A stretch of 29,252 nucleotides of DNA from a virus, in the IMG/VR virus record IMGVR_UViG_3300043410_001034, positions 1 to 29,252 of that record. One strand, given 5' to 3'. How positions within the stretch are numbered: position 1 is the first letter of the stretch; every line of letters starts with the position of its first letter. Shown here one piece after another: positions 1 to 29,252 of the stretch. The translations under genes were made by a program, and so were the position numbers. The notes below the pieces were generated by a model. The model saw only the letters and a list, made by a program, of their open reading frames with translations. It ran no database searches and was not told the origin of the DNA.

Positions 1-517
1 CTGGGGCTTCAGCGGGCGGTGCCGGTGGTTGCCAAGCCTGTTGAGCGGGAGCCGCTGGGGGAGGAGTAAACGGAGCGGCCGCGTGAGCAGTTACGGGAAC
101 CGTTCCAACAGTGATGGCCCGGTAACCTGAGATTTCGTTTGAAGCTTCGTAGTCTCGACCATCTGCGCCCTTGCCCGCTGCACGAACCTTGACCTTCATT
201 TCCAGCGGACGATTGTGGAGAGCCCCGGTATCCTGAATCTGGATAACACCGGTGGCATGGCAGATAGCAGACAACGTCCGGTACGCAATTTCTACTGCCG
301 TTTGATTCTGGTTTTGAAGATTGAGGCGATCAGTAAGACTAACGCCTGCATACTGGCCCTCAAGAATCTGAAGAACGATTTCAAGGTAAGCTCCCTGTCC
401 ATTAGAAGTCGGTTTCATTTCCGACTTGGTAATCATCGCTTTGTACCAGCCCGCGGGGATGGCCTCTGGGGCCGAAGCGGGGGCAACGGTACTAGCATCA
501 AAGTTAACAGCTACCAT
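1..517 (-). CDS. DUF669 family protein, C-terminus outside window
   Basis: The leftward reading frame is open from the ATG at 517 to the window edge, giving about 172 residues. It begins MVAVNFDAS and carries PAGWYKAMITKSE, a LEIVLQILEGQYAG stretch, DRLNLQNQN, a cluster around LSAICHATGV, and NEISGYRAI. This order is typical of phage DUF669 proteins. The domain fills about residues 1-130; after it comes a Pro/Ala/Gln-rich tail that runs off the window. DUF669 proteins are usually found beside RecA-like phage ATPases and are suspected to act in recombination or ssDNA binding; the exact role is not established. An AAGGAG SD (plus-strand 526-531) overlaps the stop codon of the upstream ATPase gene, so the two are probably translationally coupled. 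Family assignment is confident; function is inferred. Confidence 0.85.
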   Translation of the reverse strand, partial: MVAVNFDASTVAPASAPEAIPAGWYKAMITKSEMKPTSNGQGAYLEIVLQILEGQYAGVSLTDRLNLQNQNQTAVEIAYRTLSAICHATGVIQIQDTGALHNRPLEMKVKVRAAGKGADGRDYEASNEISGYRAITVGTVPVTAHAAAPFTPPPAAPAQQAWQPPAPPAEAP

Positions 518-529
518 TTGGATTTCTCC

Positions 530-1360
530 TTAATCACGATTGTAAAAGTCTAATTGACAGGACTGATAAATAGCGTCCGCCAAATAGTTCCAGCCCCCGG
601 TCTGGGGAATACCAAGCTCATTGGTGAGCCCGTAACGATTGCCGGCGACATATCCCGGAGTTCGAGATACGCCCATGACCCGGCCCTTATTCGCACTCAC
701 CGCTTTGTTAAGGGTCTTGCCCTCGGAAACAAAAATAGGTTCGTGCAAGAATCCAACCAAATCAGCCCACTGGGTAATCATCTCACGCTTCCCGTAAGCC
801 TTTTGATTCTTCGGGGAATGCAGTAGCAAGTCCCACGTGTCATACTCACCCGCGGTCGGGTCCACAACTTTAGCGGCGAACACATGACAAGTCAACAAAA
901 TGTTGATCCCATACTTGAATGCCAGTGTGTCGCAATGGGTCAGGAAATTGTGGAAAAGTTCGTTGGCATACTGGTAAGCCTTACCGTAGCCCCCTAAAGC
1001 GGCTTCCATCGTCAAAGCTCGGGCATTACCTTTGGCGTAAGTAGGATCAGTCCTAAGTACAGCGTCATGTATCAGGCGTTCCAAAGCAGTCGCCGAATCA
1101 AATGCGACTGTCTTATAGGGAAATTGCCCGGCTTGCGCTTGGGCTTCGATTTCACCTAACAACTGGAACACATGGGGCAGGCTTTCCAGAGTGGGGGTCT
1201 TTTGAACTTTTAAATGGCCAACGCCCTGCTCCAAAGGAACTAACAAAAGACGGGGAGCTGAACAGACAAAAGTGGTCTTACCGATCTTTTCGACACCCGC
1301 AATGATGCCGCGCATACCCGGAGTCATAACAGTAGAATTTACAGAAGCGAGAATGCTCAT
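530..1360 (-). CDS. RecA-like / AAA_24 recombination ATPase (Sak4-like)
   Basis: This 276-residue protein is a P-loop ATPase. Walker A is GVEKIGKTTF at residues 22-31, Walker B is TVAFDSA with D88, and ILLTCHV at 154-160 lies where RecA-type proteins place a sensor residue. Length and motif spacing match the phage AAA_24/Sak4 group, single-domain RecA-like proteins that load on ssDNA during homologous recombination. Its neighbours support this: DUF669 follows 12 bases downstream on the same strand. The gene starts with ATG at 1360 and overlaps the stop of the 146-residue gene by four bases, so the three leftward genes form one operon. It lacks the N- and C-terminal domains of bacterial RecA. 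A role in replication-linked recombination is inferred; the ATPase fold is directly supported. Confidence 0.85.
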   Translation of the reverse strand: MSILASVNSTVMTPGMRGIIAGVEKIGKTTFVCSAPRLLLVPLEQGVGHLKVQKTPTLESLPHVFQLLGEIEAQAQAGQFPYKTVAFDSATALERLIHDAVLRTDPTYAKGNARALTMEAALGGYGKAYQYANELFHNFLTHCDTLAFKYGINILLTCHVFAAKVVDPTAGEYDTWDLLLHSPKNQKAYGKREMITQWADLVGFLHEPIFVSEGKTLNKAVSANKGRVMGVSRTPGYVAGNRYGLTNELGIPQTGGWNYLADAIYQSCQLDFYNRD

Positions 1361-1797
1361 AGATTCTCCGGTCCCTTAGGCATAGCCACTTCTTCAGGTT
1401 TCGGTGGAACGATCTCCAAAGTCGGGGTGCCCGGCTTACTGACCAGCATGTCTGCTAGGATAGCAAAGACTTCCGGGTTAAGCTTTTCTACCTCCGTTAC
1501 CGCTTTGGAATTCAGCTTGGGCTCACTAGAAACAAACAAATCAATGGAGACATTCTTTTCGGCCAAAGCCTTTGTAACGGCCTCGATCTTTTCCTTCTCC
1601 AATTTGTATTCGACTTTGCCAACGCCCTTGAGGCGATAGCCCCCGGCCAAGTCTTCATAGAAAGTTCCTTTGCGACCTCCTGTCAATGCACCGGCCAATT
1701 CTTTGCGCAGGGCCATCTCTTCATCGATGACTGGTTTAAAGGCGATGATCTTTTGCTGGAGCTCAGCCCAGCGCTTCAACTTCTCTTGATCTATCAT
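1357..1797 (-). CDS. Small helical phage protein, first gene of leftward operon
   Basis: This 146-residue protein is not confidently recognised. Its N-terminal 40 residues are helical and charged (EKLKRWAELQQKIIAFKPV, then EEMALRKEL). A short beta-rich stretch with GGYRLKGVGKVEYKLEKEK follows, and the C-terminus is Pro/Glu-rich. This plan (coiled start, RKEL, then a glycine-turn beta hairpin) resembles the small DUF7173-type phage proteins encoded near replication and recombination genes, but that link is from memory and weak. The start ATG at 1797 has an AGGAG SD six bases upstream (plus-strand 1804-1808). As first gene of the leftward operon it should be transcribed from the promoter around 1825-1830. 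Whether it binds DNA or a partner in recombination is unknown. Confidence 0.7.
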   Translation of the reverse strand: MIDQEKLKRWAELQQKIIAFKPVIDEEMALRKELAGALTGGRKGTFYEDLAGGYRLKGVGKVEYKLEKEKIEAVTKALAEKNVSIDLFVSSEPKLNSKAVTEVEKLNPEVFAILADMLVSKPGTPTLEIVPPKPEEVAMPKGPENL

Positions 1798-1824
1798 GTG
1801 GGGCTCCTATAAAGGTGGAAAGCC

Positions 1825-1830
1825 ATTATA
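1825..1830 (-). promoter_or_regulatory. Putative leftward promoter -10 box
   Basis: On the minus strand this reads TATAAT, a perfect sigma70 -10 hexamer, about 28 bases upstream of the first leftward gene. No convincing -35 hexamer is found 16-18 bases further upstream, so the promoter may be weak or activator-dependent. Its location in the only divergent intergenic region supports the call. Confidence 0.45.
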
Positions 1831-1872
1831 AAGGAAAAGAGCTTTCGGCCACATATTATTTAGATGCTATTG

Positions 1873-1902
1873 TTGATAAGTTAAATTTTTACTTCCTATA
1901 AT
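1873..1902 (+). promoter_or_regulatory. Putative rightward sigma70-like promoter
   Basis: TTGATA at 1873-1878 and a perfect TATAAT at 1897-1902 are separated by 18 bases. The predicted start of transcription falls near 1909, about 20 bases before the GTG start of the helix-turn-helix gene. It would drive the rightward early operon (helix-turn-helix protein, PrimPol and downstream genes). Confidence 0.65.
1878..1894 (+). promoter_or_regulatory. Palindromic operator candidate in the promoter spacer
   Basis: This 17-base element pairs AAGT at its left end with ACTT at its right end, and seven of its eight symmetric base pairs match around a central base. It occupies almost the whole spacer between the -35 and -10 boxes of the rightward promoter. 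That is the position expected for a repressor of that promoter. The helix-turn-helix protein encoded immediately downstream is the obvious candidate binder, which would make the circuit autoregulatory. This is inference from position and symmetry. Confidence 0.4.
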
Positions 1903-1929
1903 ATCCCTCCACTTAAACAGGAGACTTTT

Positions 1930-2145
1930 GTGTCTAGTAAAAACGATGATTTCGACGAGCAGAGCACCTTGCTGGTCAAGACTTTGGAACTGCTTAAAGG
2001 GCAGAACCTACTCCATATTTATAGAGACACGGGGATTCCTTATTACTGGCTCAAGACCGTGGCTTCCGGCAAAACCAAAAGCCCATCAGTTAACCGGATT
2101 CAATATCTATACGAACACTTGACCGGCACCAAACTCAATTTCTGA
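1930..2145 (+). CDS. Small helix-turn-helix DNA-binding protein (Cro/CI-like)
   Basis: This 71-residue protein is almost all helical. Residues about 20-55 form a helix-turn-helix pattern: LLHIYRDTGIPYYWLKTVAS looks like helix 2, turn and recognition helix, followed by SVNRIQYLYEHLTG as the next helix. This matches small phage Cro/CI-like regulators. The start is GTG at 1930, preceded by AGGAG at 1919-1923 with a six-base gap; an ATG start is not available. It is the first gene of the rightward early operon and lies seven bases before the PrimPol gene. A role as regulator of the divergent control region is inferred from its position and the palindrome inside its own promoter. Whether it acts as repressor or Cro-like switch cannot be told. 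Confidence 0.75.
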   Translation: MSSKNDDFDEQSTLLVKTLELLKGQNLLHIYRDTGIPYYWLKTVASGKTKSPSVNRIQYLYEHLTGTKLNF

Positions 2146-2152
2146 GGTTTGC

Positions 2153-4378
2153 ATGAATCAGTGGCATAAGATTCCCCAAGAGCTAAGGGATAGATCCCAA
2201 TGGCTTGTGGCGGATGACCAAGGACGCCCCTACGATCCTAGGATGGGAACCAACTACCCCATCGACCCAACAAAAGCAAAGGCAGGATGCACTTTCATGG
2301 AGGCGGCGCATTACGCCATCGACCATGCTATGCATATTGGGTTTATGCTGGATGCAGACGACCCGTTCGTCATTATCGACCTTGACAACAAACCGGAACG
2401 CCCGGCCGCACCGGAAGTATTAACCCAGTTCGAAGAGATGAAAGTAGCTTTCGACAGCTATACGGAAATCTCCCGCTCAGGTCGAGGAATACACATCATT
2501 GTAACTGGGCAAATCCCACAAGCCCTTGTCTCTACCCATATTCAAATCAGCGGAAAGGAACACTACTACATCCTGACCGGCGATTGCGAAATCGAAAAGC
2601 CCATCCGAGACGGGCAAGCCCATTTGGATGCCATCATTCAAGCTGTTGGTGCTCCGCCTCCCGCATATGAATCAAAAGAACAATCTCTTGCAGATGAAGA
2701 AGTCTGGTTAAGGGCAACGCAGGCAGAGAACGCTGAAAAGTTCTTGGCGCTTTGGAACAATACTGTGGACAAAGCGGATTACGGGAACGATGAGTCCACC
2801 GTCGACTTTGCTTTGATTACTATGCTCTGCTTCCACAGCCAATGCGATGAGCAGGTAGCCCGGTTCTTCCTTAACTCGCCCCGCGGTAAACGCAACCACC
2901 GAGTCGGCCGGACGCTCCACAACTACATCTACAAGCACTCCATCCCCAAGGCACGGAAGTTTTATTACGTTCCGCCGATTGACTTTCAAGCCATCGAACA
3001 GAAAACGAAAGAGGTTATGGAGAAGATGAAACAAGAGCCCATAGCCAAAGACGAAGACCTGACGTTCCCGGCAGGACTAGTTGGCGAAGTGGCCGAATAC
3101 ATTTACAGCTCTTCTATCAGGCCCACAAAGGCTGCGGCCATTGTCGGGGCGCTGGGGCTGGTCGCCGGGATCTCTGCCCGAGCCTTTAACATTAGCGGAA
3201 CCGGTTTGAATTTGTATCTGGTCTTACTGGCCGGGTCCGGAACAGGTAAAGAAGCTATGGCTTCCAGTATCGACAAGCTCTTTGCCCATGTCTACAACAA
3301 ATGCCCATCTGCCATTATGTTTCGCGGTCCCAGTCAATTAGGCTCCGGGCAAGGGCTAATCAAAGTGTTGGAAGACAATCCCTGTGTACTTAGTCTGTTT
3401 GGCGAATTCGGATTGACCTTGCAAGCTATCTGTCATCCCCGGGCTAATCCCGTCGACCTTATAAAAAGGCAGGTGTTACTGGATGCCTGGAGTAAGTCCG
3501 GGCCAGACCAATACCTCCACCCGATGGCTTATAGTGATAAGACAAAGAACACCAAAACCATTCGGTCCCCCTGCTTCACCATGATTGGGGATTCCACTCC
3601 GGACAGCTTTTTTGAAGGATTAGACGCCAGTCACATTGCCAGCGGTCTTCTGCCCCGGTTCTCCATTGTGGAGTATCGCGGCGCCAAAAGGCCTGCAAAA
3701 AATCCTCGTTTCGGCCACCCGCCCACCGAAGGGCTAGTGCAGAAATTGGCTGACTTAACCGCGGCCGCTGTCACCGCTCTGACCTCCAATCTAAGCACCC
3801 CAGTCACCTACTCTCAAGAAGCCCTCGAGGCCTTGAATAGCTTCGATCGCTACGTGGATTTGGTTATTAATGAATCCAGTCAAGAGACTGTTATCCAATT
3901 GTGGAATCGCGGCCATTTGAAAGCGCTGAAGATAGCCGCGGTGATTGCGGTCGGTTTGAACCCCTACAACCCCGTCATTGATGGCCACACAGCTGTCTGG
4001 GCGATTCGATTCGTGGAAGAAGAAATCACCACTCTTGCCGGGCGCTTTGCTGATGGTCAGGTGGGGTATGGAGACGATAAACAAACTTCAGATTTGATGC
4101 GAGCTATCAAGAACTATTTGCACAACCCATCCAAGACAGCCCGGGAAAGATTCAAGATTCTTCAGAAAAAGGGAATCATCCCGTACGCCTATTTGTTGCA
4201 GGCCACAGCCAGTCTTGCTTCATACAGACAGGATAGACTGGGGGCCACCGCTGCACTCAAGAGAGCGTTAGATTCGGCGGTTGCAACAGGTGAGTTAATC
4301 GAGTTTTCTAAGAGTGATATGATTAAGAATCACTCATTTGGTGGGGTTGCGTACGCACTCGGAACGAATTTTGTATAA
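2153..4378 (+). CDS. Primase-polymerase / DUF3987 helicase-like fusion
   Basis: This 741-residue protein appears to be the main replication enzyme of the window. Residues 1-165 form an archaeo-eukaryotic primase/PrimPol domain: a DxD motif in FVIIDLDNK (D76, D78), the SGRGIHIIV motif with H114, and YYILTGD at 138-144. Residues about 195-255, with DESTVDFALITML and ARFFLNSPRGKR, match the helicase-binding-type domain known from the NrS-1 phage polymerase. Residues about 300-741 fit the DUF3987 family, with a P-loop AGSGTGKEA at 360-368 (K366). Such proteins can prime and extend DNA and are thought to unwind or load at the origin. The SD is TGAGG five bases before the ATG. The AT-rich gap right after the gene is an origin candidate. 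No family A or B DNA polymerase is in the window. Confidence 0.88.
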   Translation: MNQWHKIPQELRDRSQWLVADDQGRPYDPRMGTNYPIDPTKAKAGCTFMEAAHYAIDHAMHIGFMLDADDPFVIIDLDNKPERPAAPEVLTQFEEMKVAFDSYTEISRSGRGIHIIVTGQIPQALVSTHIQISGKEHYYILTGDCEIEKPIRDGQAHLDAIIQAVGAPPPAYESKEQSLADEEVWLRATQAENAEKFLALWNNTVDKADYGNDESTVDFALITMLCFHSQCDEQVARFFLNSPRGKRNHRVGRTLHNYIYKHSIPKARKFYYVPPIDFQAIEQKTKEVMEKMKQEPIAKDEDLTFPAGLVGEVAEYIYSSSIRPTKAAAIVGALGLVAGISARAFNISGTGLNLYLVLLAGSGTGKEAMASSIDKLFAHVYNKCPSAIMFRGPSQLGSGQGLIKVLEDNPCVLSLFGEFGLTLQAICHPRANPVDLIKRQVLLDAWSKSGPDQYLHPMAYSDKTKNTKTIRSPCFTMIGDSTPDSFFEGLDASHIASGLLPRFSIVEYRGAKRPAKNPRFGHPPTEGLVQKLADLTAAAVTALTSNLSTPVTYSQEALEALNSFDRYVDLVINESSQETVIQLWNRGHLKALKIAAVIAVGLNPYNPVIDGHTAVWAIRFVEEEITTLAGRFADGQVGYGDDKQTSDLMRAIKNYLHNPSKTARERFKILQKKGIIPYAYLLQATASLASYRQDRLGATAALKRALDSAVATGELIEFSKSDMIKNHSFGGVAYALGTNFV

Positions 4379-4616
4379 AACACGTTTAATAAAGCTTAAT
4401 GGTCAATAAACTGAATTTCTTTTTTAATTTCAAGCGGTTAGCGAAAGTTTAAGGGTTTAATGCTTTAAGGCAGAAAAGTAGAACAAATAGAGTCATAATA
4501 ATAGGTATTTATATATTTATTAAACTTATTAAACTTTAAACTATATATAGAATTCCTATAAGAACCGGGGCTTGTGGGGATTTATGATGGGATTAAGTGC
4601 TTTAAACGGAGAACAA
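4379..4616. other. AT-rich intergenic region, candidate replication origin
   Basis: This 238-base gap is by far the longest non-coding stretch in the window and is strongly AT-rich. It holds two tandem copies of the nonamer TTATTAAAC (4517-4525 and 4526-4534), a partial third copy TTTAAAC at 4535-4541, a ten-base palindrome CTATATATAG at 4541-4550, and many TTTAA/TTAA steps from 4380 onward. It follows the PrimPol gene. Iterated short repeats next to an easily melted segment are typical of phage origins. It may also carry a promoter for the nuclease gene (weak TATAAG at 4557-4562), but no good -35 was found. No open frame of note is present. Confidence 0.5.
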
Positions 4617-5063
4617 ATGAGTAAGTTCGGACGAGACAAGGGTCAACGGGGAGAACGGTTGGCGATTAGTGTGCTTCAGCCTGTGGTTACCAAGGTGTAT
4701 GAGGAGAGAGGGCTGGAGGTGCCTAAGCTGGAGAGGAACCTGATGCAGACGATGAAAGGCGGACATGATATTGTGGGATTGGATTGGTTGGCCCTTGAGA
4801 TTAAGTTTCAGGAGACGTTGCATATCAATGCGTGGTGGACTCAGACGTTGAAGCAGGCTGGGGAGACTAGAGTGCCTGTTTTGATGTATAAGCAGAGTAG
4901 AGTGAAATGGCGTGTTATGCTGGTCGGTAGTTTGATGATTGGACCGAATGGAGTCGGGGGAAGGGTGCGCGCTCCGGTGGACATCACGCTCGAGGATTTC
5001 CTATGCTATTTCGAGAGACGAATCATCTGGGAGCTAGACTCAAAGAATGCTGAATTTGTATAA
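4617..5063 (+). CDS. PD-(D/E)XK nuclease, possible Holliday junction resolvase
   Basis: This 148-residue protein shows the core of a PD-(D/E)XK nuclease. GQRGERLAI at about residues 9-17 gives the first-helix Glu. GGHDIVGLDWLALEIKFQE follows, where D50 and the ExK of LEIKF are the expected metal ligands and catalytic lysine. Phage proteins of this size and pattern are usually Holliday junction resolvases or VRR-NUC/RecU-like structure-specific nucleases; I cannot tell which. The start is ATG at 4617 with GGAG at 4608-4611; an upstream in-frame TTG at 4572 has no SD and is less likely. The next gene begins 26 bases downstream. Resolving branched DNA before packaging or during recombination is the likely role. 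Confidence 0.72.
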   Translation: MSKFGRDKGQRGERLAISVLQPVVTKVYEERGLEVPKLERNLMQTMKGGHDIVGLDWLALEIKFQETLHINAWWTQTLKQAGETRVPVLMYKQSRVKWRVMLVGSLMIGPNGVGGRVRAPVDITLEDFLCYFERRIIWELDSKNAEFV

Positions 5064-5089
5064 TCTAATTTTGAGGAGGAGATAAGACG

Positions 5090-5380
5090 ATGAGTAATTT
5101 TTTAAACAAGACGAAACCGTGGCAGATGCATTGGGCCACCGGCATGGACGGGAAAAGTCAGTTGATGGTTAAGCCGGGCATTCCGGCTGGGGCTTTAGAG
5201 AAGCAGATGATGAATCACGCCCCGGTGATGTTCGACGCATTGCACGAGTTACGCAAACTGTTTGTGTCTTACGGGGAGGCGCATCTGTTGGTTGGAGATG
5301 ACGAAAAAGCAAAGCGGAGCCGAGACGTCGCCGAATGCATTACAAGAGTTTTGATTGATTCCGTGAGGACCCCGGTATGA
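5090..5380 (+). CDS. Hypothetical phage protein, 96 residues
   Basis: The protein is not recognised. It is a soluble, mixed-charge protein beginning MSNFLNKTKPWQMHWATG, with MVKPGIPAGALEKQMMNHAP in the middle and helical C-terminal residues RSRDVAECITRVLIDSV. A very strong GGAGGAG SD precedes the ATG, suggesting high expression. Its stop codon overlaps the start of a 39-residue membrane protein (ATGA). It lies among early genes between a nuclease and small regulators, so an early accessory role is likely, but no function can be assigned. Confidence 0.7.
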   Translation: MSNFLNKTKPWQMHWATGMDGKSQLMVKPGIPAGALEKQMMNHAPVMFDALHELRKLFVSYGEAHLLVGDDEKAKRSRDVAECITRVLIDSVRTPV

Positions 5381-5496
5381 GTTGGCTTGATGTTGTTGCA
5401 ATCTTGTTGGGGTTAATCTTGTGCGGATGTTTCATTGAATTTTGTATTGCAATCATTGGTTACGATGTAGATGAGGATGACCATGACCACTTTTGA
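5377..5496 (+). CDS. 39-residue single-pass membrane protein
   Basis: This short frame starts with ATG overlapping the previous stop (ATGA), with GAGG at 5365-5368 eight bases upstream. It encodes MSWLDVVAILLGLILCG followed by CFIEFCIAIIGY, one hydrophobic span of about 25 residues. The C-terminal tail is strongly acidic and His-containing (DVDEDDHDHF). Start coupling, an SD and a clear membrane segment argue that it is real despite its size. The next gene's SD lies inside its last codons. Function is unknown; small early membrane proteins of phages often act in superinfection exclusion or lysis timing. Confidence 0.6.
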   Translation: MSWLDVVAILLGLILCGCFIEFCIAIIGYDVDEDDHDHF

Positions 5497-5683
5497 AGAG
5501 CGTTTGAAAGAACGACAGAAAGATGAGCTATTGGGCGAATCTATTGATGATGCGAACGAAATGCTTGACCGGTTGCGGGAGGTCCTCAACTCTTTCGATG
5601 GGATGGTGACTATCGTCACCGCTGTGGGTGTTTTAGAGACTCTGAAATTTCAGCTACTGAGGATGATTGAAGATGGTGATTGA
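5483..5683 (+). CDS. Small helical protein, 66 residues
   Basis: This is an unrecognised, almost fully helical protein beginning MTTFEERLKERQKDELLGES, with a coiled-coil-like middle NEMLDRLREVLNSFDGM and the end LKFQLLRMIEDGD. The ATG at 5483 is preferred over in-frame ATGs at 5471 and 5477 because GAGG (5473-5476) lies six bases before it. It overlaps the preceding membrane-protein gene by 14 bases and the following gene by 11 bases. Function unknown; it may be a small oligomeric adaptor. Confidence 0.6.
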   Translation: MTTFEERLKERQKDELLGESIDDANEMLDRLREVLNSFDGMVTIVTAVGVLETLKFQLLRMIEDGD

Positions 5684-5873
5684 AATTCTGTCGTTAATAG
5701 CGGGAGCCGGGCTTCAGGTGTATCACGACGCCAATGCCGGCATTTACACAAGACCCGCTCTTGAAACCCCAAGCCGCTGCGAACAAATCAAACGCCATGA
5801 GATAACGGCGACTAATCCAAAAGAATGCGAAACGGAGAAAAACGATGACCCCAACCCATTACCTGAACATTGA
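5673..5873 (+). CDS. Small protein with hydrophobic N-terminus, 66 residues
   Basis: The protein begins MVIEILSLIAGAGLQVYHDA, which could be a short membrane anchor or export signal. The rest is polar and Lys/Glu/Pro-rich (IKRHEITATNPKECETEK, ending NPLPEH). The start is uncertain: ATG at 5673 has GAGG ten bases upstream, and an in-frame TTG at 5667 lies closer to it. The gene overlaps both its neighbours (11 bases upstream, 29 downstream), and its 3' part contains the SD of the next gene. No family is recognised. Confidence is limited by size and by the long overlap. Confidence 0.45.
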   Translation: MVIEILSLIAGAGLQVYHDANAGIYTRPALETPSRCEQIKRHEITATNPKECETEKNDDPNPLPEH

Positions 5874-6099
5874 AATTGACTGGCGGCGCCTGCTGGAGAA
5901 CTTGGCCGAACGGAACATGGGCATCCGTGATGTGGCCAACTACACCATGGTTCCAGCGCATACTCTCAACGAGCTTAAAAAACGTCATCTCACCGAACCG
6001 CCTTTCAGTGTCGGGGTTAAGCTTCTCAACTTGCATTTTGACAGATGCCCTGAGTTGCAGCAGGGTTTAAATTCAACCGAGTCTGGATATCTAAACTAA
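5845..6099 (+). CDS. Putative small DNA-binding protein, helix-turn-helix-like
   Basis: This 84-residue protein has a pattern like the second and third helices of an HTH: LLENLAERNMGIRDVANYT, then VPAHTLNELKKRHLTEP, ending in a helix FSVGVKLLNLHFDRCPEL. The arrangement (helix, MGIRDVA, turn, TLNELKK) resembles small phage regulators of the Cro type and also the HTH protein encoded at 1930. The ATG at 5845 has a GGAG SD eight bases upstream. It lies immediately before the dUTPase gene. DNA binding is inferred from the pattern only. Confidence 0.55.
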   Translation: MTPTHYLNIEIDWRRLLENLAERNMGIRDVANYTMVPAHTLNELKKRHLTEPPFSVGVKLLNLHFDRCPELQQGLNSTESGYLN

Positions 6100-6109
6100 G
6101 GAGACAAAC

Positions 6110-6520
6110 ATGGAAATCGCGTATAACGGCCCAGAGCCGGCCAAGGCTCACCGCTACGATGCCGCATTCGACCTCGTGTCAAAGGGGTGTCACATTATTT
6201 TACCGATGGAGAGGGCTATCATCCTCACCGGCTTAAAAATCGCCCTACCGGATGGACACGCGGGCTTGGTTATCCCCAGAAGTGGGCTTGCAGCAACGTA
6301 TGGTATCACTGTTTTGAATGCGCCGGGGCTCATCGATCCTGAATACACTGGGGACATCGGAGTTATTCTGGCCAACTTCGGGAAAGAGCAGTTTGAAGTA
6401 ATACCGGGCATGCGCATAGCTCAGTTGATGATTGTTAAGCATGAATATGTTAAATGGACTTATGTCGACGACTTGGATGTGACCTCTCGGGGAGATGGCT
6501 TCGGGAGCTCCGGGCTGTGA
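6110..6520 (+). CDS. dut: dUTP diphosphatase (dUTPase)
   Basis: This 136-residue protein hydrolyses dUTP to dUMP and pyrophosphate, keeping uracil out of phage DNA and giving dUMP for thymidylate synthesis. All five trimeric dUTPase motifs are present in order: DAAFDL (17-22), PRSGLA (56-61), NAPGLIDPEYTGDI (70-83, with the catalytic Asp in the LIDPEY core), GMRIAQLM (100-107) and RGDGFGSSGL (127-136). The glycine-rich fifth motif ends the protein, as in compact phage and bacterial enzymes. AAGGAG lies eight bases before the ATG. The stop overlaps the start of the deaminase gene (GTGA), so the two pyrimidine enzymes are translationally coupled. Confidence 0.95.
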   Translation: MEIAYNGPEPAKAHRYDAAFDLVSKGCHIILPMERAIILTGLKIALPDGHAGLVIPRSGLAATYGITVLNAPGLIDPEYTGDIGVILANFGKEQFEVIPGMRIAQLMIVKHEYVKWTYVDDLDVTSRGDGFGSSGL

Positions 6521-6972
6521 ACCCGCTCAAGTTTGTCGGGGTAACCAGAGAGATAGCCAGACTATCGAAAGACCCCAGCGTCCAAGTCGGGGCATTGGCA
6601 GTGGCAGACGATGGCACCATTCTTGCGGGAGGCTACAACGGCTTTCCGCGAGGCCTTGATGACGATGTCTCTCGATACCGAGACCGAGATGTAAAGCTTA
6701 AATTGATCAGCCACGCTGAGGCTAATGTCGTGGCACAAGCGGCCCGAAAAGGGATCAAACTTTTTGGTTCAAATCTCATTTTAACAGCTAGATTTCCGTG
6801 TTCTGAGTGTTCTAAACTAATTGTTCAAGCCGGGATCAAACAAGTATTTGCTCCGAACATGAAAGAGATTGAAGTCAATGATTACTGGCTTAGGGATCAC
6901 AGATGGGCCGTCCTCATTCTTAGTGAGGGTGGCGTTAACGTAGTTCGCTATTGCGAGGAAAACTATGGCTAA
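6517..6972 (+). CDS. dCMP deaminase family enzyme
   Basis: This is a zinc-dependent deoxycytidylate deaminase-family protein of about 151 residues. It has the zinc and catalytic motif HAE (H66, E68) in SHAEANVV and PCSEC (C95, C98) in RFPCSECSKLIV, plus the N-terminal KDPSVQVGALAV and GGYNGFPRG seen in dCMP deaminases. It would convert dCMP to dUMP, complementing the dUTPase. The start chosen is GTG at 6517: it overlaps the dUTPase stop, has GGGAG at 6503-6507, and begins just before the family's conserved start. An upstream in-frame ATG at 6454 would lie inside the dUTPase gene. The enzyme could instead act on another deoxycytidine nucleotide. Confidence 0.9.
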   Translation: MNPLKFVGVTREIARLSKDPSVQVGALAVADDGTILAGGYNGFPRGLDDDVSRYRDRDVKLKLISHAEANVVAQAARKGIKLFGSNLILTARFPCSECSKLIVQAGIKQVFAPNMKEIEVNDYWLRDHRWAVLILSEGGVNVVRYCEENYG

Positions 6973-7165
6973 GAAAACGTTCGAGTCTATTGCTCATTTT
7001 TTGCATTCCCATCCAAACCAATCGTTCACCGTAGACGAAGTGATGAAGAAGTCTTTTCAGGAGACGGTCTACAAGACTGTTCGGAAAGAACTTGAAGTCT
7101 TGGTCCGTATGGGCTTTGTCAAGTATTTTACTCACGACCACATCCGCTACTACTCCTGGAGGTAA
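6965..7165 (+). CDS. Small winged-helix-like DNA-binding protein
   Basis: This 66-residue protein fits a winged helix: FESIAHFLHSHPNQSFTVDEV (helix 1 and 2), VYKTVRKELEVLVRMGFVKY (recognition helix then strand) and a beta wing THDHIRYYSW. The LVRMGFVKY element, a helix ending in a small strand, is typical of MarR- and ArsR-type and phage winged helices. It overlaps the deaminase gene by eight bases, and GAGGAA lies just before the ATG. It is likely a regulator or DNA-structure-binding protein of the early region; target unknown. Confidence 0.65.
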   Translation: MAKKTFESIAHFLHSHPNQSFTVDEVMKKSFQETVYKTVRKELEVLVRMGFVKYFTHDHIRYYSWR

Positions 7166-7168
7166 GCA

Positions 7169-7555
7169 ATGAAACCGTTTGACCTAGAAGCCGCATTAGC
7201 CGGCGCCCCGGTGGTGACCCGGGATGGTAGAGAAGTGACCCAGTTGAAATTGTTTGAATTAACCGGAAAAGAGCCGCTTTATGGTGTTATTGAAAACAAC
7301 GTTTACCGGTGGGATTTCAACGGGGTGTTTCGTCCAGATGGAACGAAGACCTCATATGACTTGTTCATGTTTGAGGCGGAACCGGAAGTCTGGGAGCCCA
7401 CTATGGAATTGTTGTGGCGCAACTCTCATCGATACGATCCGGTTAAAGGAACTGAAGGTTCAAAACGGATTGATGTTCAGATCCTTCAACAGCGCTGGGT
7501 CAGCGGAGACAAATCGGTATGGCGTGACGTACCGACTTTCGTGGAGGATATATGA
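7169..7555 (+). CDS. Conserved phage hypothetical protein, 128 residues
   Basis: The N-terminus MKPFDLEAALAGAPVVTRD recurs at the start of many phage hypothetical proteins as a small beta-rich domain (GREVTQLKLFELTGKEPLYGV). The C-terminal part has alternating aromatic and charged residues (MELLWRNSHRYDP, then DVQILQQRWVSGDKS). No catalytic motif is evident. GGAGG lies six bases before the ATG, and the stop overlaps the next start (ATGA). The N-terminal module is recognised; the function is not. Confidence 0.65.
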   Translation: MKPFDLEAALAGAPVVTRDGREVTQLKLFELTGKEPLYGVIENNVYRWDFNGVFRPDGTKTSYDLFMFEAEPEVWEPTMELLWRNSHRYDPVKGTEGSKRIDVQILQQRWVSGDKSVWRDVPTFVEDI

Positions 7556-7779
7556 GCGGCTACGTCTACATGCCTTGGGACTGTTGCCGGTGCGCCAACG
7601 AAGCCTGTGTCGACCGGGAATCTTGTCTGCGTTATATCGCCCGGGCAGATACGGGTTACCGGACTCCGTTCTTTGATTGGGATGCCATGCCTCGCGCCAC
7701 GAATGCTACGGAGTGTGGTCACTACATCAAATACCCCAGCCGCCCACCGGAAATCAAAATTCAACGGGGTGACGAATGA
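7552..7779 (+). CDS. Cysteine-rich small protein, possible zinc binding
   Basis: This 75-residue protein has five cysteines in residues 11-25 (DCCRCANEACVDRESCLRY) and a later CGH (C55, H57). The spacing suggests metal binding, perhaps a zinc knuckle formed with the C-terminal CGH, or an iron-sulfur site; no exact family match is recalled. It is translationally coupled on both sides by ATGA overlaps. Function unknown. Confidence 0.55.
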   Translation: MSGYVYMPWDCCRCANEACVDRESCLRYIARADTGYRTPFFDWDAMPRATNATECGHYIKYPSRPPEIKIQRGDE

Positions 7780-7955
7780 GCGGCGTACCCCACCGGATTC
7801 AAGTAGCCACACCATTCGGGCATTCAGCTTACGTCCGCGAGGATTTCGTACTAGCCCAGCTAAACAGGCTCTGGAAAACAGTTTTCGAAAGCGAGATGCT
7901 TTCGTCTAAAGAGCTCATCGAGAAATTGCAGGAATTTGAGGACAAACTAAAATGA
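7776..7955 (+). CDS. 59-residue hypothetical protein
   Basis: This frame encodes 59 residues starting MSGVPHRIQVATPFGHSAYV and ending in a helical, charged ELIEKLQEFEDKLK. Start and stop both overlap neighbours by four bases (ATGA on each side), and a G-rich GGGGTG stretch lies just before the ATG. It fills what would otherwise be a gap of about 170 bases in a tightly packed operon. No family is recognised; the C-terminal 30 residues look like a helical or coiled segment. Confidence 0.6.
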   Translation: MSGVPHRIQVATPFGHSAYVREDFVLAQLNRLWKTVFESEMLSSKELIEKLQEFEDKLK

Positions 7956-8398
7956 AAGACACAGTCATTTTTGACTTGGACGGGACTCTGGCGGACATCT
8001 CACACAGGCTCCATTACATCGAAGGCCCGGACAAAGATTGGGATGCATTCTTTAAGGCCTGCGTACACGATAAGCCAATTAACACCATCATAGGTATTCT
8101 GCAGGAGATGGCTGCTGGGGAGTATCGCATTGTCATTATGACCGGCCGTAGCGATGCTGTTTTAGATGAGACGATGGAATGGCTGAACGCTTGGGCTCCT
8201 ATTGGTCAGGACTTCGAATTGTTTATGCGTAAGGATGGGGATCACACCCCGGATGATGCTCTCAAGCTGAAATGGGTCAACGAGGGCTACATCAACAAGG
8301 ACCGGATCTTTTGTGTTTTTGAAGATCGAAAGCGCGTGGTAGATATGTGGCGGGGTCTTGGCCTGACCTGCCTTCAAGTGGCTCCCGGAGATTTCTAA
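7952..8398 (+). CDS. HAD-family phosphatase, polynucleotide 3'-phosphatase-like
   Basis: This is a 148-residue haloacid dehalogenase phosphatase. Motif I is IFDLDGTLAD (D8 nucleophile, D10 acid/base), motif II is VIMTGRS (T64), motif III is a lysine in the ALKLKWV helix near residues 103-109, and motif IV is FEDRKRVV (E124, D125). The pattern DGTLAD-x-HRL followed by TGR and FEDR resembles the phosphatase domain of T4 polynucleotide kinase (PseT), so removal of 3'-phosphates from nucleic acid is plausible. A nucleotide 5'-phosphatase role in the nucleotide-metabolism block is the alternative. The start overlaps the previous stop (ATGA), and the stop overlaps the next start (TAATG). Confidence 0.82.
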   Translation: MKDTVIFDLDGTLADISHRLHYIEGPDKDWDAFFKACVHDKPINTIIGILQEMAAGEYRIVIMTGRSDAVLDETMEWLNAWAPIGQDFELFMRKDGDHTPDDALKLKWVNEGYINKDRIFCVFEDRKRVVDMWRGLGLTCLQVAPGDF

Positions 8399-8580
8399 TG
8401 CAAACGCTCGGTGATATTGTAATCGGCGCGATCCTTGCTATCATGTGGATAGGCTTCGCAGTCTTCTTCATCTGGGGATTTAACCAGATGGGGGAATTGT
8501 GGCATCAAGAAAAGAGTACTCAGGCTAAACAAGTTGAATGTACAATCATTTACCACACTAACAAGCTGGAGGAAAAATGA
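8398..8580 (+). CDS. Small single-pass membrane protein, 60 residues
   Basis: The N-terminus MQTLGDIVIGAILAIMWIGF plus AVFFIWGF makes one long hydrophobic segment (residues about 7-28). A polar, charged tail follows, with HQEKSTQAKQVECTI. The ATG at 8398 overlaps the HAD gene stop and has GGAG seven bases upstream. An earlier in-frame start at 8347 lies inside the HAD gene and adds a non-hydrophobic N-terminus. The likely topology is an inner-membrane anchor with a cytoplasmic or periplasmic tail. It could be a superinfection-exclusion or lysis-modulating protein, without direct evidence. Confidence 0.55.
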   Translation: MQTLGDIVIGAILAIMWIGFAVFFIWGFNQMGELWHQEKSTQAKQVECTIIYHTNKLEEK

Positions 8581-8786
8581 AAGCACCAAAACGAATTTGG
8601 TTATCCCGGCACATGGACTGGGATGATGTTCAAAAACAATCTGATGACGATGTTGATTATGTCCGCGCAGACCTAGTGGGTGATTTGGTCGAGGGGTTGG
8701 AAGACATGATTAAAGGCGGCGAAAGCATGGGATGGGAGTCCGCCATTAAGGCCCGAGCCGCTCTGAAAGTGTTGGAGGAAGAATGA
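8577..8786 (+). CDS. Small acidic hypothetical protein, 69 residues
   Basis: Not recognised. It is acidic and helical (MKAPKRIWLSRHMDWDDVQK, then VDYVRADLVGDLVEGLEDMI, ending AALKVLEEE). It starts with a four-base overlap with the preceding stop (ATGA), with GGAGG a few bases upstream. It is coupled to the following gene by ATGATG. No motif points to a function. Confidence 0.6.
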   Translation: MKAPKRIWLSRHMDWDDVQKQSDDDVDYVRADLVGDLVEGLEDMIKGGESMGWESAIKARAALKVLEEE

Positions 8787-8977
8787 TGTTTGTTAAGCGG
8801 GGTCCAAATACCTACCGGCGCTGGACTCAGCCAGAAGATGATGTATTTAAAGAAGCCTATCGAAACGGTGGAATGAAAGCCGTTCGAGACGCCTTTCCAA
8901 GCCGAACACCATCATCACTGAAAAACAGGGCTAGCATCCTACACTTGCGCTCACCGTTTTCAAGGAGGAACAAATGA
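8783..8977 (+). CDS. Small Myb/SANT-like DNA-binding protein
   Basis: This 64-residue protein is basic and contains RRWTQPEDDVFKEAYRNGG and AVRDAFPSRTPSSLKNRASIL. That is a Myb/SANT-like three-helix pattern (W-x2-PED, then a turn with RTPSSLKNRA as recognition helix). Such small phage proteins usually bind DNA, often near endonuclease or regulatory genes. The ATG at 8786 is spaced better from GGAGG (8774-8778) than the ATG at 8783, so the true protein may be one residue shorter. The operon continues by an ATGA overlap into the next gene. Binding target unknown. Confidence 0.6.
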   Translation: MMFVKRGPNTYRRWTQPEDDVFKEAYRNGGMKAVRDAFPSRTPSSLKNRASILHLRSPFSRRNK

Positions 8978-9543
8978 CTGATACTGAAAAATTACTGAAA
9001 GATATTTACTTGTTCCTTATTAACCGAGGTAACTGGGCAAGACGCCAAGAAATCATTGAATCGCTCGAGGCTCATATCAAAGAGCTTGATGAGCGGCAAG
9101 CCAGAGAAGGCTCGACTACCGATCTCATTTGCACGTTGAAAGAGACGATTGAAGACTATCGAAAAGAAAACTTTGCGCTAGCAGCAGGTCAATGCACCGA
9201 AGGCGGGCCGTGGGGTGATGAGGGCGGAACATCTTATTGCAAATACATCAGACCAAAGCCAGAAGCGGAGCCTGTGGCGTGGATCATTGAATCCGAAATG
9301 CAGGACGGGTCTTACCGCCAATGGGTCAGTATGGACAGAAAAAGGCACGAAGAATACCACGATAGTCTTGCGCCAATAGCCCCTCTCTACCTTCACCCAC
9401 CCAGACCCGAGCCAGCAAGGAAGCCGATGACGGATGAAGTAATGATGGCGGGCATTAAAGATGGGGATAGTTCGGATTTCATTTCTGGGTTTCAACACGG
9501 CATTCGAGCCGCCGAAGGATTTCACGGGATAGGAGAACATTGA
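8974..9543 (+). CDS. Ea22-like conserved phage protein, 189 residues
   Basis: The first 70 residues are helical and coiled (IIESLEAHIKELDERQAR). The middle and end hold the recurring phage pattern EPVAWIIESE followed later by PLYLHPPRP and then KPMTDEVMMAG. The PVAWI...LYLHPP combination is found in many enterobacterial phage accessory proteins of the Ead/Ea22 and DUF551-associated kind, whose function is unknown. Strong GGAGG precedes the ATG at 8974, which overlaps the previous stop. The C-terminal stretch FISGFQHGIRAAEGFHGI is an ordinary helical tail. Real gene; function unassigned. Confidence 0.65.
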   Translation: MTDTEKLLKDIYLFLINRGNWARRQEIIESLEAHIKELDERQAREGSTTDLICTLKETIEDYRKENFALAAGQCTEGGPWGDEGGTSYCKYIRPKPEAEPVAWIIESEMQDGSYRQWVSMDRKRHEEYHDSLAPIAPLYLHPPRPEPARKPMTDEVMMAGIKDGDSSDFISGFQHGIRAAEGFHGIGEH

Positions 9544-9845
9544 TGGCCTCAAGAAACCACTATAGCTTCGATTACAAAGGGATTCGAATTGATCCCTACC
9601 GCATTTTTAGGATTTACCAGATTACAGACCCGGCTCAACAGCACGCAATCAAAAAACTGCTTCGGGCCGGGCGTTCTGTTAAATCACTGGAGCAAGATAT
9701 TGATGAAACCATAGCAACGCTCATGCGTTGGAAACAAATGATTGCCGAGGATACCCATGAAGAACAAGCCACCAAAAACACTGCCGAGGAAGTTTCCGAT
9801 CCGAGACCGGTTCGGCAATCCGACGATTATGGATTGTCAGCTTAA
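9543..9845 (+). CDS. Conserved phage hypothetical protein, 100 residues
   Basis: The protein starts MASRNHYSFDYKGIRIDPYR and continues RIYQITDPAQQHAIKKLLRAG, then SVKSLEQDIDETIATLMRWK. This order (short strand, DPYRI, AIKKLLRAG, helix) matches a family of small proteins found near terminase genes in many phages. Its role is unknown. The ATG at 9543 overlaps the previous stop (TGATG) and has AGGAG seven bases upstream. The C-terminal 29 codons overlap a second open frame starting at 9757. Residues 1-70 form the conserved part; the tail is polar and variable. Confidence 0.7.
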   Translation: MASRNHYSFDYKGIRIDPYRIFRIYQITDPAQQHAIKKLLRAGRSVKSLEQDIDETIATLMRWKQMIAEDTHEEQATKNTAEEVSDPRPVRQSDDYGLSA

Positions 9846-9909
9846 CCGCAAAGAACGCCGGAGACGAGCTTCCCTTATTCGAGCCAAGAGGTTTGAAGAG
9901 CTCTGGTAA
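9757..9909 (+). CDS. 50-residue basic protein overlapping the upstream gene
   Basis: In another frame from the upstream gene, this ORF begins with ATG at 9757, with GAGG at 9747-9750 six bases before it. It encodes MKNKPPKTLPRKFPIRDRFG, ending in a very basic NRKERRRRASLIRAKRFEEL segment. The NRKERRR end is a common flavour of small basic phage proteins. The 3' half does not overlap any other gene and fills the space before the terminase region. Nucleic-acid binding is likely from charge alone. Because the two proteins share 89 bases, one of them may be shorter than drawn. Confidence 0.5.
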   Translation: MKNKPPKTLPRKFPIRDRFGNPTIMDCQLNRKERRRRASLIRAKRFEELW

Positions 9910-9918
9910 AGACTATTG

Positions 9919-9960
9919 GCGTGCGGTAATATCCAGCCATCGAAACAAATTATCGCACGC
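9919..9960. repeat. Inverted repeat / hairpin before the small terminase gene
   Basis: The arms GCGTGCGGTAA (9919-9929) and TTATCGCACGC (9950-9960) pair over eleven bases with a single G-U wobble and a 20-base loop. No T-run follows, so it does not look like an intrinsic terminator. It lies two bases before the ATG of the small terminase gene. Candidate roles are a packaging-initiation (cos/pac) site bound by the small terminase, or an RNA element that sets terminase translation. Confidence 0.5.
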
Positions 9961-9962
9961 AT

Positions 9963-10532
9963 ATGTCGCAGCTACCCCGCTCCCGTAAAGACTGCCGGCC
10001 CACAGAAGCCGGTAAACTGGTCCAACGTCAAATCCTCGAGATGTACCGGGACAATCCGAACCTTAACCAGATTGCCCGGGATCTTGGATATAGCGAGACC
10101 TACGTCCGCAAAATGTATAAGCAGGCGCTCAAGGCTATCATCGTCGATGATGTCGAGACGCATCGCAAAATCGAATTAGCCCGACTCGACCACCTCCATC
10201 GCAAAGCCATGGAAGTGCTTGAAGCCTTTCATCCCATGGTTAATTCCGGGGCAGTTGTCCGGGACGTAATCGAAGATGCCGAAGGCAGAATCATCATTGA
10301 CGAAGAAACCGGAAAGCCAAAGACCGTCCGACTTCGAGATCAAGGCCCCTTGCTCCAAGCCATTGACCGTGTGGTCAAAGTATCCGAGCGCCGAGCTCGC
10401 CTGCTGGGCTTAGACATGCCCACAAAAACAGCCCTCACAGATCCGTCTGGTGAGAAAGAATCATTTGTTCAATTCTATATCCCCCACAATGGAAGAGACC
10501 AAACCGAAGAAGAAACGACTAGCGAAGAATGA
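9963..10532 (+). CDS. Terminase small subunit
   Basis: This 189-residue protein has an N-terminal helix-turn-helix at about residues 32-56 (NLNQIARDLGYSETYVRKMY), as in phage small terminases that recognise the packaging site. A helical oligomerisation segment follows (VETHRKIELARLDHLHRKAM), and the C-terminus is acidic (ends QTEEETTSEE). It would recruit and regulate the large terminase at the pac or cos site. The gene lies directly before the large subunit, overlapping it by 44 bases. No clear SD precedes the ATG at 9963; the base of an inverted repeat ends two bases before it. Position, HTH and size together make the call solid. Confidence 0.85.
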   Translation: MSQLPRSRKDCRPTEAGKLVQRQILEMYRDNPNLNQIARDLGYSETYVRKMYKQALKAIIVDDVETHRKIELARLDHLHRKAMEVLEAFHPMVNSGAVVRDVIEDAEGRIIIDEETGKPKTVRLRDQGPLLQAIDRVVKVSERRARLLGLDMPTKTALTDPSGEKESFVQFYIPHNGRDQTEEETTSEE

Positions 10533-11886
10533 ATTCCGCCCTCAGCCCGGTCCTCAAGAACAATTCTTAGGTAGCTCTGCCGACATCGTCTTGTTTGGTG
10601 GAGCGGCCGGGGGCGGTAAAAGCTTCGCTATCCTCATGGAGTGCCTTAGGCATACTCCGTCAAATCCAGAATTCTCAGCCGTCATTTTTCGACGGAATTC
10701 AACGCAGGTTAGAAACCCGGGCGGCTTATGGGATGAGGCTTTTAAGCTGTTTCCTTTCTCCGGGGCTCGGGCGGTAAGCCATCAGCTAGAATGGCGTTGG
10801 AAAGATGGTGGCAAGGTCAAAATGGCCCACCTTGAGAATGAAAATACGGTTCTTGATTGGCAGGGAGCTCAGGTCCCGCTTATTATGTTCGATGAGCTGA
10901 CCCACTTTTCGAAGAACCAGTTTTTCTACATGCTCTCCCGTAACCGTTCTCTTTGCGGGGTGCGGCCTTATGTCAGGGCTACCACAAACCCTGATGCGGA
11001 CAGTTGGGTAGCTGAGTTTATTAGCTGGTGGATTGACGAAAAGACTGGTTATCCGATTCCAGAGCGGTCAGGTGTAGTCCGCTGGTTTATCCGGCTTCAG
11101 GATACCATTGTCTGGGGAGACAGCCGCAAACAGCTTATAGCTGAATACGGAAAGGAAGTTGAACCGAAATCTTTTACTTTCATTCCCGCCCGACTTGAAG
11201 ACAACCAAATCTTAATGCGTAATGACCCGGGCTACCGGGCTAATCTGTTGGCGTTAAGTCGCGTCGAAAGAGAGCGCCTTCTCGGGGGTAACTGGAAAAT
11301 CAGACCAGTCGCCGGGATGTATTTCAAACGAACTGAAATCACCATGCTCGAAGAAGCGCCGAGCGATATTACAGGCTTTATCCGATACTGGGATTTGGCT
11401 GCAACTGAAGTCTCCGATACTTCGCCAAATCCAGATTGGACTGCAGGGGTGAAAATCGGGCTTCGCAAGAATGGGCGCTACGTGGTTCTCCACGTTATTC
11501 GTGCCCGAGAGAGATCCGGTAAGATTAGGGAGCTCGTCAAAAACACCGCTCTCATTGACGGTTACTCTTGTCTTGTCGGACTGGCGCAAGATCCCGGACA
11601 AGCCGGTAAAGACCAAGTCGAAAGTTATGTTCAAGACCTCGCTGGCTTTGCCGTCCGTACAAATCGGGTAACCGGAGACAAAGTAACTCGGGCCGAACCC
11701 TTCGCGGCTCAATGGCAGCACGGTAATGTAGATGTGGTTAGAGGGGCTTGGAACGAAGCTTACTTCGACGAGCTTGAGGCTTTCCCCAGCACAGCACATG
11801 ATGACCAAGTGGATGCATCAGCTGATGCTTTTAACGAATTGGCGCAAGACAGTCTAATGACTTGGCAGCGTTTAGGGCGTAGTTGA
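10489..11886 (+). CDS. Terminase large subunit (packaging ATPase/nuclease)
   Basis: This 465-residue motor protein pumps DNA into the prohead and cuts it. N-terminal ATPase: Walker A FGGAAGGGKSF (K44) and Walker B LIMFDELTHF (D135, E136). C-terminal RNaseH-like nuclease: RYWDLAATE (D302), AQDPGQAGKDQ (D368) and AHDDQVDASADAF (D438, D439, D442) provide the acidic metal-binding residues. Length is normal for the family. The start is uncertain: ATG at 10489 is used here, and an in-frame GTG at 10450 adds 13 residues; neither has a good SD. Translation is probably coupled to the small subunit, which it overlaps. It ends 49 bases before the portal gene. Confidence 0.95.
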   Translation: MEETKPKKKRLAKNEFRPQPGPQEQFLGSSADIVLFGGAAGGGKSFAILMECLRHTPSNPEFSAVIFRRNSTQVRNPGGLWDEAFKLFPFSGARAVSHQLEWRWKDGGKVKMAHLENENTVLDWQGAQVPLIMFDELTHFSKNQFFYMLSRNRSLCGVRPYVRATTNPDADSWVAEFISWWIDEKTGYPIPERSGVVRWFIRLQDTIVWGDSRKQLIAEYGKEVEPKSFTFIPARLEDNQILMRNDPGYRANLLALSRVERERLLGGNWKIRPVAGMYFKRTEITMLEEAPSDITGFIRYWDLAATEVSDTSPNPDWTAGVKIGLRKNGRYVVLHVIRARERSGKIRELVKNTALIDGYSCLVGLAQDPGQAGKDQVESYVQDLAGFAVRTNRVTGDKVTRAEPFAAQWQHGNVDVVRGAWNEAYFDELEAFPSTAHDDQVDASADAFNELAQDSLMTWQRLGRS

Positions 11887-11935
11887 AAAAGATTGGTTAT
11901 GGCCCGGATAATTACCGCACACTCTCGAGGGTTCT

Positions 11936-13837
11936 ATGTCACGAAGAAATAAACGAGTCGGTATTCAAAGCGTAGTCGACAAGCAGCTTGAGGAAGACCA
12001 GCGTATCCGGGCAGAAGTTGCCGATGCCGCCGCTAAGAAAATCTCTCAAGCAATCACTGGGGAAGACGTCCCCGAAGTATCCAACGATAAAACGTTGGAT
12101 AGCTTTGTCAACTTTGCCCACAATCTCGGTATTGGTAGTGACAACGCAATGTCATCCAGTACCTACGGATTTAATCCTGTCACCCGCATTCGTGTCTTGC
12201 TGGAATGGATTCACCGGGGCAGTTGGCTTGGCGGCGTCGCCGTCGACGTTGTAGCTGACGATATGACCAGAGCCGGGGTATCACTGACCGGGGAGATGGA
12301 GCCCGGCCAAGTGCTGGCAATAGAAGAAGCCGCTGTGACACTAGGGATCTGGAAGTCCGTCAACGAGACAATTAAATGGGCTCGCCTTTATGGTGGAGCT
12401 TTGGGAGTTTTGTTGGTTGAGGGGCAAGACCTTTCGACCCCGCTTCGCCTCAACACCATTCGCAAAGATCAATTCAAAGGCATTCTACCACTGGATCGTT
12501 GGATGGTAGAGCCGACTCTTTATGACCTTGTACAGGAAATGGGACCAAACATGGGTAACCCGAAGTACTACAGGGTCACCGCTATGGCACCTGCGCTAAT
12601 GAATCAAAAGATTCATTATAGTCGTTGCATTCGTTTAGAAGGTATCCGCCTTCCCTATTGGCAACGCGTTATGGAGAACCTGTGGGGGCTCAGTGTTCTC
12701 GAACGCCTTTACGATAGGATGATTGCATTCGACTCCGCGACCACAGGTGCCGCCCAATTAGTCTATAAGTCCTACATCCGCAATTACAAAATCAAGAATC
12801 TTCGACAGGTGGTGGCTGCGGGCGGAGATGCCCTAAACGGTCTTACAAAGTATGTCGAAATGATGCGTAGGTTTCAAGGTATCGAAGGCATGACTTTGCT
12901 TGATGCCGAGGATGAGGTCAGCGCCGATACCCACGCTGCATTCGGTGGCTTGTCTGAAGCACTTACCCAGTTTGCCCAGCAATTGTCCGGCTCTTTGCAG
13001 ATCCCGCTAGTGCGTCTGTTCGGCCAGTCCCCGTCTGGGTTTAGTACCGGAGAAACGGATCTCCGGAATTATTACGATACAATCAAACAGCAACAAGAAA
13101 AAGACCTACGTTCTTCAATGACCAAGGTCTACCGCGCTATAGCAGCCTCTGAAGGCGTCGAACTTCCCGAAGGCTTCCGCATCGAATTTAACAGCTTGTG
13201 GCAGTTAAGCGAGACGGAGAAAGCATCCATTGCAGAGACCACGGCGCGCACAGTAAGTAGTGTCGAGGAATCCGGGCTTATCGACAGAGGCACCGCACTC
13301 AAAGAACTAAAACAACAATCCCGCGTAACTGGTATTTTCAGCAATGTAACTGATGAACTCATTACCGACGCCGAGAATGAAGAACCGCCACTTCCTGAAG
13401 AACCGCTTGGTCATGAACCGGAAGATATGATTGAGTTCAAAGGCCCGGCTAGGGATAGTGCACAGCAAGCGGCTGGAATCCTTTATGTGGATAAAGACGG
13501 TTACCTTCTCCTCCTCCGCCGTTCCGCTCTAGCCTCCACCGGTCCGTTCACTTGGTCTTGTCCCGGTGGTTGGGTCGAAGCCGGCGAAGACTTACGTGCT
13601 GGTGCTCGCCGTGAATTTAGTGAAGAAACCGGATACACCCTCGATCCAAAGGCACCTATTGAGTATCTTGATACAAAAGATGGGTTTACGTTGTTCTTGG
13701 TCAAGGGTGTATTGCCATTCGAGCCCCAGCTCAGCGACGAGCATTACGATCATTTGTGGGTAAAGCCAGACGAGCTCCCATATGAAATGTATCCGGGATT
13801 TGCCGATAGGCTTAAAGGTCTTGCGGACAAGCTGTGA
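11936..13837 (+). CDS. Portal protein (DUF1073) with C-terminal Nudix domain
   Basis: Residues 1 to about 490 form a DUF1073-type portal (MSRRNKRVGIQS, then RVLLEWIHRGSWLGGVAV, SGSLQIPLVRLFGQSPSGF and a GETDLRNYYDTI clamp-like segment). The portal is the dodecameric ring at the DNA entry vertex. After an acidic Pro-rich linker (about 475-505) comes a Nudix hydrolase domain (about 507-610). Its Nudix box at 545-567 is complete: G545, E551, REFSEE (R559, E560, E563, E564), G566. Nudix enzymes hydrolyse nucleoside-diphosphate-linked compounds such as dNTPs, NADH or capped RNA. The SD GAGGG lies four bases before the ATG. The gene overlaps the next by four bases (GTGA). Portal plus Nudix in one polypeptide is unusual. 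Confidence 0.9.
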   Translation: MSRRNKRVGIQSVVDKQLEEDQRIRAEVADAAAKKISQAITGEDVPEVSNDKTLDSFVNFAHNLGIGSDNAMSSSTYGFNPVTRIRVLLEWIHRGSWLGGVAVDVVADDMTRAGVSLTGEMEPGQVLAIEEAAVTLGIWKSVNETIKWARLYGGALGVLLVEGQDLSTPLRLNTIRKDQFKGILPLDRWMVEPTLYDLVQEMGPNMGNPKYYRVTAMAPALMNQKIHYSRCIRLEGIRLPYWQRVMENLWGLSVLERLYDRMIAFDSATTGAAQLVYKSYIRNYKIKNLRQVVAAGGDALNGLTKYVEMMRRFQGIEGMTLLDAEDEVSADTHAAFGGLSEALTQFAQQLSGSLQIPLVRLFGQSPSGFSTGETDLRNYYDTIKQQQEKDLRSSMTKVYRAIAASEGVELPEGFRIEFNSLWQLSETEKASIAETTARTVSSVEESGLIDRGTALKELKQQSRVTGIFSNVTDELITDAENEEPPLPEEPLGHEPEDMIEFKGPARDSAQQAAGILYVDKDGYLLLLRRSALASTGPFTWSCPGGWVEAGEDLRAGARREFSEETGYTLDPKAPIEYLDTKDGFTLFLVKGVLPFEPQLSDEHYDHLWVKPDELPYEMYPGFADRLKGLADKL

Positions 13838-14601
13838 ACGAAAGACAGCTCAAACGTCAGGCAAGAGAACGGTATGCGGTAGCCTCCCGGGTCGAACGGG
13901 ATTATCTTCGAAACATCCGCAAGCTGACCAACCAGATTGACCACATGGTTAAAGGTATGGTCAACATTAAAATGACTCAATACGAATTGGAGCGAGCGCA
14001 AGCCCGACTTCAAGCCATGCTTAGGCAATACGGTGAAACCATTACTCCGTGGGCTGAAAGCGCTGCTGAGAAAATGGTCAAACGAGTTGAATCCATCGAC
14101 GAGAACAACTGGACCCGTCTAGGTAAACAAATCAATCGATCCCTCCGCAAAGAACTTCAAGATGCCCCAGTTGGAGAAACGCTTCGGTCATTTATGGCCG
14201 AACAGGTAGTCTTGATAAAGAGCCTCCCTATTGAAGCGGCTGAACGGGTCCATAAAATGACGCTTGAAGGGATAACCACCGGGGAAAGGGCTTCAAGCAT
14301 AGCGGCAAAAATCCTCGAAACAGGTTCTGTTACTAAAAGTCGTGCCCAGCTAATCGCCCGCACAGAAGTGGCTCGAACGGCTTCAGGTCTTACCATGGCG
14401 CGCTCAAAACACGTGGGTGCAACGCATTATTACTGGAGAACCTCAGGAGACGGGGATGTAAGGGCGAGCCATAAGAAATTTAACGGTAGGATAATTGCTT
14501 GGGATGATCCTCCAGAGGTTGATCCGGGTTATCGGTACCACGCGGGGATGTTCCCAAATTGCCGGTGTTATCCAGAACCTATCCTCGAGGAAGAACTTTA
14601 A
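13834..14601 (+). CDS. MuF-like head morphogenesis protein
   Basis: This 255-residue protein starts with GTG overlapping the portal stop. Residues 1-130 are helical and charged. Residues about 145-255 carry the Mu gpF-like pattern: GITTGERASSIAAKILE, TEVARTASGLTMARS, a YWRTSGDGDVRASHKKFNGR core with the catalytic-looking S-x-H, and AGMFPNCRCYPEP with CRC near the C-terminus. MuF proteins are minor head proteins bound next to the portal and probably ejected with the DNA; some carry toxin-like extensions, none is seen here. The gene is followed, 12 bases later, by the lysis cassette, so MuF is the last head gene before lysis genes. Confidence 0.88.
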   Translation: MNERQLKRQARERYAVASRVERDYLRNIRKLTNQIDHMVKGMVNIKMTQYELERAQARLQAMLRQYGETITPWAESAAEKMVKRVESIDENNWTRLGKQINRSLRKELQDAPVGETLRSFMAEQVVLIKSLPIEAAERVHKMTLEGITTGERASSIAAKILETGSVTKSRAQLIARTEVARTASGLTMARSKHVGATHYYWRTSGDGDVRASHKKFNGRIIAWDDPPEVDPGYRYHAGMFPNCRCYPEPILEEEL

Positions 14602-14613
14602 CCGGAGAACACT

Positions 14614-14892
14614 ATGAACATTTTCGAAGCAGTCACTTCTTTTGCAAAAGCCCTCGAATACGGCAAACAACTATCAAATGCCTCGACTTGGAGCTCACGA
14701 GCTTCAGCTCTTTCGATTCTCGGTCCGTTAGCGGCTCTAGTTATTTCGATTCTGGAGAGTCAGGGAATTAGTCTTGGTATTGGAGCAACCGATGTTCAGA
14801 CTCTTGCTAATGGGGCTGCTATTCTTGGCGTCACATTGGGCCAGCTCATTCAAACAGCCTCGAACAAAGACGCTGGAATCAAAAAGGGTTAA
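14614..14892 (+). CDS. Putative holin-like membrane protein
   Basis: This 92-residue protein has two hydrophobic segments: residues about 33-49 (ALSILGPLAALVISILE) and about 60-80 (AILGVTLGQLIQ and its flanks). The N-terminus is polar and the C-terminus basic (ASNKDAGIKKG). A small two-span protein with a basic tail right before another membrane protein and an endolysin is a typical holin arrangement. It could instead be a spanin or pinholin partner. GGAG lies nine bases before the ATG. The holin role is inferred from size, membrane spans and cassette position. Confidence 0.6.
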   Translation: MNIFEAVTSFAKALEYGKQLSNASTWSSRASALSILGPLAALVISILESQGISLGIGATDVQTLANGAAILGVTLGQLIQTASNKDAGIKKG

Positions 14893-14896
14893 AGCA

Positions 14897-15088
14897 ATGC
14901 CAGACGTACCATGCCGCCTCGCCCGGCTCGAAGAAAGAGTAGAGCATATGGGACAAGTAGCTGACAAGGTTGATTTGATATTGGAAAATCAGACAAAGCA
15001 AAGAGGTTTTATAGCCGGAGTCACTTTTACAGTGGGAGCGCTGGCTTCAATCATCACCATGGCTTTTGATAAAGGATGGTTTAGATGA
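14897..15088 (+). CDS. XhlA/holin-like protein with coiled coil and one membrane span
   Basis: The 63-residue protein has an N-terminal amphipathic helix (MPDVPCRLARLEERVEHMG, then VADKVDLILENQTKQRG) followed by one hydrophobic span (FIAGVTFTVGALASIITMAF). This layout matches XhlA-type holin/hemolysin proteins, in which a coiled-coil domain precedes one C-terminal membrane span. It sits between the other membrane protein and the endolysin, whose start overlaps its stop (ATGA). The ATG at 14897 is preferred to an in-frame start at 14774, which lies inside the preceding gene; only a weak GGG-type SD precedes it. It may be the true holin, with 14614-14892 as a partner or antiholin. Confidence 0.62.
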   Translation: MPDVPCRLARLEERVEHMGQVADKVDLILENQTKQRGFIAGVTFTVGALASIITMAFDKGWFR

Positions 15089-15513
15089 CTACTTCAAAAG
15101 ACTGTTTTGCTAAGTGGGGAAACCCAAAGGAAAATGAACGCAAGTTCATGGTGATGTGGGATGTACCGGAAAATCTCGAAATTGGGGTAATCCCAAAACG
15201 TATTTACTGTAACAAACTAATGCCCGGCCCATTAGAAGCCGCATTTAAGAATCTGATTTCAACCGGATGTGTTCACGAACTAAAGACTTGGGATGGATGT
15301 TTCAACATTCGCAACATTCGTGGAACTATTATCCCATCCCCCAGTCTTCATTCTTGGGGCATTGCAATCGATCTCAATGCCACTTGGAACCGACTGGGTA
15401 AACCTCCCGTTTTGTCAGCAAAATTCGTTAAGTGTTTTACTGACGCGGGATTTGAATGGGGCGGTAATTGGAAGCGTCCAGATGGTATGCATTTCCAATT
15501 AGCGAAAATTTAA
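15085..15513 (+). CDS. Endolysin, peptidase M15-like (L-Ala-D-Glu or D-Ala-D-Ala type)
   Basis: This 142-residue enzyme is a zinc peptidase of the M15 group that cleaves peptide bonds in the host peptidoglycan. The zinc ligands fit H89 and D96 in SLHSWGIAIDLN and H136 in DGMHFQL. The spacing HxxGxAxD then PDxMHFQ is the signature of phage M15_4 endolysins. No signal peptide or membrane anchor is seen, so it depends on the adjacent holin for access to the wall. The start overlaps the XhlA-like gene (ATGA). It is followed by an 89-base gap, then the protease gene. Substrate (L-Ala-D-Glu versus D-Ala-D-Ala) cannot be decided here. Confidence 0.88.
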   Translation: MTTSKDCFAKWGNPKENERKFMVMWDVPENLEIGVIPKRIYCNKLMPGPLEAAFKNLISTGCVHELKTWDGCFNIRNIRGTIIPSPSLHSWGIAIDLNATWNRLGKPPVLSAKFVKCFTDAGFEWGGNWKRPDGMHFQLAKI

Positions 15514-15602
15514 AAAATCAAGTGACTGATAGTTGCTCTTGGATTTAAATTTACCGTGTTGATTGTTTATTTTGTTTTCACGTGAATTCTGGAACGATAA
15601 GT

Positions 15603-17015
15603 ATGATTAGGGCTAGTATCTATACTGTCGAGAAAATCGGGCCGAATCAGGAACTCACCCCCGAAGGCTTTTTGCTGTGTCGGGATGTACCTGTGGCCAG
15701 AACCGGCATGATGATCTACGGGCCTGAAGAAACGCCTATCGAGCCGGGTCCAGACGGTATTGTCAAAATCTTCCGTAATGAGGAAGACGTTTTCTCTCAG
15801 GCTACTATTGCTAGCGCAATTGGTAAACCTGTCACAAATGACCATCCCGAAGAAGACGTCACTCCCGCGAATTGGAAAGGTGAAGCCCACGGTGTAGCCC
15901 TGAATGTCCGGCGCGGTGAAGGAGCTATGGATGATCTTCTTTTGATGGACTTAATGATAACCACGACGGAAGGTATTGAGGCCGTCCAGAGTGGTAAGAG
16001 AGAAATCAGCCTCGGATACGATGCAGATTACGAAATTACTGGGGATGGTATGGGGAAGCAGTCTAATATCATCATCAACCATATTGCTCTTGTGGAACAA
16101 GGGCGCTGTGGTTCAAGATGTGCAATCAAAGACCAGAAACCTAACTTAGAGGCTACACCAATGGCGAAAAGTAAGAAGACGAAGGGTCTGGGCAGATTCT
16201 ATGACTATCTGTTCCGGGCTCATAAGGCAAAGGATGCCGAAGAAATCAGCGAAATCGCTGAAGAGATGGCTCAGGATGAAGCGCTGACCGAAGAAGAACG
16301 AGTTGGTATGCTGGACGAAGAGCTTGGCGGCTCTCATATCCACATCCACGCTGGTTCACAGGATGACGACGATTTCGGTGGCCGCACTGGTTTCTCCGAC
16401 GACGACATCAATGAATTTATCGCACGCAATGATTCTGACCATGATGAATTCCGTTCGCGTCTTGAAGCTCTCGAAGCTAAGCTTGCTGGGGATACCCCGC
16501 CTGCGGCTGAGACTCTTGACGAAGAAGGTGAAGAAGGCGAGAAGCTTGAAGAATTCCTCAAGGATGAAGCCCCTGAAGGTGTTTCAGAGGAAGAAGTCAC
16601 CAAGGCTCGCGATTCACGCTACCTGAAGGATAGCTTTAAGGATACGATTGCACTGGCTGAGATTCTTTCTCCGGGCATTCGCATTCCTACTTTTGATTCG
16701 GCTGCAGCTCCCGTGGTTACCGCAAAGCGTATCTGCAAACTGCGCAAGCAGGCTCTGGATATGGCTTACGGTACCGCCGCAACTCGTCCAATTATCGAAG
16801 ACCTTATGAATGGCAAGGTTCTTGATACCAGTCGGATGACTTGTGATGCAGCTCGAGTCCTGTTCCGTTCTGCGGCGGCTGTTAAGCGTAACAGTAACGC
16901 AAGCGGTCAGGTTCGGGATTCAATTCCTGACATGGGTCGTCCGGCCAAAAAGCCGGTCATGACTCTTGCGGAGCTGAATGAGCTTAACAAGCAGTCTTAC
17001 TCTTCCAAGAAATAA
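15603..17015 (+). CDS. DUF2213 prohead protease with acidic scaffold-like C-terminus
   Basis: This is a 470-residue protein. Residues 1 to about 185 match the DUF2213 family, a head-maturation-protease-like domain found between MuF and capsid genes (KPVTNDHPEEDV near 80 and INHIALVEQGRCG near 160). The rest is a long, strongly acidic, low-complexity region with HIHIH at 245-249, an Asp/Glu-rich stretch and a mixed C-terminal part, ending PVMTLAELNELNK. An acidic, flexible tail fused to a protease resembles combined protease-scaffold genes. The ATG at 15603 has no strong SD; an in-frame GTG at 15582 lies within a palindrome. An in-frame internal ATG at 16161 may make the tail separately. Confidence 0.8.
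   Translation: MIRASIYTVEKIGPNQELTPEGFLLCRDVPVARTGMMIYGPEETPIEPGPDGIVKIFRNEEDVFSQATIASAIGKPVTNDHPEEDVTPANWKGEAHGVALNVRRGEGAMDDLLLMDLMITTTEGIEAVQSGKREISLGYDADYEITGDGMGKQSNIIINHIALVEQGRCGSRCAIKDQKPNLEATPMAKSKKTKGLGRFYDYLFRAHKAKDAEEISEIAEEMAQDEALTEEERVGMLDEELGGSHIHIHAGSQDDDDFGGRTGFSDDDINEFIARNDSDHDEFRSRLEALEAKLAGDTPPAAETLDEEGEEGEKLEEFLKDEAPEGVSEEEVTKARDSRYLKDSFKDTIALAEILSPGIRIPTFDSAAAPVVTAKRICKLRKQALDMAYGTAATRPIIEDLMNGKVLDTSRMTCDAARVLFRSAAAVKRNSNASGQVRDSIPDMGRPAKKPVMTLAELNELNKQSYSSKK
16161..17015 (+). CDS. Candidate nested scaffold protein (internal in-frame start)
   Basis: Codon 187 of the protease gene is an ATG in the context MAKSKKTKGLGRFYDYLF, with AGAGG at 16148-16152 eight bases upstream. 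Translation from it would give a 284-residue acidic protein that lacks the protease domain. Lysine codons change sharply at this point: 6 AAA and 2 AAG before it, 4 AAA and 18 AAG after it, the latter matching the neighbouring major capsid gene. That pattern fits a separately translated, highly expressed scaffold, like Nu3 nested in lambda gene C. The internal start is seen; its use is inference. Confidence 0.5.
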   Translation: MAKSKKTKGLGRFYDYLFRAHKAKDAEEISEIAEEMAQDEALTEEERVGMLDEELGGSHIHIHAGSQDDDDFGGRTGFSDDDINEFIARNDSDHDEFRSRLEALEAKLAGDTPPAAETLDEEGEEGEKLEEFLKDEAPEGVSEEEVTKARDSRYLKDSFKDTIALAEILSPGIRIPTFDSAAAPVVTAKRICKLRKQALDMAYGTAATRPIIEDLMNGKVLDTSRMTCDAARVLFRSAAAVKRNSNASGQVRDSIPDMGRPAKKPVMTLAELNELNKQSYSSKK

Positions 17016-17025
17016 GGTGAAACAC

Positions 17026-17565
17026 ATGAAAAGAGCAAAGTTCAAGGACGTAGCCTTCAAGTACCGCATGGGTGCTGGCTATCCCGGTGATGTCAACCGT
17101 ACCCATCCGGTAGACATTCTTCCTTCACTGATGGATACCACGAATCCTCCGACCGCTTTCGGTCAGGCTGTGGTTATCGATGCAACCTCACACGCTATCC
17201 GTAAGATCATCGCCACGGATGACGCTAACATCTCACTTTACGGTATTACGGTTCGTCCGTACCCGTTCCAGCAGGCTCAGACCAATCAGAACTTCGGTGC
17301 TGTTGGCATCGGTGCTTCTGGTCTTCCGGTCTCCGGCGAAGTGGACGTTATGTGCCGCGGCTTTATGATCGTCGCCGTTCCCACAGGTCAGACCCCGCTG
17401 AAGGGCAACCCAGTTTACGTATGGTATGAAGCCTCAACGGGTTCTCATGTACAGGGTGGCTTTGAAGCACAGGCTAGTGCTGGCAACACAATCGAAGTGC
17501 TCAACGCTTACTGGAACAGCAGCGCTGACGCCAACGGCTACGCTGAAATTGCGTTCAACATCTAA
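17026..17565 (+). CDS. Putative head decoration / structural cement protein
   Basis: This 179-residue protein begins MKRAKFKDVAFKYRMGAGYP and is beta-rich, with GEVDVMCRGFMIVAVPTG and GGFEAQASAGNTIEV. This placement and pattern resemble the structural cement proteins that stabilise the capsid in many DUF2213/DUF2184 phages. It is located between protease/scaffold and capsid genes, as such proteins usually are. AAGGTG precedes the ATG at 17026. The lysine and glycine codon use is as biased as that of the capsid gene, consistent with abundant expression. The specific fold is not proven. Confidence 0.7.
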   Translation: MKRAKFKDVAFKYRMGAGYPGDVNRTHPVDILPSLMDTTNPPTAFGQAVVIDATSHAIRKIIATDDANISLYGITVRPYPFQQAQTNQNFGAVGIGASGLPVSGEVDVMCRGFMIVAVPTGQTPLKGNPVYVWYEASTGSHVQGGFEAQASAGNTIEVLNAYWNSSADANGYAEIAFNI

Positions 17566-17579
17566 GAGGTAATCAACAG

Positions 17580-18686
17580 ATGAAAAGAATGAAGACTCGT
17601 GATATGATGACCTTCGATGCCGCTGGCAAGCAGGTTATCGATCAGGCCGGCACCGAACGGGGCCGACTGCTCGGCACCAATTTCCAGACCCACGATGGTC
17701 GCACCGTTGACTCAACTGGTGCATTCCTCGTCGGTGAACTGGAGCGTTTGGATCTTACCCTTCACAAGCCGCTTGCGGCTGTCACTTGGGGCCGAGATAT
17801 CGACCTCCGTGACGATGTGACCATTGCTGACGACGTTTCCAGCTTCACCGTTTCAAGCTTTGCTTCAGCCGGTGGCCTCGGAGACGGTCAGGCTGTGGGT
17901 AACGGTAAGTCATGGATCGGCCGTAAATCAAATCAGGTTCCCGGCACTTCTATCGACATCGCGAAGATTGCAAACCCGCTTACTCCTTGGGGTAATGAGC
18001 TGGCTTACACCCTCTTCGAATTGGAATCAGCTGCAAAGCTCGGCCGTCCGATCGACCAGCAGAAGTTTGAAGCTCTCCAGCTGAAGCATCAGATGGACAT
18101 CGACGAACAGGTTTATATCGGTGATACTAGCCTTGGTCTGTATGGTCTGGTCAACAACCCGCTGGTAGCCCAGTACGGTACGCAGACCAGCCTCCCAGAC
18201 GGTATCAGCGGTTTCTCTCAGTGGACCAAGAAGACTCCTGACGAAATCCTCGCTGATGTTAACGAAATGCTCGTTAGCACTTGGACTGCTTCAGGTTGGG
18301 CTGTCATCTCTGACAAGATCCTGCTTCCGCCGGCTCAGTACGGTTACATCGCTACCCAGAAAGTCTCGAACGCTGGTAACGTGTCCATCCTCAAGTACAT
18401 CCTTGAGAACAACCTCTTTACCCGTTCTGAAGGTAAGGAACTGGACATCAAGCCGGTCAAGTGGCTCGTCGGTGCAGGTGCAGGCGGTACGCTGGGCGTA
18501 GCCGGTACTGTTGACCGAGCTGTAGTTTACAAGCAGGAACGGGATCGCGTTCGCTTCCCGATGACCCTGCTGAACCGCACCCCGGTACAGTACGATTCCA
18601 TTTTCCACAAGACCACTTACTTCTGTAAGCTCGGTGCTGTGGAAATCGTGTACCCGGAACTTTTGGGCTACTTCGATGGGTTATAA
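17580..18686 (+). CDS. Major capsid protein (DUF2184 family)
   Basis: This 368-residue protein is the shell subunit. It follows protease and cement genes, has a strong SD (AAGAGG) before the ATG at 17580, and shows strong codon bias (CTG, CGT, GGT, AAG). Visible DUF2184-type features are a mobile N-terminal region (MKRMKTRDMMTFDAAGKQ), an NPLTPWGNELAYTLFELE segment, EQVYIGDTSLGLYGLVN, and a C-terminal beta end VEIVYPELLGYFDGL. The length is close to the HK97-fold family norm. The next gene downstream is a homing endonuclease, which makes the capsid gene a likely target region for endonuclease invasion. The family is inferred from pattern and context. Confidence 0.85.
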   Translation: MKRMKTRDMMTFDAAGKQVIDQAGTERGRLLGTNFQTHDGRTVDSTGAFLVGELERLDLTLHKPLAAVTWGRDIDLRDDVTIADDVSSFTVSSFASAGGLGDGQAVGNGKSWIGRKSNQVPGTSIDIAKIANPLTPWGNELAYTLFELESAAKLGRPIDQQKFEALQLKHQMDIDEQVYIGDTSLGLYGLVNNPLVAQYGTQTSLPDGISGFSQWTKKTPDEILADVNEMLVSTWTASGWAVISDKILLPPAQYGYIATQKVSNAGNVSILKYILENNLFTRSEGKELDIKPVKWLVGAGAGGTLGVAGTVDRAVVYKQERDRVRFPMTLLNRTPVQYDSIFHKTTYFCKLGAVEIVYPELLGYFDGL

Positions 18687-18706
18687 TAACGGTTGAAAAG
18701 CCGTTA
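18687..18706 (+). repeat. Short hairpin after the capsid gene
   Basis: TAACGG (18687-18692) and CCGTTA (18701-18706) form a six-base stem with an eight-base loop right after the capsid stop. No T-run follows, so terminator activity is doubtful. The loop contains the -35 box of the promoter at 18693-18722. Confidence 0.45.
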
Positions 18707-18722
18707 GGGCCTAAGGTAAAAT
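18693..18722 (+). promoter_or_regulatory. Promoter for the homing endonuclease gene
   Basis: TTGAAA (18693-18698) and TAAAAT (18717-18722) are separated by 18 bases; each hexamer matches the sigma70 consensus at five of six positions. The expected first transcribed base is near 18729-18730, inside or just past the left arm of the hairpin at 18720-18750. It is the best promoter-like sequence in the late block. Confidence 0.6.
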
Positions 18723-18750
18723 CTCCCTGTTCTAAACAAGCAGGGAGATT
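18720..18750 (+). promoter_or_regulatory. RBS-hiding hairpin upstream of the homing endonuclease
   Basis: The arms AATCTCCCTG (18720-18729) and CAGGGAGATT (18741-18750) pair perfectly over ten bases with an 11-base loop. The right arm contains the only SD (AGGGAG, 18742-18747) of the endonuclease gene at 18757. Read-through RNA from upstream would carry both arms and hide the SD. RNA started at the internal promoter would lack nearly the whole left arm and expose it. Confidence 0.6.
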
Positions 18751-18756
18751 CCCCAA

Positions 18757-19500
18757 ATGGCGATTATCTACGGATTGTTTGATCCGCGTATTGAACCGAA
18801 CGTGATCCGCTATGTCGGATACACCCAGTACACTGCGGAATTTCGTCTCATTCAACATTTGACCGAGGCGAAGAAAAAGAGAAAGAGCCACCGTCATCAT
18901 TGGCTCAACAGTTTAACGGACGATGGGATTCGTCCGGGGATATTGATTCTTGAGGAAGTCTCTGAGGAGAACTGGCAAGAACGCGAACAGTATTGGATTG
19001 AGCATTACGCCGATACTGTGGTCAACGGAACTATTGGTGGTGATGGCTTAGTCAATCCTACCCAAGAAGTTCGAGACCGAATAGCCGCCAGCCTTCGGGG
19101 TCAAAACCTCGGTAACCAGTATCGTAAAGGAATCCCGCATTCAGAAGAAGTTAGGCGCAAATTAAGTGAATCGTTGCGTAATTCAGAAAAGGTTAAAGCG
19201 GCTGGTTTAGCAAAGCGGGGAATAGACCCACATCAGAATTTAACCCAAGAACAGATAGCCGCCCGAAATGAGAAAATTCGACAGGCTAAACTGGGAAAGA
19301 AAAGAACACCGTTTTCCGAAGAAACGAAAGAACGGATGCGAGAAGCACACACAGGGACCAAACTCCCAACTGCTTCCGCAAAAAAGCTGGGGTCTCGATT
19401 TATTAACGATGGAATCGAGATGAAGCAACTGAAAGCCGGGGAACCCTTACCAGATGGCTGGGTCTACGGTATGATTAAGAAACCTAAACTAGAGGATTGA
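18757..19500 (+). CDS. GIY-YIG homing endonuclease with NUMOD3-type DNA-binding repeats
   Basis: This 247-residue protein is a free-standing mobile-element nuclease. Residues about 1-95 form a GIY-YIG domain: IIYG at 3-6, RYVGYT at 18-23, R30, the EREQYWIEHY helix with its catalytic Glu, and VNGTIGGDG. Two NUMOD3-like DNA-binding segments follow (about 121-142 with GIPHSEEVRRKLSE, and about 183-202 with RTPFSEETKERMRE). The C-terminal FINDGIEMKQLKAGEPLPDG segment is typical of phage homing nucleases. It would cut a related phage lacking this gene and be copied in by repair. The ATG lies nine bases after its SD. Its last codons contain the SD of the next gene. Confidence 0.9.
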   Translation: MAIIYGLFDPRIEPNVIRYVGYTQYTAEFRLIQHLTEAKKKRKSHRHHWLNSLTDDGIRPGILILEEVSEENWQEREQYWIEHYADTVVNGTIGGDGLVNPTQEVRDRIAASLRGQNLGNQYRKGIPHSEEVRRKLSESLRNSEKVKAAGLAKRGIDPHQNLTQEQIAARNEKIRQAKLGKKRTPFSEETKERMREAHTGTKLPTASAKKLGSRFINDGIEMKQLKAGEPLPDGWVYGMIKKPKLED

Positions 19501-19502
19501 AC

Positions 19503-20018
19503 ATGGCTAAGAAAGACGCCCCGTGGCAGGCTCCAGCACAGGCACCTGCAGAAGAAGCCACCTCCGCCCCGATCGTAGAAGAAACCCCAGTTCCGGCCGC
19601 AGAAGAACCGGTTGTACCAGAGACCGAAACGGATGATTCCGTTTCTGAAGATACCACCGAAAGTCCGGCTGAAGATTTAGTGGTGGCGAAAGTCACTCAG
19701 CGTTATACTATTAGTCTTGACCATCATCGTCGGGTTACTTATATGCCGGGCAATGTAGTTATGCCAAGAGCTCACGCCGAAAGCTGGTACAGTAAGGCTT
19801 GTGGTACCGTGATTGTTGGTGTTCCGGATACGGCTTCTGTAACCGGTTTCCCGGCTAAGCAAGCTCTTGACTCTATCAAGGCGAAGGCTAATTCCGCTCA
19901 GCTGGAGCTTGGCGCTTTGTTGGAAAAGCTTAGCGATTTAACCAAAGAACAGACTGCAGCACTGACCAAGGCACGGGATGCCCTTAAAAACGCTTCAGAA
20001 CAGCTTGGGAGTTTCTAA
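19503..20018 (+). CDS. Hypothetical protein with Pro/Ala/Glu-rich N-terminus
   Basis: This 171-residue protein begins [20 protein letters not shown], then a low-complexity acidic and Pro-rich segment to about residue 60. A folded part follows ([20 protein letters not shown]), and the C-terminus is helical ([18 protein letters not shown]). Its place right after the capsid region suggests a head or connector role. Its SD (AGAGG) lies inside the end of the homing endonuclease gene. The stop overlaps the next ATG (TAATG). No family is recognised. Confidence 0.6.
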
Positions 20019-20239
20019 TGCCGCTAATTCAGTCTGCTTCGGAAGAAGCCCTGCAAAAGAATATCGCCACCGAAATTGAGCACGGGAAAGACCCGAAGCA
20101 GGCGGCGGCTATTGGTTACGCTACCCAGCGAGCAAATGACGCAATTCCTGAATATGAAATGGGGAAATTGGATACTCTCCCGTCTCAGGTGAGTCAGGCT
20201 GAGCTGGAAGCTAATTCTCATTGTTACGGGGACGAATAA
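20018..20239 (+). CDS. Small head-region protein, 73 residues
   Basis: This protein begins [20 protein letters not shown] and carries [20 protein letters not shown]. That pattern (a start with Pro-Leu-Ile, then a helix with QAxAIGYA-x-QR) recurs in small phage proteins near the capsid. Function unknown; some relatives lie beside prohead proteases. It is translationally coupled on both sides by TAATG overlaps. Confidence 0.6.
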
Positions 20240-20457
20240 TGGCAAAGCACATTCATGTTTATCTGAAAGGCCGGGGAAAGGATGCAAATCCAGATGGTAC
20301 TATTAGTCCAGATGAAAAGACCCGTGAAGCTCAGCTCAAATCTGAATGCGAAGCTTTTGCCCGTAAGGTAAAGCAGGAAGCCTACAAGATTGGTGGAGAT
20401 TTCCGCGGCCCGGGCATTTACATGCGTATGATGCAAGTTCTTTCTAAAAAGGTTTAA
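20239..20457 (+). CDS. Small protein with HIH-type N-terminal motif, 72 residues
   Basis: The N-terminus [20 protein letters not shown] is close to that of the next gene (MTKHVHIHLRLRKARDANSS): KH, alternating His, a basic turn, then (K/R)DAN. The remaining residues are helical with a basic C-terminus (FARKVKQEAYKIGGDFRGPG). The ATG at 20239 overlaps the previous stop; an earlier in-frame start at 20221 lies inside the upstream gene. The motif may be a targeting or cleavage tag for the phage head, see the finding on this motif. Function unknown. Confidence 0.6.
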   Translation: MAKHIHVYLKGRGKDANPDGTISPDEKTREAQLKSECEAFARKVKQEAYKIGGDFRGPGIYMRMMQVLSKKV

Positions 20458-20459
20458 TC

Positions 20460-21068
20460 ATGACTAAGCATGTCCACATCCATCTTCGTCTTCGTAAAGC
20501 GCGTGATGCTAATTCATCTGAGAACCGTATTTCTCAAGTCAAGGCAGAGATCAAACGCCTCGAAGGCCGGATGAACGCTTACACTGGCAGTGCTCCGCTT
20601 CAGGAAAAAGCAAAGACGGCCGAAAAGCTGAAACAGCTTCGCGGCGAATTGAAAAGCCTTGGTGTAAAAGATGCTGACACTGTGGCCATGCTTATCCGCA
20701 CCGTTCCTAAAGTCGGTGGAGGTTCATATCCGGCTGGGACAAGGATTAAGGTCAAGACCTATCAGGGATCTAATCTATACAATGTTGAATTTCCAGATGG
20801 GCATACACAGCCCGTCGATCGAGATAGAATCAAGACTTTTGTAGACCCTTTTCCGGATTACAAAAGCAAGGATGCCGATTCAGAAGTGGCTACTTTTCGA
20901 GCTCTTTTGGCCCACCTTCAGATTCAGTTCGAAGAGCTTGAGCATGCCGCCGAAAGTCTCGAAGGTAAGCTCACCGACGAGAAACTGAAAGCCGCTCTGA
21001 AAAGCCTAGCTCCAGCATTCGAAACCTTTGAACAGGCTATGGCTAATGCTGGTAAGGAAACCATTTAA
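20460..21068 (+). CDS. Protein with HVHIHL N-terminal motif, 202 residues
   Basis: The N-terminus repeats the HxHxH and (R/K)DAN pattern of the preceding gene. Residues about 25-70 are a basic coiled helix (QVKAEIKRLEGRMN and KQLRGELKSLG). A beta-rich middle follows (GGSYPAGTRIKVKTYQGS and YNVEFPDGHTQPV), and the end is helical (AHLQIQFEELEHAAESL). KDAD occurs at two later points. It could be a connector or scaffold-like head protein; nothing more specific can be said. It lies 13 bases before the DUF4054 gene. Confidence 0.6.
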   Translation: MTKHVHIHLRLRKARDANSSENRISQVKAEIKRLEGRMNAYTGSAPLQEKAKTAEKLKQLRGELKSLGVKDADTVAMLIRTVPKVGGGSYPAGTRIKVKTYQGSNLYNVEFPDGHTQPVDRDRIKTFVDPFPDYKSKDADSEVATFRALLAHLQIQFEELEHAAESLEGKLTDEKLKAALKSLAPAFETFEQAMANAGKETI

Positions 21069-21081
21069 ATAGGAGCATCCA

Positions 21082-21555
21082 ATGGCCCTGACGGTAGAAC
21101 AGTTTAGGATCAATTTTCCAGAGTTTTCGAATACTCTGACGTATCCGACCTCTGGAATTCAGTTCTGGCTCAACTTCGCCTACCGGATGCTTAATCCCGG
21201 CCGCTGGATGAATGAAATTGATATGGGCGCTTCCTTGTTCACCGCTCATTTTATCGCGCTCGAAGCTCGAAGCCTGCTGGAGTCCAGCTCAGGCGGTATT
21301 CCCGGTATGGGAGTCGGCGGACCCGTCTCTAGTAAGTCTGTGGACAAAGTATCTATCAGCTACGATACCGGGGCTGGAACGGAACCGGGAGCTGGTCACT
21401 GGAATCTGACCAATTACGGAACGCGATTCATTTGGATGGTCAACATTTTCGGGACCGGTCCTATTCAACTCGGTGCTGGGTATACACCTCCATTAAATGG
21501 CCCGGCATGGCCCGGTCCAGACACCATGCCCGGGTTCACCACTTTCGGAAACTAA
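21082..21555 (+). CDS. DUF4054 head-tail connector protein
   Basis: This 157-residue protein starts MALTVEQFRINFPEFSNTLT and has IQFWLNFAYRMLNPGRW, GASLFTAHFIALEARSLLES, a KSVDKVSISYDTG beta segment, and NYGTRFIWMVNIFG near the end. This is the DUF4054 pattern, a small protein of the portal-tail connector. AGGAG precedes the ATG. Its place after the capsid gene and before the gp10-like protein fits a connector role. The family assignment is confident; the exact ring position is inferred. Confidence 0.82.
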   Translation: MALTVEQFRINFPEFSNTLTYPTSGIQFWLNFAYRMLNPGRWMNEIDMGASLFTAHFIALEARSLLESSSGGIPGMGVGGPVSSKSVDKVSISYDTGAGTEPGAGHWNLTNYGTRFIWMVNIFGTGPIQLGAGYTPPLNGPAWPGPDTMPGFTTFGN

Positions 21556-21556
21556 T

Positions 21557-22108
21557 ATGGCTACGTCACTCGAAAAGGTGACGGATAATTTACCTCAGCT
21601 GATGAAACAGCTTAAAGAGCTGGCATCGGCTGATGTTTTAGTTGGTGTACCACAAGAAACGGCAGACCGTAAAGAAGTTGGTTCGCGGGAAATGAATAAC
21701 GCGACATTAGCTTATATTCATGACAATGGGTCACCCGCAGCTAATATCCCAGCTCGACCATTTATGAGGCCCGGCATTCAGGCGGCTAAGGCCTCCGTGG
21801 CAAAAGCTTTTCTCCGCGGGGCTCTAAGAGCTTTAGATGGAAACTCCGACGCCTTAAATATCGCCCTCCACGAAGCCGGGCTCATTGCCCAGCGGAGCAT
21901 CCGCGCTATAATTAACCAAGGTATTCCACCGCCGCTCGCTGATTCTACGTTAAAAGCACGAATTAGATCAGGAAAAGCTGCAAAAGGGGCGAAAGCTGAA
22001 CTCGAAAGTCGGGCAGAAGGAAACGAACCTTCAACTGCAACAGCGAAACCTCTTATTCAAACTGGTCAGCTTAGAAATAGTATCAATTACGTTATCCGGA
22101 AACGCTGA
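21557..22108 (+). CDS. HK97 gp10-like tail-completion protein
   Basis: This 183-residue protein has the family's ADVLVGVPQE segment, the IPARPFMRPGI motif at about residues 63-73, and the helical C-terminal half with a GQLRNSINYVIRKR end. HK97 gp10-like proteins form the connector between head and tail. It starts with ATG at 21557 (GGAA upstream); an earlier in-frame ATG at 21497 falls inside the DUF4054 gene. Its stop overlaps the next ATG (TGATG). Functional placement is based on the family pattern and its neighbours. Confidence 0.78.
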   Translation: MATSLEKVTDNLPQLMKQLKELASADVLVGVPQETADRKEVGSREMNNATLAYIHDNGSPAANIPARPFMRPGIQAAKASVAKAFLRGALRALDGNSDALNIALHEAGLIAQRSIRAIINQGIPPPLADSTLKARIRSGKAAKGAKAELESRAEGNEPSTATAKPLIQTGQLRNSINYVIRKR

Positions 22109-22506
22109 TGCCACTGTTAAATGTTTCGGATGTTTTACTTGATCCGGATTTTGCTACTCGAGTTACCGTAATTCGCCGTCAGGAAATCATCGACGAACAC
22201 GGCCGTTCCCAACTGAAGGAAACAGCTTACCACAACGTCATCGGGGTCCAAACCAGAGACCATCCGAATGACCTTGAAAGACATGATGATTTCGAAGTTA
22301 TGACGAGCACCATTTCTTTTATTACGAAATTTCCTCTGCACGGGCAGGTTCCGGGATACCAACCGGATGTTATTATTTTGAATGGCAACCATTTTTTAGT
22401 TCGGCATCTGGACCCGTATCCGAAGTTCGGTGAGGGATTTTACGAAGCTATTTGCGAGAGCATGGACCGAAATGACAATGCGTCAAGAGTACCTCGGTAC
22501 AGATAA
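22108..22506 (+). CDS. Conserved connector or neck protein, 132 residues
   Basis: This beta-rich protein includes DPDFATRVTVIRRQEIIDEH, MTSTISFITKFPLHGQVPGY and the end [16 protein letters not shown]. The last motif recurs in phage proteins encoded after gp10-like genes, which usually function at the head-tail joint. No transmembrane or catalytic feature is seen. Its start overlaps the previous stop. The gene overlaps the next by 35 bases. Function is inferred from context. Confidence 0.6.
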   Translation: MPLLNVSDVLLDPDFATRVTVIRRQEIIDEHGRSQLKETAYHNVIGVQTRDHPNDLERHDDFEVMTSTISFITKFPLHGQVPGYQPDVIILNGNHFLVRHLDPYPKFGEGFYEAICESMDRNDNASRVPRYR

Positions 22507-22837
22507 CTTTCCAGAACTGCCACCTTTTAAGATTGGGGACACCTTTCTTCTTGGTTGCATTAAAAAGGACTCCTCTGGCGTACCTGAAAATCTGACGGGA
22601 GTTCTCATCCGCTCGATGATCCGCTCGATGGCCGGGGAATTGGTCCAAGAACTTACTGTGGTTAAAGGAGACCAGACGTCAAGCCCGGGCACTTTTACTT
22701 TGTCTGCGGCACCAGTCGACACCATGGACTGGCCCTCTGAGTTTTGCCACATGGATATCAAGTTCTTTATTGACGGTCAGATTGTTAGTTCTCAGACTGT
22801 AGTGCTTCCGGTAGAGACTGGGGAAACGCATGATTGA
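22472..22837 (+). CDS. Phage structural protein, BppU-like fold suspected
   Basis: This 121-residue protein is beta-rich ([18 protein letters not shown], then [36 protein letters not shown], and [12 protein letters not shown]). The alternating hydrophobic strands with small turns resemble the N-terminal domain of BppU-type baseplate and fibre-linking proteins. The start is ATG at 22472 or 22478; neither has a good SD, so translation is probably coupled to the preceding gene. It is followed by the collagen-like fibre gene with an eight-base overlap, so it may attach the fibres. The domain link is tentative. Confidence 0.55.
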
Positions 22838-25385
22838 AGTTACTCCGCTTTATACTGTCGATGTATTCCCAGAATATAGAACCGCTGTCGTTATTGTCGG
22901 AGCTGAAGACCTCGGCGGAGCACTAGCGGCTAAAGTATATGCGGAACAAGCCGCGGCCTCTGCCGCTTTAGCGCTGGAAACTGGTATTCAAAATGCTTAC
23001 GTCGAAGGCGATGACCTTTACATCGAGCGTAATGATGGGGTTCTTTTTGACGCAGGCAACGTTCGAGGACCCACAGGGCCTGCTTCGACGATTCCGGGGC
23101 CGACTGGTCCGACCGGCCCGCAGGGTAACGATGGACCAGCTGGACCTACTGGGGCTACCGGACCCAGTGGGATTCAGGGTGAGATAGGTCCTACCGGTCC
23201 CAGTGGTGCGACAGGCCCCATTGGTCCAAGCGGTCCATCCGGCGCTACGGGTCCTATCGGCGAAATTGGGCCAACTGGTTCAACCGGTCCACAAGGGATT
23301 CAAGGTAATGTTGGAGCAACAGGACCACAGGGAGATGTTGGAGCAACTGGACCACAGGGCTTACAGGGAGATGTTGGCGCAACCGGTCCATCCGGGGTTC
23401 AAGGTCCCACAGGACCTGAAGGAGCTATTGGAGCTACTGGGCCTAGTGGTTTACAGGGCGCCGTCGGGGCTACTGGCCCATCTGGCCCACAAGGAGACGT
23501 AGGACCCGCAGGTGCTACTGGCCCATCCGGAATCGCCGGTGACGTAGGCCCGACTGGTCCATCAGGTGCAACAGGCGCTACCGGTGCAACAGGTCCGTCG
23601 GGGTCGACCGGCCCCACAGGGCCTACGGGCGCTACCGGCCCACAAGGGACTTCAATAACAATCAAAGGTTCAGTTCCAACATCTAGTGATTTACCAACTG
23701 TCGGAAATCTACCCGGCGATGGCTATATCACTTCTGATACCGGTCATCTTTGGGTCTGGACTGGATTAGCGTGGGATGACGTCGGTAGTATCGTCGGGCC
23801 TACTGGGCCAGCTGGAGCTACTGGCCCGGCTGGATTAGATGGGCCGACCGGGGCGACGGGTCCGCAAGGTGATATCGGCCCGACTGGCCCATCCGGTGCG
23901 CAGGGTGTTGATGGACCTACCGGTGCAACAGGCCCTGTCGGCGCTACGGGGCCTCAAGGTATACAGGGTGATGTTGGTGCAACTGGCCCTACCGGCCCGC
24001 AAGGTCCCGTCGGAGCTACCGGCCCTACCGGATTAACAGGGGCTACAGGCCCACAGGGAGACGTTGGTGCTACCGGGCCAACCGGATTAACGGGAGCTAC
24101 TGGTCCGCAAGGAATTCAGGGAGATGTTGGCGCAACTGGGCCTGTTGGTGCAACAGGACCTGTCGGGGCTACAGGTTTAACTGGGGCCACCGGTTTAACC
24201 GGAGCCACCGGGCCGGCTGGAGCCACAGGCCCTATCGGGGCCACAGGGCCTCAAGGAATTGCTGGGCCTACTGGACCCACTGGCGTTACCGGTCCAACTG
24301 GAGTCGGTGTTACGGGCGCCACCGGGGCTACGGGTCCTACCGGAGCTGGTGGTGCGTATGGTTATTGGGGTGCTTTTTACGATACAACAAACCAATCGGC
24401 AGCAGCAACAAATACAGCTTATTCGATAAACATTAGCAACACCGACCCAAACAGCAATGGTGTTTCTATTGTGTCGAGTAATCGTATTACTTTTGCAAAC
24501 GCCGGTATCTATACGATTAATGCATCCGTAATGTTCGAAAATACGGACACTCAAATCCACAATGGGTTACTGTGGTTCCGTAAAAACGATACTGGAGCGA
24601 CCGGAGATATCGCAGACAGCAGTAGTGATGTATCAGTTCCAAACTCGCATGGTGGTGTTCCGGGATTTGTAATCGTTACAGTACCGATGACGTTGCAGTT
24701 ATTGGCCGGGGATTACATTCAGTTAATGTGGGCAACGGACAATACCGCAATCCGTATTCCCACAGTAACACCGAGTGTTGGGCCGGTGGCGCCGGGCGTT
24801 ATAGTTTCAGTTCAACAAGTTCTTTACACGCAGCTTGGGCCTACTGGCGCAACTGGAGCAACCGGTCCTATCGGCGCAACCGGTCCTATCGGCGCGACTG
24901 GCCCAGTCGGAGCGACCGGATTAACCGGGGCAACAGGGCCTACTGGACTTACAGGTTCTGTGGGGCCAGCTGGTGCGACTGGACCTACTGGGCTTACTGG
25001 TGCTACAGGACCTACTGGATTAACAGGAGCAACAGGACCGGTTGGCGCGACTGGCCCAGCCGGGGCGACCGGACCCACGGGGTTATACTCGACAGTCTCT
25101 GATGACAATTCAACAGCGACAGCGCTGTATCCAGTATTTGTTGGAGCAACTGGGCCTGTTTCCACCAGTAAAATCAATCTGGCGAAACTTAAATACACAC
25201 CATTAACTGGCGAATTGGTAGCACCTCAATTAACGGCTTCAAATGGTATTGTGGTTAACGCGAATACAATAACCAGCAATTGCACCATAGCCTCCGGCAA
25301 TAACGCTATGTCAGCCGGGCCAATAAGTATCGCTGATGGGGTAACCGTGACTATAGCCGCTAATTCTATCTGGGTGATCTTATGA
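22830..25385 (+). CDS. Collagen-like and C1q-like tail fibre protein
   Basis: This 851-residue protein is built of modules. Residues 1-79 form an N-terminal attachment part. Then come three Gly-X-Y collagen-like segments (about 80-273, 323-506 and 670-750), mostly GPTGP, GATGP and PQG repeats. Between the first two is a module with [17 protein letters not shown] and GHLWVWTG. Residues about 507-668 form a C1q/TNF-like beta domain ([18 protein letters not shown], later [15 protein letters not shown]), and a beta-rich C-terminus ends the protein. Such proteins form trimeric fibres that bind the host surface. The Gly codons vary freely while the protein repeat is kept. The stop overlaps the next gene by four bases. 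Confidence 0.88.
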
Positions 25386-26620
25386 CACTGACGCTTTCCG
25401 GTACTAACGGGATTGGAAATGCTACTTGGACTACGGCTACGCGTCCGGCATCTCCAACTCCGGGACAACAAGGATACAACAGTACCATAGCCAGTGTTGA
25501 AACGTGGAACGGTTCTGCTTGGGTGTCAGGCGGCAATTTACTACTTCAATCGGTTCAGACGGCAAATTTTACAGCGGTTGCGGGAAATTCCTATCCGGTC
25601 AATACGGCCTCAGGTGCTGTTACTGTTACACTCCCTGCATCCCCTACCCCCGGCCAACAGATCAATGTGTTCGACTATGCGGGAACGGCTGCGACCAATA
25701 ACATTACGATCAATCCGAACGGTAGTAAGATCCATGGCTCTGGTGCTATTGCGACTGTTTCAGCGGTCCGCGCATCAGTGACTTTAGCTTATGCTGATGC
25801 GACTCAAGGATGGGTTGATGTCGCAATCGGGAATGCCACATATCTCCCGCAAGCTTATTCAATTTCATATCTCATCGCGGCTGGTGGGGGTGGTGGTGCT
25901 AGTTATAGTAGTGGCTCCGGCGGTGCGGGTGGCGCAGGCGGATTGTTGACTGGGACATCGACCCTTTCTGTTGGTACTAATTATTCTTTTGTAGTTGGTG
26001 CTGGTGGTAGCGTCGGTGCAGGTAATGGTAATAATGGAAGTCCCGGTAATAACACAACAGGCTTGAGTTTAACCGCTTTAGCTGGAGGCTATGGTGGAGC
26101 AGGTTCAACCAATCAAGCAGGCGGCAGCGGTGGGTCTGGTGGTGGTGGTGGATGCTCCAATGGAGGCGCGTCAGCTGGAGGTTCAGGTACAAGTGGACAA
26201 GGCAATAGCGGCGGGGCTGGATCATCGGACAATGTTACTTACCGCACTGGTGGTGGTGGTGGCGGTGCCGGTGGTGCCGGTGGTTCGGGGGCAACTGCTT
26301 ACGGTGGCGTCGGAATTTCAAGTTCCATTACTGGATCTGCGGTTTATTATTGCGGCGGTGGCGGCACCGCTTCTGGTGGTGGTAGCGGTAGTGGTGGCGG
26401 CGGCGGTACTGCCGGAAATAATGGAACAGCGAACACAGGTGGCGGTGGTGGGGCAGCTGTCCAATCATCCATGGCCGGAGGTTCAGGCGGCTCGGGTGTC
26501 GTCATCCTCTCTGTACCAACAATCGCTTACTCAGGAATAACCACAGGTTCCCCGACGGTTACAACCTCTGGTTCAAACACCATTATTAAGTTCACTTCTT
26601 CAGGGAGCTACACAGCATGA
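25382..26620 (+). CDS. Glycine-rich fibre or adhesin protein (paralogue 1)
   Basis: This 412-residue protein has a beta-rich N-terminal half ([20 protein letters not shown], then [20 protein letters not shown]). A long Gly/Ser/Ala-rich core follows (about 165-370, with runs of five to six glycines). It ends [20 protein letters not shown]. The Gly-rich core with this end matches the Gly_rich_2-type domain of aquatic phage fibres, probably a receptor-binding or shaft domain. It is 38 bases identical in one segment to the paralogue at 26985 (25637-25674 versus 27204-27241), and nearly identical in protein at the C-terminus. It overlaps the 123-residue gene by four bases. Confidence 0.8.
25637..25674 (+). 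repeat. 38-base direct repeat, copy 1
   Basis: Identical over 38 bases to positions 27204-27241. It encodes the same [12 protein letters not shown] segment in both glycine-rich genes. The bases on either side already differ between the copies. Confidence 0.85.
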
Positions 26621-26988
26621 GCCATTACGCAAAAGTCCTCGACGGAAAAGTCATTCAAGTCATTGTCGCTGAAGCAGAATTCTTTGAATCTTTCATCGAT
26701 TCTTCCCCCGGCACATGGATTCAAACATCGTACAATACTCGCGGAAATGTTCACTATAGTACTGAAACCGGAGAACCGTCAGCTGACCAAAGTAAAGCTC
26801 TTCGAGGTAATTACGCTGGCATTGGTTTCACTTATGACCACACTAATGATGTCTTTTACCCGCCAAGACCTTTTCCAAGCTGGACATTGAACGAAACGAC
26901 TTGGTTGTGGGAAGCACCTGTAGCTTATCCCGAGGACGGAAAACACTACGCGTGGGACGAATCGACACTGACTTGGGTTGAACAATGA
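26617..26988 (+). CDS. Conserved 123-residue virion protein between glycine-rich genes
   Basis: This protein has RGNVHYSTETGEPS, then RGNYAGIGFTYDHTNDVFYP, PPRPFPSWTLNETTWLWEAP and DGKHYAWDESTLTWVEQ. Proteins with this series of aromatic motifs are frequent in marine phage genomes, usually next to fibre or tail genes, with unknown function. They look beta-rich with a C-terminal Trp-containing turn. It is coupled to both neighbours by ATGA overlaps, so it is expressed together with the glycine-rich fibres. It might be a chaperone or attachment protein for them. Confidence 0.75.
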   Translation: MSHYAKVLDGKVIQVIVAEAEFFESFIDSSPGTWIQTSYNTRGNVHYSTETGEPSADQSKALRGNYAGIGFTYDHTNDVFYPPRPFPSWTLNETTWLWEAPVAYPEDGKHYAWDESTLTWVEQ

Positions 26989-28154
26989 GCGGGGCTGTTA
27001 AGTTCTTACTGCCGTCTGGTGGATCAACCACTCTCACCGGTACAGATACCGCAGTAAACTCAACCGTTTCTGTACCGTCGGTCGATGGGGCCATAGTGCT
27101 GGCTTTCAAACAGGCTTCTGTTCAAACAGCGAACTTTACTGCTGCCGCTTGGAATAGTTACCCCGTCAATACGACTACTGGTCCGGTAACGGTAACGCTT
27201 CCGGCATCCCCTACCCCCGGCCAACAGATCAATGTGTTCGATTATGCTGGCACAGCCGCTTCTAATAACATTACGGTCAATCCAAATGGCGGGAAGATCA
27301 ATGGCAGTGTGGTTAACGCGATTGTTTCGACAAGCAGAGCATCTATTACTTTGGTCTACGTCGATTCGACGCAAGGTTGGGTCGATATAGCTATTGGGAA
27401 TACAAACTACCTCTCGCAGCCATATTCAAGTTCCTATCTTGTTGTCGCGGGCGGTGGTGGAGGTATAGCGGGCGGCGGCGGTGCTGGTGGTGTACTACAA
27501 TCGGCAAGTTTTACTTTATATACCCAAACGGTTTACACAATAACTGTTGGCGCTGGAGGTAGCTCCTCCAACGGGTCAAACAGCGTAATAAGCTCTTCTT
27601 TAGGTACTGTAACATCCATTGGCGGCGGTACGGGTGGCGGATATAGTAGTACTAACGGAACATCGGGAGGCTCGGGCGGTGGCGGTGGCGGCGGGTCTAC
27701 GACCTCAGCCGGAAGTGGGACTGCTGGACAAGGCTCTGCTGGTGGTTCTGGAGCAACCTCATCCGGCGGCGGGGGCGGCGGTGCTGGTGGGACTGGTAGT
27801 GCTAGCTCTGGAGGAGTGGGAGGAACTGGCGGTACAGGGATTTCCTCTTCGATTACTGGAGCTTCTGTTAATTACGCTGGTGGCGGTGGCGGTGGCGGAA
27901 ATAGTAGTGGCGGTTCAGCTTCTTATGGCGGAGGCGCTGGAAATACAGCTTCAGGAACCGCAGGGACTGTAAACACTGGTGGTGGGTCCGGTGGTGGCTA
28001 CGCTGGGCAGGGGGCCAACGGAGGTTCAGGCGTTGTAATCCTTTCCGTTCCCACGGCGAACTACTCCGGCGTTACCACAGGATCTCCTACTGTGACCACT
28101 TCAGGTTCTAACACCATCATCAAATTCACTTCCTCGGGGAGCTACACGGCATGA
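26985..28154 (+). CDS. Glycine-rich fibre or adhesin protein (paralogue 2)
   Basis: This 389-residue paralogue of the gene at 25382 has the same layout: TLTGTDTAVNSTVSVPSVDG N-terminus, [20 protein letters not shown], then a Gly/Ser-rich core (about 150-350) and a near-identical C-terminal 30 residues, with one substitution (V for I in YSGVTTG). The N-terminal 40 residues are unlike those of paralogue 1. At DNA level the C-termini differ by many synonymous changes, so they have diverged under protein-level constraint. Probably a second receptor-binding or shaft subunit. Confidence 0.8.
   Translation: MSGAVKFLLPSGGSTTLTGTDTAVNSTVSVPSVDGAIVLAFKQASVQTANFTAAAWNSYPVNTTTGPVTVTLPASPTPGQQINVFDYAGTAASNNITVNPNGGKINGSVVNAIVSTSRASITLVYVDSTQGWVDIAIGNTNYLSQPYSSSYLVVAGGGGGIAGGGGAGGVLQSASFTLYTQTVYTITVGAGGSSSNGSNSVISSSLGTVTSIGGGTGGGYSSTNGTSGGSGGGGGGGSTTSAGSGTAGQGSAGGSGATSSGGGGGGAGGTGSASSGGVGGTGGTGISSSITGASVNYAGGGGGGGNSSGGSASYGGGAGNTASGTAGTVNTGGGSGGGYAGQGANGGSGVVILSVPTANYSGVTTGSPTVTTSGSNTIIKFTSSGSYTA
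27204..27241 (+). repeat. 38-base direct repeat, copy 2
   Basis: Identical to positions 25637-25674 in the upstream paralogue. The sequence diverges at 27242 (T here, C in copy 1) and before 27204. Confidence 0.85.
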
Positions 28155-28999
28155 GTTCAAGTGCGCTTAAAACAAACGCCGTTCAAGTAGGACAATCGGC
28201 AACTCCAACGAATAACATGACTTGGTATCAGCCGAATACGCCAGACGGTAGTATTCGGTTGGGTCGTGGAAACGTTGATGCAATTACGCAAGACGTTCTT
28301 ACCATAGATGCTAATGGGGATCTAATAACAGCAGGTGGTATTCTTATTCCCGGCCAATACGCTGGAAGCTTCTCAGATGGTGTCGTCTTAGATTACGTAG
28401 CCGGAACAGCGCGCGTTATTGCCGGTGCTTCTGACGGGGTAAGTTTCTATAACAACGGACCGGCTAGTCCTGCAAAACTCGGTGGTTTTGATGCATCTGG
28501 TAACCTTACGGTAAATAACAACGTACCTGTGGCCAGAATGGTTCAAGGTACGGCGCAAACAACTAATGGAGCTAATACTTACGGATATACCGGCATACCA
28601 AGCTGGTGTAAGCGGCTTACTTTAGTTTTTAGCGGGGTATTGAATACAGGTGGTACTTTTATAAATCTGGGTTCAGGTAGTTATGCTTCCTCTGGGTACA
28701 GCACTTTTGAGACACGAACAGCATCAAACGCAGTTACTACGTTTGCCTCAACGGTCAATAATGGGTGGCCTATAGGCTCTACCACGGCTCTTAGTGGATC
28801 AGTAATTTTTACGCTCGTTAATTCGGCTACGAATGCGTGGGCGATATCGGGCGGCTTTTATTCTTCTTCTGCGTCAACAATGTATACATACGGCGGCTTT
28901 ATAGCATTAAGCGGAGCCCTTGATCGCATTCAAATTTACGGCGGGAGTGGGCTAACTAATTTTACTGGCGGCTCAGTCAACATCATCTACGAGGGCTAA
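28151..28999 (+). CDS. Fibre-like protein, 282 residues
   Basis: This Gly/Ser/Thr/Asn-rich, beta-rich protein starts MSSSALKTNAVQVGQSATPT and has a repeated short beta pattern in the middle (AGTARVIAGASDGVSFYNNG, then GGFDASGNLTVNNNV). The C-terminal half (PSWCKRLTLVFSGVLNTGG, ending GGSVNIIYEG) looks like a tail-fibre C-terminal domain. It begins with an ATGA overlap with the second glycine-rich gene. Such N-terminal beta-repeats with a C-terminal domain resemble phage tail-fibre and tailspike proteins. Receptor unknown. Confidence 0.65.
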   Translation: MSSSALKTNAVQVGQSATPTNNMTWYQPNTPDGSIRLGRGNVDAITQDVLTIDANGDLITAGGILIPGQYAGSFSDGVVLDYVAGTARVIAGASDGVSFYNNGPASPAKLGGFDASGNLTVNNNVPVARMVQGTAQTTNGANTYGYTGIPSWCKRLTLVFSGVLNTGGTFINLGSGSYASSGYSTFETRTASNAVTTFASTVNNGWPIGSTTALSGSVIFTLVNSATNAWAISGGFYSSSASTMYTYGGFIALSGALDRIQIYGGSGLTNFTGGSVNIIYEG

Positions 29000-29002
29000 A
29001 CA

Positions 29003-29252
29003 ATGACAATTTTCGTCGATGGTGAAATTTTAACGGCTGAAGCTTTAAATCAAGCCCTTCAGGAAGCCTCGCAAGGGGCTACTGGCCCTGTCGGGGCTAC
29101 CGGCCCTGTCGGCGCTACCGGGCCGCAAGGGATCTCGGCTACTATCAAAGGTTCTGTGGCCACAATAGCTGACTTGCCGCCGGACCCTGAGATTAACGAT
29201 GCCTATATCGTTCTTTCTAACGGCCATCTTTACATCTGGGGCGGAAGCAGTT
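29003..29252 (+). CDS. Collagen-like fibre protein, C-terminus outside window
   Basis: The frame is open from ATG at 29003 to the end of the window (83 codons). It starts MTIFVDGEILTAEALNQALQ and then has [19 protein letters not shown], a collagen-like run. Next comes ISATIKGSVATIADLPPDPE, then a GHLYIWGG segment. The last two parts repeat the module found at about residues 276-315 of the fibre at 22830, so the two proteins share a building plan. The gene continues beyond the window. Confidence 0.8.
   Translation, partial: MTIFVDGEILTAEALNQALQEASQGATGPVGATGPVGATGPQGISATIKGSVATIADLPPDPEINDAYIVLSNGHLYIWGGSS

Follow-up and report, generated by a model that had tools for sequence, protein, structure and literature searches.

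In the I-TevI device, the SD lies in a stable stem on the read-through RNA, and a promoter yields an RNA without enough of this stem (PMC2988022, PMC3014915). Similar promoter-hairpin arrangements are listed for I-TevII, I-TevIII, T4 segB and Aeh1 mobE in a review (PMC2988022). The endonuclease-specific promoters of T4 are middle or late, none being early. Here, the leader of an endonuclease gene located behind a capsid gene is analyzed in the window, which is the whole 29,252-nucleotide stretch of an IMG/VR virus record.

The endonuclease gene and its leader

The gene order in the window is the PF09950 capsid gene, the endonuclease gene and the next structural gene. The features of this region are as follows, L032 being a sibling locus without the endonuclease gene and L016 and L237 being loci with homologues of it.

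17580-18686, + strand: major capsid protein gene (PF09950, E 8.7e-73), source of the read-through transcript
18645-18686, + strand: 3'-terminal ~40 nt of the capsid gene, with synonymous divergence from L032 (identity falls from ~0.95-1.0 to 0.6)
18687-18706, + strand: first post-capsid hairpin, TAACGGTT GAAA AGCCGTTA, containing the -35 (RNA fold)
18693-18698, + strand: -35-like hexamer TTGAAA (promoter scan)
18717-18722, + strand: -10-like hexamer TAAAAT, partly inside the left arm (promoter scan), at a position common to L016 and L237
18720-18729, + strand: left (anti-SD) hairpin arm AATCTCCCTG (RNA fold, complementarity check)
18729, + strand: predicted transcription start (inferred, about +/-2), 7 nt past the -10, where the left arm ends
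18741-18750, + strand: right hairpin arm CAGGGAGATT, bearing the SD (RNA fold, complementarity check)
18742-18747, + strand: AGGGAG, sole SD of the endonuclease gene, wholly inside the right arm
18757-19500, + strand: intact, free-standing GIY-YIG/NUMOD3 homing-endonuclease-type gene, 247 aa (ORF, profile matches)
19503-20018, + strand: following structural-operon gene, with its ATG at 19503 (direct reading; order shared with L032)

The gene at 18757-19500 is a real homing-endonuclease-type gene, for which site-specific cutting and homing are predicted. Its product matches NUMOD3 (1.9e-8, above the cut-off), PHROG_314 'homing endonuclease' (4.7e-13) and GIY-YIG (2.7e-4; 21.6 versus 22.6 bits, just under the Pfam cut-off). 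The SD of the next gene (19503) lies within the 3'-terminal part of the endonuclease gene. A 58-kb record (L002/L006) is identical to the window over the region examined. L032 represents a natural endonuclease-free site, in which the capsid protein is 99% identical to that of the window and the next gene lies ~74 nt past the capsid gene. At synonymous positions ~40 nt ahead of the capsid stop codon, the identity between the window and L032 drops sharply, to rise again downstream of the endonuclease gene. L032 is therefore an empty-site sibling with an abrupt flank divergence, which suggests the footprint of homing or another recombination event, and 18645-18686 is probably the edge of this recombination or co-conversion. 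Elsewhere in the window, an 851-aa tail-fibre/collagen-like repeat protein that matches many PHROG tail families is encoded at 22830-25382, and the portal protein encoded at 11936-13834 matches MutT/NUDIX in its C-terminal region (~511-626), an unusual-looking fusion.

The two arms are 100% complementary and form 10 bp around an 11-nt loop, and among the hairpins of the 29,252-base window with a loop of 3-14, that at 18720-18750 is the only one with 10 perfect Watson-Crick bp. The RNA of 18687-18790 folds at -38.9 kcal/mol with a z of -5.0, and 0/200 shuffles fold equally well. The SD is separated from the ATG at 18757 by 9 nt. An earlier note on this DNA had placed the sole SD in the right arm of a perfect ten-base hairpin, and every coordinate it gave holds; the further hairpin around the -35 (18687-18706) is absent from that note. 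The mean probability that the SD is unpaired is predicted to be 0.00 in the long read-through RNA and about 0.3-0.4 in the short RNA, so that the SD of the short RNA is still ~60% paired and the relief is partial. The cost of opening the ribosome footprint (-20..+13) was modelled in four loci, and upon changing from the long to the short RNA it decreases from 21.4 to 7.1 kcal/mol in the window, from 19.3 to 3.7 kcal/mol in L016, from 29.4 to 11.3 kcal/mol in L237 and from 25.4 to 9.7 kcal/mol in L089, which belongs to a second endonuclease group described below. The window hairpin matches no Rfam family. It is rejected as an intrinsic terminator, because it is followed by ATTCCCCAA instead of a U-tract, and a scan of the + strand for intrinsic terminators gives no match at this hairpin.

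TTGAAA and TAAAAT with an 18-base spacer form a sigma70-like promoter that matches the consensus at 10/12 positions, with its -10 at the hairpin edge exactly as the earlier note had described. Forward sites of this quality occur six times in 29 kb, and the chance of such a start within a given 16-nt stretch is about 0.003. When the scan is relaxed to 9/12, 3 sites are found versus 1.8 expected from shuffles, which is not above chance. An 18-nt spacer is seen in five of the six top-scoring forward look-alikes of a promoter in the window (1873, 5035, 10857, 11883 and 18693). The T4 late promoter sequence (TATAAATA) is not found at the leader of the window, where TAAAAT is combined with a sigma70-like -35 instead. 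As judged from its position in the sequence, the promoter would yield an RNA without the 5' arm. A search of the 58-kb record G001, which is identical over this region, gives no match to sigma70_r2 (PF04542), although a control matched, and a search of G001 for PF00940, run without a positive control, also gives no match. A phage-encoded polymerase or sigma factor is rejected as the user of the promoter from these two results, and the lack of a sigma70_r2 match in G001, together with the sigma70-like promoter, suggests that the host RNA polymerase is likely to use it.

It is fairly probable that the endonuclease gene is under an I-TevI-like translation switch, an explanation in which we infer the initiation at this promoter, its effect on translation, and both the timing and the purpose of the switch. 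According to this explanation, a free-standing GIY-YIG homing endonuclease gene would have been inserted behind the capsid gene, ahead of the next structural gene. The capsid read-through RNA, which holds both arms, would fold and hide the SD. A host-type RNA polymerase would start at the promoter, the -10 of which reaches into the left arm, and in the resultant short RNA, which would begin at the end of this arm and lack it, the SD would be largely accessible. This would probably serve to shield nuclease production from the plentiful capsid transcript and still permit a small supply independent of it.

Post-capsid hairpins with and without the endonuclease gene

The only other homologues of the endonuclease gene at this site are those of L016 (48% aa, frameshifted) and L237 (decayed), both of which are broken genes. 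The earlier note regarded homologues without the stem as evidence against the switch, and this check does not refute it. Both L016 and L237 keep a strong hairpin that covers the translation start and abuts the start codon, and in both of them the edge of the left arm carries a perfect TATAAT. The arms are GTATAATGTCTTCCG..CGAAAGGCATTATCATG in L016 (fold z -4.4), in which the leader reads GTATAATGTCTTCCG-TGTAACAA-CGAAAGGCATTATC-ATG, and GGGTATAATACTGGTAAGTGC..GCACTTACCAGTATG in L237 (fold z -5.4). The window, L016 and L237 share no arm sequence, the hairpins being wholly different in letters. Direct reading reveals no recognisable -35 in L016 and L237. The SD of L237 is close to the apex of the hairpin and has about the same predicted exposure in the long and short RNAs, so that only the AUG is freed. 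A -10 of at least 5/6 at the left-arm edge is found at 3/3 sites with the endonuclease gene versus 3/62 sites without it, counting L007 (p 5e-4, post hoc and from three cases).

The main rival explanation, which is considered unlikely but is the strongest of the alternatives, is that the window hairpin is the post-capsid hairpin of the capsid operon, acting as a terminator, an attenuator or an mRNA 3' stabiliser like T7 Tphi. The endonuclease gene would have come to lie downstream of it and adopted its purine-rich arm as an SD, such that SD burial and the -10 would be accidental and weak expression a by-product. Among 78 distinct endonuclease-free post-capsid regions of this capsid family, 66 contain a hairpin with 8 or more bp, 24 also having a U-rich tail, which indicates that a post-capsid hairpin is an old and common feature. 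Both endonuclease-free siblings have one: that of L032 is at the same place, and that of L007 (capsid 74%), with the arms AATATCCCTG/CAGGGATATT at L007:4145-4210, shares nine identical pairs with the window hairpin, the remaining pair being changed on both sides in a compensatory manner. L007 also has TATAAT at the left edge of the hairpin. This result suggests that the window hairpin may be ancestral and predate the endonuclease gene, or L007 may carry the scar of endonuclease loss. In addition, A-runs beside terminators can mimic TAAAAT, as in L029 and L030. However, the hairpins of the window, L016 and L237 lack a U-tract and adjoin the endonuclease start, and those of L016 and L237 have a perfect TATAAT at the edge of the arm. 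In L237, a hairpin-like sequence matching the endonuclease-free sibling L072 is located downstream of the endonuclease remnant, suggesting that the SD hairpin is separate from the old capsid hairpin. The presence of the same device at another locus, L294/L089, also argues against an inherited hairpin.

A second endonuclease group and the distribution of the layout

L089 and L294 contain related GIY-YIG/NUMOD3 genes, which are 39% identical to each other (tblastn) and are preceded by genes that are 65% alike between the two. The upstream gene of L294 has no Pfam or PHROG match and gives a structure prediction with a pLDDT of 32, and therefore the L294 site cannot be called a capsid gene. L294:2434-2497 contains a TTGACA-18-TATAAT promoter that matches the sigma70 consensus at 12/12 positions. 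Its -10 falls within the left arm of a hairpin of 19 perfect bp, the right arm of which ends in AGGAGG. L294 is the clearest promoter-in-hairpin example seen, and is better suited to experiments than the window. L089 has the same layout, but with TATACT. The hairpins of L294 and L089 differ by compensatory changes at 5 pairs. When the partner is slid as a control, a move of one column 3' leaves one pair and all other slides, including those by 2 or 3 columns, leave none. This covariation, from two sequences only, is suggestive of pairing. A second GIY-YIG-type gene follows the first at L294:3855-4634, and a very strong terminator-like hairpin (24 pairs) lies ahead of a GIY-YIG gene at L144:1285-1360.

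As the same layout occurs in different letters before related genes in other phages, the leader looks like a real on/off device, a type known until now chiefly from T4 and its relatives. The joint layout is found in 6/108 GIY-YIG genes versus 1/694 control genes (p 3e-5), a comparison that counts the very cases from which the test arose. It is not enriched in a fresh set (1/60 GIY-YIG genes, p 0.15) that took in distant relatives from a genome-contig scan, and SD pairing in 14 distant homologues versus 426 controls gives a p of 0.08. The layout is rejected as a general rule for GIY-YIG genes from these two results, and its lack of enrichment in the fresh set suggests that it belongs to small groups and not to the whole family.

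A chance meeting of an ordinary hairpin with an ordinary promoter look-alike, to which the 9/12 scan lends some weight, is quite improbable, because the layout recurs in two homologues and a second endonuclease group and its joint frequency, prompting cases included, exceeds that of the controls. It is slightly more improbable still that the inverted repeat works as DNA, as an operator that covers the promoter and serves autorepression, whether by the endonuclease or by a different protein: in every case the -10 is overlapped by the repeat, and I-TevI is documented to repress its own late promoter (PMC2988022), but the arms of the window, L016 and L237 have no common sequence, the L294/L089 covariation restores pairing and not a fixed motif, and the hairpin always spans the SD or the start.

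The I-TevI-like switch proposed in the earlier note thus stands in part. The predicted burial of the SD, the promoter-like sequence overlapping the arm, and the layout in the two site homologues and in L294/L089 agree with it, but its timing would not be that of T4. The comparative support for the switch is real but limited. If the switch is true, the device of the T4 group recurs in unrelated phages with host-type promoters, which would suggest that the need to tame a selfish nuclease behind a capsid gene pushes evolution to the same RNA solution. The locus also provides a simple bench system, consisting of a single promoter, a single hairpin and a sibling that naturally lacks the endonuclease gene.

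Comparison with known systems

Tphi of phage T7 is a true terminator, whose hairpin is located directly behind the capsid gene. The window hairpin is likewise right behind the capsid gene, but has no U-tract. T4 segD, located between genes 23 and 24, resembles the window gene as a free-standing GIY-YIG gene beside the major capsid gene, but is opposite in orientation to the capsid gene and has no promoter found (PMC2988022). In the leaders of T4 gene e and soc, the SD is hidden in the long RNA, as predicted for the window, and in gene e it is open in the RNA begun within the stem (PMC3014915); these are, however, the phage's own genes with T4 late promoters. T4 segB and Aeh1 mobE are free-standing endonuclease genes with a similar promoter-hairpin arrangement (PMC2988022), but belong to T4-group phages, and mobE is of the HNH type.

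The likeness to I-TevI consists in a GIY-YIG nuclease, an SD in a stem and the promoter-in-stem logic (PMC2988022, PMC3014915). I-TevI, I-TevII and I-TevIII are encoded in introns, whereas the window gene is free-standing. T4 I-TevI sets a middle/late promoter against early/middle read-through, whereas the window sets a sigma70-like promoter against the capsid transcript, so that the timing of the switch would be different from that in T4, or reversed. A broader generalization is offered tentatively: non-T4 endonucleases behind late structural genes may repeatedly evolve promoter-in-hairpin leaders with reversed timing, in which the arms turn over and the layout stays, such that the gene would be silent on the abundant capsid transcript and expressed early or at a low level from host sigma70. 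If true, a device outside the T4 group, with host-type promoters and under a capsid transcript, would be new, although the class of mechanism is already known.
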